Source: Peterkaempfera bronchialis
Lineage (GTDB): Bacteria > Actinomycetota > Actinomycetes > Streptomycetales > Streptomycetaceae
Assembly: GCF_003258605.2 (NCBI RefSeq)
Contig: NZ_CP031264.1
Coordinates: 4,650,001 to 4,714,000, forward strand
DNA: 64,000 bases
Direction of reading: 5' to 3'
Numbering within the stretch: position 1 is the first letter of the stretch; each line of letters begins with the position of its first letter. This document shows positions 1 to 64,000 of this stretch, piece after piece. The translations under genes and the position numbers were made by a program. The notes beneath the pieces are model-generated. The model saw only the letters and a program-made list of their open reading frames with translations. It was not told the origin of the DNA and did not search any database.

Positions 1-100
1 TCTCCGGAGAGGGTTACTCCGCCTGCTGAGCACGGCACGGCACCATCCGCACACCGCACCGCTCCCCGGGTCGGCCCGGGGGGTGGCGAGAGGAGAACCC

Positions 101-493
101 ATGTCGCTCGACGTCTCACCGGCCCTGCTCGAAAAGGCCGAGCGAGGCGAGGTCGACGAGAGGGAATTCGTCGACTGCGTCCGTACCTCCCTGCCCTACG
201 CCTGGAACCTGATCAGCTCGCTGGTCGCCCAGCTCCAGGTGGACGGCACCAGCTTCGCCGACAACCAGGTGCCGCCGCCGGACGAGCAGGCCCGTGGCCA
301 GCTGCTGCGCGCGCTGGCGAGCGACGCCATCCGGGGCGCCCTCCAGCGGCACTTCGGTGTCCGCCTCGCCTTCCAGAACTGCCACCGGGTTGCGGTGTTC
401 GCCCCTGTCGAGGAGACCGAGGGCCGGTTCGAGCGGTTCACCTCCGTGCGGGCGCAGCTGCTCAACCAGTCGCCGGAGCTGCGTGACTGCTGA
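101..493 (+). CDS. Conserved small protein of unknown function, 130 aa
   Basis: I do not recognise a characterised family. The product is a soluble, acidic protein with no signal peptide or membrane segment. Its most distinctive part is the middle and C-terminal half (around residues 50-110), which carries PPPDEQARGQLLRALASDAI followed by a short hydrophobic stretch ending RVAVF. The density of charged residues and unbroken helices suggests a small regulatory or accessory protein, but that is inference. The ATG at 101 is chosen because AGGAGA lies 4-9 bases upstream; a GTG at 83 in the same frame has no such site. It converges with the oxidoreductase gene on the other strand. Confidence 0.8.
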   Translation: MSLDVSPALLEKAERGEVDEREFVDCVRTSLPYAWNLISSLVAQLQVDGTSFADNQVPPPDEQARGQLLRALASDAIRGALQRHFGVRLAFQNCHRVAVFAPVEETEGRFERFTSVRAQLLNQSPELRDC

Positions 494-507
494 CCCCGGC
501 CCGTCCC

Positions 508-553
508 TGCGGTGAGGCGTCCCCGACGGCGCTCCGCGCATCGCCTCATCGCA
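508..553. terminator. Hairpin between convergent genes
   Basis: Twelve-base arms at 508-519 and 542-553 pair with one G-U, around a GC-rich loop of 22 bases. The hairpin lies just past the stop of the small upstream gene and overlaps the last codons of the convergent oxidoreductase gene, so it may end transcription in both directions. No T-run follows. Confidence 0.45.
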
Positions 554-1790
554 GGAGCGGTAGGACGTCCGAGCCGAGCCGGGTGACGTTCCCCAGGGTC
601 GCCGCGCGGTCCCCTGAGCCCTCCACCAGCAGCGCGAAGCGGCGCACGCCGGTGCGCTCGGCGGTGGCCAGCATCCGGTCGGCGCAGAGCTTCGGAGTAC
701 CGACCGCGTGCAGGTCGCAAAGCAGCTCGGTGTAGTCGCGGGGGTCGCGCATCCGCCGCTCCCGGCCGTCCACCGTGCGGTGGGCGCCGAGCCCGTACCG
801 GAACCACTCCGGCATCGCGGCGAGCAGGGTGGTACGCGCCTCCGCCGTGCTGTCGGCCACCTGGGCCACCCCCGCCGCCACATGGCCGCGCTCGGCGCGC
901 GCGATCTGCTCCGGGGTACGGCCGGCCGCACGGGCCATGGCCCGGTAGGCGGCCACCATCTCCTGCTTGTCCTCGTCGCCCGAGTGCATGCCCAGCAGCA
1001 TCGGCAGCCCGCGCTCGGCGGCCAGCCGCAGCGAGCTGCGCGAGGTGCAGGCGACCACCACGGGCGGTCCGCCGGCGGCGGGTGTGATCCGGGCAGCGCC
1101 GGGGGCGGCGGGCGGGCGGGTGGAGTCCGAGCGCTGCCGGGGGAAGGCCGGCCGGGTGTGCGGTTCCGGCCGGTGTCGAGGGCTGTGGACCGGCCCGCCG
1201 TGGACCGGCCCGCCGGAGGCGGGTACGGGCGGCTCGGTGGCCCGGGGCACCACCGGGACCTCGGGGAAGGCGAACGCCGGGCCGTCCGCGCCGACCCGGG
1301 AGCCGCGCAGCCAGCGCAGCAGCAGGTCGAGCCGCTCCGCGAAGCCGGTCTCATAGGCGGCGACCCCGGTGCCGAAGACCGCCAGGTCCACCCAGGGCCC
1401 GCCCCGGCCGACCCCGAGGGTGAAGCGCCCGCCCGAGGTGAGGTGCAGCAGCGCCGCCTGCTCGCCCAGCGCCACCGGGTGCGCCGTGGAGAGTACGCTC
1501 ACGGCGGTGCCGACCGTGATCCGGCGGGTGCGGCCGAGCAGCAGCGCGGCCAGCGTGGCGGCGTCGGGGCAGACCCCGTACGGCACGAAGTGGTGCTCGG
1601 CGAGCCAGACGCTGTCCAGCCCGGCGCGCTCGGCGGCCACCGCCGCGCTCACCGTGCGCTCCAGTGCCTCCGCGTGCCGCTGCCCGGGGAACTGCGCGGA
1701 GAGCAGGAAGGCCCCGGCGTGGATGGCGTCGACCGGTGCGTCGGCCGTGGCCCCAGCGCCGACGCCGGTCGCGGCTCTCGTGTCGGTCAT
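546..1790 (-). CDS. LLM-class (luciferase-like) flavin-dependent oxidoreductase with a Pro-rich insert
   Basis: The 414-aa product has the luciferase-like monooxygenase barrel: a SVWLAEHHF segment near residue 60, GRFTLGVGRGGPW near 121-133, and PPVVVACTSRSSLRLAAERG near 242-261. Relatives use reduced F420 or FMN to oxidise small substrates; the substrate here cannot be read. The start at 1790 follows GGGAG with a 5-base gap. Unusually, residues about 182-240 form a Pro/His/Arg-rich, probably disordered insert with an exact GGPVH duplication, where relatives pass straight from one barrel strand to the next. It is divergent from the 2041 gene, sharing a 250-bp regulatory gap. Confidence 0.85.
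   Translation of the reverse strand: MTDTRAATGVGAGATADAPVDAIHAGAFLLSAQFPGQRHAEALERTVSAAVAAERAGLDSVWLAEHHFVPYGVCPDAATLAALLLGRTRRITVGTAVSVLSTAHPVALGEQAALLHLTSGGRFTLGVGRGGPWVDLAVFGTGVAAYETGFAERLDLLLRWLRGSRVGADGPAFAFPEVPVVPRATEPPVPASGGPVHGGPVHSPRHRPEPHTRPAFPRQRSDSTRPPAAPGAARITPAAGGPPVVVACTSRSSLRLAAERGLPMLLGMHSGDEDKQEMVAAYRAMARAAGRTPEQIARAERGHVAAGVAQVADSTAEARTTLLAAMPEWFRYGLGAHRTVDGRERRMRDPRDYTELLCDLHAVGTPKLCADRMLATAERTGVRRFALLVEGSGDRAATLGNVTRLGSDVLPLLR
1186..1215. repeat. 15-bp tandem duplication inside the LLM oxidoreductase gene
   Basis: Two exact copies of tggaccggcccgccg (1186-1200 and 1201-1215) encode the GGPVH-GGPVH part of the linker insert. The frame is kept, which suggests slippage growth of the linker. 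Confidence 0.85.
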
Positions 1791-1857
1791 CGGGTCTCCC
1801 TCGGTCGTGCGGGGTCCGCAGCCCCGCCTCTTCACCCCCGTGAGTAACCCATGTCAT

Positions 1858-1870
1858 GTGCCATTGGCAC
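1858..1870. promoter_or_regulatory. Candidate operator in the divergent LLM / zinc-ribbon gap
   Basis: GTGCCA-T-TGGCAC is a perfect 6-bp inverted repeat. It is followed by three direct GATCGG copies at 1874, 1894 and 1913, spaced 20 and 19 bases, close to two helical turns. The gap is also less GC-rich than its surroundings. Symmetry and spacing suggest a control region for one or both divergent genes; the regulator is unknown. Confidence 0.4.
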
Positions 1871-2040
1871 GCCGATCGGGGGATCTGGCAGAAGATCGGG
1901 TGTAAATCGCGTGATCGGCTGACGCCTTCCTGGGATGCGTGCTATGCCGCCGCTGCGGACCCCCTACCCTGGACGGGGGAGGGCGCCGTCGCGATCAGGG
2001 GTCCGCACCCCCTTGTGCCGCCGCCAGGAAGGGAACCGCC

Positions 2041-2364
2041 GTGTCGCCGCGCCGCAACCGCCCCCGAGGGGCCGACAACGGGCCCGACCAGCCGAACGCC
2101 CCCGCCGGGAGTTCCCTGCTCCAGCGCACCGAGGTCTACCGGGGCGAGGACTGGGTGGTGCGGACCGTCGCCGGCACCGCCGGCCGCCACTACCGCTGCC
2201 CGGGCTGCGACCAGGAGATCCCGCCGGGCGTCGGCCATGTGGTGGCCTGGCCGATGGACGGCGCCGGGGTCGAGGACCGGCGGCACTGGCACCGGGCCTG
2301 CTGGAACGCCCGGGAGCGCCGCACCTCCAACCTGCTGCGCGGGCGCGGGGCGCCGCGCTACTGA
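2041..2364 (+). CDS. Small putative zinc-ribbon protein, 107 aa
   Basis: The protein has a basic, Pro-rich N-terminus. A compact domain from about residue 30 to 95 contains CPGCDQEIPPG and, 30 residues later, HWHRACW. The CxxC pair and the HxxxC pair are placed like ligands of a treble-clef or zinc-ribbon site, so metal binding is likely by inference. There is no membrane segment. The GTG start follows GGAAGGG with a short spacer. Homologues occur beside the filP/scy region in Streptomyces as I recall it, and are usually left as hypothetical proteins. It converges with the ABC permease gene. Confidence 0.8.
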   Translation: MSPRRNRPRGADNGPDQPNAPAGSSLLQRTEVYRGEDWVVRTVAGTAGRHYRCPGCDQEIPPGVGHVVAWPMDGAGVEDRRHWHRACWNARERRTSNLLRGRGAPRY

Positions 2365-2384
2365 CGGCCGTGGCCGGCGGCGCC

Positions 2385-2416
2385 GGTCAGACGTCCCGCC
2401 GGTCAGACGTCCCGCC
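2385..2416. repeat. 16-bp exact tandem duplication at the 3' end of the ABC permease gene
   Basis: ggtcagacgtcccgcc occurs twice in a row, at 2385-2400 and 2401-2416. Each copy carries the complement of a TGA stop followed by the RRD codons. The duplication is not a multiple of three, so only the inner copy sets the stop of the minus-strand permease gene at 2403. Confidence 0.85.
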
Positions 2417-3185
2417 GGGAGACCACCCGGTACGCCACCGCCAGCAGCACGGCGGTGAGCACGGCCAGGACGCCCAGCAGCTGCCACCCGCTGGTCCGCG
2501 GATCCAGCCCCTCGCCGAAGATCGCGGCGGAGATGGAGACCGGCGAGTACCTGATCAGATAGCGGCCGAGCGTCTCCCCGGCGAAGAGGCCCAGGATGAT
2601 CGGCAGCAGCACAAAGCCGATCATCGCGGCGATTGCGCCCGCGCTGTGCCGCAGCAGCGCGCCCACCGCCAGCGACATCAGGCCGATCACCGCCAGGTAG
2701 AGGCCGCCGCCGACCACGGTGCGCAGGATCTGCTCCGGCGGCGGACTGCCCGCCTGGCCGCCCAGCACCACCAGCGCGAACAGGGTGAAGAGCCCGACCG
2801 TGACGGTGCCCAGCGTGAAGACCAGGCCGAAGAAGACCAGGGCCTTGGCGGTGAGCATCCGGGCGCGCTGCGGGCAGGCGGTCAGCGTGGTGCGGATCAT
2901 GCCGGTGCCGTACTCGGAGGAGATGGTGAGCACGCCCAGCGCGATGACCGCGAGCTGGCCGATCAGAAAGCCGCCGAAGCCCAGGCCCAGGAGGTCGTCG
3001 CCCTGGCGGGTCCTGCCGTTGGCGAAGAGCACCGCGAGACCGCCGATGCCCACGATGAAGCAGGTCATCAGCGCCAGCGTCCAGACCGTGGACCGGACGC
3101 TGCGGATCTTGATCCACTCCGAGGCCAGCGCATGGCTCAGCCGGGCCTGCTGGACCGGGATCGGGGAGGTGTACGGATGCGCCAT
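2403..3185 (-). CDS. ABC-2 type transporter permease (pair A)
   Basis: The 260-aa membrane subunit is preceded by a short cytoplasmic segment with SEWIKIRSVRSTVWTL, typical of ABC-2 permeases. About six hydrophobic helices follow, including VWTLALMTCFIVGIGGLAVL and GAIAAMIGFVLLPIILGLF. It sits three bases after the stop of its ATPase (3189-4163) and is surely co-transcribed with it. The family exports drugs, lipids or peptides; the substrate is unknown. It is clearly related to the permease at 4299-5066, with the shared SEWTKIR and SRRD ends, so the two pairs look like an old tandem duplication. Confidence 0.9.
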   Translation of the reverse strand: MAHPYTSPIPVQQARLSHALASEWIKIRSVRSTVWTLALMTCFIVGIGGLAVLFANGRTRQGDDLLGLGFGGFLIGQLAVIALGVLTISSEYGTGMIRTTLTACPQRARMLTAKALVFFGLVFTLGTVTVGLFTLFALVVLGGQAGSPPPEQILRTVVGGGLYLAVIGLMSLAVGALLRHSAGAIAAMIGFVLLPIILGLFAGETLGRYLIRYSPVSISAAIFGEGLDPRTSGWQLLGVLAVLTAVLLAVAYRVVSRRDV

Positions 3186-3188
3186 CGC

Positions 3189-4163
3189 TCAGCCCTCGCT
3201 CTCGCCGCCGCGACCGGGGGCCATGTCATACGGGTCCGCCGACGGCATCCCCGACCGGTACTCCACCGCGCCCTGGGTGAGGCGCATATACGCCTCCTCC
3301 AGCGACGCCTGGTGCGGCGACAGCTCATACAGCCGGATGGAGTGCTCATGCGCCAGGTTGCTGATCCGGGCCGGCGTCACCCCGGTGACCTTGAGCGCGC
3401 CGTCCTGCTCGGCCTCGGTCCCGGCACCGGCGTCGGCGAGCACCTTGGCCAGCCGGTCCCGCTGCTCCCCGGCGCCGTCGGGGGTCCGCACCCGGACGAA
3501 GCCGGCGGAGTGGCGGTCGATGAACTCCCGGACGCTCATGTCGGCCAGCAGCCGCCCCTGGCCGATGACGACCAGATGGTCGGCGGTGAGCGCCATCTCG
3601 CTCATCAGATGGGAGGAGACAAAGACCGTACGGCCCTCCGAGGCGAGCCGCCGCATCAGGGTGCGCACCCAGTGGATGCCCTCCGGGTCCAGGCCGTTCA
3701 CCGGCTCGTCGAAGAGCAGCACCTCCGGGTCGCCCAGCAGCGCCGTCGCGATGCCCAGCCGCTGCCCCATGCCGAGCGAGAACCCGCCGGAGCGGCGGTC
3801 GGCCACCTCGGACAGCCCGACGATCTCCAGTACCTCGTCCACCCGCTGCCGGGGCAGGCCCGCCAACCGGGCCATCGACAGCAGGTGGTTGCGGGCGCTG
3901 CGCCCGCCGTGCACGGCCTTGGCGTCCAGCAGGGCACCGACCTTGCGGGCGGCGTTGGGCAGCTCCCGGTAGGGGTACCCGCCGATGGTGACCGTGCCGG
4001 AGGTGGGCGCGTCCAGGCCGAGGACCATCCGCATGGTGGTCGACTTGCCGGAGCCGTTGGGGCCCAGGAAGCCGGTGACGACGCCGGGGCGCACCTGGAA
4101 GGAGAGCTGCTCCACGGCGGTCTTGGGACCGTAGCGCTTGGTGAGGCCGTCTGCCTCGATCAT
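3189..4163 (-). CDS. ABC transporter ATP-binding protein (pair A)
   Basis: This 324-aa nucleotide-binding subunit has Walker A GPNGSGKST at residues 34-42, the signature FSLGMGQ at 128-134, Walker B LLFDEP near 149-154 and a switch histidine in SSHLMSE. The last 100 residues are the C-terminal extension common in drug or bacitracin-type exporters. The start is the ATG giving MIEADGLTKRYG, preceded by AGGA; an upstream in-frame start would add 16 residues without family support. It energises the permease three bases downstream. It is close in sequence to the ATPase at 5068-6087, including an identical SLGMGQRLGIA signature region. Confidence 0.93.
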   Translation of the reverse strand: MIEADGLTKRYGPKTAVEQLSFQVRPGVVTGFLGPNGSGKSTTMRMVLGLDAPTSGTVTIGGYPYRELPNAARKVGALLDAKAVHGGRSARNHLLSMARLAGLPRQRVDEVLEIVGLSEVADRRSGGFSLGMGQRLGIATALLGDPEVLLFDEPVNGLDPEGIHWVRTLMRRLASEGRTVFVSSHLMSEMALTADHLVVIGQGRLLADMSVREFIDRHSAGFVRVRTPDGAGEQRDRLAKVLADAGAGTEAEQDGALKVTGVTPARISNLAHEHSIRLYELSPHQASLEEAYMRLTQGAVEYRSGMPSADPYDMAPGRGGESEG

Positions 4164-4298
4164 GCGGGGAGTCCTTAGGAAGGGGCTGGGGGAGGGGCCG
4201 ACGGGGCTCACCCCATCACGTCTGCTCCCTCCCCCGCAGCCCCGGCAGCCTCAACCGCCCCCGCTGTGACAGGATCCGTACACGCCGAGCCGTCGGCC

Positions 4299-5066
4299 CT
4301 AGGCGTCCCGGCGGCTCAGCATCAGCCAGCCGCCCAGCAGCGCCGCAGCCGCCCAGAGCGCGCAGATGCCCAGCCCCGTCCACGGCCCGTACGGGGAGCC
4401 CGGCGCCAGATAGACCGAGGTGACCTCGGACCCGGCCCGGTCGGGGAAGTACCGCGCCACCGTCTTCACCTTGGGGACGCTGGAGAGGATCGGCGACACC
4501 AGGAAGAAGAACGGCATCAGGACGCCCAGCGACAGCGTCTGGTTGCGCAGCATCGCCGCGACACCGACCGAGAAGAGGCAGATCAGCGTCATATAGAGGG
4601 CGGCGCCGATCACCACCCGCAGCACATGCGGAGCGCCCAGCGTGGTGCCGTGCGAGCCCAGCAGCGCCTGGCCCAGCAGGAACGAGACAAAGCTGGTCAG
4701 CAGCGCCACCACCAGCACCAGGGCCAGCACCACCGATGCCTTCCCGGTCAGCAGCTGGCCGCGACGCGGCACCGCCGCCAGCGAGGCCCGGATCATGCCG
4801 GTGCTGTACTCGTTGCCGACCACCAGCACACCGAAGACGATCACCGCCAGCTGCCCCAGGAACATGCCCGCGAAGCTGGTGGAGGCGGCGTCGAAGGGGG
4901 TAGTGGCGTCCCGGGTGGCCTCGGTGAAGTTGCTGTTGATGACGGCGCAGATCACTGCGGACAGGCCGACGGTCACCACAAAGGCGGCGGCCAGGGTGAC
5001 GATGGTGGACCGCACCGTACGGATCTTGGTCCACTCGGAGAGCAGGACCGCTGCGGGTGCCGCCAT
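4299..5066 (-). CDS. ABC-2 type transporter permease (pair B)
   Basis: This 255-aa membrane subunit starts MAAPAAVLLSEWTKIRTVRST and has about six hydrophobic helices (for example VTLAAAFVVTVGLSAVICAVI and LLGGWLML near the end). It begins one base after the stop of its ATPase (TGA-C-ATG), with GGAG inside the end of that gene as the ribosome site, so translation is probably coupled. An upstream in-frame start would add an Arg-rich 40-residue leader overlapping the ATPase and is rejected. The export substrate is unknown. Confidence 0.9.
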   Translation of the reverse strand: MAAPAAVLLSEWTKIRTVRSTIVTLAAAFVVTVGLSAVICAVINSNFTEATRDATTPFDAASTSFAGMFLGQLAVIVFGVLVVGNEYSTGMIRASLAAVPRRGQLLTGKASVVLALVLVVALLTSFVSFLLGQALLGSHGTTLGAPHVLRVVIGAALYMTLICLFSVGVAAMLRNQTLSLGVLMPFFFLVSPILSSVPKVKTVARYFPDRAGSEVTSVYLAPGSPYGPWTGLGICALWAAAALLGGWLMLSRRDA

Positions 5067-5067
5067 G

Positions 5068-6087
5068 TCAGGACTCCTTCTTCTTCCGCTTGCCGCCGGA
5101 CGGCTGCTGCCAGCCCGCCCCCCACGCCGCGATCGGCCCGTCCGCCTGCCCGTCAGCGGCGGCTCCGTCACCGGCCGCGCCGTCACCGGCCGCGTGGTAC
5201 TCCACCGACTCTGCGGTCATCCGCATGAACGCCTCCTCCAGCGAGGCACGCTGCGGGCTCAGCTCATGCAGCACCACGCCGCCCGCCGCCGCCAGCTCGC
5301 CGATCCTCGCCGCGTCGCCGCCCACCACCTCGTAGGCGCCGTCGGCCGCCGGCTCGGGCACGATGCCCTCGGCGGAGAGCGCATCCAGCAGCTGCTCCGG
5401 CTGCGGAGTGCGGACCCGGACGGTGGAGCGCGAGTTCCGGTCGATGAACTCCGTCATCGGCAGATCGGCCAGCAGCCGCCCACGGCCGATCACCACCAGA
5501 TGGTCGGCGGTGACCGCCATCTCGCTCATCAGATGGGAGGAGACAAAGACCGTACGGCCCTCGGAGGCCAGCCGCTTCATCAGATTGCGGACCCAGAGGA
5601 TGCCCTCCGGGTCCAGACCGTTCACCGGCTCGTCGAACATCAGGATCTGCGGGTCGCCCAGCAGCGCCGCCGCGATACCCAGCCGCTGGCCCATGCCCAG
5701 CGAGAAACCGCCGGACCGCCGGTTCGCCACCTCCTGGAGGCCCACCAGCGCCAGCACCTCATCGACCCGCCGGGCCGGAATGCTGTTGCTCTGGGCCAGC
5801 CACAGCAGATGGCTGCGGGCGCTGCGGCCCGGGTGGACGGCCTTGGCCTCCAGCAGCGCGCCTATGTACTTGACCGGCTCGCGCAACTGCGCGTACTTCC
5901 TGCCGTCGATCGTGACCCGGCCGGAGGTCGGCCGGTCCAGGTCCAGGATCATCCGCATGGTGGTGGACTTGCCCGCCCCATTCGGGCCCAGGAAACCGGT
6001 CACCACGCCGGGTGGGATGGTGAAGCTCAAGCGGTCCACGGCGAGCTTCGTCCCGTAGCGCTTGGTCAGCTCGTGCAACTCGATCAT
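5068..6087 (-). CDS. ABC transporter ATP-binding protein (pair B)
   Basis: The 339-aa ATPase subunit carries Walker A GPNGAGKST near residues 34-42, signature SLGMGQ, Walker B LMFDEPVNGLDPEG and SSHLMSE. Its C-terminus is unlike pair A: an acidic and Ala-rich run with AAGDGAAGDGAAADG ends in a Lys-rich tail, GGKRKKKES. The start follows GGGAGCG. It is first in a two-gene operon with the permease at 4299-5066. The intergenic gap to pair A (4164-4298) is short enough that all four genes could share one transcript. Confidence 0.93.
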   Translation of the reverse strand: MIELHELTKRYGTKLAVDRLSFTIPPGVVTGFLGPNGAGKSTTMRMILDLDRPTSGRVTIDGRKYAQLREPVKYIGALLEAKAVHPGRSARSHLLWLAQSNSIPARRVDEVLALVGLQEVANRRSGGFSLGMGQRLGIAAALLGDPQILMFDEPVNGLDPEGILWVRNLMKRLASEGRTVFVSSHLMSEMAVTADHLVVIGRGRLLADLPMTEFIDRNSRSTVRVRTPQPEQLLDALSAEGIVPEPAADGAYEVVGGDAARIGELAAAGGVVLHELSPQRASLEEAFMRMTAESVEYHAAGDGAAGDGAAADGQADGPIAAWGAGWQQPSGGKRKKKES

Positions 6088-6219
6088 CGGTGCTCGCTCC
6101 CAGACGGGCGTCGGCGGGCCTTGGCGCATCGTGCGCTCCCACAGGCTACGCCGTTCCGGTGACCACCATGCCTGGGCATCCTGCCGCCCGCGCAGCCGGC
6201 CCCGCCGGACCCACGCGAG

Positions 6220-6262
6220 GCGGGACTTCCCAGCCGCACCCGCCGCGGCCGGGAAGTCCCGC
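6220..6262 (-). terminator. Strong hairpin after filP
   Basis: GCGGGACTTCCC (6220-6231) and GGGAAGTCCCGC (6251-6262) are perfect 12-bp arms around a 19-base GC-rich loop. It lies just beyond the filP stop and upstream of the ABC operon, so it most likely ends filP transcription. There is no clear T-run. Confidence 0.65.
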
Positions 6263-6279
6263 AGGAACCGGTTCCCCGG

Positions 6280-7215
6280 TCAGCGGCTCTGCTGAGCCGG
6301 CAGGCTGCGACCGAGGTCGTCGTCGCTGCTGCCACCGGCGGCGGCCACTGCCGCACCGGTGAGCGTGGCCAGCATCTCGCGGACGTTGGTCAGCTGCGCG
6401 TTGATCGAGTCGCGGCGGTTGGTCAGCGCCGCCAGCTCGCGCTCGGACTCGCTGCGGACCCGGTCGGCCTTGGCGTTGGCGTCCGCCACGATGTCCTCGG
6501 CCTGGCGCTGTGCGGTCTCCACCGTCTGGCGGGCCCGGCGCTCGGCGTCGGTACGCAGCTTCTCGGCCTCCAGGCGCAGCTGCTCCGCCCGGTGCTCGAT
6601 CTCCGCCAGCCGCTTCTCCGCCTTGGCCTGACGCGCGGCCAGGTCACGCTCGGACTGCTCGCGGCGCTTGGCCAGGTTGGTCTCGAAGTCGGCGGCGGCC
6701 TGCGCGGCCTTGGCGCGGGTCTCCTCGAAGAGGGCGTCCGCCTCCTCGCGCTTGTTCTGCGCGTCCTTGGTGGCCTCGGCGCGCAGCTGGGCGGCGTCGC
6801 TGTTCGCCTTGTCGACGATGCGCTGGCCCTCGTCCTCGGACTTGGCCTTGCGGTCCTTGGCGTAGGTCTCGGCCTCGGAACGCACCTGCTGCGCCGCTGC
6901 CTCGGCCAGCTCGCGGTGCTGCTCGGCGGCGCGCTGCGCCTCCTCGCGCAGGTCCTTGGCCTCTTCCTCGGCCAGCCGCAGGATCTTCTCCACCCGGGCG
7001 CCGAGGCCCGCGTAGGAAGGCTCGGCGTCGGTGACGGCGGCCTGCGCGTTCTGGGTCTCGAGGTGCAGCTCCTCGATGCGCTTCTCCAGCGCCGAGATAC
7101 GGGAGAGGGCACTGTCCCGGTCACTGACCAGCTTGGTGATGCGCTCGTCGACCTGGGCGCGCTCGTACCCGCGGCGCACGACGTCGAAGCCGTGCGGAGA
7201 GTGAGTGTCGCTCAT
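6280..7215 (-). CDS. filP: FilP, coiled-coil filament protein of hyphal tips
   Basis: The 311-aa product is almost entirely coiled coil from residue 30 to 285, after a short DivIVA-like N-terminus with FDVVRRGYERAQVDERI. Size and sequence fit Streptomyces FilP (about 310 aa), a cytoplasmic filament-forming protein that stiffens the cell behind growing tips and interacts with DivIVA and Scy. It has often been mislabelled cellulose-binding protein. The start is the ATG giving MSDTHSPHGF with AGGAA upstream; the 18 residues before it lack a ribosome site. It lies downstream of scy in the same orientation with a 105-bp gap, so it could be read from scy or from its own promoter. Confidence 0.95.
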   Translation of the reverse strand: MSDTHSPHGFDVVRRGYERAQVDERITKLVSDRDSALSRISALEKRIEELHLETQNAQAAVTDAEPSYAGLGARVEKILRLAEEEAKDLREEAQRAAEQHRELAEAAAQQVRSEAETYAKDRKAKSEDEGQRIVDKANSDAAQLRAEATKDAQNKREEADALFEETRAKAAQAAADFETNLAKRREQSERDLAARQAKAEKRLAEIEHRAEQLRLEAEKLRTDAERRARQTVETAQRQAEDIVADANAKADRVRSESERELAALTNRRDSINAQLTNVREMLATLTGAAVAAAGGSSDDDLGRSLPAQQSR

Positions 7216-7320
7216 GGGGATGGGGTTCCTGTCGTAAGACCGGTGAGGTGATAGGGGGAATCCTGGCACGAAACCGGAGTGTCATCGAGCAGAAGCCGAG
7301 GGTTGATGGAGAATGTCCGC

Positions 7321-10300
7321 TCAATCGGGTGGTGAGCTGTCAGCACGCTTTCCACCCGACCGTGCGGAGCCCACTCCGGCCCCTGCCCTGGCGCCCCCGT
7401 CGCGGCCTCCGGCACTGCCGCCCGCCTTGCCTGAACTGCCTCCCCCGTTGCGCTGACCGGCCGCCGAGGGGGCTTCGAAAGCCTCCAGCGCCGACAGCAC
7501 GTCCTGGACTCGTGCGATCTCGGTGTTGATGTCCTTCCGGCGGCGTACCAGCTCGTCCAGCTCCCGCCGTCCCGAGTCGGTGGCGCGCTGGGCCTCCTCG
7601 CGGGCCTCCGCGACGATCCGCTCGGCCTCCTCGCGGGCGAGGCGCAGCTTCTCCTCGGCCTCCTCGGCGGCCTCCCGCAGCCGCTTCTCCACCTCGGTCG
7701 ACGCCTTCTCCAGCCGCTCCTCGGACTCCTCCTGAGCGGACGCCAGATGCCCCTCGGCCTCGGTACGGCGGCGCTTGGCCTCCGCCTCGGAGTCGGCGAG
7801 CTTCTGCTCGGCCTCCTTGAGCAGCGCCTCGGCCTTCTTCACGGCGGCGATCCGCACCTTGCTGGCCTCGGAGGACGCCTCGGAGCCCAGCGTGGACGCC
7901 CGCTCCTCGGCGGCGGCGACCAGCGCGGCGGCCCGCTCCTCGGCCTCCGCCACCGTCTCCACCGCCAGCTCCTCGGCCTCGGTCAGCTGCTCCTGGGCGG
8001 CGGCCACCAGCTTGTCCACCCGCTCGCCGGCCGACTTCAGCGCCTCTGCGGCCTCCTTGCGGGCCCGCTCGTGCAGCGCCTCCACCTCGGCGTCGGTGCG
8101 GTCGCGCAGCTCCTCGGCGCGCTCCCGGATCGCGGTGGAGTCCCGGCGGGCCTCCGCCAGCAGCGCGTCCGCGTCGGCCCGAGCCCGCTCCACCGCCGCC
8201 TGGCCCTCCGCGGTGCCCTCGGCGACCAGCCGGTCGGCGCCCTTGCGGGCGGCGGCCACCATGGCGTCCGCCTGCTCCTCGGCGGCGGCGGTGGTGGCCA
8301 GCGCGGCGGTCTGCGCCTCGGTGGCCAGCGCCTCCGCGTCGGCCTGCGCCTGCCGGACCAGCGCTGCGGCCCGGTCCTCCGCCTCGGCGAGGGTACGGGC
8401 GGCTGCGGCCCGGGTGGCGGCGGCGTACTCCTCCGCCTCCGCCCGGGCGGCGGCGGCCAGTTCGTCGGCCTCGGTGAGCACCCGGGTGGCGTCCGCGTCG
8501 GCGGCGGCCCGCCGGTCGCGGCCGTATGCCTCGGCGGACTCCCGCTCGGCCTCGGCCTCCGCCCGGATCCGTGCCGCGTACCCGTCGGCCTCGGCGTGCA
8601 GCCGGGAGGCGTCGTCGGCGGCCTCCTGGCGCAGCCGGGCGGTCTCGGCGTCGACCCGGGCCCGCAGCTCGGCGGTCTCCCGGTCGGCGGTCTCGCGCAG
8701 TTCGGCGGTCTCCCGGGCGGCGGCCGTCCGCACCTCGGCGGCCTCCCGCTCGGCGTCCGCGCGCAGCTGGGCGGTCTGCCGCTCCGCCGCCTCGTACAGG
8801 CCCGCCACCGACTGGCGGACCTCGGCGGCCTCGTCCTCGGCGGTGGCGACCAGCCGGGCGGCCCGGCGCTCCGCCTCGGCGAGGGTGCGGTCGGACTCGG
8901 CGCGGGCGTGCTCCAGCTGCTCGGCGGCCTCGGCGGTGAGCCGCGCCGCCTCCTCGCTGGCCGCGGTGCGGTCCTGCTCGGCCTCGGCGGCCAGCGCCGC
9001 CGCCCGGGACTCCGCGTCGGCCATCAGCTCGGCGCCCAGCTGCTCGGCGGCCTCCTGCGACTGGCGGGCCTCCTCGCGCATCCGGGCGGTCTCCGTCTCG
9101 GCGTCCGCCCGCAGCCGCTCGGCCTCGGCCTGTGCCTCGGCGCGCAGCCGGACCGCCTCGGCCTCGGCCTCGGCCCGCTTGGCGGCCACCTCGGCGGCGA
9201 CCCTGGTCCGGGCCTCCTCCACCTCGGCGGCGGCCTCGGCACGCACCTGCTCGGCCTCCCGCGCGGACCGCTCGGCGAGCTCCGCCGCCTGCTGCGCCGC
9301 CTCCTGGGATGCCTGCTCGGCGGCGGTCAGCAGCCGGGTGGTCTCGGTGCGGTCGCGCAGCAGGCCCTCGGCGGCCTCCTCCCGCTCCCGCGCCGCCTCC
9401 TCGCGCAGCGCGAGCGCGTATGCCTCGGCATCGGCCCGGTGGGCCTGGGCGGCGGCCTCCGTCTCGGCGCGCAGCGCCTGTGCGGCGGTGTCGGCCTCCG
9501 CGCGCACCCGGGCCGAGAACTCCTCGGCCTCCCGGCGCACCGCCTCGGTCTGCTCGGCGGCCTGCCGTGCCAGCTCGGCGGCCTCCTGCTCGGCGGTCTC
9601 CACCGTACGGTCGCGCAGCTGCTCGGCCTCGGCGGTGATCTTCTCGGACTCGGTACGGGCCCGGTCCAGCACCTGCTCGGCGCGGCTCTGGATCTCCGCC
9701 GCCCGCTCCTTGGCCTGCTCGCGCAGCCGCTCCACCTCGCCGGCGGCGCCCGCCCGCAGGTCGTCGGCGTCCGCCTTGGCCCGGGTCAGCAGCTCCTCGG
9801 CGCTGTGCGCGGCCTCCTCGATCCGCACCACGGCCTGGCGGCGGGCCTCGCTGCGGGCGCGCTCGGCCTCGGCTGCGGCGTCGGCGCGCAGCTGCTCGGC
9901 CTCGGCCCGCAGCCGGGCCGCCTCGTCGTGCATCTCCTGGATCCGGGCGCGGATGTCCGCCGTCTCGTCCAGCGCGGCGCTCTGCGTCTGCTCGGCGGCG
10001 GCCTGCGCCTCGGCCCGCAGCCGGTCCACCTCGGCCTTGGCCTCGGCGCGGATCCGCTCGGCCTCGGCGGCGGCCTCCGCGCGGGTGGACCCGGCCTCGG
10101 CGGTGGCCCGCGCCACCACGTCCTCGGCGGTCCGCGCCGCCTTGGCCAGGTGCACGGTGGCGTCCTTGGCGCCCTCGCTGCGGCCCTGCTCCAGGGCCTC
10201 GGAGCGGAGCGCCTCGGCGGTGGCCTCGGCCTCGGCCCTGATCCGCTCGGCCTCCTCGGCGGCGGCCGCCCGGACGGCGTCCGCCTCGGACTTGATCCGC

Positions 10301-11379
10301 TCGGCGTCCTTGGTGGCGTTGGCCACCATGCGGGCGATCTCCGCCTTGGCGGTCGAGGTGCGCTGCTCGCTGGCGGCCTCGGTGTCGGAGACCCGCCGCT
10401 CGGCGGCGGCCTCGGCGTCGGCCTGCAACTGCTCGGCGGCCCGCTCGGCCTCGGCGCGCAGCTCGGCGGCCTCCCGGCGGGCGCGCTCGGCCTCGGCTGC
10501 GGCGTCGGCGCGCAACTGCTCGGCCTCCGCCCGCAGCCGCTCCACCTCGGCCTGGGACTGCGCCAGGGACTGCTCGGCCAGGGCCTTGGCCTCGGCCGTC
10601 TCCTGCTTGAGCCGTTCGATCTCGGCCTGGGCGGCGGCGAGCCTGCTCTCCGCCTCGCTGGCGGCGCTGCCGCGCAGCCGCTCGGCCTGGGAGGCGGCCT
10701 CCTGGGCCTGCTCGGCGGCGGCCTTCAGCAGCCGCTCGGCCTGCTGCTGGGCGCGTTGCAGGGCCCGCTCGGCGTCGGCGCGGGTGGACTCGACGTCGGC
10801 TGCGGTCTGCGCGCGGGCCTGGTCGGCGACGGCGGCGGCCTCGGCGCGGGCGGCGGCCAGCATCCGCTCCGCCTCCAGCCGGGACTCCTGGAGCAGCCGC
10901 TGGGACTCCTGCTCGGTGCCGGCCCGGGCCTGCTCGGCCCAGTTGACGTTCTCGCTGACGTGCCGCTCGGCGTTGCGCCGCAGCTCGGCCAGCTCCTCCT
11001 CCAGCCGCTGCCGGCGGGCCTGGGCCTCGGCCTGCATCTCGGCCTCGATGCGGGCGGACCGCTCGGCGGCCTCCGCCATCAGCCGCTGGGTGGCCGCCTG
11101 GGACTCGCGCAGCTGCCGCTCGGCGTCCGCCCGCAGCTGCTGTGCCTGCATCTCGGCGTTGCGCAGCAACTGCTCGGCCTGCCCGGCCACGGAGTCGAAG
11201 GCGCGCGGCTGGGCCAGCTGCCGACGGGATTCGTGCAGCTTGGCCCGGAGGACCTCCACCTGGTAGCCGAGGTCCTCGGCATGCTCGACGGCCTTGTCCC
11301 GCTCCGTCCGAAGCCGGTCCATCTCGGCCTCGAACTTGGAGAGGTGATCGTCAACCTCGTAGCGGTCGTAGCCCCGCAC
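7321..11379 (-). CDS. scy: Scy, giant coiled-coil organiser of the tip-growth complex
   Basis: The roughly 1352-aa product is slightly longer than the Scy I know from S. coelicolor (about 1326 aa). It begins RGYDRYEVDDHLSKFEAEM, followed by over 1200 residues of Ala/Glu/Arg coiled coil and a Gly/Ser-rich tail. Scy acts as a scaffold that gathers DivIVA and FilP and sets new growth points. I prefer the GTG at 11379, which gives the conserved MRGYDR start and has GGGA 7 bases upstream. A GTG at 11475 would add 32 unlike residues. Within the gene, a 30-bp segment at 9861-9890 recurs exactly at 10485-10514, 624 bp (208 codons) apart. Confidence 0.93.
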   Translation of the reverse strand: MRGYDRYEVDDHLSKFEAEMDRLRTERDKAVEHAEDLGYQVEVLRAKLHESRRQLAQPRAFDSVAGQAEQLLRNAEMQAQQLRADAERQLRESQAATQRLMAEAAERSARIEAEMQAEAQARRQRLEEELAELRRNAERHVSENVNWAEQARAGTEQESQRLLQESRLEAERMLAAARAEAAAVADQARAQTAADVESTRADAERALQRAQQQAERLLKAAAEQAQEAASQAERLRGSAASEAESRLAAAQAEIERLKQETAEAKALAEQSLAQSQAEVERLRAEAEQLRADAAAEAERARREAAELRAEAERAAEQLQADAEAAAERRVSDTEAASEQRTSTAKAEIARMVANATKDAERIKSEADAVRAAAAEEAERIRAEAEATAEALRSEALEQGRSEGAKDATVHLAKAARTAEDVVARATAEAGSTRAEAAAEAERIRAEAKAEVDRLRAEAQAAAEQTQSAALDETADIRARIQEMHDEAARLRAEAEQLRADAAAEAERARSEARRQAVVRIEEAAHSAEELLTRAKADADDLRAGAAGEVERLREQAKERAAEIQSRAEQVLDRARTESEKITAEAEQLRDRTVETAEQEAAELARQAAEQTEAVRREAEEFSARVRAEADTAAQALRAETEAAAQAHRADAEAYALALREEAAREREEAAEGLLRDRTETTRLLTAAEQASQEAAQQAAELAERSAREAEQVRAEAAAEVEEARTRVAAEVAAKRAEAEAEAVRLRAEAQAEAERLRADAETETARMREEARQSQEAAEQLGAELMADAESRAAALAAEAEQDRTAASEEAARLTAEAAEQLEHARAESDRTLAEAERRAARLVATAEDEAAEVRQSVAGLYEAAERQTAQLRADAEREAAEVRTAAARETAELRETADRETAELRARVDAETARLRQEAADDASRLHAEADGYAARIRAEAEAERESAEAYGRDRRAAADADATRVLTEADELAAAARAEAEEYAAATRAAAARTLAEAEDRAAALVRQAQADAEALATEAQTAALATTAAAEEQADAMVAAARKGADRLVAEGTAEGQAAVERARADADALLAEARRDSTAIRERAEELRDRTDAEVEALHERARKEAAEALKSAGERVDKLVAAAQEQLTEAEELAVETVAEAEERAAALVAAAEERASTLGSEASSEASKVRIAAVKKAEALLKEAEQKLADSEAEAKRRRTEAEGHLASAQEESEERLEKASTEVEKRLREAAEEAEEKLRLAREEAERIVAEAREEAQRATDSGRRELDELVRRRKDINTEIARVQDVLSALEAFEAPSAAGQRNGGGSSGKAGGSAGGRDGGARAGAGVGSARSGGKRADSSPPD

Positions 11380-11930
11380 TCCGCGGTCCCATCCATCTCC
11401 TGGTCGCGTCCTCGACCCGCGCGGGATTCCGATTCCCCTGCCCTGACTGGGATCGGCCCCGGCGGACCCTTGCACCTGCGGCCGGTGGACTCCACCCCGG
11501 GTGACGAGGGGTCCTCCGGCACGGTCGGAGCGCGCCCGACCGGGTGAGCTCCTCGACGAACTGTTGCCTTACCCGAGAATGGTGACAGATTCCCACACGG
11601 CCTTCAGCCTCCGGCTGCGGCTGTCGCCCTCCCCGGTGCGGCTCCCTCCGGCAATCCTGCCGTCGGACACCGTCCGCCGCCCGCACGCTGCTGCCCTGCT
11701 CGTCCCCTTACGTCCGCGCGCCTGCCGGCCTGCGCCCCAGCGACCCGTTTCCGCACGGGTTTCGGCGCACCCGGGCATTGTAGTCGTGCGACGGCGGCCC
11801 GCACCGGCCGCCTCCGGCTTTTCCTTGGTTTACCGGCGGGTTCGACCCTCTCTGCGGGGTTCTGCCCGCACGGTGCGCCCCGGGATGTGGAAAAGTCGCG
11901 GAGGAACCGTGCGGGCTCGGCGCTCGGCGG
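11380..11930. other. 551-bp gap between mce and scy
   Basis: This non-coding stretch holds the upstream region of scy and the downstream region of the epimerase gene, both on the minus strand. It is GC-rich, with short less GC-rich patches near 11560-11600 and 11820-11840. I see no convincing gene, RNA or perfect terminator. The scy promoter should lie here. Confidence 0.5.
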
Positions 11931-12389
11931 TCAGTGCTCGGTCTGCTCGGCGTGCTCGGCGTGTGCCCCGGTGGCGGCGGTCACCAACTCGGTGAGGACA
12001 CCGCCGCAGTCCTTGGGGTGCAGAAAGGTGATGCGCGACCCCATCGAGCCCTTCCGGGGCTCGTCGTACAGCACCCGGACGCCCTTGCCCCGGATCTCGG
12101 CGGCGTCCGCGTCCACGTCCGCGGTGCCGAAGGCGATGTGGTGCACGCCCTCCCCGTTCTTCGCCAGCCACTTGGCGACGGTGGAGTCCTCCCGGACCGG
12201 CTCCAGGAGCTGGAGGTACGAGGCGCCCCCGTCGTCGGTGCCGTTGATGCGCAGCATGGCCTCGCGCACCCCCTGCTCCTCGTTGACCTCACTGTGGAAG
12301 ACCTCGAAGCCGTAGGTGGAGCGGTAGAACTCCACCGTTCGGTCCAAGTCGAAGCAGGCGATGCCGATGTGGTCGATGCGGGTCAGCAA
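11931..12389 (-). CDS. mce: Methylmalonyl-CoA epimerase, probable TTG start
   Basis: The 152-aa product has the vicinal-oxygen-chelate fold and begins LTRIDHIGIACFDLDRTVEFY. It interconverts (R)- and (S)-methylmalonyl-CoA between propionyl-CoA carboxylase and methylmalonyl-CoA mutase. Likely metal ligands are His7, Gln60, a His of the GVHHIAF pair (83-84) and Glu134, matching the His/Gln/His/Glu set of the family. The start is a TTG five bases after GGAGG; it gives exactly the family N-terminus, and no ATG or GTG fits. The last 12 residues (HAEHAEQTEH) are a family-atypical His/Glu tail. It is divergent from the thiolase gene. Confidence 0.93.
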   Translation of the reverse strand: MLTRIDHIGIACFDLDRTVEFYRSTYGFEVFHSEVNEEQGVREAMLRINGTDDGGASYLQLLEPVREDSTVAKWLAKNGEGVHHIAFGTADVDADAAEIRGKGVRVLYDEPRKGSMGSRITFLHPKDCGGVLTELVTAATGAHAEHAEQTEH

Positions 12390-12809
12390 GGGGACCTCCG
12401 TCAGGATCGGGCATTCCCGGGACCCACAGTCCAGCGCATCCGGCGGTCGGCGACCAGTGGAGCGTCTTGCGAGCCTGCTCACACAGGGTGTGACCGGTGC
12501 GTCCGATCCGTCCGATCCGCCCCGGGCACGCCCATACTGGGATCGACGGGTGCGGTCGGCGGCCGGTGGGTGCGGCAGCGCGAAACCGGTCGGCGACGTG
12601 CCCGTGATCACACTCCGGCTGCGGTGACGGCGGGATTACGGCTCAGTACATTGGGCGAAAACCCTCACCTGGGCCCTGCCCACCGGCCCGTACGGCCGCC
12701 CGACCCTCCTCCGGCCCCTGGCCGGGGGGACCCCCATGGCGACGGGGTCGAGGCCGACGACCCACCGTGCCGGGGCCCGTAGCATGACGCGCAAAGGGGC
12801 TCGTTCCAT
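12390..12809. other. 420-bp divergent mce / thiolase control region
   Basis: No gene is seen. The notable site is TCACAC-AGG-GTGTGA at 12479-12493, a perfect 6-bp inverted repeat with a 3-base centre, about 90 bases upstream of the mce start. On the plus strand, TAGCAT at about 12780 is a possible -10 element ahead of the thiolase gene, but I see no matching -35. Confidence 0.4.
12479..12493. promoter_or_regulatory. Perfect inverted repeat upstream of mce
   Basis: TCACAC-AGG-GTGTGA has dyad symmetry typical of a dimeric repressor site. Its placement in the divergent gap suggests control of mce, the thiolase gene or both. The regulator is unknown. Confidence 0.4.
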
Positions 12810-14012
12810 ATGACCGGATCCGCCGGCACCACCTCTGTCATCGTCGCGGGTGCGCGCACCCCGATGGGCCGCCTGCTCGGTTCGCTGAAGGGCTTCTCGG
12901 GCGCCGACCTCGGTGCCTTCGCCATCAGGGCGGCCCTGGAGCGGGCCGGGATCAGCGGCGACCAGGTGCAGTACGTGATCATGGGCCAGGTGCTCCAGGC
13001 CGGCGCCGGCCAGATGCCCGCCCGGCAGGCCGCAGTCAAGGCCGGCATCCCGATGAGCGTCCCCTCGCTCACCGTCAACAAGGTCTGCCTCTCCGGTCTG
13101 GACGCCATCGCCCTGGCCGACCAGCTGATCCGGGCGGGTGAGTTCGACATCGTGGTGGCCGGCGGCCAGGAGTCCATGACCAACGCCCCGCACCTGCTCC
13201 CCAAGTCGCGCGAGGGCTACAAGTACGGCTCCATCCAGCTGCTGGACGCCATGGCGCACGACGGCCTCACCGACGCCTTCGAGAACGTCGCCATGGGCGA
13301 GTCCACCGAGAAGCACAACACCCGGCTGGGCATCGGCCGGGAGGTCCAGGACGAGGTCGCCGCCCTCTCCCACCAGCGGGCCGCCGCCGCCCAGAAGAAC
13401 GGCCTCTTCGAGGCGGAGATCGTCCCCGTCGAGATCCCGCAGCGCAAGGGCGACCCGGTGCTCTTCAGCCAGGACGAGGGCATCCGTCCGGAGACCACCG
13501 CCGAGTCGCTGGGCCGGCTGCGCCCCGCCTTCAGCAAGGACGGCACCATCACCGCCGGGACCTCCTCGCAGATCTCCGACGGCGCCGCCGCGGTGGTCGT
13601 GATGAGCCGGGCCAAGGCCGAGGAGCTGGGCCTGGAGTGGATCGCCGAGATCGGCGCCCACGGCAATGTGGCCGGGCCGGACAACTCGCTCCAATCCCAG
13701 CCGTCCAACGCCATCGCGCATGCGCTGGCCAAGGAGGGCCTGGCCGTCGGCGACCTGGACCTGATCGAGATCAACGAGGCGTTCGCCGCCGTCGCCGTGC
13801 AGTCCATGAAGGACCTGGGCGTCACCACCGACAAGGTCAATGTCAACGGCGGCGCCATCGCGCTCGGCCACCCCATCGGGATGTCCGGCGCCCGCATCGT
13901 GCTGCACCTGGCGCTTGAGCTGAAGCGCCGGGGCGGCGGCGTCGGCGCTGCCGCCCTCTGCGGCGGCGGCGGCCAGGGCGACGCCCTGATCGTCCGGGTG
14001 CCCCGGGCCTGA
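12810..14012 (+). CDS. Acetyl-CoA C-acetyltransferase (thiolase)
   Basis: The 400-aa product catalyses condensation of two acetyl-CoA to acetoacetyl-CoA, or the reverse. Catalytic residues are visible: Cys93 in NKVCLSG, the NEAFA motif, His354 in [11 protein letters not shown] and Cys384 in CGGGGQGD. Most thiolases have NKVCGSG; the Leu here is common in this actinobacterial subgroup as far as I know. The ATG at 12810 has AAAGGGG about 10 bases upstream. Its neighbours (epimerase, MeaB) put it in a short-chain acyl-CoA context, feeding butyryl- and isobutyryl-CoA metabolism. A strong terminator hairpin follows immediately. Confidence 0.94.
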
Positions 14013-14025
14013 CCCACGGGTCGGG

Positions 14026-14058
14026 GGGTGCCTCCGGGGCTCCGCCCCGGAGGCACCC
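14026..14058 (+). terminator. Terminator after the thiolase gene
   Basis: Perfect 14-bp arms GGGTGCCTCCGGGG (14026-14039) and CCCCGGAGGCACCC (14045-14058) surround a 5-base loop. They are followed by tccttg, giving a weak T signal. The position, 14 bases past the stop codon, fits termination. Confidence 0.8.
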
Positions 14059-14185
14059 TCCTTGTGTCCCGCCCCGCCTGCCTCTGCGCCCCGCCCCGGG
14101 GCACACCCCTTGCGTACGGTCCCCCGGCCACCCTTCGCGTCCCGCTCCCCGGATACTCCTCGCCTCCAGCCTCCCGCCCCCGTCC

Positions 14186-14337
14186 CACCCCTCGCCTCCC
14201 GCCTCACCCCTCGCGTCCCGTCTCCCGCCTCACTCCTTGCGTCCCGCCCCCCACTCCTTGCGTCCCGCCTCCCGTCCCACTCCTTGCGTCCCGCCTCCCG
14301 CCTCACCCCTCGCGTCCCGCCCCCCCACTCCTTGCGA
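14186..14337. repeat. Pyrimidine-rich degenerate tandem array upstream of meaB
   Basis: Seven copies of a CAC(T/C)CCTTGCGTCCCGCC-like unit start at 14186, 14205, 14231, 14252, 14278, 14304 and 14327, spaced 19-26 bases. Three copies are exact over 18 bases. The plus strand is nearly all C/T, so the minus strand is full of G-runs and could form G-quadruplexes. The array fills the gap between the thiolase terminator and meaB, and is probably in or just before the meaB leader. Confidence 0.75.
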
Positions 14338-14365
14338 CCACCGACTGCCGGAAGAGATGACCTTC

Positions 14366-15322
14366 ATGATCGATGTGCCGACGCTGGTGGAGCAGGCGCG
14401 GCAGGGCCGCCCCCGTGCGGTGGCCCGGCTGATCTCGCTGGTGGAGAACGCCTCCCCGCACCTGCGGGAGGTGATGGCCGCGCTCGCCCCCTACACCGGC
14501 CGCGCCTACACGGTGGGGCTCACCGGTTCGCCGGGCGTCGGCAAGTCCACCTCCACCTCCGCGCTGGTCACCGCCTACCGCAAGCGCGGCAAGCGGGTCG
14601 GCGTGCTGGCCGTCGACCCCTCCTCGCCGTTCTCCGGCGGGGCGCTGCTCGGTGACCGGGTGCGGATGCAGGACCACGCCACCGACCCCGAGGTCTACAT
14701 CCGCTCCATGGCGACCCGAGGCCACCTGGGCGGGCTCTCCTGGGCGGCACCGCAGGCGCTGCGGGTGCTGGACGCGGCCGGCTGCGAGGTGATCCTGGTG
14801 GAGACGGTCGGGGTGGGCCAGTCCGAGGTGGAGATCGCGGCGCAGGCCGACACCACCGTGGTGCTGCTGGCCCCGGGCATGGGCGACGGCATCCAGGCGG
14901 CCAAGGCGGGCATCCTGGAGATCGGCGACGTCTTTGTGGTCAACAAGGCGGACCGGGACGGCGCCGACGCCACCGTCCGGGAACTGGGCCATATGCTCGC
15001 GCTGGGCGAGTCCCGCAAGCCGGGCGACTGGCGTCCGCCGATCGTCAAGACGGTGGCGGCGCGCTCCGAGGGCGTGGACGAGACGGTCGAGGCGCTGGAG
15101 AAGCACCGCGCCTGGATGGAGGAGCGCGGCGAGCTGGCCGCCCGCCGCCGGCGCCGGGCCGGTGACGAGGTCGAGGCCATCGCGGTGGCGGCGCTGCGCA
15201 GCCGGATGGGCGACCTGCACGGCGACCGCCGGCTGGAGTCGCTGGCCGAGCGGGTGGCGGCGGGCACCCTGGACCCGTACGCGGCCGCCGATGAGCTGGT
15301 GGACGGCGTCACCCAGGCTTGA
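14366..15322 (+). CDS. meaB: MeaB/ArgK-type GTPase, chaperone of acyl-CoA mutases
   Basis: The 318-aa G3E-family GTPase has P-loop GSPGVGKST from about residue 54 and the NKAD guanine-specificity motif in VVNKADRDGAD. MeaB-type proteins gate adenosylcobalamin loading and protect methylmalonyl-CoA or isobutyryl-CoA mutase from inactivation. The start is uncertain: ATG at 14366 (MIDVPTLVEQ) has GGAAGAG at a usable distance, while the ATG at 14357 is only 1-6 bases from it, so the later one is preferred. It lies downstream of the epimerase/thiolase pair and 7 kb from icmA, its possible client. It converges with a MarR gene 9 bases away. Confidence 0.93.
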   Translation: MIDVPTLVEQARQGRPRAVARLISLVENASPHLREVMAALAPYTGRAYTVGLTGSPGVGKSTSTSALVTAYRKRGKRVGVLAVDPSSPFSGGALLGDRVRMQDHATDPEVYIRSMATRGHLGGLSWAAPQALRVLDAAGCEVILVETVGVGQSEVEIAAQADTTVVLLAPGMGDGIQAAKAGILEIGDVFVVNKADRDGADATVRELGHMLALGESRKPGDWRPPIVKTVAARSEGVDETVEALEKHRAWMEERGELAARRRRRAGDEVEAIAVAALRSRMGDLHGDRRLESLAERVAAGTLDPYAAADELVDGVTQA

Positions 15323-15331
15323 GCAGGCCGG

Positions 15332-15841
15332 TCAGCCTCGGCCGCGCAGCGCCCGCAGATGCTCGGCGACGGGGGCCAGCGCCTCGTACAGCGCGGCGAT
15401 CTGGTCCTCGTCGAAGCGGTCGATGAAGTGGTGCCGGACGCTGCGCACATGCTCCGGGGCGACCTTGCGCAGCACCTCCCAGCCCTTGTCGGTGAGGACC
15501 GCGTACAGGCCCCGGCGGTCGCCCGGACAGCCCTCGCGGACCACCAGCCCGGACTTCTCCATCCGGGTGATCTGGTGCGAGAGGCGGCTCTTGGACTGGA
15601 GGGTGGCCGTGGCCAGGTCGGTCATCCGCATCCGGCGCTTGGACTCCTCGGAGAGCACCACCAGGATCTCGTAGTCGTTCATGGCCAGCCCGTGCGGCTG
15701 GAGCTCCCGACCCAGCTGGTACTCCAGCAGCCGGCTCACATCGAGGTGGGCACGCCACAGCCGCTGCTCCTGGGCGGTGAGCCAGGGCGCCCGGTCCTCA
15801 GCCGGGGTGTCGGCGGCCGGGGATGCGGTATGCGTGTCCAT
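15332..15841 (-). CDS. MarR-family regulator, probably leaderless and self-regulated
   Basis: The 169-aa product has the MarR winged-helix fold: AMNDYEILVVLSEESKRRMRMTDL, the recognition-helix region TLQSKSRLSHQITRMEKSGLV and a wing with CPGDRRGLYAVLTDKG. Such proteins are dimeric repressors released by small ligands or oxidants; its one Cys (in EGCPGD) sits in the wing, so redox sensing by a conserved N-terminal Cys is not supported. The ATG has no Shine-Dalgarno sequence, but TATCAT lies 6 bases upstream, as in leaderless actinobacterial genes. A 12-bp palindrome overlaps the -35 region. It is adjacent to meaB (convergent) and the AIM24 operon. Confidence 0.92.
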   Translation of the reverse strand: MDTHTASPAADTPAEDRAPWLTAQEQRLWRAHLDVSRLLEYQLGRELQPHGLAMNDYEILVVLSEESKRRMRMTDLATATLQSKSRLSHQITRMEKSGLVVREGCPGDRRGLYAVLTDKGWEVLRKVAPEHVRSVRHHFIDRFDEDQIAALYEALAPVAEHLRALRGRG

Positions 15842-15847
15842 GCGGTC

Positions 15848-15880
15848 ATGATACCTGATGAAGTTGAACTTTGTACAAAG
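15848..15880 (-). promoter_or_regulatory. Leaderless promoter and palindromic operator of the MarR gene
   Basis: On the minus strand, TTGTAC (15878-15873), a 19-base spacer and TATCAT (15853-15848) precede the ATG at 15841 by six bases. CTTTGTACAAAG (15869-15880) is a perfect 12-bp palindrome over the -35 box, and is unusually A/T-rich for this genome. It is a natural autorepression site for a MarR dimer. Confidence 0.6.
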
Positions 15881-15934
15881 GTCGGGGTCCGCGCCGCTGC
15901 GGCCCCCGACCCACCACCTGACCCGCAGGAGGCG

Positions 15935-16816
15935 TCAGAGCCCGAAGCGCCGCCCCAGGTCGCCCAGCCCCGGGACCTGCTGGCCGCCGCCGTACGGCCG
16001 ACCGGTCTGCGAGGCGGCGCCCGCACCCGGGATACCCGCCTCGTTGGGCACCCGGCCGATGTCGATGTCGGCCATCAACTGCTCGGACGACTGGAGCAGC
16101 ACCTGCCCCGCGCCGATGAACTCGAACTGGTGCTCCTCGCCGGAGACCCCGCCCAGCCCGGTCAGCTGCCGGATGCCGCCCAGGACGCCCCGCAGATAGC
16201 TGTGGTCGTAGTGGTGGCAGGGGGACGGGCAGTCGGCCCAGCCGACCAGCGCCTGCGGATCGACCCGGATCGGCGGCTCCACGAAGTGCACCGGCCCATT
16301 GGACGCCGCCACGAACTTGCCGGTGCCGATCAGGGTGAGGAACCCCGGGATGATCGACTGCTTCAGCGACAGCTCGGGGTCGAACGCCAGCAGATTGCCG
16401 GACCGGACCGTGAGGTTGCCGTCCTCCAGGTCGTAGGAGTTCAGGTCGAACGCCCGGTCGGCCAGGATCATCTTGCCCTGACCCTCCGCAACCACCCAGT
16501 CGGCGGCGTGCAGCGGCGAGTGGAAGCTCTTGCCGATCAGGGAGTCCAGCGGCCCATGGCCGATGCCATGGAACTGGATGTTCCCGTAGTACGCGACCAT
16601 CTTCCCCTTCTGGAGGAAGTACTGGCCGTTGAGGTCCACCGAGAAGGCATGGTCGTTGACGTTGTCGTTGCTGGGCAGCGAGTGCGCGTCATGCACCACC
16701 GGACCGCCCGCCGGCGTCTGCGGCAGCGGCGGCCCGCCGAACTGCTGCGGCGGGTAGCCCTGTTGCGGGTAGCCCTGCTGCGGCGGGTACCCCGGGGGCT
16801 GCGGCGAGTAGGACAT
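15935..16816 (-). CDS. AIM24-family protein with Pro/Gln/Tyr-rich N-terminus
   Basis: The 293-aa product begins with a low-complexity tail of YPPQQGYPQQ-type repeats (residues 1-40), then the beta-rich AIM24/TerD-like domain (about 55-265). That domain contains FLQKGKMVAYYGNIQFHG, VVAEGQGKMILAD and NLLAFDPEL. AIM24 proteins are named from a yeast mitochondrial inner-membrane factor; their bacterial role is unknown. The domain includes a CPSPCHHYDH segment that could bind metal. It is the last of three overlapping paralogues; its ATG overlaps the stop of the gene before it (TGATG). Confidence 0.88.
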   Translation of the reverse strand: MSYSPQPPGYPPQQGYPQQGYPPQQFGGPPLPQTPAGGPVVHDAHSLPSNDNVNDHAFSVDLNGQYFLQKGKMVAYYGNIQFHGIGHGPLDSLIGKSFHSPLHAADWVVAEGQGKMILADRAFDLNSYDLEDGNLTVRSGNLLAFDPELSLKQSIIPGFLTLIGTGKFVAASNGPVHFVEPPIRVDPQALVGWADCPSPCHHYDHSYLRGVLGGIRQLTGLGGVSGEEHQFEFIGAGQVLLQSSEQLMADIDIGRVPNEAGIPGAGAASQTGRPYGGGQQVPGLGDLGRRFGL

Positions 16817-17466
16817 CAGAGCTTCTCCTCACTGGCCTGCACATAGACCATCCCGTGGCCGGACAGCTCCAGCTGGAATGCCTCACCCGAACCCCGGCCG
16901 ATCATGTCGCGCCAACCCAGCGCCGAGGACAGCTTGTTGCGGACGTCGCCCCGGTGCGCCACATACGCCTGCGGGTCCACATGGATCGGCTGCTGCGGGC
17001 TGATCGGCAGCTCGATGACGCCCCCGTGGGCCATCACCGCCACCGAGCCCTGGCCGCTGAGCTGGGTGGTGAAGAGCCCCTGCCCGGTCACCTGGCCGCG
17101 TACCAGGCCCATCACCCCGCCCTGCGAGCCCATGAACATGGTGGACTGCTGAAGGGTGCCGTCGAAGGCGAGCAGCCGGTCGGCCTCCACATAGAGGGTG
17201 TCGCCGGTGAGGTCGATCACATGCACATGGTGCCCGCCGTGCCCGAACATCACCCGGCCCTGGCCCTCGACCGTCATCAGCGGGGTGTCCTCATTGGCCA
17301 CCCGGCGGCCGAGCATCGACATCATGCCGCCCTGGCCGCCCATCAGATTGGGCGCGAAGGTGACCTGCCCGCTGTAGGCGAGCATCGCGCCGCGCTGGCT
17401 GAACACCCGCTGGCCGGGGAAGAGCTGGGCCTCGACCATCTTCCCGTTGATCCTGGTGAACGGCAT
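16816..17466 (-). CDS. AIM24-family protein, middle paralogue
   Basis: The 216-aa protein is essentially one AIM24 domain: [60 protein letters not shown] and the C-terminal [14 protein letters not shown]. It has no signal peptide or membrane helix. Both ends overlap the flanking paralogues by one base in TGATG junctions, so the three are translated from one message, probably in fixed proportion and perhaps into one hetero-oligomer (inference). The His-rich loop GHGGHHVHV is absent from the third paralogue. Confidence 0.88.
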
Positions 17467-18104
17467 CAGACGTTACCGCCGATCGTGCTGCGCTCCGACG
17501 GCTGCACATACACCAGGCCGTCGCCGGTGAACTCGATCTGCATCGCCTCGCCGCCCCCCTCGCCGAAGAAGGTGCTGAACCCCGCCCCGGACTTGAAACC
17601 CCGGTTGAGGTTGCCGGTGTGCGCGATGTACGCGCCCGGGTCGACCCGCAGCGGCATCCCCTGGGAGACCCGCAGGATGATCGCCGGTCCGTCCGACATC
17701 ACCGCCGCCCAACCCTGGCCCTCCACCTTGGTGGTGAAGAGGCCGTTGCCGGAGGCCGCGCCGTGCAACCCGGTGAAGGAGGTGCCGGTACGGAGCGTCG
17801 CCTCGGTGCAGAGCAGGTTGTCGGCCTCGACAAAGAGCGTCTCGCCGTTCAGCCGGACCAGGTTCACCTCGGTGGCCCGGTCCGCGAAGTAGCAGGTACC
17901 CTGCCCCTTCACCTCCATCACGGTCATCTGCTCACCGGTCAGACGGCGCGTCACCATGCCACGCAGGCCGTCACCCCCGCCCGTGAGCTTCTTGAACGAC
18001 ATCTGGCCGCTGTAGGCGACCATGGACCCGTTGCGGGCCTTGACGGCGTCGCCCATCATGTCGACGGCGAGCACCTTGGACCCCTGGAGCCGAAACTGTG
18101 CCAC
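17466..18104 (-). CDS. AIM24-family protein, first gene of the trio
   Basis: The 212-aa AIM24 domain protein begins [21 protein letters not shown] and ends [13 protein letters not shown]. The core carries [20 protein letters not shown] and [19 protein letters not shown], matching the two paralogues strand for strand. The GTG at 18104 gives the usual family start; a TTG three codons upstream is less likely. There is no Shine-Dalgarno sequence, but TACCTT (18117-18112) lies seven bases before the GTG, so the operon may be leaderless. The product is cytoplasmic as far as sequence shows; function unknown. Confidence 0.88.
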
Positions 18105-18381
18105 GGGCCACAAGGTAACGGCGACCGGTCCGGTAGGCGAGAGGCACGCGCCGTACCGGTACCGATCCGGGACATTCCAGGGACAGCCGGGCGCGCTTCA
18201 GTCCGCCGCAGCGGCCGCAGCCGCCGGGTCGGCCGTCGGAATCACGGCTGTGACGGCGGCTGTGACGTGGCTCGCAACGGGTGCCCTGCGGCGGGGGAGC
18301 GGAGTGCGGATGGTGATAATGGGGGCGAGCTTGTGCGTCCGTTCACAAGCATCCGCCCCCATGTCAGTGAGGTCATCCGCC

Positions 18382-18738
18382 GTGAAGAGCAGCGCCGTCC
18401 ACCGTCTGCGCCTCGTCTCCGCCCCCGAGGCCGCCTCCTTCCTCGTCCTGCTGGTCTGCGCGGTGCTCAAGCGCACCACCGAGTTCAATGCGGTGCCGGT
18501 GATGGGCATGGTGCACGGCGTGCTCTTCGTCCTCTATCTGCTCTTCCTCGCCGACGCCTGGAAGAAGCAGCGCTGGGACGCCCGGCGCGGGGTGCTGATG
18601 CTCGTGCTCTCCGTCCTGCCCGCCGGGGGCTTCTTCGCCGAGCGGATGCTGGCCCGCGAGGAGCGGGAGGGCTACACGCCGGCCGGGGCCGCAGAGGCCG
18701 CAGAGGCCGCAGAGGCCGCAGAGAAGGCCGCCGCCTGA
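18382..18738 (+). CDS. DUF3817 small integral membrane protein, first copy
   Basis: The roughly 118-aa protein has three hydrophobic helices: [29 protein letters not shown] and [20 protein letters not shown]. This matches DUF3817, a small membrane family of unknown function. The GTG at 18382 has GAGG nine bases upstream; an in-frame ATG at 18361 lacks a ribosome site. The C-terminus is a run of AAE repeats coded by four exact 9-bp repeats. Its stop overlaps the next start (TGATG), so it is co-translated with the thiamine-binding-type protein. A second DUF3817 gene lies at 21913. Confidence 0.85.
18688..18723 (+). repeat. Four 9-bp tandem repeats in the DUF3817 gene
   Basis: gccgcagag occurs four times without a mismatch and encodes the AAE tail. 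Copy-number change by slippage would keep the frame and only alter tail length. Confidence 0.9.
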
Positions 18739-19046
18739 TGATCGTCGCCTTCTCGGTCACCCCGCTGGGCGTGGGTGAGGACGTCGGAGAGTATGTCGCT
18801 GAGGCGGTGCGGGTGGTCCGGGAGTCCGGCCTGCCCAACCGTACCGACGCCATGTTCACCTCGGTCGAGGGCGAGTGGGACGAGGTGATGGCCGTGGTCA
18901 GGCGGGCCGTCGACACCGTCGTCGCCCGCGCCCCCCGGGTCAGCGTGGTGATCAAGGCGGACATCCGCCCCGGAGTGGTGGACGGCCTCACCGCCAAGGT
19001 CGACTCCGTCGAGCGGTATCTCGCCTCGGAGTCGGACCAGAGATGA
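18738..19046 (+). CDS. MTH1187-family thiamine-binding-type protein
   Basis: This 102-aa ferredoxin-like-fold protein ([23 protein letters not shown], then [14 protein letters not shown]-type strand and helix order) belongs to the MTH1187/YkoF-like family. Some members bind thiamine or hydroxymethylpyrimidine. No transport or thiamine genes are nearby, so the ligand is an inference from family. Its ATG overlaps the stop of the DUF3817 gene by one base, implying translational coupling and perhaps a working partnership with that small membrane protein. A bidirectional terminator follows immediately. Confidence 0.85.
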
Positions 19047-19047
19047 G

Positions 19048-19080
19048 CCAGGGGCCCGGGCGCACCGCCCGGGCCCCTGG
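19048..19080. terminator. Shared bidirectional terminator
   Basis: CCAGGGGCCCGGGCG and its exact complement form a 15-bp stem with a 3-base loop, midway between convergent genes ending at 19046 and 19092. It should work in both directions. Confidence 0.8.
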
Positions 19081-19091
19081 AGGGCATCGCG

Positions 19092-20732
19092 TCAGTTGAC
19101 GTTGACGCCGGTCCACGCGGCGGCGACCGCGTTGTACTCGGTGGAGCCGCTGCCGTAGAGGTCCTTGGCGGCGTTGAGGGTGGCGGTGCGGGCGGACGCG
19201 TAGTTGGTGGTCGAGGTCATGTAGACGGTCAGCGCCCGGTACCAGACGGCGGCGGCCTTGTCGCGGCCGATGCCGGTGACCGTGCTGCCGCTGTAGGTGG
19301 GGCTGTTGTAGCTGACGCCGTTGATGCTCTTGGCGCCGCTGCCCTCGGCCAGCAGGTAGAAGAAGTGGTTGGCGACGCCCGAGGAGTAGTGGACGTCGAG
19401 GTTCTTCACGCTGGACGACCAGTAGTCGGCGGAGGCGCCGTCCTTGGACGGCTTGTCCATGTAGCGCAGCGGCGTGCCATTGCCGTTGATGTTGATCAGC
19501 TCGCCGATGAGGTAGTCCGGCTTGTCGGTGGGCAGGTTGGCGTAGAACTCCACCATGGTGCCGAAGATGTCCGAGGTCGCCTCGTTGAGGCCGCCGGACT
19601 CGCCCGAGTAGTTGAGGCGCGCGGTGCGGCTGGTGACACCGTGGCTCATCTCATGGCCGGCGACGTCCAGTTCGGTGAGCGGGTGGGTGTTGCCCGAGCC
19701 GTCGCCGTAGGTCATGCAGAAGCAGGAGTCGTCCCAGAAGGCATTGACGTAGTTCTTGCCGTAGTGGACGCGGCTGTAGGCGCCCTTGCCGTCGTTGGCG
19801 ATGCCGTTGCGGCCGAAGGTGTTCTTGTAGAAGTCCCAGGTGACGGCGGCGCCGTACTGGGCGTCCACCGCCGCCGACTGGCCGTTGGAGACGGTGCCGG
19901 TGCCCCAGATGTTGTCGGCGTCGGTGTAGAGGGTGCCGCTGCCGCTGGTCTTGCCCGCCAGGTCGGTCGTGTACTGGTTGCCCCGGGAGGCGTCCTTCAG
20001 CTGGTAGGTCGAGCCGGACTGGGTGGTGGTCAGCGGGACCGTGCCCACGAAGATGCCCTGGCCGGTGCCGGCCGCGGTCTGGATCGCCTCGTGCTGCTGG
20101 AGCACGGCGCCCGAGGCGGCGTCGGTGACCACATGCTGCTCGCTCGGGGTGCCGTCGGCGCGGGTGCCGCTGACCACGGTCTCGTACGCCAGCCGGGGGG
20201 TGCCCGAGGCGGCCCAGACGACCAGCTGCGGGGCGTCGGCCGTGCCGACCGCCGCCAGCGGCGCCTCGTCCTTGTCGGAGGTGTCGCCCACCAGCGCCTT
20301 GACGGTGGTGGTCGCCTTGGCGGCGGCCTTGGCCGAGGTGAGGCCGGGGGTGAGGCTCTTCAGGTCGAGGGCGCGGCCGGTGGCCCGGTCCACGGACTTC
20401 ACGGCGCCGCCGGCGGTCTGGTGCACCACCAGGTCGCCGCCGAGCACGGGCAGGCCGCCGTAGGTGCGGTCGTAGCGCAGGTGGCGGGTGCCATCGGCGT
20501 CCACCACGACATCCCTGACGACCAGCTTCTCCTGGCTGCCGAGGGCCAGCGACCGGGCCAGGCCGGGCGCCTGGGTGGTGGCCTGCTCGACCAGCTGGGC
20601 TCGCTGCCCGGCGGCGGCCGGACCCGAGAGCGACCCGGGAAGGGCATTGGCCGTACCGGTGCTCGCCTGTATGCCCACGACGAGCATGGCCGAGGCCGAG
20701 AGGAGGGCTCCGGCTGTCAGCTTTCGCTTCAC
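19092..20732 (-). CDS. Secreted M4-family (thermolysin-like) metalloprotease
   Basis: The 546-aa pre-pro-enzyme has a signal peptide (VKRKLTAGALLSASAMLVVGIQ, cut near TANA), then an FTP/PepSY-type propeptide to about residue 210, then the M4 catalytic domain. Zinc ligands and catalytic residues are His360-Glu361 and His364 of HEMSH, Glu384 in GGLNEATSD and His448 in DVHYSSG. A CFC cysteine pair (SCFCMTYGDG) is typical of Streptomyces enzymes. It degrades extracellular protein. The GTG at 20732 has AAGGGA upstream; an earlier in-frame start would add 68 residues in front of the signal peptide. Confidence 0.95.
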   Translation of the reverse strand: MKRKLTAGALLSASAMLVVGIQASTGTANALPGSLSGPAAAGQRAQLVEQATTQAPGLARSLALGSQEKLVVRDVVVDADGTRHLRYDRTYGGLPVLGGDLVVHQTAGGAVKSVDRATGRALDLKSLTPGLTSAKAAAKATTTVKALVGDTSDKDEAPLAAVGTADAPQLVVWAASGTPRLAYETVVSGTRADGTPSEQHVVTDAASGAVLQQHEAIQTAAGTGQGIFVGTVPLTTTQSGSTYQLKDASRGNQYTTDLAGKTSGSGTLYTDADNIWGTGTVSNGQSAAVDAQYGAAVTWDFYKNTFGRNGIANDGKGAYSRVHYGKNYVNAFWDDSCFCMTYGDGSGNTHPLTELDVAGHEMSHGVTSRTARLNYSGESGGLNEATSDIFGTMVEFYANLPTDKPDYLIGELININGNGTPLRYMDKPSKDGASADYWSSSVKNLDVHYSSGVANHFFYLLAEGSGAKSINGVSYNSPTYSGSTVTGIGRDKAAAVWYRALTVYMTSTTNYASARTATLNAAKDLYGSGSTEYNAVAAAWTGVNVN

Positions 20733-20910
20733 TGTGTTCCCTTTCGGTACCACCGCGGGTGCGCGGTCGCGCCTCGCTCCGGGGCGTCGGGTGAACGCCT
20801 TCGTGGGCGGAACGGGCGCTGACGTGCTGCTCCGTGCGGTCTCACGGCGTGCGCGCTGGGTGGGCGCGGACGCCGTACGGAGCTGGCTGGCGAGAAGCAT
20901 GACAATTGAA

Positions 20911-20928
20911 GACCTGAATTGACAGGTC
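20911..20928. promoter_or_regulatory. Candidate operator of the protease gene
   Basis: GACCTG-AATTGA-CAGGTC is a perfect 6-bp inverted repeat with a 6-base centre, in the only A/T-rich part of the gap and about 180 bases upstream of the protease start. The regulator is unknown; the divergent MarR protein is one possibility. Confidence 0.4.
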
Positions 20929-21249
20929 TCGTTCATCTATTGGCGGACTCTCGCCACGGCCCCGACGCCCGCTGCCCGTCCGACAGCCGCCAACCGGTCG
21001 TCGGCTGCGGGGCCGACCCAGGCGCGGTGGGTGGGGCGCGGGCGATCCGCCGGGTGATCACCGGACGACGGGCGGCCGGTCCTTCCAGGTGGCGGGGGGT
21101 GGCCACGGCGTCCGCGCACCGACACGCGACCGCGGATCACCCCGGCGCGGACCGGCCGCCGCAGCGGCGGATCTCCGCCACCGGCCGCCCCGGCGACCGG
21201 CCTGTGGACCGGCCTGTGGACCGACCTCGGCCGCCCGCCCCGGCGCCGG

Positions 21250-21255
21250 TACGGT
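21250..21255 (+). promoter_or_regulatory. -10 element of a probable leaderless start
   Basis: TACGGT (TANNNT) ends six bases before the GTG of the MarR gene, placing the transcript start at or next to the start codon. No clear -35 element is visible. Confidence 0.4.
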
Positions 21256-21261
21256 GGGGGC

Positions 21262-21825
21262 GTGCCCAAGCCGCTCAGCCTTGACTTCGACCCGATCGCC
21301 CGCGCCGACGACCTGTGGGCCAGGCGCTGGGGAACCGTCCCCGCGATGGCCGCGATCACGTCGATCATGCGCGCCCACCAGATCCTGCTCGGCCGGGTCG
21401 ACGCGGTGGTCAAGCCGTACGGGCTCACCTTCGCCCGCTATGAGGCGCTGGTGCTGCTCACCTTCAGCCGGACCGGGGAGCTCTCGCTCTCCAAGATCGG
21501 CGAGCGGCTGATGGTCCACCCCACCAGCGTCACCAACACCGTCGACCGCCTGGAGCGGGCCGGCCTGGTCTCCCGCCGCCCCAACCCGCTCGACGGCCGG
21601 GGCGTGCTCGCCGCCATCACCGACCAGGGCCGCCGGGTCGTGGAGGCCGCCACCCGCGACCTGATGGCCATGGAGTTCGGCCTGGACGAGTACGACCCCG
21701 ACCGGTGCCAGGAGATCTTCGACATCCTCCGCCCGCTCCGCATCGCCGCCGGCGACTTCGCCGACCCCGAGCCCGCCCCCACCACCGGCCACGCCGACAC
21801 CGCCGAGCCCGCGACCCGCCGCTGA
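21262..21825 (+). CDS. MarR-family regulator, divergent from the protease
   Basis: The 187-aa protein has a typical MarR fold: LLGRVDAVVKPYGLTFARYEALVLL, LSLSKIGERLMVHPTSVTNTVDRLERAGLV as the DNA-binding helices, and NPLDGRGVLAAITDQG as the wing. It is a likely dimeric repressor with an unknown ligand. The GTG at 21262 has TACGGT six bases upstream, so the message may be leaderless. It is followed by a DUF3817 gene and icmA on the same strand. Whether it controls icmA is untested; icmA has its own operator-like promoter. Confidence 0.92.
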   Translation: MPKPLSLDFDPIARADDLWARRWGTVPAMAAITSIMRAHQILLGRVDAVVKPYGLTFARYEALVLLTFSRTGELSLSKIGERLMVHPTSVTNTVDRLERAGLVSRRPNPLDGRGVLAAITDQGRRVVEAATRDLMAMEFGLDEYDPDRCQEIFDILRPLRIAAGDFADPEPAPTTGHADTAEPATRR

Positions 21826-21912
21826 GCGCGCTCGCCGGGCGGGGTTACCCTCGGGGAGGCGGTGCCGAGTCCGGACGTGCCGCCTGGACCCCTGGCATGT
21901 GAGGCGAACGCC

Positions 21913-22242
21913 GTGAAGTCGAACCCCCTGCTGACCTGGTACCGGGTGCTGGCCTATGCGACCGGCTGCGCGCTGCTGCTGCTGTGCGGCTTCATGGTCG
22001 CCAAGTACGGCTTCGGCGCGGGCAAGGACGCCACGCTCTATGTGGCGCAGCTGCACGGCTACCTCTACATGGCCTACTTCGTGGTGGCGTTCCTGCTGGG
22101 CATGAAGCTGAAGTGGCCGCTGGGCAAGCTGGTGCTGGTGCTGCTGGCCGGGACCATCCCGCTGGCGTCGTTCTTCGCCGAGCGCCGGGTGGTGCGCGAC
22201 GCGGCGCCGCAGAAGGCGGTACCGGAGCCGGTCGGCGTCTGA
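21913..22242 (+). CDS. DUF3817 small integral membrane protein, second copy
   Basis: The 109-aa protein has three membrane helices (VLAYATGCALLLLCGFMVA, HGYLYMAYFVVAFLLGM, KLVLVLLAGTIPLASFFAERRV). It shares with the copy at 18382 the HG(Y/V)L...F and P-A/S-FFAER signatures. The GTG start follows GAGG with a short spacer. It lies between a MarR gene and icmA on one strand. The role is unknown. Confidence 0.85.
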   Translation: MKSNPLLTWYRVLAYATGCALLLLCGFMVAKYGFGAGKDATLYVAQLHGYLYMAYFVVAFLLGMKLKWPLGKLVLVLLAGTIPLASFFAERRVVRDAAPQKAVPEPVGV

Positions 22243-22298
22243 CCCGAGGCTGTGCGGCGGGCGGTTCCTTCCCGAGGGGAAGGGGCCGCCCGTTCCCG

Positions 22299-22345
22299 TC
22301 GACAAATACTAGGACGTCCGAGTAAATTGGTTGGACGTCCTAGTA
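22299..22345 (+). promoter_or_regulatory. icmA promoter bracketed by a 13-bp perfect inverted repeat
   Basis: TACTAGGACGTCC (22307-22319) and GGACGTCCTAGTA (22333-22345) are exact complements 13 bases apart; each half contains the 8-bp palindrome GGACGTCC. A plausible promoter, TCGACA (22299-22304), an 18-base spacer and TAAATT (22323-22328), places the left arm in the spacer and the right arm over the start point. That is a classic repressor layout. A TetR- or MarR-type dimer pair is the likely binder; two MarR genes and one TetR gene lie within 7 kb. Confidence 0.7.
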
Positions 22346-22369
22346 ATCGCACGGGAGCGGGGTCGCGGC

Positions 22370-24067
22370 ATGGATGCCGAGGAGATCGAGGCGGGCCGGA
22401 GCCGCTGGCAGCAGCGGTACGACAACGCGCGGAAGCGCGATGCGGACTTCACCACCCTCTCCGGGGACACGGTCGAGCCCGTCTACGGGCCCGCGCCCGG
22501 GCAGCCCGTGGAGGGCTTCGAGCGGATCGGCTGGCCCGGCGAGTACCCCTTCACCCGGGGGCTGCACCCCACCGGGTACCGGGGCCGGGCCTGGACCATC
22601 CGGCAGTTCGCCGGGTTCGGCAACGCCCGGCAGACCAATGAGCGCTACCGGATGATCCTGGACGCGGGCGGCGGCGGCCTCTCGGTGGCGTTCGACATGC
22701 CGACCCTGATGGGCCGCGACTCCGACGACCCGCGTGCGCTGGGCGAGGTGGGCCACTGCGGGGTGGCGATCGACTCGGCCGCCGACATGGAGGTGCTCTT
22801 CGAGGGCATCCCGCTGGGCGAGGTCACCACCTCGATGACCATCTCGGGGCCGGCCGTCCCGGTCTTCTGCATGTACCTGGTGGCCGCCGAGCGCCAGGGC
22901 GTGGACCCGGGGGTGCTCAACGGGACCCTCCAGACGGACATCTTCAAGGAGTACATCGCCCAGAAGGAGTGGCTCTTCGCCCCCGAGCCGCATCTGCGGC
23001 TGATCGGCGACCTGATGGAGTACTGCGCGGCCGGCATCCCCGCCTACAAGCCGCTCTCGGTCTCCGGCTACCACATCCGGGAGGCCGGAGCCACGGCCGC
23101 GCAGGAGCTGGCCTTCACCCTGGCCGACGGCTTCGGCTATGTGGAACTGGGCCTCTCCCGGGGACTGGACGTGGACGCCTTCGCCTCCGGCCTCTCCTTC
23201 TTCTTCGACGCCCACCTGGACTTCTTCGAGGAGATCGCCAAGTTCCGCGCCGCCCGCCGCATCTGGGCCCGCTGGATGCGCGAGGTGTACGGGGCGAGGA
23301 CCGACAAGGCGCAGTGGCTGCGCTTCCACACCCAGACCGCCGGGGTCTCGCTCACCGCGCAGCAGCCGTACAACAACGTGGTGCGCACCGCCGTGGAGGC
23401 GCTGTCGGCCGTCCTCGGCGGCACCAACTCGCTGCACACCAACGCCCTGGACGAGACCCTGGCGCTGCCCTCGGCACAGGCGGCGGAGATCGCGCTCCGC
23501 ACCCAGCAGGTGCTGATGGAGGAGACCGGGGTCGCCAATGTCGCCGACCCGCTGGGCGGCTCCTGGTACGTGGAGGCGCTCACCGACCGGATCGAGGCCG
23601 AGGCGGAGGCGATCTTCGAGCGGATCCGCCGCATGGGCGAGCGCAACGGCGGGGCCGAGCACCCGGTGGGGCCGATGACGGCGGGCATCCTGCGCGGGAT
23701 AGAGGACGGCTGGTTCGTGGGCGAGATCGCCGAGTCGGCGTTCCGCTACCAGCAGGCGCTGGAGAAGGGCGAGAAGCGGGTCGTCGGCGTCAACTGCCAC
23801 ACCTCCACGGTCACCTCCGACCTGGAGATCCTGCGGGTCAGCCATGAGGTGGAGACCGAGCAGGTGAGGCTGCTGACCGAACGCCGGGCAGCCCGCGACG
23901 ACGCGGCCGTGCGGGCCGGGATCGCGGCGATGCTGGAGGCCGCCCGGTCCGGGGCGAACATGGTGCCGCCGATGCTGGAGGCGGTGCGGGCAGAGGCCAC
24001 GCTGGGCGAGATCTGCGACGCGCTGCGCGAGGAGTGGGGCACCTACACCGAGCCGCCGGGCTTCTGA
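22370..24067 (+). CDS. icmA: Isobutyryl-CoA mutase large subunit
   Basis: The 565-aa substrate-binding subunit of the adenosylcobalamin-dependent mutase converts isobutyryl-CoA and n-butyryl-CoA into each other. It has the TIM-barrel domain of the methylmalonyl-CoA mutase family but lacks the B12-binding domain, which sits on a separate small subunit (IcmB) not found in this window. The diagnostic residues point to isobutyryl-CoA rather than methylmalonyl-CoA: Phe80 (in WTIRQF) and Gln198 (in YIAQKE), where methylmalonyl-CoA mutases have Tyr and Arg. The ATG follows a GGGAG/GGGG region. It links valine breakdown and butyryl-CoA to polyketide precursors. Confidence 0.95.
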
Positions 24068-24068
24068 G

Positions 24069-24105
24069 GCCGGGGGAGGCCGGGGGAGCCCGGGGGAGCC
24101 CGGGG
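24069..24105. repeat. 10-bp G-rich tandem repeat after icmA
   Basis: (g/c)ccgggggag occurs three times plus a partial copy just past the icmA stop, ahead of the terminator. Confidence 0.75.
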
Positions 24106-24113
24106 TACGGACC

Positions 24114-24151
24114 GGAGGGGCGCCACGGAGACTGACCCGTGACGCCCCTCC
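24114..24151. terminator. Terminator between icmA and the TetR gene
   Basis: Arms 24114-24128 and 24137-24151 pair over 15 bases with one mismatch (GGAGGGGCG-CACGG against CCGTG-CGCCCCTCC), between convergent genes. It probably acts in both directions. Confidence 0.7.
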
Positions 24152-24155
24152 CTCG

Positions 24156-24827
24156 TCATGCCTGCCTGTGTCCTGCCTGCTCGGGTCGGGCCTGCTCGGG
24201 TGTCGGGGGGAGGCCGGAGAGCGGGGCCAGCAGCAGGGTGGTGAAGCGGCGGACCCAGGACTCGGAGGCGGGTTGGCCGCTGACCAGGATGCGGTGCTCC
24301 ACGGCGCCCGCGATGGTGTCGAAGATGAGGTCCACCTCCTCCCGGGCGGCTGCCTCGTCCTGGTCGGGCGGGAGTTCGCCGCGCGCCTGGGCATTGGTCC
24401 GGCCCTGGCGGACCAGCCGCTTCTGCGGGTCCACGATGGCCTCCCGGATGCGGCGGCGCAGCAGCGGGTCCCGGGTGCCCTCGGCGAAGAGCGCCAGCAG
24501 CGCCGCCTGCGTCTCGGGCCGGGAGAGCAGCGCGGCGAACCGGTGCACCACAGCCTCCACATCGGCGCGCAGCGAGCCCAGGTCGGCCATCTCTAGGTCG
24601 TCGAAGAGGTCCGCGACGGCGTCCACCACCAGTTCGTTCTTGGACGGCCAGCGGCGGTAGACGGTGGTCTTGGCCACCCCCGCGCGGACCGCGACCTGCC
24701 CCATGGTCAGCCCGCCCCAGCCCAGGTCGGCGAGGGCGGCGCGGGTGGCGTCGAGGATGGCCCGGTCGGTCGCGGCGTTGCGCGGCCGGCCCTTGGCGCG
24801 GGCGGAGGCGTCCGTCGGTAAGGCCAC
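24156..24827 (-). CDS. TetR-family regulator
   Basis: The 223-aa protein has an N-terminal TetR helix-turn-helix (about residues 15-60: TDRAILDATRAALADLGWGGLTMGQVAVRAGVAKTTVYRRWPSK) and an all-helical ligand-binding C-terminal domain. It ends with a Pro/Glu-rich tail. The GTG start has AGGAG seven bases upstream; longer in-frame extensions are excluded by lack of family similarity. It lies convergent to icmA and divergent from the thioredoxin-like gene. Its own upstream region holds two symmetric sites, so autoregulation is likely. Confidence 0.92.
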   Translation of the reverse strand: MALPTDASARAKGRPRNAATDRAILDATRAALADLGWGGLTMGQVAVRAGVAKTTVYRRWPSKNELVVDAVADLFDDLEMADLGSLRADVEAVVHRFAALLSRPETQAALLALFAEGTRDPLLRRRIREAIVDPQKRLVRQGRTNAQARGELPPDQDEAAAREEVDLIFDTIAGAVEHRILVSGQPASESWVRRFTTLLLAPLSGLPPTPEQARPEQAGHRQA

Positions 24828-24920
24828 GAGCGGTCTCCTGGGTGGGGAGGGGCGCATGGGTGGGGTGCGGCGCAGGGGTGGCAGGGGAGCGCGGCAGGCA
24901 GCGTCGGTGCTGTCGGGCGA

Positions 24921-24930
24921 GGGTATACCC
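24921..24930. promoter_or_regulatory. Palindrome GGGTATACCC upstream of the TetR gene
   Basis: A perfect 10-bp palindrome about 95 bases upstream of the TetR start. It may be an operator or part of a promoter (TATACC as a -10 on the minus strand is not clear). Confidence 0.35.
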
Positions 24931-25030
24931 GTACGCGGGCGGCCCCGGGGCACGGGGGCGGTGCGCGGAGTGAGCTGTTTCACGACGGCGGCGTCTCCGG
25001 CGGTGTGTTCCGCCGGGGCGCCCGAAGATA

Positions 25031-25047
25031 CGCTACGAGCCGTAGCG
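25031..25047. promoter_or_regulatory. 17-bp operator-like inverted repeat (TetR type)
   Basis: CGCTACG-AGC-CGTAGCG is a perfect 7-bp inverted repeat. Read on the minus strand it is followed directly by TATCTT, a fair -10, so the repeat would fill the promoter spacer of the TetR gene. That is the usual place for a TetR autorepression site. Confidence 0.5.
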
Positions 25048-25315
25048 AAAAGCAGCGGCAACCAGGGCGCGGGTGGGGACCCGTGCCGACAGGTCCAGCG
25101 CAGGGCCCGGAACCGGGCGCCATGGCGCGCGCAGCGGCCCCCGGCCCCGCGATCCGGCGGGGTGGGCGGGTACGGAGCGTGCGGCTGCCGGGCGGTGTCC
25201 GGCCCGGGTCGTGGGCACCCGGGCAGGGGCGTTCCGGGCGCGATGGCGACACTCGGGTGCGGCGGCCTTCGGGGGGATGGCGTCCGCACCCCTTCGGACG
25301 GGGGAGGATAGAGCC

Positions 25316-26284
25316 ATGCAGCCACGGAACATGTCCATGCGCGGCGTGGTCGACCTCGCCGCGGTGAAGGCGGCCGGCGAAGCCGCCCAGAAGGCGGAGC
25401 AGTCGCGGGCCGAGCGGGCCCGCCAGGTAGCGGCGGGAGGTGCACCCCCGGCGCCGGAGTCCCTCGTCGTCGACGTCACCGAGGAGACCTTCGAGGCGGA
25501 GGTCGTCCAACGCTCGGCGGAAGCGCCCGTCGTGGTCGACTTCTGGGCCGAGTGGTGCGGGCCGTGCAAGCAGCTCAGCCCGATCCTGGAGCGGCTGGCC
25601 GAGGAGTACGCCGGGCGGTTCGTCCTGGCGAAGATCGACGTCGATGCCAACCAGATGCTGGCGGCGCAGTTCGGCATCCAGTCCATCCCGTCGGTGATGG
25701 CGGTGGTGGCGGGCCAGTTGGTGCCGCTCTTCCAGGGCGCGGTGAACGAGGCCCAGGCCCGCCAGTACCTGGACCAGCTGATCCTGGTGGCCGAGCAGCG
25801 GTTCGGCATCACCGGGCTCGGCGCGGCCGAGGCGGGGGAGCCCGGCGAGGCCGCGGCCCCGGCGGTACCCGAGGACCCGACCCTGGCGGCGGCGCATGAC
25901 GCGCTGGACCGGGGTGACCTGGGCGGTGCCATCCAGGCGTACCGGAATGTGCTGGCCGACCGGCCGGGCAGCGAGGAGGCCAAGCTGGGCCTGGCCCAGG
26001 CCGAGCTGCTCCAGCGGGTGCGGGACAAGGACGCGCAGGCCGTACGCAAGGCCGCGGCGGAAGACCCGAAGGACGTCCAGGCACAGCTGGACGCGGCCGA
26101 CCTGGACCTGGTGGGCGGTCATGTCGAGGACGCCTTCGGGCGGTTGGTCGACACGGTGGGCCGTACGGCGGGGGAGGACCGCGACCGGGCGCGGGTCCAT
26201 CTGCTGGGCCTCTTCGAGGTGATCGGAGCGGAGGACCCCCGGGTGGCCAAGGCCAGGACGGCGTTGGCCCGGGTGCTCTTCTGA
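25316..26284 (+). CDS. Thioredoxin-domain / TPR co-chaperone (CnoX/YbbN-like)
   Basis: The 322-aa protein has a helical N-terminal 45 residues, then a thioredoxin domain with the full active site WCGPC at 80-84 in VVVDFWAEWCGPCKQL. A C-terminal TPR-like region (about 190-322, ALDRGDLGGAIQAYRNVLADRPGSEEAKLGLAQAELLQ) follows. This order matches YbbN/CnoX, which protects proteins from over-oxidation and hands them to folding machines. Unlike E. coli CnoX, the CxxC is intact, so oxidoreductase activity is possible. GGGGGAGG precedes the ATG. Confidence 0.9.
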   Translation: MQPRNMSMRGVVDLAAVKAAGEAAQKAEQSRAERARQVAAGGAPPAPESLVVDVTEETFEAEVVQRSAEAPVVVDFWAEWCGPCKQLSPILERLAEEYAGRFVLAKIDVDANQMLAAQFGIQSIPSVMAVVAGQLVPLFQGAVNEAQARQYLDQLILVAEQRFGITGLGAAEAGEPGEAAAPAVPEDPTLAAAHDALDRGDLGGAIQAYRNVLADRPGSEEAKLGLAQAELLQRVRDKDAQAVRKAAAEDPKDVQAQLDAADLDLVGGHVEDAFGRLVDTVGRTAGEDRDRARVHLLGLFEVIGAEDPRVAKARTALARVLF

Positions 26285-26309
26285 GGCACCGAGGGCGACC
26301 TTCGGTGCC
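26285..26309 (+). terminator. Small hairpin directly after the co-chaperone stop
   Basis: GGCACCGA (26285-26292) and TCGGTGCC (26302-26309) form an 8-bp stem with a 9-base loop, starting at the base after the stop codon. It may protect the 3' end or pause transcription before the main terminator. Confidence 0.5.
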
Positions 26310-26314
26310 ACGGT

Positions 26315-26347
26315 GATTTGGCGACAATGAAGGAGCTTTACCAAATC
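26315..26347 (+). other. A/T-rich inverted repeat between two hairpins
   Basis: GATTTGG and CCAAATC (26315-26321, 26341-26347) enclose CGACAATGAAGGAGCTTTA. The segment is strikingly A/T-rich for this genome and holds an AAGGAG that resembles a ribosome site. The short frame that starts at the ATG at 26327 runs straight into the terminator, so a peptide is doubtful. Confidence 0.35.
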
Positions 26348-26355
26348 TTGATAAC

Positions 26356-26397
26356 ACCCCGGGGTGGTCACGGCGAGTGGCCACCCCGGGGTTTTTT
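26356..26397 (+). terminator. Classic intrinsic terminator
   Basis: A 16-bp stem with one G-U pair (26356-26371 with 26377-26392; ACCCCGGGGTGG arm), a 5-base loop GGCGA and a run of six T. This is the best intrinsic terminator in the window and ends the co-chaperone transcript. Confidence 0.92.
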
Positions 26398-26873
26398 GTC
26401 CCTGTTTCGCAAGGCCGCTCCCTCCCTGCATCTGCGTGAGTTGACGCTCCGTGTCCGCCGGATGCTCAGCGTGGCCGGTCGGCCGAAGTGTTGGATTACT
26501 CGTCAGTAATGGAGGTCTTGTGCTGGCGCGTGGTTTGGACCACGATCGGCCACGCTCGGTCCCTTGCTCCCCACGCCGGCAGCCGGCCGGGAGGGCGAAG
26601 CGGGGGTCCCCACCGGGCAGGTTCCGGCTCCGGCCGGCGCCTTGGGGGCAGGGGGGTCTTCGCCGTCCCGGCGAAGCCTGCCCTCATCGGCCGTGCACCC
26701 CGCACGGTCGCTGGTTGTCGCTCGGGGGTGATCGCCGATGACGTCGGTTGGACGACACGCGCCGACGGAGCCGACGGCGCTCCTTCCCGAGGACGTAGCT
26801 CTTCTCCCCATCCCAGGCCAGGGCCCGGTGAGGCACCACGGCCGGAGGTGTACGTCCGAGAAGGAGGACATGT
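26398..26873. other. Long leader or control region of the DUF6230 gene
   Basis: This 476-bp stretch has no convincing gene. It holds the palindrome ATTACT-CGTC-AGTAAT at 26495-26510 and a hairpin at 26647-26682: CTTCGCCG-TCC-CGGCGAAG inside a GGCAGG/CCTGCC pair with a bulge. If the promoter is at the palindrome, the message would have a structured leader of about 350 bases. Confidence 0.4.
26495..26510. promoter_or_regulatory. Operator-like palindrome upstream of the DUF6230 trio
   Basis: ATTACT-CGTC-AGTAAT is a perfect 6-bp inverted repeat with a 4-base centre, A/T-rich and preceded by TTGG. TetR-type dimers bind sites of this form. It is the best candidate switch for the three-gene unit starting at 26874. 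Confidence 0.5.
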
Positions 26874-27518
26874 ATGTCCCAGACTTACGGCAAGACCCGC
26901 TGGACGCGGTTCGCCGTCGTGATGGTGCCGACCATCGCGGCCACCGCCGCGATCGGCGTCAGCGTGGCCCAGGGCGCGCTGGCCGCGTCGATCAATGTCT
27001 CCGGCCAGCAGTTCAAGGTCTCCGCCGGACACCTTGAGGGCACCGGCTTCGCCCAGTACGGCTCGGTGGACGTCGAGAAGGCGGGTGTGCCGCACGCGGT
27101 CGCGGTCTCGTCCTTCAAGAACGCGACCATCAACAAGCTGTGCCAGTCGGTGGTGCTGGACGCCCCGCTGATCGGCAAGGTGTCGCTGAACATCAACGCC
27201 GGCGACAATCCGAAGAAGCCCGTCGAGGCCGAGAACCTCTACATCGACCTGGACGACCTCAGCGCGGACGCCACCTTCACCAACATCAACATCGGTGTCG
27301 CCGCCGGGGCCATCTCCAAGGGCAACGTCAACCCGGCGGACCGTGCGGCGGCGGGCCAGCTGGGCGCCGGCGCCCAGTTCGAGAACTCCTTTGCACAGGA
27401 GGCCGACAAGGCGTCCCTCGACGGTGTGAAGCAGACCGCGTGGGCCACCTCGGCCGGTACCTTCAAGCTGAACGGCCTGCACCTGACCGTCAAGAAGGGC
27501 GTCTCCGAGTGCTTCTGA
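26874..27518 (+). CDS. DUF6230 secreted protein
   Basis: The 214-aa product has a signal peptide (RWTRFAVVMVPTIAATAAIGVSVAQGALA, cut near residue 38) and a mature beta-rich domain with alternating hydrophobics, such as AENLYIDLDDLSADATFTNINIGVAAG. It has two Cys (in NKLCQSV and the terminal ECF) that could form one disulfide. It matches the DUF6230 family, restricted to actinobacteria and without known function; older labels such as cholesterol esterase have no catalytic support. AAGGAGG is six bases before the ATG at 26874. It is followed by a DUF6114 gene, a usual pairing. Confidence 0.85.
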   Translation: MSQTYGKTRWTRFAVVMVPTIAATAAIGVSVAQGALAASINVSGQQFKVSAGHLEGTGFAQYGSVDVEKAGVPHAVAVSSFKNATINKLCQSVVLDAPLIGKVSLNINAGDNPKKPVEAENLYIDLDDLSADATFTNINIGVAAGAISKGNVNPADRAAAGQLGAGAQFENSFAQEADKASLDGVKQTAWATSAGTFKLNGLHLTVKKGVSECF

Positions 27519-27658
27519 TCCGCCGTCATGCGGATCGGCCGCACTCCTCCTCCCGGTCCGACGGCCGCCGGGTCTGACGACCGAGCGGTGGGGAGGGGCC
27601 GCCCCGGGCTCCTCCCCACCTCTGCACCACCAGCTGCTACTCCACAGGGAGCTGCAAC

Positions 27659-28276
27659 GTGACCAGCGCGTCCGCGCCCGTGCGGCCCGATGACGTCGGC
27701 GCCTTCATCCGGACCTTCCGCAGATTCCGGGACTGGTGCCAGCGCCGACCCTTCTGGGGCGGTCTGCTGGCGATCATCGCGGGACTGCCCATCCTGTACT
27801 TCCCGTACGCGCATCTGAGCCTCGGCGGGCTGACGTTCGCCATGGCCACCACCGGCGGGGCCGGAGCCCTGATCATCGGCGTGCTGATGATGGTGCTCGG
27901 CGTCAGTGTCTGGGTGCAGCCCATGACCCGGGTCTTCGCCGGTGTGGCGACCATCCTGCTGGCCCTGGTCTCCATCCCGGTCTCCAACCTCGGCGGCTTC
28001 GGGTTCGGCCTTGTCCCCGGCCTCATCGGGGGCGGGCTGATGGCCGCCTGGGCCCCGCTCAAGGAACCGGCCGCCCCGGCGCCGGTGAAGTCCGTGACCG
28101 TTCCGCCGCCGCCTGTTGCGCCGCCGACTGCCGTACCGCCGCCTGCTGCGCCGCCGACCGTCGTGCCGCCGACCGATGGGCTGCCCGTGCAGCGCTCCGG
28201 GGCTGCCGAGGCCGACGCCCTCGGGGGCTCGGAGCCGGGTGAGCAGGGTGCCGGTGCCGCAGGGGAGGCCCGATGA
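27659..28276 (+). CDS. DUF6114 membrane protein
   Basis: The 205-aa protein has about four membrane helices between residues 32 and 130: PFWGGLLAIIAGLPILYFPY, then TGGAGALIIGVLMMVLGVSV, then FAGVATILLALVSIPV and GFGFGLVPGLIGGGLMAAW. A cytoplasmic or extracellular Pro-rich tail (PPPPVAPPTAVPPPAAPPTVV) follows. It matches DUF6114. The GTG has GGGAG upstream. Its stop overlaps the ATG of the next gene by four bases (ATGA), so the two are coupled. A partner role with the secreted DUF6230 protein is inferred from adjacency. Confidence 0.85.
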   Translation: MTSASAPVRPDDVGAFIRTFRRFRDWCQRRPFWGGLLAIIAGLPILYFPYAHLSLGGLTFAMATTGGAGALIIGVLMMVLGVSVWVQPMTRVFAGVATILLALVSIPVSNLGGFGFGLVPGLIGGGLMAAWAPLKEPAAPAPVKSVTVPPPPVAPPTAVPPPAAPPTVVPPTDGLPVQRSGAAEADALGGSEPGEQGAGAAGEAR

Positions 28277-29745
28277 CGGACGAGGACATCAGCGACGAGG
28301 GGTCGAGACCGCCCGCCGGTGGCCCTCGCCACGCGGCCCCGCGCGGGCAGTTGCGCCGCAGGCTGCACTTGCCCGCAGGCAGGGTGCTGGCCATCGCCGC
28401 CGTCCCCACCGCGCTGCTGATGGGCGCCGGTTACACGCCGACCCTGGCGCTGGCGGACGAGTCCTCGGCCAAGGCGGGGGCCCGGACCTGCGCCACCGCG
28501 ACGGACACCCCCGTGCCGGACGCCACCCCGTCGGCGACCGGGAACGGCAGCTCCGAGCCCGCCCCGGGCGGCGGCTCACCGACCGCCGAGCCCTCGGCGC
28601 TGGAGTCCAGCACGCCCGCGCCCCAGCCGACCGAGCCCGCCGAGCCGACCGAGCCCGCCGACACCACGGCGCCGGACCCGACCGAGGCCGCGTCCGGGCC
28701 CGCGTCGGGGCCCACGTCGGGGCCCACGTCCGTCTCGCGCGGCACCCTGGACGCGTCGGCGGCCCGCAGGCTCACCCGGGCGGTCCGGGTGCCTGCGGCC
28801 CTGGCCGTTCCGGCCGCCTCGGCGACCCGGGGCACCGCCGCTGCCCATGCGCAGTCCCAGGGCCTGATCGGCGACCTGCTCGGCGGGGTCGGCGACCTGC
28901 TGACCGGCGGTTCGGCGTCGTCCTCGCCCTCGCCGTCGGCGTCATCGACCTCGATATCGCCGCCGCCTGCCGACCCCTCGCCCGAGAACACGACGCCCGA
29001 GCCGTCGACCCCCCAGCCGTCGACCCCCCAGCCGTCGACCCCCCAGCCGTCGACCCCGGCGGGGAAGGGCGGCAGGGCACCCAAGCCCAAGACGGCCAAG
29101 GACACCGCCGCCAAGGCGGCAGCCGCCGAGACCACCGGCTCGCCCTCGGTCACGGCCACGCCCGCGTCCACGCCCATGCCCTCCGAGAGCGCCGATGTGG
29201 ACCCGCTGTGCGCCACCGACGCCTCCGGGCTGAAGGCCAGGACGGAGCCCGGCGGGGGAGTCGTGCCGGACCAGCCCTGGACCCTGAAGTCCAGCCGCCT
29301 GGCGCTGCACGGCGCGGTGTTCGGCGGCGTGGTCGAGGTCACGACCAGCTCCGGCACCGCCAAGCGGGTGCTGAAGTTCACCGTGGACAGCATCGACATC
29401 GGCGACCTGGACATGTCGACCATCGAGTACAACGCCAGGACCACCCATGTGAAGAGCCGCCCCGGCTCCACCTCGACCATGCGCAGCGGCCCGATCGTGA
29501 TGTACACCGAGTCGCTCACCGGCCATCTCTCCAGGCTGGTCGGCGTCCCGGTCCCGGACGTGGGCGCGATCACCCTCACCCCGGACACCCTGCCGAAGTT
29601 CCTGTACGACCTCATCGGCAAGGTGCCGGTCCCGCTGGACCTGGAGCTGACCGGCGTCAAGGCCGTGCAGGCCGGGCAGTTCGGCGGCACCCTGAAGATC
29701 CCGGGCATGCACCTCTACACCGACGGCGAGCCCTACGACGGCTGA
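28273..29745 (+). CDS. Exported Pro/Ser/Thr-rich protein, 490 aa, third member of the DUF6230/DUF6114 unit
   Basis: I do not recognise a named family. Residues 1-35 are basic, 36-55 hydrophobic (VLAIAAVPTALLMGAG, signal or anchor), and 60-300 a long disordered Ser/Pro/Thr/Glu-rich spacer with exact PSTPQ repeats near 243-260. Residues about 310-490 form a folded domain of alternating strands (SSRLALHGAVFGGVVEVTT, LKFTVDSIDIGDLDMSTIEYN). That domain resembles the mature DUF6230 protein in pattern and includes lipid-binding-like amphipathic strands. The layout suggests a surface protein held through the wall by a long stalk. Confidence 0.8.
   Translation: MTDEDISDEGSRPPAGGPRHAAPRGQLRRRLHLPAGRVLAIAAVPTALLMGAGYTPTLALADESSAKAGARTCATATDTPVPDATPSATGNGSSEPAPGGGSPTAEPSALESSTPAPQPTEPAEPTEPADTTAPDPTEAASGPASGPTSGPTSVSRGTLDASAARRLTRAVRVPAALAVPAASATRGTAAAHAQSQGLIGDLLGGVGDLLTGGSASSSPSPSASSTSISPPPADPSPENTTPEPSTPQPSTPQPSTPQPSTPAGKGGRAPKPKTAKDTAAKAAAAETTGSPSVTATPASTPMPSESADVDPLCATDASGLKARTEPGGGVVPDQPWTLKSSRLALHGAVFGGVVEVTTSSGTAKRVLKFTVDSIDIGDLDMSTIEYNARTTHVKSRPGSTSTMRSGPIVMYTESLTGHLSRLVGVPVPDVGAITLTPDTLPKFLYDLIGKVPVPLDLELTGVKAVQAGQFGGTLKIPGMHLYTDGEPYDG
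29002..29057 (+). repeat. 15-bp tandem repeat coding PSTPQ
   Basis: ccgtcgaccccccag occurs three times exactly (29002-29016, 29017-29031, 29032-29046) with a partial fourth copy. It lengthens the stalk of the exported protein. Confidence 0.9.
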
Positions 29746-29750
29746 ACGAC

Positions 29751-29796
29751 GACGGCGCGGGACGCCCCCTTTTTCCAGGAGGCGCCCCGCGCCGTC
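29751..29796. terminator. Shared terminator between the trio and pyk
   Basis: GACGGCGCGGG and CCCGCGCCGTC form an 11-bp perfect stem. A second, weaker pairing (CGCCCCCT with AGGAGGCG) and five T lie inside the loop. It lies between convergent genes. Confidence 0.7.
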
Positions 29797-29810
29797 ATGC
29801 TGACCTATCG

Positions 29811-31241
29811 TCAGGCAGTGGCGTTCTCGCCGAGGTGGTGCACCCGGACCATGTTGGTGGTGCCGGGAACGCCGGGCGGGGAGCCGGCGGTGACGATCAC
29901 CGTGTCGCCCGCCTGGAGGCGGCCCAACTCCAGCAGCTCCTCGTCGACCTGCGCGACCATCGCGTCGGTGTTCTCCACCTGGGCGGAGACAAAGGTCTCC
30001 ACGCCCCAGCTGAGCTGGAGCTGGTTGCGGGTGCCCGCGTCCGGGGTGAAGGCGATCACTGGGATCGGCGAGCGGTAGCGGGAGAGCCGGCGGGCGGTGT
30101 CACCGGACTTGGTGAACGCCACCAGCGCCTCGGCCGAGAGGAAGTCGCCCAGCTCGCAGGCGGCGCGGGCGATGGAACCGCCCTGGGTGCGCGGCTTGCG
30201 GCCCGGGTTGAGCGGCTGGAGGCCGCGGGAGAGCAGCTCCTCCTCGGCGGCCTCGATGATCCGGCTCATGGTGCGGACCGTCTCGACCGGGTACTTGCCG
30301 ACGCTGCTCTCGGCGGAGAGCATCACCGCGTCGGTGCCGTCCAGGATGGCGTTGGCCACGTCGGACGCCTCGGCGCGGGTCGGCCGGGAGGCGTGGATCA
30401 TCGACTCCATCATCTGGGTGGCGACGATGACCGGCTTGGCGTTCTGCCGGCAGAGCGTGATCAGCTGCTTCTGGACCAGCGGCACCCGCTCCAGCGGGTA
30501 CTCCACGGCCAGGTCGCCACGGGCGACCATCACGGCGTCGAAGGCGAGGACGATCTCCTGCATCGCCTCCACCGCCTGCGGCTTCTCGATCTTGGCGATG
30601 ACGGGGACCCGGCGGCCCTCCTCGTCCATCACCGCGTGGACCCGCTCGATGTCCGCGGCGTTGCGGACGAAGGAGAGGGCCACCATGTCGACGCCGAGGC
30701 GCAGCGCGAACCGCAGGTCCTCGACGTCCTTCTCCGACAGCGCGGGCACATTGACGGCCGCACCGGGGAGGTTGATGCCCTTGTTGTTGGAGAGCACGCC
30801 GCCCTCGACCACCACGGTCTTCACCTGGGGGCCGTCGACGCTGACGACCTCCAGCGCGACCGCGCCGTCATTGATCAGGACCGGGTCGCCCTTCTTCACA
30901 TCGCTGGGCAGGCCCTTGTAGGTGGTGCCGCAGATGTGCTGGTCACCGGGGACGTCCTCGGTGGTGATGATGAATTCGTCGCCGCTCTCGACGGTGACGG
31001 GACCCTCGGCGAAGGTGGCAAGGCGGATCTTGGGGCCCTGGAGGTCGGCCAGCACGCCGATGGCGCGGCCGGAGTCCTCGGAGACCTGGCGGACCTTGAG
31101 GTACCGGCCTTCGTGCTCGGCGTGGGAGCCGTGGCTCATATTGAGGCGGGCCACGTTCATCCCGGCCTCGACGACGGCCTTCAGCTGTTCGTAGCTGTCC
31201 GTCGCCGGACCCAGGGTGCAGACAATTTTCGCTCGGCGCAT
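29811..31241 (-). CDS. pyk: Pyruvate kinase
   Basis: The 476-aa glycolytic enzyme makes pyruvate and ATP from phosphoenolpyruvate and ADP. Visible motifs are RRAKIVCTLGPA at the start, SHGSHAEHEGR, KIEKPQAVEAMQEI with the active-site Lys, VARGDLAVE and the ESMI plus DVANAILDGTDAVMLSAES region. A normal C-terminal regulatory domain follows. The ATG at 31241 gives the conserved MRRAKI start. An ATG three codons earlier is rejected because TAGAAT (31254-31249) lies seven bases before 31241, fitting a leaderless start. It stands apart from other glycolytic genes and upstream of ackA on the same strand. Confidence 0.96.
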   Translation of the reverse strand: MRRAKIVCTLGPATDSYEQLKAVVEAGMNVARLNMSHGSHAEHEGRYLKVRQVSEDSGRAIGVLADLQGPKIRLATFAEGPVTVESGDEFIITTEDVPGDQHICGTTYKGLPSDVKKGDPVLINDGAVALEVVSVDGPQVKTVVVEGGVLSNNKGINLPGAAVNVPALSEKDVEDLRFALRLGVDMVALSFVRNAADIERVHAVMDEEGRRVPVIAKIEKPQAVEAMQEIVLAFDAVMVARGDLAVEYPLERVPLVQKQLITLCRQNAKPVIVATQMMESMIHASRPTRAEASDVANAILDGTDAVMLSAESSVGKYPVETVRTMSRIIEAAEEELLSRGLQPLNPGRKPRTQGGSIARAACELGDFLSAEALVAFTKSGDTARRLSRYRSPIPVIAFTPDAGTRNQLQLSWGVETFVSAQVENTDAMVAQVDEELLELGRLQAGDTVIVTAGSPPGVPGTTNMVRVHHLGENATA

Positions 31242-31248
31242 ATGGATC

Positions 31249-31254
31249 ATTCTA
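31249..31254 (-). promoter_or_regulatory. -10 element of a probable leaderless pyk start
   Basis: TAGAAT on the minus strand ends seven bases before the ATG at 31241. No Shine-Dalgarno sequence precedes that ATG. The -35 region is not clear. Confidence 0.45.
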
Positions 31255-31350
31255 TCCGTTCGTGCTATAGGTGCATTCCGGTCGTTTAGGCTCTGATCGC
31301 CTGTGAATTGTCTCGGAATGCGGACGGCTCGTGGGACGGTCGGCGGCGGT

Positions 31351-32661
31351 TCACCCCCGGGACCGGTGCACCAGCGCGAAGGTCTGCCGGGCGATCTCGA
31401 ACTCCTCGTCGGTCGGCACCACGGCCACCGCCACCCGGGAGTGGTCGGCCGAGATCAGCCGGGGACCCTGCGGCGGCAGGGCGTTGCGCGCGGGGTCGAC
31501 CGCGATGCCGAGCCCCTCCAGGCCCGCCGTCGCGGCGGACCGCACCGGGGCGGAGTTCTCGCCGACACCGGCGGTGAAGGCCAGCGCGTCCACCCGGCCC
31601 AGCACGGCGCAGTAGGCGCCGATGTACTTGCGCAGCCGGTGGATGTACACATCGAAGGCGGTCCCGGCCTCGGCGTCGCCCTGCTCCCGGCGGCGGACGA
31701 TCTCCCGCATGTCGTTCTCCCCGCAGAGGCCCAGCAGCCCGCTGCGGCGGTTGAGCAGTTCGTCCAGGGCGTCGACCGACAGGCCGCCCACCCGGTGCAG
31801 ATGGAAGACCACCGCCGGGTCGATGTCGCCCGACCGGGTGCCCATCACCAGGCCCTCCAGCGGCGTCATCCCCATGGAGGTCTCCACGCAGACCCCGCCG
31901 GCCACCGCCGAGGCGGAGGCACCGTTGCCCAGGTGCAGCACGATCACATTGACCTCGGCCGGGTCCCTGCCCAGCAGCGCGGCCGTGGAGCGGGAGACGT
32001 ACTGGTGCGAGGTGCCGTGGAACCCGTAGCGGCGCACCGAGTACCGGTCGGCCACCGCCCGGTCCAGGGCATAGCGGGCGGCGTGCTCCGGCAGCGTGGC
32101 GTGGAAGGCGGTGTCGAAGACGGCCACCTGCGGCAGGTCGGGGCGGAGCGACCGGGCCACTTCGATCCCGGTGACATTGGCCGGGTTGTGCAGCGGTGCC
32201 AGCGGGGTCAGCGCACGGACCTCGTCCAGCACCTCGTCGGTGACCAGGGTCGGTGCGGTGAACCGGGTGCCGCCGTGCACCACCCGGTGCCCCACCGCGG
32301 CCAGGCCGGGGGCGTCCAGGCCCAGGCCGTCGGCGCGCAGCTCCTCGGCCACCGCCTTGAGTGCCGCCGCATGGTCGGGGAAGAGATGGCTCTGCTCGCG
32401 CGGCTTCCCGCTGCCGGACGTGTGGACGATACGGCCGCCGTCGCCCTCGCCGATCCGCTCGGCCAGGCCGCCGGCCAGCCTGCGGCCGTCCGCCATGTCG
32501 ACCAGCCGGTACTTCACCGACGAGGAGCCGCAGTTGAGGACGAGGACCCGGGTGGCCCCACGGCCGCCGCCCGGAGTCACGGCGTCCGGAGTCACGGCGT
32601 CCGGGGTCAGGGGATCGGGGCTCACGGGGGTCGGCTCCTCGGTCGGTGGGACGCCGGTCAC
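31351..32661 (-). CDS. ackA: Acetate kinase with an N-terminal extension
   Basis: The 436-aa product makes acetate and ATP from acetyl phosphate. The core starts near residue 36 with VLVLNCGSSSVK and shows HRVVHGG, DTAFHATLP, GFHGTSHQYV, LHLGNGAS and GTRSGDIDP. The first 35 residues are an unusual Pro/Thr/Glu-rich tail with a repeated PDAVT unit coded by 15-bp repeats. The GTG at 32661 overlaps the pta stop (GTGA) with GGAG six bases upstream; a GTG 12 codons later would remove only part of the tail. The pta-ackA order and overlap indicate one operon for the acetyl-CoA to acetate route. Confidence 0.94.
   Translation of the reverse strand: MTGVPPTEEPTPVSPDPLTPDAVTPDAVTPGGGRGATRVLVLNCGSSSVKYRLVDMADGRRLAGGLAERIGEGDGGRIVHTSGSGKPREQSHLFPDHAAALKAVAEELRADGLGLDAPGLAAVGHRVVHGGTRFTAPTLVTDEVLDEVRALTPLAPLHNPANVTGIEVARSLRPDLPQVAVFDTAFHATLPEHAARYALDRAVADRYSVRRYGFHGTSHQYVSRSTAALLGRDPAEVNVIVLHLGNGASASAVAGGVCVETSMGMTPLEGLVMGTRSGDIDPAVVFHLHRVGGLSVDALDELLNRRSGLLGLCGENDMREIVRRREQGDAEAGTAFDVYIHRLRKYIGAYCAVLGRVDALAFTAGVGENSAPVRSAATAGLEGLGIAVDPARNALPPQGPRLISADHSRVAVAVVPTDEEFEIARQTFALVHRSRG
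32571..32600 (-). repeat. 15-bp repeat in the ackA N-terminal extension
   Basis: ccggagtcacggcgt occurs twice exactly (32571-32585, 32586-32600), with a degraded third copy, coding the PDAVT repeats. Confidence 0.85.
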
Positions 32662-34793
32662 CGCTCGCTCCGGCCCTGGGCCTGCACGGCGGTGATCGCG
32701 ACCGTATTGACGATGTCCTGCACCAGGGCGCCGCGTGACAGGTCGTTGACCGGCTTCCGCAGCCCCTGCAACACCGGGCCCACCGCCACCGCACCGGCCG
32801 AGCGCTGCACGGCCTTGTAGGTGTTGTTGCCGGTGTTGAGGTCGGGGAAGACCAGGACGGTGGCGCGGCCCGCCACCTGGGAACCGGGCAGCTTGGTCGC
32901 GGCCACGCCCGGGTCCACCGCCGCGTCGTACTGGATCGGCCCCTCCACCAGCAGGTCCGGCCGCTGCTCGCGGACCAGCGCGGTGGCCTCGCGGACCTTG
33001 TCGACATCCGCGCCGGAGCCCGAGGTGCCGGTGGAGTAGGAGAGCATCGCCACCCGGGGCTCCACACCGAACTGGGCGGCGGTCCCGGCCGACTGGATGG
33101 CGATGTCGGCCAGCTGCCGGGCGTCCGGGGCGGGGTTGACCGCGCAGTCCCCGTAGACCAGCACCCGATCGGCCAGGCACATGAAGAAGACCGAGGAGAC
33201 GATGGCGGCGCCCGGCGCGGTCTTGATGATCTCGAAGGCGGGGCGGATGGTCGCGGCCGTCGAGTGGACCGCGCCGGAGACCATGGCGTCCGCCAGACCC
33301 TCCTGGACCATCAGGGTGCCGAAGTAGGAGACATCGGCCACCACGTCATAGGCGAGCTCGGCGGTGACGCCCCGGTGCTCCCGGAGCTTGGCGTAGACCT
33401 CGGCGAAGTTCTCCCGCAGCGGGGAGGTGGCCGGGTCCACGATGCGGGCGACCGCGCCACCGGCCCTCCGCTCCTCCGCCCCGGTGTCCAGGCCGAGGTC
33501 CACCCCGAGGTCGGCCGCGCGGCGGCGGATGGTGTCCTGGTCGCCGAGCAGGGTCAGGTCGCAGATATTGCGCCGCAGCAGCACCTCGGCGGCGCGCAGC
33601 ACCCGCTCCTCGGTGCCCTCGGGCAGCACCACATGGCGGCGGTCCGCCCGGGCCCGCTCCAGCAGGACGTGCTCGAACATCATCGGGGTCACCCGCTCCG
33701 AGCGGCTCAGCTCGATCCGGCTGATCAGCTCGGCGGTGTCGACATGGAGCTCGAAGAGGCCCAGGGCGGTCTCCGCCTTGCGCGGGCTGGCGGCGGTGAG
33801 CCGCCCCTCCAGGCCGGAGAGCGAGGCGGCGGTGACCCAGCTGCCCTCCGGGGCCACCACGACCGGGGTGCCGGGGGCCAGCCGACCGGCCAGTGCCATC
33901 ACATCGGGGCCGGGGCGGATGCCGAGGGTGAGCAGCACGCCGGCTATCGGCGGGGAGCTGGCGGCATGTGCGGCGAGCGTGCCGACCAGCAGGTCGGCGC
34001 GGTCCCCGGGGGTGACCACCATGGCGCCCTCGGTGAGGGCGGCCAGGAAGGTCGGCAGGGTGGCGCCGCCGAAGACGAACCCCCGGACGTCGCGGGCCAG
34101 CCCGGTGGCGTCGCCGAGCAGCACCTCCGCGCCGGTGGCCTGGACCACCTGGGCCACGGTGGGCGCGGCCAGCGCCGGCTCCTCGGGCAGGATGTAGCAG
34201 GGGACGGGCGGGCGGGTGGTCAGTCGGCGGGCGATCTGCTGCTTGTCCGCCGGGGTCACCCGGTTGGCGACCATGGCGAGGGTGTTGCAGCCCAGGTCGG
34301 TGTAGGCGCGATAGGCATTGCGTACCTCGGCGACCACCGCGTCGGCGCTCTCCCGCAGGCCGCCGACCACCGGCAGCACCCAGGCTCCGAACTCATTGGC
34401 CAGCCGGGCGTTGAAGGCCAGCTCGTCCGGGATGCTGGTGTCCGCGAAGTCGGTACCGAGCACCAGCATCGCCTGGCACTTGCGCTCCAGCGTACGGAAC
34501 CGCTCCACCAGCACGGAGACCAGCTCGTCCACGCCGCGCTCGGCCTGGAGGGCGGTGGCCTCCTCATAGGTGAGGCCGTAGAGGTCCGCCGAGGGCAGGT
34601 CGATCCGGTAGCGGCCGCGCAGCAGCTCCACCACATGGTCGGTCCCGGGGCCGCCCGCTGCGGCGGTGTGGACCAGCGGACGGAAGACCCCGACCCGGTC
34701 CACATGGCGGGTCAGCAGCTCCATGACCCCCAGCTCGACCACCTGCCGGCCGTCCCCGCGACCGATGCCGGTCACGTACACGCTGCGCGCCAC
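32658..34793 (-). CDS. pta: Phosphate acetyltransferase, long form
   Basis: The 711-aa enzyme converts acetyl-CoA and phosphate to acetyl phosphate and CoA. It is the long type: an N-terminal P-loop-like domain (VYVTGIGRGDGRQVVELGVMELL), a DRTGG-type middle, and the C-terminal catalytic domain (about 385-711). That domain carries DRRHVVLPEGTEERVLRAAEVL, VYGDCAVNPAPDARQLADIAI and MLSYSTGTSGSGADVDKVREAT. The GTG at 34793 has GGAG eight bases upstream; a longer frame adds 17 unlike residues. It is the first gene of the pta-ackA operon. Confidence 0.95.
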   Translation of the reverse strand: MARSVYVTGIGRGDGRQVVELGVMELLTRHVDRVGVFRPLVHTAAAGGPGTDHVVELLRGRYRIDLPSADLYGLTYEEATALQAERGVDELVSVLVERFRTLERKCQAMLVLGTDFADTSIPDELAFNARLANEFGAWVLPVVGGLRESADAVVAEVRNAYRAYTDLGCNTLAMVANRVTPADKQQIARRLTTRPPVPCYILPEEPALAAPTVAQVVQATGAEVLLGDATGLARDVRGFVFGGATLPTFLAALTEGAMVVTPGDRADLLVGTLAAHAASSPPIAGVLLTLGIRPGPDVMALAGRLAPGTPVVVAPEGSWVTAASLSGLEGRLTAASPRKAETALGLFELHVDTAELISRIELSRSERVTPMMFEHVLLERARADRRHVVLPEGTEERVLRAAEVLLRRNICDLTLLGDQDTIRRRAADLGVDLGLDTGAEERRAGGAVARIVDPATSPLRENFAEVYAKLREHRGVTAELAYDVVADVSYFGTLMVQEGLADAMVSGAVHSTAATIRPAFEIIKTAPGAAIVSSVFFMCLADRVLVYGDCAVNPAPDARQLADIAIQSAGTAAQFGVEPRVAMLSYSTGTSGSGADVDKVREATALVREQRPDLLVEGPIQYDAAVDPGVAATKLPGSQVAGRATVLVFPDLNTGNNTYKAVQRSAGAVAVGPVLQGLRKPVNDLSRGALVQDIVNTVAITAVQAQGRSER

Positions 34794-35368
34794 GCGTTCT
34801 TCTCCGTTCCATGGGCCTGCTGTGCCGTCCTGCTCCGGGCGCACTGCCGGCGCCGCGCCGAGGCACGCTCTCGACCATACCCGCGTCCCGGATGCGCTCG
34901 GCCACGACGGCGGGCCCCGGACGGGGACGGGGGACGGAGGTCCCGGGAAGAAGGGCCAGGCAGGGGCCTCGGCCGGAGCGCGGCCGGGCCGTGGAAGCGC
35001 GGTCGAAAATATGGACGGGCGCGTGGCCGAGGGTGCGGGCGGTCGGCAGCCGGCCGGCAGTGGGCAGCGGGGCGGCCGGCGGTCGGTGGTCGGCGGTCGG
35101 TGGCCGGCCGGTGGGGGATGGGGGGCGCGGACGGCCGCCCGGGACTCCTCCCGGACGGCCGCCCACGTCTCGCCCCTCGGTCCCCCCTCGGCGAGTCTCC
35201 CCCCTGGAGCCCTTCTCCCCCTGGGCTCCCTCTCCCGCGCCGGGGAATCCCCCTACCCCGCGCGGGCCCCTCGGCGTCGGGTCCGGCTCCCGTCGGACGG
35301 TCCCCCGACCGTCCACGGCCCCCCGGTCGTACGGGGCCGGACCTCGACACCCGGCCTGCTGGTCCCGG
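34794..35368. other. 575-bp GC-rich gap upstream of pta
   Basis: No credible gene is seen. It should hold the pta promoter; TATGGT on the minus strand (34879-34874) is a possible -10. A 14-bp imperfect tandem repeat (ggcggtcggtggtc, 35078-35091 and 35092-35105 with one change) and other G/C low-complexity runs fill 35040-35130. The rest has no structure I can support. Confidence 0.45.
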
Positions 35369-36079
35369 CTACTCGGCCACCGTGGCGTCGGGTGCCTGAA
35401 GCTGCATCAGCGTGGCCGTGAGGCTGTAGACCAGGGTCCTGCCCTGGATGCTGTTCCCGGCGTGCTCATCGATCCGGCCGGTGACGGTGACCCGCTGCTG
35501 GTCGCCCGGGTCGAGCTTGAAGTAGTCCGCGAACCCGGCGTAGTCCGCGTCGGTCCGGGTGTATGGGACGTCCCCGGACTGCGGTGCATTGGGCCCCAGG
35601 CTGTGGGCCAAGGCGTCGTCCAGGTCGATGTCGAACTCCTTCCCCCCGAGGTACCGGCCGCCGCTGCCGCGACGCTCGATGGTGATGTGCAGATGGAAGT
35701 ACTTGAGGTCGGCCTCCCGGACGGCCTGGACGCTTCCGCTTGATGGACCGGCCGTTGGTGAACCGAAGGTCTTGGCAGGGCCCTCGGCGCCGTCCCGGTG
35801 CAGGGCGAGCCGTACCTTGCCGCTCAGCGAGCCGCTGCCGGTGAAGACGGCCGTGAGCGTAGGCAGTGGGCTGCCCGGCACCAGGTCGGTCGCCGACGGC
35901 CCCGGGGCGGTGGAGGCGGAGCCGAAGGTGAGCGTGCCGGACTGCACCGTCGTGGAGCCGGTGTTCTGCGTATCGGTGAACCAGGCATACGTCCCTCCGG
36001 TGACGGCCACCGCAGCGGCGGCCAGGGATACCGATCCGGCGAGCGCGGCGACCTTCCTGCTGCTCCTGAACACGCTCAT
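35369..36079 (-). CDS. Exported TasA/CalY-like protein with an AWFTD signal
   Basis: The 236-aa product begins MSVFRSSRKVAALAGSVSLA, a signal peptide, followed by GGTYAWFTDTQNT (AWFTD at 32-36). This is the hallmark of proteins processed by SipW-type signal peptidases, such as the TasA/CalY biofilm-fibre family. The mature domain is beta-rich, with GSLSGKVRLALHRD and LKYFHLHITIERRG. No Cys is present. Its start is 294 bp from the divergent SipW-type peptidase gene, the expected processing enzyme. A role as a surface fibre or spore-coat protein is inference from the family. Confidence 0.8.
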   Translation of the reverse strand: MSVFRSSRKVAALAGSVSLAAAAVAVTGGTYAWFTDTQNTGSTTVQSGTLTFGSASTAPGPSATDLVPGSPLPTLTAVFTGSGSLSGKVRLALHRDGAEGPAKTFGSPTAGPSSGSVQAVREADLKYFHLHITIERRGSGGRYLGGKEFDIDLDDALAHSLGPNAPQSGDVPYTRTDADYAGFADYFKLDPGDQQRVTVTGRIDEHAGNSIQGRTLVYSLTATLMQLQAPDATVAE

Positions 36080-36373
36080 CCCGTCCCGACCGCCCTCATG
36101 TCCGCCCGCCCGCCGCTGCACCCGACAGGGCGGGGCAGCTGCCCGTCCGCACCTCCCTGCCGGTGCGGCGTCTGACGACAACTGTGCCGGGGTGCGCCCA
36201 CCCCGCACATCACCAAAGCGCGGTAAGCGCCTATCCCCACTTTTGACGATGCGTGGCGACCGCCGGACGGCAAGGATCGACCGGGCGACCGGTGTCAGGG
36301 CCTCCGGCCGCGACGCACATACCGCCCGGCGGCCCACCGGCCGGGCGGCAGGCAAGAGCGGGAGATCATCTGT

Positions 36374-37207
36374 ATGGCGACCACCGCTCCCCGGGCGAGG
36401 GGAACGCACCGTCGCCCCGCAGCCGGGCGCACGGCGCAGGGCGGAGCCGGGGGAGTGCGGCGCCTTCGCGGCCTCGGCCGCACCACGCCGGCGGAGCCCG
36501 GGCCGCCGCGCGGCCCCCGCAGCGCACCCGCCGGGCGTGCCCGCGTGCTGCGCACGGCCGGCCATGCGCTGCTCCTGCTGGCCGCCACGGCGGCGGGCGC
36601 GCTGGCCCTGGCGCTCACGCTGCTCCCCCTGGCGGTGCACGGCTCGGTGCTCACCGTCCTCACCGGCAGCATGGCCCCGACCATCCCGCCCGGCTCAGTG
36701 GTGGTGGACCGGCCGGTCCCGCCGGAGCTGATCAGGACCGGTGACATCGTCACCTTCCGGGCCGGCCGCTCACCCGGCGGCGGCGAGCAGCTGGTCACCC
36801 ACCGGGTCGTCGCCGTCCACAGCAGCCGGGTCGGCCTCTCCTTCACCACCAAGGGCGACGCCAACCGCGTGGACGACCCCGGCCGCCGGGACGCGTCCGA
36901 TGTCCGGGGCCGGGTCTGGTTCCACCTGCCGCAGGTCGGCCTCTGGCGGCAGCGGCTGCTCTCCCGGGCGGGCGCGCTGGTCGTCGGCGGGCTGGCGCTG
37001 GGCATCTGGGGCGCCCGCACCCTCGCCTGGGCGCTGCGCCCGGGCGAGGGTGCGGACAGCGATCCGGACAGCGACGCAGACGGCGGCCCTGGCCGTGACC
37101 CGGCCGGCGGCCCGGCCGGTGACCGGGGCGGCGAGCCGCAGCGGCCCGCCCCCCGGCGGCCCGGTCGCCGGGCGCACGGCATCGTGGAGTGGGACGGCGG
37201 TGCCTGA
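36374..37207 (+). CDS. SipW/ER-type signal peptidase I
   Basis: The 277-aa membrane peptidase has a long Arg/Gly/Pro-rich cytoplasmic N-terminus (1-58), a membrane helix (about 61-90) and the catalytic region. The nucleophile is Ser99 in LTGSMAPTIPPGS, and the general base is His143 in LVTHRVVAV rather than the Lys of standard bacterial type I enzymes, which marks the ER/SipW subclass. A second helix (ALVVGGLALGIWGARTLAWAL) precedes an acidic tail. GGGAGA is eight bases before the ATG. It is flanked by two genes whose products carry AWFTD signals. Confidence 0.88.
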   Translation: MATTAPRARGTHRRPAAGRTAQGGAGGVRRLRGLGRTTPAEPGPPRGPRSAPAGRARVLRTAGHALLLLAATAAGALALALTLLPLAVHGSVLTVLTGSMAPTIPPGSVVVDRPVPPELIRTGDIVTFRAGRSPGGGEQLVTHRVVAVHSSRVGLSFTTKGDANRVDDPGRRDASDVRGRVWFHLPQVGLWRQRLLSRAGALVVGGLALGIWGARTLAWALRPGEGADSDPDSDADGGPGRDPAGGPAGDRGGEPQRPAPRRPGRRAHGIVEWDGGA

Positions 37208-37649
37208 CCCCGGACGCCACCGCCGGCGGCCCACGCCCACCGCCGTTCCGGGGCCCCTGCGGCGCCTGGCCGCCGCCGTCCTCTTCGGCGCCGCCGGTGC
37301 CTGTGCCGGCACCCTCTGGGGTTCCACCGGGGCCTGGTTCACCGATATCACCGAGTCCGAGACCGTCCATGTCGACACCGCCCCCGAAGCCCCCGAAGCC
37401 CCCGCCGCCCCCGAAGCCCCCGCCGCCCCCGAAGCCCCCGCCGCCCCCGACCCCGGCGCAGAAACGCACAGCCTGGACAGCACCCCCACCGACCGGGCCG
37501 CCACACACCGGGCCCCCACCGACCGGCCCACAGCCGCCCCGCCACCCGGTGGCCACTCCGGCCCCGGCTCCGGCTCCGGCCCCGGCTCCAGCCTCGGCTC
37601 CGGCTCCAGCCCCGGCGCAGCGGGCCGCACCCGGGGGCGTGGACCCTAG
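37200..37649 (+). CDS. Small exported protein with AWFTD signal and Ala/Pro repeats
   Basis: The 149-aa product starts at a GTG inside the end of the peptidase gene (8-bp overlap). It has a basic start, a hydrophobic helix (LRRLAAAVLFGAAGACAGTLW) and GSTGAWFTDITE (AWFTD at 45-49), the same SipW-type mark as the divergent exported protein. The rest is low-complexity: AAPEAP repeats (60-84), then Thr/Pro/Asp and Gly/Ser runs ending in Arg. It could be a short-lived precursor, an anchor or a disordered surface protein. The overlap with the peptidase gene argues for a dedicated enzyme-substrate pair. Confidence 0.68.
   Translation: MPDPGRHRRRPTPTAVPGPLRRLAAAVLFGAAGACAGTLWGSTGAWFTDITESETVHVDTAPEAPEAPAAPEAPAAPEAPAAPDPGAETHSLDSTPTDRAATHRAPTDRPTAAPPPGGHSGPGSGSGPGSSLGSGSSPGAAGRTRGRGP
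37380..37447 (+). repeat. Ala/Pro-coding tandem repeats
   Basis: Repeats of gcccccgaagcccccgcc type (18 bp, three near-exact copies plus 9-bp half units) code the AAPEAP run. Confidence 0.8.
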
Positions 37650-37967
37650 TGCCTCGCCCGTCGACCTTTGCCCCGCCCACCGCCCCGGCACGCACAGCTG
37701 CCGCGTTGGCGAACCACCCACGGACAACCCCGGGACGCCTCGCTCCCGGGCAGACGTCGGCAGGCGTGGACCCTAGCGGGCATGGCGTTGCGATGGGGGG
37801 AATCCGCCGGTTCGGCACCGGTTGTCGGTGCGCTGGACTACTATCCGTCACGCTGCGGTGCAGTACGGTTGCACCGCGTTGATCTGCCCGCCTGCGGGCC
37901 GCGTCCCAGCCCGCCGCCTGCGCGTCCGGGCCGGGCCGGGGTTCGCCTCGGCGGCTGGGGGATGCGT
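37650..37967. other. 318-bp gap upstream of the histidine kinase
   Basis: No gene is seen. A 13-bp direct repeat gcgtggaccctag occurs at 37637-37649, covering the stop of the preceding gene, and again at 37764-37776. An inverted repeat GGTGCA-GTACGGT-TGCACC lies at 37857-37875, just after TACTAT (a possible -10). The kinase promoter is probably here. Confidence 0.45.
37857..37875. promoter_or_regulatory. Inverted repeat upstream of the histidine kinase gene
   Basis: GGTGCA-GTACGGT-TGCACC is a perfect 6-bp inverted repeat with a 7-base centre, about 100 bases before the start of the kinase. It may be the site for the cognate LuxR-type regulator. Confidence 0.35.
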
Positions 37968-39470
37968 ATGACAGCCGGACACCAGACCTCCGCCCGCCGG
38001 GAGCACCGGGCCCCACGGCGACCGCTGCCCTGGGTCCCGAGCCGCTGGGGACCGACCGGCGACCTGGTCGCCACCGCCGCCGCAGCGGGCGCCACGGCCC
38101 TGCTGGTCGCGGCGGGCTCGGCCGGCCGGCTGCTGCCGCTCCGCCAGACCCATCTGCTGCTCGTCCTCGCCGCCGCCGGCGCCGGGGCCGCAGCGGTCGG
38201 CATCGCCGCCCTCACCCCCCGGCTGGCCGGTGGGATCGGCCGCCCGCACCCCTATGTCGCCGCCGCCCTGCTGCTGCACAGCCTGGTGCTGATGCCCGCC
38301 TCGGTGGTGGACACCAGCTCCGACCAGGCGCTGCGCTGGCTCGCCGCCACCCGCTTCACCGCCTCCGGCTGCTTCGTCCTGCTGCTGGCCGCCGCTCTGC
38401 TCCCCCACCCGCCCCGCTGGACCCGGGGTCTGCGCGGCGCCCTGGCCGCCGTGGCCCTGACCGCCGCCGGCGGCCTGCTCGGCCCGTCCCTCGGGGGCCT
38501 GCACACCGCCCTGGGCGGACACCGCCCGGCCGCCCTGGTGGTGATCACCGGCTGGCTCGCCGTCGCACTGGGCCACCTCCGCACCGGGCTGCGCCGCCGC
38601 GACCGGCTGCGCAGCCGCCTCGGATTGGGGCTGACCGTGGCCGCCGTCGCCCAGCTGGGCCGGGTACTGGCCGGCCACCCCGCCTGGGCGCCGGACCTCA
38701 CCTCGGCCGCCCTCCGGCTGCTCGGCCTGTCGATCGTGCTGGCCGCGCTGATCGCCGACTTCCTGCACCAGGCCGACCAGGTGGAAGGCCGCCTCCAGGC
38801 ATCGGACCACCGCGCCCGGCAGGCCGCCGAGCGCGACCATGAGATGCGCAATGTGCTCGCCGGGCTCTCCGGCGCCGCCTATCTGCTGCGCGCCACCGGC
38901 TCCCGGCTGGACCCCGGCGAGCAGGCCGAGTTGGGCGCTGCCGTCCAAGCCGAGCTGGAGCGGCTGCGGGAGTTGCTGGCCCGCGACGGCGACCGCCCGC
39001 CGGGCGCCCCCGGCGGCCATGAGGTGGAGCCGGTGCTGCGTCGGCTGGTGATGCTGCGCCGTACGGTCGGCGCCGATGTCGAGCTGACAGCCGACCCCGG
39101 ACTGCGGACCACCGTGCCCGCCTCCGTGGTGGCGCAGACGGCCACCAATCTGCTCGCCAACTGCGAGCGGCACGCCCCCGGCGCCCGGGTCCGGGTGACG
39201 GCCCGGCTGCGGGACGGCCGGGTCCGGGTGGAGGTGGCCGACGAGGGGCCCGGCCTGGCCCCCGGCGCGGAGCAGCAGGTGCTGGGGCGCGGGGTGCACG
39301 ACTCCGGGGCGGGCGGCAGCGGCCTCGGCCTCTACGTCAGCGCCCGGCTGCTCGCCGAGCACGGCGGCACCGTCCGGCTGCTGCCCCGAGACCCGCTGCT
39401 GCCGGGCTGTACGGCGGTGCTGGAGCTGCCCGCCACCGAGGCTCCGCGCTCACACGCGTCCGCCGCCTGA
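37968..39470 (+). CDS. Membrane sensor histidine kinase
   Basis: The 500-aa sensor has seven or eight predicted membrane helices in residues 30-265 with almost no extracellular loop, so the signal is likely felt in or near the membrane. A short coiled linker leads to the phospho-acceptor His291 in RDHEMRNVLAGL. The ATPase domain has an N box (TNLLANCERHAPG), a G1 region (VADEGPGLAPGAEQ) and GSGLGLYVSARLL. The start is one of two ATGs six bases apart (37962, 37968); the second has better spacing from GGGGG. It is followed by its likely response regulator. Confidence 0.9.
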   Translation: MTAGHQTSARREHRAPRRPLPWVPSRWGPTGDLVATAAAAGATALLVAAGSAGRLLPLRQTHLLLVLAAAGAGAAAVGIAALTPRLAGGIGRPHPYVAAALLLHSLVLMPASVVDTSSDQALRWLAATRFTASGCFVLLLAAALLPHPPRWTRGLRGALAAVALTAAGGLLGPSLGGLHTALGGHRPAALVVITGWLAVALGHLRTGLRRRDRLRSRLGLGLTVAAVAQLGRVLAGHPAWAPDLTSAALRLLGLSIVLAALIADFLHQADQVEGRLQASDHRARQAAERDHEMRNVLAGLSGAAYLLRATGSRLDPGEQAELGAAVQAELERLRELLARDGDRPPGAPGGHEVEPVLRRLVMLRRTVGADVELTADPGLRTTVPASVVAQTATNLLANCERHAPGARVRVTARLRDGRVRVEVADEGPGLAPGAEQQVLGRGVHDSGAGGSGLGLYVSARLLAEHGGTVRLLPRDPLLPGCTAVLELPATEAPRSHASAA

Positions 39471-39556
39471 CGGGCCAAGCCCGGCGCACCCGCCCGGCGA
39501 ACCCGCCCGGCGAACCCGCCCACGAACCGCCCCCACCGCCACCTCCGGGGAAGACC

Positions 39557-40237
39557 GTGACCGTTCTTGTCATCGACGACCACCGGCTTGTCGGTACCAG
39601 CCTGGTGCTGGCCCTGCGCGGGCACGCGCTGGACGCCCGCAGCGCCACCGGCCGTACCCTCGCCGCCCTGCTGGACGAGGCCGCCGCGCTGCCGCCCGGC
39701 CTGGTCCTGCTCGACCTGGACCTCGGCCGGGGCGACGACGGCACCGAGCTGGACGGCGTCGAGCTGGTGGCCCCGCTCTGCGCGGCCGGCTGGACGGTGC
39801 TGGTGGTCACCGGCACCTCCGACCGGTCCCGGGTCGCCGCCGCGGTCTGCCGGGGCGCGGTGGGCTGGGTCGCCAAGTCGGCGCCCTTCGAGGACCTGGT
39901 GCGGGCGGCGGTGGACGCTGCGGCGGGCTTCCCGGTACTGGCCCCCGCCGAGCGGGCCGAACTGGTCGCCCTGCACCGCCGCACCGTCGCCGACCGCACC
40001 GGCCGCCCCGCCGACCGGGACCGCCTGCTGGACCGGTTGACCCCCCGTGAGCTGGAGGTGCTGCGAGCGCTCGCCGAGGGCAAGCGGGCCCGCGCCATCG
40101 CCGAGGAGTCCTGGGTGGCGCTCTCCACCGTCCGCAGCCAGATCCGCGCCATCCTCACCAAGCTGGAGGTCAACTCCCAGCTCCAGGCCGCGGCGCTGGG
40201 CCGTGAACTGCTGGCCCCGCGCCGCGACCGTGACTGA
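39557..40237 (+). CDS. LuxR-type response regulator
   Basis: The 226-aa protein has a receiver domain with Asp7-Asp8, phospho-acceptor Asp53 in LVLLDLDLG and Lys in WVAKSAPF. A C-terminal LuxR helix-turn-helix follows (LTPRELEVLRALAEGKRARAIAEESWVALSTVRSQIRAILTKLEV). The HTH is slightly unusual in having AIAEESWVAL where most have IA..L.VS. GGGGAAG precedes the GTG at 39557. It pairs with the kinase 86 bases upstream and probably controls the neighbouring export module, itself, or both (inference). Confidence 0.92.
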   Translation: MTVLVIDDHRLVGTSLVLALRGHALDARSATGRTLAALLDEAAALPPGLVLLDLDLGRGDDGTELDGVELVAPLCAAGWTVLVVTGTSDRSRVAAAVCRGAVGWVAKSAPFEDLVRAAVDAAAGFPVLAPAERAELVALHRRTVADRTGRPADRDRLLDRLTPRELEVLRALAEGKRARAIAEESWVALSTVRSQIRAILTKLEVNSQLQAAALGRELLAPRRDRD

Positions 40238-40241
40238 GAGT

Positions 40242-40262
40242 GGGTCTGAGCCGGAGAGACCC
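40242..40262. terminator. Short hairpin between convergent genes
   Basis: GGGTCT and AGACCC (40242-40247, 40257-40262) enclose a 9-base loop between the response-regulator and glgB stops. Weak alone, but the only structure available there. Confidence 0.4.
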
Positions 40263-40272
40263 CGGCCCCCGC

Positions 40273-42717
40273 TCAGGCCGGGCGGAGCCAGATGGTGGCC
40301 AGCGGCGGCAGTACCAGTTCGGCGCTGAGCTCGCGGCCGTGCCTGCCCTCCGCCTCGGCCTTGACCGGGTCCGGGTTGCTGACCCCGCTGCCGCCGTAGA
40401 CCGCGGCGTCGGTGTTGAGCACCTCGGTCCAGAGGCCGTGCGATCCCGCCGGGGCGTGCGGCAGGCCCACCCGGTAGCCCTGCCGGACCACCGGGGAGAA
40501 GTTGCTGACCACCACCAGCGGGCGCCCGGCGGTGTCATAGCGGACGAAGGAGAAGACATTGTCCTCGGCCGCGCCGCCGTCCAGCCAGGAGAAGCCGTCC
40601 GGGCTGGCGTCCAGCTCCCACAGCGCGGGGGTCTCGCGGTAGGTCCGGTTGAGGGCGCGCACCAGCTTCTGCACGCCCCGGTGGTCCTCGCTGGCCGGCC
40701 AGTCCTTCTCCAGCACCCACCACTGCGGCCCGGTGTCATGGTCGAACTCGGCGCCCTGGGCGAACTCCTGGCCCATGAAGAGCAGTTGCTTGCCCGGGTG
40801 GGACCACATGAAGGCCAGATAGGCCCGCAGGTTGGCGCGCTGCTGCCACCAGTCACCGGGCATCTTGGAGACCAGCGACCCCTTGCCGTGCACCACCTCG
40901 TCGTGGGAGATCGGCAGGATGTAGTTCTCGGAGTACGCGTACACCATCGAGAAGGTCATCTCGTTGTGGTGGTACTTGCGGTGCACCGGGTCCTTGGACA
41001 TGTAGACCAGGGAGTCGTGCATCCAGCCCATGTTCCACTTCAGGCCGAAGCCGAGGCCGCCGATGCCGGTGGGGCCGACGACATGGGTGGGCCGGGTGAC
41101 GCCGTCCCAGGCGGTGGACTCCTCGGCGGAGGTCACCGCGCCGGGGCAGCGCCGGTAGACGGTGGCGTTCATCTCCTGGAGGAAGGAGACCGCGTCCAGG
41201 TTCTCCCGCCCGCCGTACCGGTTGGGCGTCCACTGGCCGTACTCACGCGAGTAGTCCAGGTAGAGCATGGAGGCCACCGCGTCCACCCGCAGCCCGTCCA
41301 CGTGGTACTCCTGGCACCAGAAGACCGCGTTGGCGACCAGGAAGTTGCGGACCTCGGTGCGGCCGTAGTCGAACTCCAGGGTGCCCCAGTCGGGGTGCTC
41401 GGCCCGCTGCGGGTCGGCCGGCTCGTACAGCGGCTCGCCGTCGAAGCGGGCCAGTGCGAAGTCGTCCTTGGGGAAGTGCGCTGGCACCCAGTCGACCAGC
41501 ACCCCGATCCCGGCCCGGTGCAGCGCGTCCACCAGGAACTTGAAGTCGTCCGGGGAGCCCAGCCGGGCCGTCGGCGCGTAGTAGTAGGAGACCTGGTAGC
41601 CCCAGGAGCCGCCGAAGGGGTGCTCCATCACCGGCAGGAACTCCACATGGGTGAAGCCCAGGTCGGAGACGTACGCGGGCAGCACCTCGGCGAGGTCCCG
41701 GTAGGAGAGGCCCGGCCGCCAGGACGGCAGGTGGACCTCGTAGACCGACATCGGCGCCCGGTGCTGCTGCGCCGCCTCCCGGGCCGCCATCCACTCCTGG
41801 TCGCCCCACTCATAGCTGGAGGTGTGCACCACCGAGGCGGTGTCGGGCGGGCACTCGGCGGCGCGGGCCAGCGGGTCGGCCTTCTGGATCAGCCGCCCGT
41901 CGCGGGTGCGGATCTCGTACTTGTAGCGGGTGCCCTCGGCCATCCCCGGTACGAACAGCTCCCAGACGCCCGAGGCGCCCAGCGAACGCATCGGGTAGCA
42001 GCAGCCGTTCCAGCCGTTGAAGTCGCCGACCAGCCGCACCCCCACCGCATTGGGGGCCCAGACGGCGAAGGAGGTACCGGTGACCGGCCCCAGCCCGGTG
42101 TCGTAGCTGCGCACATGGGAGCCCAGCGCCTGCCACAGCTGCTCGTGCCTGCCCTCGCGGATCAGATGCAGATCCACCTCGCCGAGCGTGGGCAGGAAGC
42201 GGTAGCCGTCGTCCTGGACGTACTCCACCCCGGCGTAGGTGATCAGCAGCCGGTAGTCGGGGACCAGTTCCACCGGCAGCAGCCCGGTGAAGAGGCCGTC
42301 CCGCTGGTGGACCAGCTCCGCGCGGCCGATCGGCGTCTCCACCACCACCCGCTCGGCCATCGGCCGCAGCGCCCGCACCGCGACCCCGCCCGGCACCGGG
42401 TGCGCTCCCAGCAGGCCGTGCGGGTCGTGGTGGGCGCCCGCCACCAGCCGGTCGATCTCCCCGGGGGCCAGTGGCGCCTCCGGCAGCCGGATGGGCTCCG
42501 ACCCCGCCTTCCCCGCACCCCCGGCGGACGCCCCGGCGCTCGGGGGCCGCGTGTCGGCGGTCGTGGCGGCGGCCTCCGGCGCACCGGCCGGCGTCGGCCC
42601 GGCGGCAGCCGCCGCCGCTCCGGTGGGCGCGGACTCCGTATCGGGGCGCGGCGCCACCACGGACGGCTGCTGCCGCTGGAGCTGCGAAGTCGGGCGGGTC
42701 GGGTCGGGCGCGGTCAC
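40273..42717 (-). CDS. glgB: 1,4-alpha-glucan branching enzyme
   Basis: The 814-aa GH13 enzyme adds alpha-1,6 branches to the linear maltosyl chains made by GlgE. Residues about 1-85 are a Pro/Ala/Ser-rich leader longer than usual. Then come N1/N2 carbohydrate-binding domains, the barrel with nucleophile Asp in [11 protein letters not shown], acid Glu in TSAEESTAW and the [14 protein letters not shown] motif, and a C-terminal beta domain. The GTG has GAGGAGG eight bases upstream. It is the last gene of the glgE-treS-pep2-glgB set on the minus strand. A 17-bp duplication lies between it and pep2. Confidence 0.96.
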
Positions 42718-42774
42718 GGCCGATGCCTCCTCGGGCGGGTCTGTGTCGCAGGGATCTCGGATGTCAGGGGGTCT

Positions 42775-42808
42775 GGGGTGTCAGGGAATCTGGGGTGTCA
42801 GGGAATCT
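42775..42808. repeat. 17-bp tandem duplication between pep2 and glgB
   Basis: ggggtgtcagggaatct occurs twice exactly (42775-42791, 42792-42808), with related tcaggg fragments on both sides (42755-42818). It is untranslated sequence between two cotranscribed genes. Confidence 0.85.
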
Positions 42809-42855
42809 CGGGTCAGGGCTTGGCTGAGCGGTCGGTTGTACCGGGACGGCCCGGG

Positions 42856-44430
42856 TCACACCTGGCCGGTGCCGGCAGCGAGTCGGCGCACGGCGGACAT
42901 CGGGATCGGCAGCCAGTCGGGCCGGTGCCGGGCCTCGTAGACCACCTCGTACACCGCCTTGTCGATCTCGAAGGCCCGCATCAGCGCCGGGTCGGTACGC
43001 GGGTCCTCGCCGCCGCCCGCCGCGTACCCGGCGCAGTACGCCGCCCGGTTGCGGACCGCCCAGGCGGTCGCCAGCCGGGCCAGGTGGTCCCGGTCGGCCG
43101 ACTGCCGGCCGCCGCCGCGCGGGTCGGGCACGGTGGCGGGCTGCTCGGCGAGCAGATGGGCGGCCGCGTAGTCGAAGGAGCGCAGCATCGCCGCCACATC
43201 CCGGATGGCGGGCTGGAGCCGCCGCCGCTCGGCCAGCGGCTTGGCGGGCTCGCCTTCGAAGTCCAGCAGCACCCAGCCGTCGGCGGTGCGCATCGACTGG
43301 CCCAGGTGCAGATCGCCGTGGATGCGCTGGATGCGTACCGGCCGCTCGTCGCGGGCCGGGTCGGCCAGCGCCCGGAAGGCGTCCTGGAGGGCCGGGCGGT
43401 ACGGCAGCAGGTCGGGCACGGCCACGGTGGCGGCGTCCAGCCGGCGGGCCATGCCGGCCGCCAGCTGGTCGGTCTGCGCCCGGTCCAGGGCGCCGACCGG
43501 CAGCGTACGGCCCAGCGCCAGGTGGACCTCGGCCGTGGCCCGGCCCAGCAGGAACGACTCTGCGGAGAAGTTGCCGCTGATGTGGTCGGCGGGCCGCCCG
43601 TCCCGGCCGCTGGACCACTCCGGCTCGGAGCAGAGCCGCTGCACATGCTCCAGCGCCAGCTCCCATCCGTCGGCGGCGCCTGCCAGGAACTGCTGGAGCA
43701 GGCCCAGGGTGGCCGGGTCGGACTCGCCGCTGCCCGCCAGCCGGGTCTCGAACCAGGCGGCCGGCCTCGGGATGCGGGTGGAACCGGCCCGGGCCAGGGC
43801 CAGCGACAGCTCCAGGTCCGGGTTGACCCCGGGGCTCACCCGCCGGAAGAGCTTGAGAATCAGGGAGTCGCCGTAGACCAGCGAGGTGTTGCTCTGCTCG
43901 GCGGTCACCGCCCGGCCGACCAGCCCGCCGGGGATCTGCGCGCCGGGCAGCCGGCGGAAGGCCAGCGGGCCCACCTCGCCGGGCTCGGCGAACCGGGTGA
44001 GCAGCCAGCGGGTGAGGTCGGTGTCATGGGCCGCGTCATAGACCACGGTGCCGTCGTAGGGGCCGCCGGACAGCCTCCCGATGGCGGCCCGGCCGAGCCT
44101 GCCCGGCAGGTCGGCGCGGGCGGCCAGCAGCAGCTGGTAGACATCGGCGGTGGACTGGTCGTCGCCGCCGGTGCGCTGCTCGACCCGGAGCAGCAGATGG
44201 ATCAGGGCGGGGTCGCCCTCCAGCAGGGGGGTGGCGGCAAGCGGCGTGATCCCGGTCACCGGCCGCCCCTTCCCGGCGAACCAGCGCTGGCCGGGCAGCC
44301 AGGAGTGCAGCAGCGGGAGTGCCGCGCCGATCAGGGCGTCGGTGCCGGCCTGGGTACCGGCGCGGGCCGCGGTGCCGCTGCGCGGTCCGCTGTTGACGGT
44401 GGCTCGTCGAGACCGGGAGGTGTCCGACAT
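42856..44430 (-). CDS. pep2: Maltokinase (Pep2/Mak)
   Basis: The 524-aa kinase makes alpha-maltose-1-phosphate from maltose and ATP, supplying GlgE. It has the aminoglycoside-phosphotransferase-like fold: HGDLHLGQ carries the catalytic Asp and VLLDFEGEP the metal-binding Asp. LPGQRWFAGKGRPV near the start is typical of the cap domain. The ATG at 44430 has AAAGGGAG upstream; the longer frame adds 38 unlike residues. The gap to treS (44431-44702) is 272 bp and GC-rich without clear structure, so pep2-glgB may have its own promoter. Confidence 0.94.
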   Translation of the reverse strand: MSDTSRSRRATVNSGPRSGTAARAGTQAGTDALIGAALPLLHSWLPGQRWFAGKGRPVTGITPLAATPLLEGDPALIHLLLRVEQRTGGDDQSTADVYQLLLAARADLPGRLGRAAIGRLSGGPYDGTVVYDAAHDTDLTRWLLTRFAEPGEVGPLAFRRLPGAQIPGGLVGRAVTAEQSNTSLVYGDSLILKLFRRVSPGVNPDLELSLALARAGSTRIPRPAAWFETRLAGSGESDPATLGLLQQFLAGAADGWELALEHVQRLCSEPEWSSGRDGRPADHISGNFSAESFLLGRATAEVHLALGRTLPVGALDRAQTDQLAAGMARRLDAATVAVPDLLPYRPALQDAFRALADPARDERPVRIQRIHGDLHLGQSMRTADGWVLLDFEGEPAKPLAERRRLQPAIRDVAAMLRSFDYAAAHLLAEQPATVPDPRGGGRQSADRDHLARLATAWAVRNRAAYCAGYAAGGGEDPRTDPALMRAFEIDKAVYEVVYEARHRPDWLPIPMSAVRRLAAGTGQV

Positions 44431-44702
44431 GACTCCCTTTCCCCGGATGACACGGTTTGCCCGGCTCGGGTGGGTTGGCCGGATTTGCCAGTCTTCCGGA
44501 TTTCGGCGGCGCGGCGGCTCCGGCACGCGGTCAAGGGACCGCATGTCACGCCATGGGCGGTGTGTGGGTTCTCTTGTGGTCTCCGTACGTGGTGCTACGT
44601 GGTGAAACGGGTGCTGCGTGGTGGTACGAGGTGCCGATCCCCCTTCCCGGAGCGGCCGACGAGGCCGCCCCGGGAAGGGGGTGAGCCGGGTTCCCCGGAG
44701 GG

Positions 44703-46402
<1,700 letters not shown>

Positions 46403-46406
<4 letters not shown>

Positions 46407-48826
46407 TCTGCGGTCCTCCGAACCGTGAGGATGTGCGCCGGCTGCTGGGACGGGTCGAGCCGGACGTAGTTGTGCTGACCCCAGCGGTAAGTGGCACCGG
46501 TGAGCTCGTCGCGCACCGTCAGGTGGTCGTGCCACTCCAGCCCGAGAGCGGGCAGGTCGAGGGAGACGGTGGCCTCCTGGGGGTGATGGGGGTCGAGGTT
46601 GACCACCACCAGGACGGCGTCGTCAGGGTCGGCGGCGGCATCGGGGCCGACGCCGCCGCCCGGGATGTGCTTGGAGTAGACCAGCAGCGCATCGCTGTCC
46701 GCGTGGTGGAAGCGGAGGTTGCGCAGCTCGCGCAGCGCCGGGTGGTGCCGGCGGGTCCGGTTGAGCGTGGTGATCAGCGGGGCCAGGGAGCGGCCCGCCG
46801 CCTCCGCCGCAGCCCAGTCGCGCGGCCGCAGCTGGTACTTCTCGGAGTCCAGGTACTCCTCCGAGCCCGGCCGGACAGGCGTCCCCTCGTACAGCTCATA
46901 GCCCGCGTACATCCCCCAGGCGGGGGACAGGGTGGCGGCCAGCACGGCGCGCAGCGCAAAGGCGGGCGGGCCGCCGTGCTGGAGCGCGGCATGCAGGATG
47001 TCGGGGGTGTTGACGAAGAAGTTGGGGCGCATATACGCGGCCGCCTCGCCGCTGAGCTCGGTGAGGTACTCGGTCAGTTCCTGCTTGCCGGTGCGCCAGG
47101 TGAAGTAGGTGTACGACTGGTGGAAGCCGACCTTGCCCAGGGTGTGCATCATCGCCGGGCGGGTGAACGCCTCGGCCAGGAAGAGCACATCGGGGTCGGT
47201 GCGGGCGATGTCGCCGAGCACCCGCTCCCAGAAGACCACCGGCTTGGTGTGCGGGTTGTCCACCCGGAAGATCCGCACCCCGTGGTCCATCCAGAAGTGC
47301 AGCACCCGCAGCGTCTCGCGGACCAGCCCGTCGAAGTCCCGGTCGAAGTCCAGGGGGTAGATGTCCTGGTACTTCTTCGGCGGGTTCTCCGCATAGGCGA
47401 TGGAGCCGTCGGCGCGGTGCCGGAACCACTCCGGGTGCTTGTTGACCCAGGGGTGGTCCGGGGAGCACTGGAGCGCGAAGTCCAGGGCCACCTCCAGGTC
47501 CAGCTCGCGGGCGCGGGCCACAAAGGCGTCGAAGTCGTCGATGGTGCCCAGGTCCGGGTGGATCGCGTCATGGCCGCCCTCGGGGGAGCCGATCGCCCAC
47601 GGCGAGCCGACATCGTGCGGGCCCGCCGCCAGCGAGTTGTTGGGGCCCTTGCGGTAGGCCCGGCCGATGGGGTGGATCGGCGGCAGGTACACCACGTCGA
47701 AGCCCATCCCGGCGACGGCCGGCAGCCGCTCGGCGGCGGTGCGCAGGGTGCCGCTGCGCGGCGGCTCCAGCCCGGCCGGGTCGACCACCGCGCCCTCCGA
47801 GCGGGGGAAGAACTCGTACCAGGAGCCGAACAGCGCCCGCTCCCGGTCCACCTGGAGCGGCAGCGGCCGGGAGGCCGTCACCAGCTCGCGCAGCGGATGG
47901 CGGTCCAGTACCCGGGTGACCTCGGCGGAGACCGCGGCCGCCAGCCGGGTCATCGGCGGCAGGGCGGAGTCGCGCAGCGCCTCGACGGCGGCCAGCACCG
48001 CCGCCCGGCCGCCCTGCTCGGGTACGCCGGTGGCTGCGCGTTCCAGCAGTTGGGCGCCCTCCTCCAGTACCAGGGCGGTGTCCAGTTCGGCGGGGACCTT
48101 GATCCTGGCGTGGTGGCGCCAGGTCTCCACCGGGTCGCTCCACGCCTCCACCGTGTACGTCCAGAGCCCGGGGCCGGTGGGGGTGACCTCGGCGCCCCAC
48201 CGGTCGGTGCCCGGGGACAGCTCCCGCATCGGCGTCCATGGACCGGGCTGCCCGGCGGGGTCGCGCAGCACCACATTGGCGTTGACCGCGTCGTGGCCCT
48301 CCCGGAAGACGGTCGCCGTCACCGGGAAGGTCTCCCCGACCACGGCCTTGGCCGGCCGCCGGCCGCAGTCGACCAGGGGGCGGACGTCCAGCACCGGGAT
48401 GCGGCCGACCAGGGTCCCGCTCTCCGCCGCTGCCGCCGGGGGGGTTGTTGGGGCGGTCTTCCGGGCGGCTGTCTTCTTGGCCGGAGCCTTCGTCGCCGTC
48501 TTCTTGGCCGGAGCCTTCTTCGCCACTGCCTTCTTCGCCGGGGCCTTCTTGGCGGCCTTCTTCGCCGTCGCCTTACGGACCGTCGACTGCTCGGCGTGCT
48601 CGGCGTGCTCGGCTCGCTCGGCGTGCCCGACGTGCTCGGCGGCGGGCCTGGCCACGGCTTCGGCGGCGGCTCCGGCGGTCGGCGTCTGCTGCGTCGGCAC
48701 CGGAGCGGGGGAGTCGGCCGTCAGGGCCGCCCGGGTCGGTTCGGCCTGCGGCGCCCGTCCGGTGACCCGGCCGGGGGCGCCCGGCGGTGTCGTCGGGTTG
48801 GACGGTGTCCGCTTCTCGTCGTGCAT
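46403..48826 (-). CDS. glgE: GlgE maltosyltransferase with an H1-like N-terminal tail
   Basis: The 807-aa GH13 enzyme extends alpha-1,4-glucan using maltose-1-phosphate. The catalytic set is intact: Asp523 ([10 protein letters not shown]), Glu552 (LAEAFTRP) and Asp609 (VNTPDIL), each exactly 129 above the S. coelicolor numbering 394/423/480. The extra 129 N-terminal residues are notable: an Ala/Pro/Thr region, a His/Glu/Ala run ([16 protein letters not shown]), then a Lys/Ala/Pro tract at 84-124 made of KKAPAKK-type units, like histone H1 tails. The ATG has AGGAG seven bases upstream, so the tail is very probably translated. Confidence 0.95.
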
Positions 48827-49051
48827 GGCGAAGCTCCTGCCCGCGATCGGCGGCAGCTCCCACCTGGATGCCCACCACGTCCGGAACTGGGCGGCGAGCC
48901 CGGGGGAGTACCGGGAGGACTGATGTCGGGACGACGGACCGGGTCCAGTTGCGGTCCCGGAGAGCCTTCCCCCGCCTTCCCGTCCGGCAACCTGTCGGCA
49001 GCCGGGCCACCGGCGGCACGCCCTTGAGAGGGTCCGGGCGCACTCCGGCAC

Positions 49052-49070
49052 GCGCCTCGATCGGAGGCGC
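49052..49070. promoter_or_regulatory. Inverted repeat in the glgE/glgP gap
   Basis: GCGCCTC-GATCG-GAGGCGC has perfect 7-bp arms. It may be a shared operator controlling glucan synthesis against degradation; the regulator is unknown. Confidence 0.35.
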
Positions 49071-49511
49071 CTCGACAGCCGTCCCGGAGGGTGGTCCGGA
49101 CGAGCAGTCGCACCCGACTCGACAACGAGCGCGCACAGGACGAGGACACGCGGACATCAGCCACCGGTGATCATGTCGACGCGGAAGCGGATACAGGCGG
49201 GAAGGAGGGAAATCCGGGCAGGACCCGCACCGGAGCGACACCCTGGCCGCACCTGTGCGAGGAGCCCTCGCCCCGCACGCATCCTCGCACCGGGGTCCGC
49301 CGCCACGCAGCAGTTTGGTCCTGTCTGCGGCGTGTCTCGGTCACCGTCGGACGCCCCCCGGGCGACCCCGCACGCCGGGCGCGTGAGCCGCCGACCGCCG
49401 TGCGCCCCCTGCGCCGCCGCATGCGGCCGTACGCGCCCGGCGTGACCTCCCCGCTGGGCCGAACGGCCCTCGGAGGCCGAGTTGACGCTGCTTCTGCGGC
49501 ACCCCCGAGGT

Positions 49512-49517
49512 TAGGCT
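49512..49517 (+). promoter_or_regulatory. -10 element of a probable leaderless glgP start
   Basis: TAGGCT ends seven bases before the GTG at 49525. The only purine-rich run upstream, GAGG, is too far to be a good ribosome site. Confidence 0.4.
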
Positions 49518-49524
49518 TCGCCGA

Positions 49525-52227
49525 GTGAAGGCAATCCGCAGATTCACAGTCCGCACCGTCCTGCCCGAGCAACTCCAACCGCTGCACGAGCTCGCCCTCA
49601 ACCTGCGGTGGTCCTGGCACCCGGAGACCCGGGAGCTCTTCCGCTCCGTCGACCCGGAGGTCTGGGAGTCCACCGGAAAGGACCCGGTACGCCTCCTCGG
49701 CGAGGTCCCCGCGGCCCGGCTGGCAGCCCTCGCAGCCGACCGGCGCTTCCTGCGCCGCCTCCACGACACCGCCGACGAACTCCAGGACTACCTCACCGGC
49801 CCCCGCTGGTACCAGTCCGCCCTGACCGGTGACGACGGTGAGCCGCTGCCCGCCGGTATCGCCTACTTCTCCCCCGAGTACGGGATCGCCGCCGCCCTGC
49901 CGCAGTACTCCGGCGGCCTCGGCATCCTGGCAGGCGACCACCTCAAGGCCGCCAGCGACCTCGGCGTGCCCATCATCGGGGTCGGCCTCTTCTACCGGCA
50001 CGGCTACTTCCGCCAGTCCCTCTCCCGGGACGGCTGGCAGCAGGAGCGCTACCCCCTGCTCGACCCCAACGAACTCGCCGTCAGCCTGCTCCGCGAGACC
50101 GACGGCAGCCCCTGCCTGGTCGTCCTCCACCTCCCCGGCGGCCGGCGGCTGCACGCCCACATCTGGAAGGCCCAGGTGGGCCGGGTCCCGCTGCTGCTCC
50201 TCGACTCCGACATCGAGGAGAACTCCGCCGCCGAGCGCGATGTCACCGACCGCCTCTACGGCGGCGGCAGCGAGCACCGGCTGCTCCAGGAGATGCTGCT
50301 CGGCATCGGCGGAGTCCGCGCCGTACGCACCTTCTGCCGCCTCACCGGCCACCCCGACCCCGAGGTCTTCCACACCAACGAGGGCCACGCCGGCTTCCTC
50401 GGCGTGGAGCGCATCCGCGAGCTGACCGGCGGCCCCGGCCTCGACTTCGCCGCCGCCCTGGAGGCGGTACGGGCCGGCACCGTCTTCACCACCCACACCC
50501 CCGTCCCGGCCGGGATCGACCGGTTCGACCGCGACCTGGTCACCCGCCACTTCAGCGGGGACGCCGCACTCACCGGCGTCCCCGTCGAGCAGGTGCTCGC
50601 GCTCGGCGCGGAGACCTGGGAGGGCGGCGACCCCCGCCTCTTCAACATGGCGGCCATGGGACTGCGCCTGGCCCAGCGCGCCAACGGGGTCTCCACCCTG
50701 CACGGCGAGGTCAGCCGCTCCATGTTCAACGGCCTCTGGCCCGGCTTCGACGCCGCCGAGGTCCCCATCACCTCCATCACCAACGGCGTCCACGCCCCCA
50801 CCTGGATCGACCCCGCCGTCGTCCGGCTGGGCGCCCGCGAGATCGGCGCCCAGCACGCCGAGAGCGCCATGATGGTCGGCGAGGCCCGGCACTGGCACGG
50901 CGTCCAGTCCATCGCCGACGCCGACATCTGGGAGCTGCGCCGGGCGCTCCGCGCCCAGCTGGTCGACGAGGCCCGCCGCCGACTGCGCGCCTCCTGGCGG
51001 CAGCGCGGCGCCGGAGACGCCGAACTCGGCTGGACCGGCTCGGTGCTCGACCCCGACATCCTCACCATCGGCTTCGCCCGCCGGGTGCCCTCGTACAAGC
51101 GGCTCACCCTGATGCTGCGCGACCCCGACCGGCTGCGCCGCCTGCTGCTGCACCCCGAGCGGCCGGTGCAGATCGTCATCGCCGGCAAGGCCCACCCGGC
51201 CGACGACGGCGGCAAGCGGCTCATCCAGGAGATGGTGCGCTTCTCCGACGACCCGGCGGTGCGGCACCGCATCGTCTTCCTGCCCGACTACGACATGGCC
51301 ATGGCCCAGCACCTCTACCCGGGGTGCGACGTCTGGCTGAACAACCCGCTGCGCCCGCTGGAGGCGTGCGGCACCTCGGGGATGAAGGCAGCGCTCAACG
51401 GCTGCCTCAACCTGTCGGTGCTCGACGGCTGGTGGGACGAGTGGTTCGACGGCTCCAACGGCTGGGCGATCCCCACCGCCGAGGGGACCGGGGTCGGCGG
51501 CACGGTGCAGGGCGCCGGGATGACCGGCGGCCAGGGCATCGACGACGAGCGGCGCGACGACCTGGAGGCCGCCGCCCTGTACGACCTGATCGAGCACCAG
51601 GTGGCCGCCCGCTTCTACGACCGGGGGTCCGGCGGCCTTCCGTACCGCTGGATCGAGATGGTCCGCCACACCCTGGTCCACCTCGGGCCCAAGGTGCTCG
51701 CCGGACGGATGGTCCGCGAGTACGTCGAACGGCTCTATGCGCCGGCCGCTGCGGCGCAGCGGCGGCTGGCCGGGCCGGTGCCGGACGGCACGCCGTACTC
51801 CGGCGCCCGTGGGCTCGCCGAGTGGAAGGCCCGGGTGCGGGCCGCCTGGCCGGGGGTCCGGGTGGAGCATGTGGAGGCCGGCGGTCCGGCCGACGCCCCC
51901 GAGCTGGGCTCCACGCTCGCCCTCCGGGTGCAGGTGGCGCTGGGCGCGCTGGAGCCGTCCGACGTGGATGTCCAGGTGGTGGCCGGCCGGGTGGACGACA
52001 GCGACCGGATCACCGATGCGAGCACGGTCTCGCTGAAGCCGTCCGGCCGCCCCGACCTCGACGGCCGCTGGCTGTACGAGGGCCCGCTGGAGCTCAGCCG
52101 CACCGGCCCCTTCGGGTACACGGTCCGGGTGCTGCCGGCCCACCCGATGCTGGCCGCCACCGCCGAACTCGGCCTGATCGCGGTCCCGCCGGAGTCCGCC
52201 GGGATGGACGCCGGACTGCTGCGCTGA
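49525..52227 (+). CDS. glgP: Alpha-glucan (maltodextrin) phosphorylase
   Basis: The 900-aa GT35 enzyme releases glucose-1-phosphate from glucan ends. The N-terminal DUF3417-type segment (LHELALNLRWSWHPETRELFRSVDPEVW) is typical of this actinobacterial subtype. The catalytic core holds EYGIAAALPQYSGGLGILAGDHLKAASDLG and the PLP-lysine loop CGTSGMKAALNG. The GTG gives the family start KAIRRFTVRT. It is divergent from the glgE operon, so the window holds both building and degrading arms. Confidence 0.95.
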   Translation: MKAIRRFTVRTVLPEQLQPLHELALNLRWSWHPETRELFRSVDPEVWESTGKDPVRLLGEVPAARLAALAADRRFLRRLHDTADELQDYLTGPRWYQSALTGDDGEPLPAGIAYFSPEYGIAAALPQYSGGLGILAGDHLKAASDLGVPIIGVGLFYRHGYFRQSLSRDGWQQERYPLLDPNELAVSLLRETDGSPCLVVLHLPGGRRLHAHIWKAQVGRVPLLLLDSDIEENSAAERDVTDRLYGGGSEHRLLQEMLLGIGGVRAVRTFCRLTGHPDPEVFHTNEGHAGFLGVERIRELTGGPGLDFAAALEAVRAGTVFTTHTPVPAGIDRFDRDLVTRHFSGDAALTGVPVEQVLALGAETWEGGDPRLFNMAAMGLRLAQRANGVSTLHGEVSRSMFNGLWPGFDAAEVPITSITNGVHAPTWIDPAVVRLGAREIGAQHAESAMMVGEARHWHGVQSIADADIWELRRALRAQLVDEARRRLRASWRQRGAGDAELGWTGSVLDPDILTIGFARRVPSYKRLTLMLRDPDRLRRLLLHPERPVQIVIAGKAHPADDGGKRLIQEMVRFSDDPAVRHRIVFLPDYDMAMAQHLYPGCDVWLNNPLRPLEACGTSGMKAALNGCLNLSVLDGWWDEWFDGSNGWAIPTAEGTGVGGTVQGAGMTGGQGIDDERRDDLEAAALYDLIEHQVAARFYDRGSGGLPYRWIEMVRHTLVHLGPKVLAGRMVREYVERLYAPAAAAQRRLAGPVPDGTPYSGARGLAEWKARVRAAWPGVRVEHVEAGGPADAPELGSTLALRVQVALGALEPSDVDVQVVAGRVDDSDRITDASTVSLKPSGRPDLDGRWLYEGPLELSRTGPFGYTVRVLPAHPMLAATAELGLIAVPPESAGMDAGLLR

Positions 52228-52250
52228 CACCCCGCCGACACCCGTCGGCC

Positions 52251-52282
52251 GACGCCCCCCACCCACCCGGGTGAGGGGCGTC
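52251..52282. terminator. Terminator between glgP and the ABC exporter
   Basis: GACGCCCC-CACCC and GGGTG-GGGGCGTC pair over 13 bases with one C-A mismatch and a 4-base loop, between convergent genes. Confidence 0.7.
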
Positions 52283-52324
52283 GCCGCTGGCCGCTGCCCG
52301 CTGCCCGCCGACCGGGACCGTCGC

Positions 52325-54235
52325 CTAGACCAGGCTCTCCCGCCAGGCCTGGTGCAGATCGGCGAAGCGGCCGGCGGAGCCGATCAGCTCGGCGGGGGAG
52401 CCGTCCTCGATGACCCGGCCCTGGTCCATCACCAGGACCCGGTCGGCGATCTCCACCGTGGAGAGCCGATGGGCGATGATCACCGCTGTGCGACCGGCCA
52501 GCACCGTGCGCATGGCCTCCTGGACGGCCCGCTCACCGGGGACGTCCAGCGAGGAGGTGGCCTCGTCCAGGATGAGCACGGCCGGGTCGGCGAGCAGGGC
52601 GCGGGCGAAGGCGACCAGCTGCCGCTGGCCGGCCGAGATCCGGCCGCCGCGCTTGCGGACATCGGTGTCATAGCCCTCCGGCAGGGCGGCGATGAAGTCA
52701 TGGGCGCCGATGGCCCGCGCCGCCTGCTCCACCTGTTCCCGGCTGGCCCCGGGACGGCCGACCGCGATGTTGTCGGCCACCGTCCCGGAGAAGAGGAAGG
52801 ACTCCTGGGTGACCATCACCACGCCGCGCCGCAGGTCCGGGGTGGCGAGGTGGCGCAGGTCCACGCCGTCCAGGGTGACCCGGCCGCCGGTGGGGTCGTA
52901 GAACCGGGCCAGCAGCTTCGCCAGGGTGGACTTCCCGGCGCCGGTGGCGCCGACCACCGCGACGGTCTGCCCGGCGGGCAGCAGCAGGTCGAGCGGGGGC
53001 AGCACCTCCTTGCCGGTGCGGTAGGCGAAGGAGACGCCGTCGAAGACCACCTCGCGGCCCCGGGCGGCGGCCTCGGCCCGTTCGGGCAGCGGCACCGGAT
53101 CGGACGGCTCGGCGACGGTGGGCTCATGGGCCAGCAGCCCGGCGATCTTCTCCAGCGCCGCCGAGGCCGACTGGTAGCTGTTGAGGAACATCGCCAACTG
53201 GTCGATGGGGTCGTACAGCCGCCGCAGATAGAGCACGGACGCGGCCAGCACCCCCAGCTGGAGGCTGCCGTCGGTGACCAGGTAGGCGCCCCACAGCACC
53301 ACCCCGGTGAGCCACACATTGGCGGTGGCGCGGGCGGTGGCGACAAAGCGGGCCATCTCCAGCATGCCGTCCGCATTGGCCTTGGCATACAAGGAGTTGA
53401 CGGTGGCGAAGGCCGCGTCATTGGCCCGCTCGCGGCGGAACGCCTGAACCGGCCGGATACCGTTCATGGTCTCGGTGAAGCGGACGATCACCGTGGCGAC
53501 CGCGGTGCGCGAGGTCCGGTAGACCTTGCGCGAGCGGCGGCGGAAGGACCGGGCGAGCAGGAACATCGGCAGGAAGGAGGCCAGCGAGGCCAGGCCGAGG
53601 CGCCAGTCCATGACCAGCAGCAGCACCGAGACATAGGTCACCGAGAGCGCCACCGCCAGCAGCTCCTGCAACCCCTCGTTGAGCAGCTCCCGCAGGGCGT
53701 CCACATCGCTGGTCGCCCGGGAGATGATCCGGCCGGAGGTGTAGCGCTCGTGGAAGTCCAGGCTGAGCCGCTGGGCGTGCCGGAAGATGCGGCCTCGCAG
53801 GTCCAGCAGGATGTCCTGGTTGATCCGGCCGGAGATCCGGATGAAGGCGCGCTGGAGCAGCGTGCCGAGCAGGGCGCAGCCCAGATAGGCGGCGGTGACG
53901 GCGATCAGCGGGCCGGAGTCGTGGTCGCGCAGCGCGGGGATGGCCCGGTCGATGGCGACCGCCACCAGCAGCGGCCCGGCCTGGAGCGCGGCCTGCTCGA
54001 CCAGGATCAGCAGCATGGCGGTGGCGATCCGCCGCCGGTGCGGGCCCATCAGGGAGAGCAGCAGGGCCCGGGGTGCTCCGACCGGGACGGGGATGTCCTC
54101 GTCCTCCGGGGTCGACCCGCCGGGCGCGGGCGCCGTGGCGATGGATACGCCGGGAGGGGCGCCGGGAGGGGCGTGCGGAGGAGCGTAGGGCTCGGCCGGG
54201 AGGGCGTCCTGCTCCGAGTCGGTGGCGGAGGTCAT
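52325..54235 (-). CDS. ABC exporter, half-transporter B (canonical ATPase, altered signature)
   Basis: The 636-aa protein has a Pro-rich N-terminus with APPHAPPGAPPG, six membrane helices (about 60-350) and a C-terminal ATPase domain. That domain has Walker A GATGAGKST, Walker B VLILDEATSSLD with catalytic Glu and an altered signature ISAGQR. Its ATG overlaps the stop of the partner gene (ATGA). The partner has the opposite defect, so the two form a heterodimer with one good and one degenerate ATP site, as in TM287/288 or BmrCD. Substrate unknown, likely lipophilic drug or lipid. Confidence 0.93.
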   Translation of the reverse strand: MTSATDSEQDALPAEPYAPPHAPPGAPPGVSIATAPAPGGSTPEDEDIPVPVGAPRALLLSLMGPHRRRIATAMLLILVEQAALQAGPLLVAVAIDRAIPALRDHDSGPLIAVTAAYLGCALLGTLLQRAFIRISGRINQDILLDLRGRIFRHAQRLSLDFHERYTSGRIISRATSDVDALRELLNEGLQELLAVALSVTYVSVLLLVMDWRLGLASLASFLPMFLLARSFRRRSRKVYRTSRTAVATVIVRFTETMNGIRPVQAFRRERANDAAFATVNSLYAKANADGMLEMARFVATARATANVWLTGVVLWGAYLVTDGSLQLGVLAASVLYLRRLYDPIDQLAMFLNSYQSASAALEKIAGLLAHEPTVAEPSDPVPLPERAEAAARGREVVFDGVSFAYRTGKEVLPPLDLLLPAGQTVAVVGATGAGKSTLAKLLARFYDPTGGRVTLDGVDLRHLATPDLRRGVVMVTQESFLFSGTVADNIAVGRPGASREQVEQAARAIGAHDFIAALPEGYDTDVRKRGGRISAGQRQLVAFARALLADPAVLILDEATSSLDVPGERAVQEAMRTVLAGRTAVIIAHRLSTVEIADRVLVMDQGRVIEDGSPAELIGSAGRFADLHQAWRESLV

Positions 54236-56052
54236 CGGGCGGTGCTCCCTTCGCGGACCCGGTCGGCCGGGTCGCCGGACATCAGCTCGCGGTAGGCCGG
54301 GCAGGACTCCAGCAGCTCCTGGTGGGTGCCGACCGCGCTGATCCGGCCGTCGGCCAGCAGGGCCACCCGGTCGGCGAGCAGCACGGTGCTCGGCCGGTGC
54401 GCCACCACCAGGGCGGTGGTACCGGCGAGCACCTGCCGTAGCGCGTTCTCCACCAGGGCCTCGGTGTGTACGTCCAGGGCGGACAGCGGGTCGTCCAGGA
54501 CCAGGAACCCGGGGCTGCCGACCACGGCGCGGGCCAGCGCCAGCCGCTGGCGCTGGCCGCCGGAGAGGCTGAGGCCCTGCTCGCCGACCTGGGTGTCCAC
54601 CCCTTCGGGCAGCCGGCGGGTGAAGTCCGCCTGGGCGGTGTCCAGGGCCCGCTCCAGCGCCTGCGGCCCGGCCTCGGGGGCGCCCATCAGCACGTTCTCC
54701 CGTACCGAGGCGGAGAACAGGGTGGGCTCCTCGAAGGCCACCGCCACCAGTTCGCGCAGCCGCTGCCGGGGCAGGTCGCGGATGTCGGTGCCGTCCAGGG
54801 TGATGGTGCCTGCGGTGGCGTCGTACAGCCGGGGGAGCAGCGCGGTGAGTGTGGTCTTGCCGCTGCCGGTGGCGCCCACCAGCGCCATCGTCTCGCCGGG
54901 CCGGATGTGCAGATCGACACCGCGCAGCAGGTCGGGGGTGTCCGGCGGGGCGTCCGGGTAGCGGAAGCCGACCCCGGTGAAGCGGATGCCGTCGGGCTCG
55001 GCGCCCTCCGGCCGCAGGTCGGTACGGGGGGTGTCCTGCTCCTCGGCCGGCCGGGCGTCCATCACCTCGAAGAACCGGTCGGAAGCGGTCGCCGCCTCAT
55101 TGCTGTACGCCAGCAGCCAGCCCAGCGACTCCACCGGCCAGCGCAGTGCCAGCGCGGTGGAGAGGAAGGCGACCAGGGTGCCTGCGGTGAGGTGGCCGTG
55201 GGCGACCAGGACGCAGCCCACGCAGAGCGCCACGCCCAGGGCGAGCTCGGGCAGGCCGACGATCACCGCCCACAGGTCGGCCAGCAGCCGCGCCTTGCGC
55301 AGTTCGGTGGAGCGCAGCTCGCGCGCCTGGTCGCGGAAGCGCCGGGCCATGGTGCGGTGGCGGCCGAACGCCTTGAGGATGCGGATGCCGAGCACCGACT
55401 CCTCCATCACCGTGGCCAGGTCGCCGATCTGGTCCTGGGCCCGGCGGGCGACCGAGCTGTACCGCGCCTCGAAGAAGGAGCAGAGCACCACCAGCGGGGC
55501 GGCGGGGAGCACCAGGATCAGGCCCAGCCGCCAGTCCAGCGAGAACATGATGGCGACTCCGGTGAGGAAGGTCGCGGAGTTGACGATCAGGAAGACCAGC
55601 GCGAAGGCCAGGAAGAGCCGCAGGGTGAAGAGGTCCGACGTGGCCCGGGAGAGCAGCTGCCCCGACGCCCAGCGGTCGTGGAAGGAGACCGGCAGCCGCT
55701 GCAACCGGGCGTAGAGGTCGCCGCGCAGGGTGCGCTCCACCCGGGAGAGCGGACGGGCGACCAGCCACCGCCGCACGCCGAAGAGACCGGCCTCGGTCAG
55801 CCCCAGCAGCAGGAGCAGCCCGGCCGGCGGCCAGAGCGCGGCCGTGTCGTGGTGGGCGACCGGCCCGTCCACGATCCGCCGCAGCACCAGCGGCACCAGC
55901 AGCGCCGCGCAGGAGGCGAGCAGGGCGGCGCAGACGGAGCCCGCGAGGAACCAGCGCACCGGCCGGACGTAGGGCCACAGGCGCAGCAGCGAGCGTACGG
56001 CGGAGCGTTTCGGGACGGGGTGCGGAGCGGGGGCGAGGGTGTGTTCGGGCAT
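54232..56052 (-). CDS. ABC exporter, half-transporter A (degenerate ATPase)
   Basis: The 606-aa protein has six membrane helices (about 35-320) and an ATPase domain with Walker A GATGSGKTT and a canonical signature LSGGQRQR. Walker B is FLVLDDPLSALD, so the catalytic Glu is Asp, and this site should hydrolyse ATP poorly. It is the first gene of the pair. There is no ribosome site before the ATG, and TACGCT lies eight bases upstream, so a leaderless start is possible. About 140 bp separate it from the anti-sigma gene upstream. Confidence 0.92.
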   Translation of the reverse strand: MPEHTLAPAPHPVPKRSAVRSLLRLWPYVRPVRWFLAGSVCAALLASCAALLVPLVLRRIVDGPVAHHDTAALWPPAGLLLLLGLTEAGLFGVRRWLVARPLSRVERTLRGDLYARLQRLPVSFHDRWASGQLLSRATSDLFTLRLFLAFALVFLIVNSATFLTGVAIMFSLDWRLGLILVLPAAPLVVLCSFFEARYSSVARRAQDQIGDLATVMEESVLGIRILKAFGRHRTMARRFRDQARELRSTELRKARLLADLWAVIVGLPELALGVALCVGCVLVAHGHLTAGTLVAFLSTALALRWPVESLGWLLAYSNEAATASDRFFEVMDARPAEEQDTPRTDLRPEGAEPDGIRFTGVGFRYPDAPPDTPDLLRGVDLHIRPGETMALVGATGSGKTTLTALLPRLYDATAGTITLDGTDIRDLPRQRLRELVAVAFEEPTLFSASVRENVLMGAPEAGPQALERALDTAQADFTRRLPEGVDTQVGEQGLSLSGGQRQRLALARAVVGSPGFLVLDDPLSALDVHTEALVENALRQVLAGTTALVVAHRPSTVLLADRVALLADGRISAVGTHQELLESCPAYRELMSGDPADRVREGSTAR

Positions 56053-56097
56053 CGTTCGCGAGCGTACGACTCACCACTGACAACCACATCCGGTTTT

Positions 56098-56129
56098 TCC
56101 GGGGGCCCGTCCCAGGGCCCGCCCCCGGA
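56098..56129 (-). terminator. GC hairpin after the anti-sigma gene
   Basis: TCCGGGGG pairs with CCCCCGGA at the two ends and GGGCCC elements lie inside (56098-56129). It lies past the anti-sigma stop on the minus strand. A T-run lies on the plus strand side only, so direction is uncertain. Confidence 0.45.
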
Positions 56130-56192
56130 CAGCACGATAGGCCGGGACGGCTTCGCCATCCCGGTGTGCTGCATCCCAAGTGCGCTGGGGCG

Positions 56193-56978
56193 TTACCTGT
56201 TAGGCGTCAGCTCCACCAGCCGCCTGCCGGAGTCGGACACGATGTCGATGCTGCTGATGTCCTCCGGCCGGGCCGAGGTGGAGGCGGGCACCGCCGCCGT
56301 GTCCGCGTAGCCCGACGCCCAGGTGCCGCCGGTCTCCGTCCGGCCGTCCCGGGTGTGCACCACCATGGAGCAGCGGATGCCCTGCGGCAGCCCGTTCAGC
56401 GTCAGCTCCACCTGGGTGCCCCACGCCTTGCGTACCAGCCCGGCGGTGGCGGCGACATGGGTGGTGGCGTCGGTCGCCTTCAGCGTCGCCGCCACCGGCT
56501 GGGCGGTGGGTCCGTCGGCGCGGGTCACCCCGAGGTAGACCGCCGCTCCGGTGGCGCAGGCGGCCACCGCCACCGAGGCGGCGGTGAGCAGCCGCCGGGC
56601 CTGGCCCTCCCGGCGGTGCGACACCGGGACCACCGGCGGCGGTGCCTCCTCCGGCTGCGGCGGGCGCGGCTCGTACGGCGACGGGACCCCGCGCCCGGTG
56701 GGGCGGAAGGGGTCCCAGCCCGGCGGCGCCGCCGGCTCCTGCGGCGGCACGGTCCGGGTGGCGGCCGCCACCCGGGGGACCGCCTCGGCCGCGGCGGCGG
56801 TCTCCGGCATCTCCTCGAACGGCGTGTGCCGCAGCAGCCCGGGCAGCGGGGCGAGCTGGACCAGCTCGTCCCGGCAGCGCGGGCAGTCGGCGAGATGCCC
56901 TTCGAGCGCCGTGCGCTCCCCGCCGTCGAGCGCTCCGAGCAGATAGGCGCCCAGAGACACGCTCTCCTGGCACGTCAT
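56193..56978 (-). CDS. Zinc-binding membrane anti-sigma factor
   Basis: The 261-aa protein has an N-terminal zf-HC2/ZAS domain with Cys3 and the HxxxCxxC motif (His28, Cys32, Cys35 in GHLADCPRC). A long Pro-rich cytoplasmic linker leads to one membrane helix (about 130-150, LLTAASVAVAACATGAAVYLG) and an extracytoplasmic beta domain with one Cys. It should bind the ECF sigma factor encoded just upstream, whose stop overlaps its ATG (ATGA). The signal is probably sensed outside the membrane by the C-terminal domain. Confidence 0.92.
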   Translation of the reverse strand: MTCQESVSLGAYLLGALDGGERTALEGHLADCPRCRDELVQLAPLPGLLRHTPFEEMPETAAAAEAVPRVAAATRTVPPQEPAAPPGWDPFRPTGRGVPSPYEPRPPQPEEAPPPVVPVSHRREGQARRLLTAASVAVAACATGAAVYLGVTRADGPTAQPVAATLKATDATTHVAATAGLVRKAWGTQVELTLNGLPQGIRCSMVVHTRDGRTETGGTWASGYADTAAVPASTSARPEDISSIDIVSDSGRRLVELTPNR

Positions 56979-57514
56979 GGTGCTGTCACCCCTCGCTCCT
57001 CCAGCACGTTCCGCAGTGCGCGCAGCGCGTAGTAGCAGCGCGACTTGACCGTCCCGGCGGGTATACCCAGATGCTGGGCGGCCTCAGCCACCGTACGCCG
57101 CAGGTAGTACACCTGGATCAGGACCGCGCGGTGGTCCGGCCGCAGCCCGCGCAGCGCCTCCGCCATCTGCCAGCTCTCCAGCATCCGGTCCAGCTCGTCC
57201 TCGCCGCGTCCGGGCGGCTCCTCCTCGCCGAGCGGGCTCTCCTGCGGCCGTGCCTGGGTCCGGCGGAAGGCGGAGACCACCAGGTTGTGGGCGACCGTGT
57301 GGAGCCACGGCCCGGCCCGCTCCGGGTCCAGGGTGGCCCGGTGCTGCCACGCCCGCAGGAACGTCTCCTGCACCAGGTCCTCCGCCCGCTGGTAGTCGCC
57401 GTGCAGCAGGCGCAGGACGTGGCCCAGGACCGAGCGTCCGTACCGTGCGTACAGGGCACGCACCCACTCCGAGTCGCTGTGGGCCGTCGTCGTTGCTGTG
57501 ATTGTCTGCTGCAT
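56975..57514 (-). CDS. ECF sigma factor, probably autoregulated
   Basis: The 179-aa RNA polymerase sigma-70 ECF subunit has region 2 (SVLGHVLRLLHGDYQRAEDLVQETFLRAWQH, with the WLHTVAHNLVVSAFRR DNA-melting part) and region 4 (LRGLRPDHRAVLIQVYYLRRTVAEAAQHLGIPAGTVKSR). It is cotranslated with its zinc anti-sigma factor. The promoter motif GAACC-N16-CGTAC sits seven bases before its ATG and fits self-activation. The regulon is unknown; the exporter downstream and glgX upstream are candidates by position. Confidence 0.94.
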   Translation of the reverse strand: MQQTITATTTAHSDSEWVRALYARYGRSVLGHVLRLLHGDYQRAEDLVQETFLRAWQHRATLDPERAGPWLHTVAHNLVVSAFRRTQARPQESPLGEEEPPGRGEDELDRMLESWQMAEALRGLRPDHRAVLIQVYYLRRTVAEAAQHLGIPAGTVKSRCYYALRALRNVLEERGVTAP

Positions 57515-57521
57515 GGGTCCA

Positions 57522-57547
57522 GTACGCCCGGTGCGGCGGGACGGTTC
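57522..57547 (-). promoter_or_regulatory. ECF-type promoter of the sigma factor gene
   Basis: On the minus strand GAACC (57547-57543), a 16-base spacer and CGTAC (57526-57522) match the general ECF promoter form. CGTAC ends seven bases before the ATG, so the message would be leaderless or nearly so. Confidence 0.65.
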
Positions 57548-57588
57548 AAGGCACCCTAGATTCCCTTAAGGATGACCTGAGGCTGCGG

Positions 57589-59886
<2,298 letters not shown>

Positions 59887-60124
59887 GGCGCACCCTCCCA
59901 GCGCGGGGCGTCCCGTGCCCCGTAACCTCTTGTCTCCCCAGAACGGGGGCGGCTGTCACGCACGGAATCCGGCAGCGACCCTCCGTGAACGCCCTGCCGC
60001 TTTGGGTGACGCCGCCGTGTCCCCTGCGGGCGGCGGCTCGTTGGGCCGGACGCCGGGGCATCGCGCCCGGCGCGGCCGGCACCAGCGGGATCGGCCGTCC
60101 GAGGGAGTCCAGGGAGGGGCCGGG

Positions 60125-61336
60125 ATGCAGCTCGGAAGTACCGTGCGGCGCAGCCGCAGCGCGCGCGCCGCCGTCGGCGGGGCGCTGGTGGCCCTGGCGG
60201 CGCTGGCGGGATGCGGTCCCGTCGCTACCGGGGGCTCCTCCTCGGACGGCGTGCGGCTGCCCCGGGTGTCCCGCGCCGTGATCGCGATCACCCCCGCCGA
60301 CGGCGCCGCCGAGGTGCCGCCCACCGGCGCCGTCCGGGTCACCGCCACCCACGGCCGGCTGACCTCGGTACGGCTGGCCGACGACAGCGGGCACACCGTC
60401 CCCGGGCGGCTGACGCCCGGCGGCGCGGTCTGGGAGCCGGACGGCCGGCTGGCGCTCTCCACCCGCTACACCCTGGACGCGGTGGCCCGGGACCCGGAGG
60501 GTCTGGAGGCGGCCCGGCACGCGGCCTTCTCCACGCTGGTGCCCAAGCACACCTTTGTGGCCTTCTTCACACCCGAGGACGGCTCCACGGTCGGCGTCGG
60601 CATGCCCGTCTCCCTCCGCTTCACCCGGTCGATCACCGACCGTGCCGCCGTGGAGCGGGCGGTCCGGGTCTCCTCGGACCCGCCGGTGCCGGTCAGGCTG
60701 CACTGGTTCGGCGACCGGCGGCTGGACTTCCGGCCCAAGTTCTTCTGGAGCCCGGGCACCCGGGTGGTCCTCTCGCTGGGGCTCAGGGACCAGGAGGGCG
60801 CCCCCGGCGTGTACGGGGTGCAGGACAAGGAGGTGCGGTTCACCGTCGGCCGCTCCCAGGTCTCCACCGTGGACGTCGGCTCCCGCACCATGGTGGTCCG
60901 CCGTGGCGGGCACCTGCTGCGCACCATCCCGATCTCGGCCGGCAGCCCGCAGCACCCCACCTACAACGGCTATCTGGTGATCTCCGAGAAGTACGCGGTG
61001 ACCAGGATGAACTCCCACACCGTGGGCCTGGGCAGCGAGTACGACATCCCCGATGTGCCGCACGCCATGCGGCTGACCGGCTCCGGCACCTTCGTACACG
61101 GCAACTACTGGGCCGCCCCCTCGGTCTTCGGCACCCGGAACACCAGCCACGGCTGTGTGGGCCTGCCCGATGTCAAGGGCGGCGGGGCCAGGACGCCCGC
61201 CGGCTGGTTCTTCTCCCGCTCCCTGCTGGGGGACGTGGTGCGGGTGGTGGGCTCCGGCGACCGCACGGTCGCCCCCGACAACGGGCTGGGCGACTGGAAC
61301 CTGCCCTGGGCTCGCTGGAGCCCGCAGGGTAACTGA
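60125..61336 (+). CDS. Lipoprotein L,D-transpeptidase (first of two)
   Basis: The 403-aa product has a lipoprotein signal ending LAALAGC (Cys30). Two Ig-like beta domains follow (AVIAITPADGAAEVPPTGAVRVTA and HTFVAFFTPEDGSTVGVGMPVSLRF), then a YkuD catalytic domain. The active-site Cys is in HGNYW...NTSHGCVGL, where the usual Arg after GCV is Gly. The enzyme forms 3-3 cross-links in peptidoglycan from outside the membrane. GGGAGG precedes the ATG. The next gene is a closely related copy, and glgX is divergent. Confidence 0.93.
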   Translation: MQLGSTVRRSRSARAAVGGALVALAALAGCGPVATGGSSSDGVRLPRVSRAVIAITPADGAAEVPPTGAVRVTATHGRLTSVRLADDSGHTVPGRLTPGGAVWEPDGRLALSTRYTLDAVARDPEGLEAARHAAFSTLVPKHTFVAFFTPEDGSTVGVGMPVSLRFTRSITDRAAVERAVRVSSDPPVPVRLHWFGDRRLDFRPKFFWSPGTRVVLSLGLRDQEGAPGVYGVQDKEVRFTVGRSQVSTVDVGSRTMVVRRGGHLLRTIPISAGSPQHPTYNGYLVISEKYAVTRMNSHTVGLGSEYDIPDVPHAMRLTGSGTFVHGNYWAAPSVFGTRNTSHGCVGLPDVKGGGARTPAGWFFSRSLLGDVVRVVGSGDRTVAPDNGLGDWNLPWARWSPQGN

Positions 61337-61487
61337 CGCCCGGCCGTCTTCCCGCATCCCTCCCTGAACGCTTTCAGAACCTCCCGTTATCCTCGGAGAT
61401 CGCCTGCGCGAAAGATTCGCGGCCGATGCAACCGGAACCGCACCACAGCGTGTCTAGTGGAGTGGAAACCGGGAGGGGAGCACACAC

Positions 61488-62753
61488 GTGAAGCCGGAAC
61501 AGGCGGCACCCGCCGCGATACGCCCCAACGTCCTGAAGGGCGTACTGGCACTGCTGCTGGGGGCGCTGCTGGCGCTGGTCACGGCCTGCAGTTCCGGTGG
61601 TGCGAAGTCTCCGGACTCGGCCGCCGGTCAGCCGGGCGGCGACAAGGGCGCCAGCCAGGCCGACAAGGCCGCAGCCGAGAAGACCTCCGACGCCGTGGTG
61701 TCCATCACACCGAAGGACGGCGCCAGCAATGTGGCCACCCGTGACGGGCTCAAGGTGGCCGTCAGCAAGGGCAAGCTGACCTCGGTCAAGGTCACCTCGG
61801 AGAACGGCACCGCGGTCGAGGGCGCGATGGCCGCCGACGGCACCAGCTGGACCCCGTCCGACGTGCTGGGCACCGGAACCAAGTACACGGTCGAGGCGCA
61901 CGCCAAGGACGCCAAGGGCCTGGAGGCGGTGGAGAACTCCACCTTCACCACGCTGACCCCGGCCAACACCTTCATCGGGTACTTCAACACCGAGCAGGGC
62001 CAGACCTACGGCGTCGGCATGATCGTCTCGCTCAACTTCAACAAGGCGATCACCAACAAGAAGGACGTCCTGGACCACATCAGTGTGACCGCCAACCCGT
62101 CGGTGGACGTGGTCGGCCACTGGGTCGGCAACCAGCGGCTGGACTTCCGCCCGGCCGAGTACTGGGCGGCCGGCACCAAGGTCACGCTGCACCTGGGGCT
62201 CAACGGCGTCGAGGGCGCCCCCGGCGTCTACGGTGTGCAGTCCAAGGACGTGAAGTTCGAGATCGGCCGCTCCCAGGTCAGCCTGGTGGACGCGGAGAAG
62301 CACACCATGGTGATCAAGAAGAACGGCGCGGTCTCCCGGACCATCCCGATCTCGGCCGGCTCCCCGCAGAACACCACCTACAACGGCAAGATGGTGATCT
62401 CCGAGAAGTACGTCCAGACCCGGATGAACGGCGACTCGGTCGGCTTCAAGGGCGAGTACGACATCAAGGACGTGCCGCACGCCATGCGGCTGACCACGTC
62501 CGGCACCTTCATCCACGGCAACTACTGGGGCGCTCCCAGCATCTTCGGCTCCCAGAACACCAGCCACGGCTGCGTGGGCCTGCGTGACGCGCAGGGCGCC
62601 GGCGACCCCAACACCCCCGCCGCCTGGTTCTACGCCCACTCGCTGATCGGCGATGTGGTGCAGGTGGTGAACTCGCACGACCGCACCGTGGACCCGTTCA
62701 ACGGCATCAACGGCTGGAACATGTCCTGGTCGCAGTGGAAGGCCGAGAGCTGA
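61488..62753 (+). CDS. Lipoprotein L,D-transpeptidase (second of two)
   Basis: The 421-aa paralogue has the same order: lipobox LVTAC (Cys34), a short Ser/Gly/Lys linker, Ig-like domains (VVSITPKDGASNVATRDGLKVAV; NTFIGYFNTEQGQTYGVGMIVSLNF) and a YkuD domain. The active-site Cys is in HGNYW...NTSHGCVGL. The GTG has GGGAGGGGAG upstream. The 151-bp gap and separate ribosome site suggest it can be made independently. Its mature part is richer in Lys/Asn/Thr than the first copy, which is richer in Arg and Pro. Confidence 0.93.
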   Translation: MKPEQAAPAAIRPNVLKGVLALLLGALLALVTACSSGGAKSPDSAAGQPGGDKGASQADKAAAEKTSDAVVSITPKDGASNVATRDGLKVAVSKGKLTSVKVTSENGTAVEGAMAADGTSWTPSDVLGTGTKYTVEAHAKDAKGLEAVENSTFTTLTPANTFIGYFNTEQGQTYGVGMIVSLNFNKAITNKKDVLDHISVTANPSVDVVGHWVGNQRLDFRPAEYWAAGTKVTLHLGLNGVEGAPGVYGVQSKDVKFEIGRSQVSLVDAEKHTMVIKKNGAVSRTIPISAGSPQNTTYNGKMVISEKYVQTRMNGDSVGFKGEYDIKDVPHAMRLTTSGTFIHGNYWGAPSIFGSQNTSHGCVGLRDAQGAGDPNTPAAWFYAHSLIGDVVQVVNSHDRTVDPFNGINGWNMSWSQWKAES

Positions 62754-62774
62754 CCGACCTCCCCCCGCGCCACC

Positions 62775-62819
62775 GAGGCCCGGTCCCCAGGCACGCCACG
62801 TGCCCGGGGACCGGGCCTC
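62775..62819 (+). terminator. Strong terminator after the second L,D-transpeptidase
   Basis: A 20-bp stem with one A-C mismatch (62775-62794 with 62800-62819; GAGGCCCGGTCCCC arm) has a 5-base loop and tctcccg after it. It separates the transpeptidase from the enoyl-CoA hydratase gene. Confidence 0.8.
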
Positions 62820-62893
62820 TCCCGTACCGCACGCTAGGGTCGGCCCGGCAGCATCTCGCCTGACCACACCCTCACTGCCCACGGGAGGCCGCA

Positions 62894-63667
62894 ATGACGC
62901 GCACCGTCCACCTCGACGTCGAGGACGGCATCGGCACCATCCGCCTGGACCGCCCGCCGATGAACGCCCTGGACGCCGCGATGCAGGACCAGCTCCGCGA
63001 GGCCGCCGAGGAGGCGGCCCGCCGACCGGAGGTACGCACCGTCGTGCTGTGGGGCGGCGAGAAGGTCTTCGCCGCCGGCGCCGACATCAAGGAGATGCAG
63101 GCCATGTCGTACGCCGACATGGCCGAGCGCGGCGCCCCGCTCCAGGAAGCCTTCACCGCCGTGGCCCGCATCCCCAAGCCGGTGGTGGCCGCCGTGACCG
63201 GCTACGCCCTGGGCGGCGGCTGCGAGCTGGCCCTCTGCGCCGACATCCGGATCGCGGCGGAGAACGCCCGGCTCGGCCAGCCGGAGATCCTGCTCGGGCT
63301 GATCCCCGGCGCCGGGGGCACCCAGCGGCTGTCCCGGCTGGTCGGCCCCTCCCGGGCCAAGGACCTGATCTTCACCGGGCGGCAGGTGAAGGCCGACGAG
63401 GCGCTGCGCATCGGCCTGGTCGACCAGGTGGTGCCCGCCGAGGAGGTGTACGCCGCCGCTCGGGCCTGGGCCGCGCGGCTCGCCGCCGGACCGGCGCTGG
63501 CGCTGCGGGCGGCCAAGGAGGCCGTCGACCGGGGTCTGGAGACGGACCTCGACTCCGGCCTGGCCATCGAGCGCGGCCTCTTCGCGGGCCTCTTCGCCAC
63601 CGAGGACCGCGAGACCGGCATGCGCAGCTTTGTGGAGGAGGGGCCGGGCAAGGCGAAGTTCCGCTGA
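62894..63667 (+). CDS. Enoyl-CoA hydratase/isomerase family protein
   Basis: The 257-aa crotonase-fold enzyme has an oxyanion-hole region AAGADIKEM and the substrate-binding stretch VTGYALGGGCELALCADIRIA. The Glu-bearing GQPEILLGLIPGAGGTQRLSRLVG segment fits hydratase activity (2-enoyl-CoA to 3-hydroxyacyl-CoA). The C-terminal helix ends EEGPGKAKFR. GGGAGG precedes the ATG. It stands alone, without beta-oxidation partners, so the substrate is open. Confidence 0.93.
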   Translation: MTRTVHLDVEDGIGTIRLDRPPMNALDAAMQDQLREAAEEAARRPEVRTVVLWGGEKVFAAGADIKEMQAMSYADMAERGAPLQEAFTAVARIPKPVVAAVTGYALGGGCELALCADIRIAAENARLGQPEILLGLIPGAGGTQRLSRLVGPSRAKDLIFTGRQVKADEALRIGLVDQVVPAEEVYAAARAWAARLAAGPALALRAAKEAVDRGLETDLDSGLAIERGLFAGLFATEDRETGMRSFVEEGPGKAKFR

Positions 63668-63757
63668 CCGCGCCCGCTCTGCTGGTTGCGCTGTGTGACT
63701 AGTGATCCTTTCGCGGTTTGCCTCCCCGGGGGGCCCGAACCCGACATGATGGGGCGC

Positions 63758-64000
63758 ATGGTGGGCCCGGGCGAAGCAGAGCAGTCGCAGTACCCGAGCC
63801 CGGGCTTCCCGGAGGAGTTCGCCCGGGACGAGCTGGAGGTGGCCTTCTTCGACCGGCTGGCCGCCCCCGCCGTCGACGAGGTGCGGCTGCCGGCGCGGCC
63901 CGAGTCGGCGGCCGAGGCGCGGCGGCTGACCCTCTCCGTGCTGGAGCTCTGGGGCCTGGTCCAGCAGCGGGAGGCGGCCGAGCAGTTGGTCGGCGAGCTG
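63758..64000 (+). CDS. Start of a gene cut by the window edge, possibly an ATP-binding regulatory protein
   Basis: The open frame begins MVGPGEAEQSQYPSPGFPEEF and runs 81 codons to the window end without a stop. It ends in ARRLTLSVLELWGLVQQREAAEQLVGEL, which resembles the first helix of the HATPase-type regulatory proteins common in Streptomyces (LVGELVGNAVRH would be expected next). The ATP-binding motifs lie outside the window, so this is a tentative guess. An in-frame ATG at 63749 is an alternative start. Confidence 0.55.
   Translation, partial: MVGPGEAEQSQYPSPGFPEEFARDELEVAFFDRLAAPAVDEVRLPARPESAAEARRLTLSVLELWGLVQQREAAEQLVGEL

Follow-up and report, generated by a model that had tools for sequence, protein, structure and literature searches.

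A SipW-type cassette of Peterkaempfera bronchialis, probably for the production and export of a biofilm-type protein fibre

The analysed window is a stretch of 64,000 nucleotides from the genome of Peterkaempfera bronchialis, and coordinates refer to this window unless stated otherwise. A gene for a SipW-type (ER-type) signal peptidase of 277 amino acids is located at 36374-37207 on the plus strand and is flanked by the genes of two exported proteins, which we call substrate 1 and substrate 2. Substrate 1, a protein of 236 amino acids with a SipW-type signal, is encoded on the minus strand (35369-36079) with an ATG at 36079 and a stop codon ending at 35369. Its open frame runs on to 36640, far 5' of this plausible start. 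The divergent intergenic region (36080-36373) contains the promoter region between substrate 1 and the peptidase. Substrate 2 (37200-37649, plus strand, 149 amino acids) starts with a GTG at 37200 and therefore shares its first 8 bases (37200-37207) with the end of the peptidase gene. The AWFTD codons are located at 35972-35986 in substrate 1, in the context VAVTGGTYAWFTDTQNTG, and at 37332-37346 in substrate 2, in the context LWGSTGAWFTDITESE. Downstream follow, on the same strand, a histidine kinase with an N-terminal membrane region and a HATPase_c domain (37962-39470) and its partner, a NarL/LuxR-type response regulator with Response_reg and GerE domains (39557-40237). An earlier note on this DNA had described AWFTD behind the signal helix of two exported proteins flanking a SipW-type peptidase with S99 and H143, one gene overlapping that of the peptidase by 8 bp and the other divergent. 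The translations and coordinates confirm this description.

The peptidase scored 68.9 bits against TIGR02228 (ER-type signal peptidase I, SipW-like; cut-off 51.85). The predicted catalytic pair is Ser-His and not Ser-Lys, with S99 in the sequence TGSM and H143 in THRV, and both residues as well as D162 are invariant in alignments of relatives. Against the Bacillus SipW equivalog model NF046067 the score was 50.8 bits and thus below the cut-off of 190; we therefore regard the enzyme as SipW-like and not as the Bacillus equivalog. A search of the 7.09-Mb genome revealed one peptidase above the TIGR02228 cut-off and one protein above the TIGR04088 signal cut-off, each at this locus. Using the degenerate pattern GCNTGGTTYACNGAY for AWFTD-coding DNA, two sites were detected in the whole genome, both of them here, whereas the reversed pattern used as a control had no occurrence. 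Two AWFTD sites at one locus are above chance. Elsewhere in the genome (L004, C1:3052163-3052255, minus strand) an unrelated protein contains a sub-threshold SipW-type signal, GGGYAAFTASANADDN, with the sequence GGGYAAFTAS. This protein is a possible further substrate, and it is therefore not proven that there are two substrates only.

For comparison within the genus we used three Peterkaempfera genomes, the two relatives being P. griseoplana (L020) and a strain deposited as Streptacidiphilus sp. ASG 303 (L019). Both relatives keep the divergent substrate 1, the overlapping substrate 2 and the 8-bp overlap. The earlier note had put up for checking whether the block is conserved in other Streptomycetaceae: the peptidase is present in 3/3 Peterkaempfera genomes, with the block kept in all three, but was found in none of the 34 other Streptomycetaceae genomes searched. 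With the family HMM the peptidase exceeded the cut-off in 5 of 150 Streptomycetaceae genomes, three of which are Peterkaempfera, and within the genomes covered by these searches the three-gene block was found in Peterkaempfera only. The motif of substrate 2 reads AWLTD or AWLSD in the two relatives. The AWFTD of the earlier note is thus present in both proteins of the window, but its exact letters are not essential, the pattern of substrate 2 in the genus being GAW[FL][TS]D. In another Streptomycetaceae genome (L102, G022) a SipW-type peptidase and a TasA-like protein are located near a transposase-like gene, which suggests mobility.

The assignment of substrate 1 is based on TIGR04088 (SipW-dependent signal peptide; 23.8 bits, cut-off 19), on its orthologues, which are 84-86% identical, and on a structural model. 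The TasA equivalog NF046066 was matched with 12.4 bits, under the cut-off of 450. Profile iteration starting from substrate 1 led to a full-length TasA-like protein beside SipW in Ornithinibacillus; the late rounds with 193-222 matches were left out of homology claims because signal helices alone draw matches. When the PDB was searched with sequence profiles of substrate 1, no solved relative emerged. An AlphaFold2 model from six sequences was of low confidence (pLDDT 57.6, pTM 0.58). For this low-confidence model the best solved match was the TasA fibre 8AUR, with a Foldseek E-value of 3.8e-6 and a probability of 1.00, and the structural comparison gave a Z-score of 9.2 over 170 residues at an rmsd of 5.1, the next chain reaching 6.6. 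Further matches were the TasA monomer 5OF2 and the bundling pili of Pyrobaculum. The structure prediction proposed in the earlier note thus supports the view that substrate 1 is a TasA-type fibre subunit with the TasA beta-sandwich fold, as far as such a model can be relied on.

Alignment of the three genomes showed conserved blocks in the divergent intergenic region, including CTATCCCCACTTTTGACGATGCG and the inverted repeat CCGCACCTCCCTGCCGGTGCGG (36147-36168) upstream of substrate 1, which is identical in all three. A sigma-70-type promoter was not recognised at 36080-36373, and promoter and terminator scans were empty. Elsewhere in the genome the inverted repeat has a single near-copy, at 53000-53021; as this lone copy is perhaps simply coding, we dropped the repeat as a regulator site of a regulon and claim no regulon. 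A shared element of the CTATCC type was also rejected. Ahead of the kinase gene a second inverted repeat, GGTGC-N9-GCACC, is located at 37857-37875, and its half-sites are kept in the three genomes.

SipW-type peptidases are common in the class (103/395 genomes). Many of them adjoin genes with the sister motifs ALWN, AYFTD or AAWSD. According to the earlier note, peptidase homologues without AWFTD neighbours would speak against the module. Taken literally, such homologues exist in many genomes, but their neighbours carry sister motifs of the same signal type, and the module idea is therefore not refuted. The other actinobacterial loci share with the cassette the peptidase family, the signal type and, frequently, an exported gene overlapping or abutting the SipW end. 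They differ in that the followers have RTX, anchored or other folded domains and in that the kinase/regulator pair is mostly missing. Planosporangium (L021) and a Frankiales MAG (L023) have an RTX-type counterpart of substrate 2 at the SipW end, and L178 has one after the fibre gene; in each case the protein begins with a hydrophobic signal and a short segment, continues with RTX repeats (PF00353) and ends in a tail rich in Pro and Ala. The loci L021, L023 and L138-L140 each encode a protein with an LPxTG- or LAxTG-like anchor at its end, which is LAMTG-like in L139. No protein with such an anchor was seen in the cassette of the window, and a search of the P. bronchialis genome for the L139 anchor protein, run without a positive control, gave no match, a negative of little weight. 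In the related cassettes L138, L139 and L140 three TasA-like paralogues are divergent from the anchored protein, SipW, kinase and regulator. In L141 (3392-4870, minus strand) one protein unites RTX repeats with a TasA-like signal region and a tail of Pro/Ser/Glu, and this cassette also has a related kinase/regulator pair. In Arthrobacter-group loci (L030, L040, L050, L083 and similar ones) the gene directly after SipW encodes a short exported protein in which the signal helix precedes ALWQQSATATMTV, a candidate for another accessory class.

For substrate 2 no curated family exceeded its cut-off and TIGR04088 did not match; the AWFTD motif was all that these comparisons left. The model consists of the signal helix with no fold beyond it, which bears out the earlier statement that the second substrate has no fibre domain. 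In the three Peterkaempfera genomes residues 1-62, comprising the signal region and WFTDITESETVHVDTAP, are under purifying selection (pN/pS 0.35-0.40), whereas the tail, for which the alignment is unsure, gave a pN/pS of about 0.8 and hence shows little constraint. Conservation is limited to the signal, the motif and about 14 residues beyond. The tail is poorly kept in length and sequence among the three orthologues, all of which share its low-complexity Pro/Ala/Gly/Ser composition.

The earlier note suggested that the second substrate may be an anchor or a new kind of accessory, and of such roles we favour that of a TapA-like initiator. In Bacillus subtilis, TasA filaments are initiated by TapA, which donates its N-terminal strand, and secretion of TapA residues 44-57 alone is enough for a strain to form a proper biofilm (PMC10151520). 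The N-terminus of TapA resembles the TasA donor strand (PMC9674648). Substrate 2 would be a natural 'minimal TapA', composed of a donated strand and a disordered tail. It would work like TapA and not be a member of that family, as the folded Ig domain behind the N-terminal strand of TapA has no counterpart in the model of substrate 2. Past the motif, the strand likeness between substrates 1 and 2 is matched by 3-4% of random or shuffled segments and is weakly above chance; for this reason the strand donor is put forward as a proposal.

The main rival to the strand donor, possible but in our estimation unlikely, is that substrate 2 is a tether to the wall or matrix and not an initiator, either because the tail threads the wall or because an uncut signal helix stays in the membrane. 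A tail rich in Pro/Ala and Gly/Ser in 3/3 orthologues would suit this function, as would the RTX repeats and Pro-rich tails of the counterparts in L021, L023 and L178, and other SipW loci often encode anchored proteins, of which none was seen in this cassette. However, it is the segment behind the motif that is conserved and the tail that is poorly so, and substrate 2 contains no sortase motif. Improbable, in turn, is a decaying paralogue of the fibre subunit that retained the signal and the first strand alone. The AWFTD signal common to both substrates, the missing domain and the nearly unconstrained tail would fit such a remnant, but purifying selection acts on the N-terminal region in three species, the frame and the 8-bp overlap are kept, and accessory genes that follow and overlap SipW are found repeatedly in other families.

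The regulator of the cassette is 46-50% identical to regulators adjoining SipW in L021 (49%) and L138-L140. Relatives of the kinase and regulator adjoin SipW/TasA genes in nine actinobacterial loci outside the genus (L021, L138-L141 and L176-L179), located upstream of the module in L021 and L141 and downstream in L138-L140. In addition, L181 contains the pair beside a SipW fragment at a contig end. We performed a blind adjacency test in which the regulator profile alone was run on the 395 genomes of the class, leaving out the loci that had built the profile. The profile matched in 32 of the 395 genomes. Four matches (G219, G224, G263 and G400) were located within 5 kb of a SipW match where about 0.12 were expected, which in a simple Poisson model corresponds to a P of about 8e-6. 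The loci of these matches (L176-L179) contain kinase, regulator, SipW and TasA-like genes together, the TasA-like labels being approximate as they come from a third-round profile model. At the level of whole genomes SipW occurred in 21 of the 32 regulator-positive genomes compared with the 103/395 overall, but one family dominates this count, and we therefore relied on adjacency and did not take the co-occurrence as proof.

That the pair is a chance neighbour without a role in the module seems hardly more than a slim prospect. Among 80 SipW loci it was found in two Peterkaempfera loci and in L021 only, so it is missing from most of them, and no regulator site was identified. On the other hand, the same kinase and regulator lineages stand beside SipW/TasA genes in several families and on either side of the module, the blind test gave a clear excess, and there is a precedent in Clostridium perfringens, where the two-component system BsaRS is required for, and binds, the sipW promoter (PMC7395162). 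We conclude from gene order that the linkage between the pair and SipW is real, though of a minority type, and by recurrence the pair would belong to the cassette. The self-contained three-gene unit of the earlier note thus stands as a SipW export module, but its boundary was drawn too narrowly, since the pair at 37962-40237 recurs alongside.

A role of substrate 1 as a secreted protease (camelysin) or another enzyme, instead of a fibre subunit, is very improbable: the match to PF12389 (camelysin metallo-endopeptidase) is below threshold (19.2 vs 22.5 bits) and confined to the signal region, an HExxH motif is missing from substrate 1, and the TasA fibre tops the structural list with other fibre-forming beta-sandwiches lower.

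The tapA-sipW-tasA locus of B. subtilis resembles the cassette in that a SipW-type peptidase serves two substrates which share one signal type and of which one is a subunit with the TasA fold, predicted in our case (PMC10151520, PMC9674648), and in the overlap of the accessory and peptidase genes, tapA and sipW in that species (PMC10151520). The cassette differs from B. subtilis in its divergent fibre gene, in an accessory gene located after SipW whose product lacks the Ig domain of TapA, and in a two-component pair standing alongside where B. subtilis has control by SinR. The sipW-tasA-calY locus of B. cereus likewise combines SipW with TasA-type fibre proteins and has no TapA orthologue, but it encodes two full TasA-type paralogues instead of one fibre subunit and a domain-free protein (PMC4292775). 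The operon sipW-bsaABCRSD of C. perfringens unites SipW, a polymerising secreted protein and a kinase/regulator pair in one locus, the regulator pairs being likened by gene content and not by homology (PMC7395162). As described there, that locus is one long operon and not divergent, and no overlapping domain-free substrate is reported in the part available. Two-component control of sipW is known from C. perfringens, and the principle is therefore not new. TasA-type fibres in actinobacteria were not described in the titles and abstracts of the open-access papers searched; subscription journals and preprints were largely outside this search.

Taken together, the cassette probably serves to make a biofilm-type protein fibre and to export it with a signal-cutting enzyme of its own, and a dedicated fibre-export cassette is the explanation that we find best overall and fairly probable. 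For processing, polymerisation, strand donation and regulation we infer the following course. Both substrates would be exported via Sec, and the SipW-type peptidase would cleave them directly in front of WFTD. With a cut at this position both substrates of the window have an aromatic P2', and the two orthologues of substrate 2 have Leu; an aromatic P2' residue helps to make TasA a poor substrate for the ordinary signal peptidase LepB of Escherichia coli (PMC10269814). Substrate 1 is predicted to fold as a TasA-type beta-sandwich and, by analogy with TasA, would polymerise in that each subunit inserts its N-terminal strand into the one after it. The strand-like N-terminus and disordered tail of substrate 2 would allow it to donate a strand but not to accept one, and it would therefore start or cap the fibre. 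That it does so, holds the fibre near the wall and corresponds in nature to the truncated TapA (mature residues 44-57) is a tentative reading, quite possible by analogy. The downstream kinase and NarL-type regulator may control the cassette promoter, as their recurrent linkage suggests.

In our judgement this is a known kind of system that is rare in Streptomycetaceae and to which a linked two-component pair and an unusual domain-free accessory are added here. It is conceivable, but speculative, that it represents an actinobacterial class of two-component-controlled TasA/SipW cassettes in which a domain-free strand donor overlaps the peptidase gene and its tail, RTX elsewhere and low-complexity here, sets the hold on the surface. 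If the proposed roles are correct, a bare strand donor like the one obtained in Bacillus by truncating TapA would occur in nature, a sensor would be attached to TasA-type fibres outside Firmicutes, and the cassette would offer a compact system to test donor-strand fibre assembly in multicellular actinomycetes.
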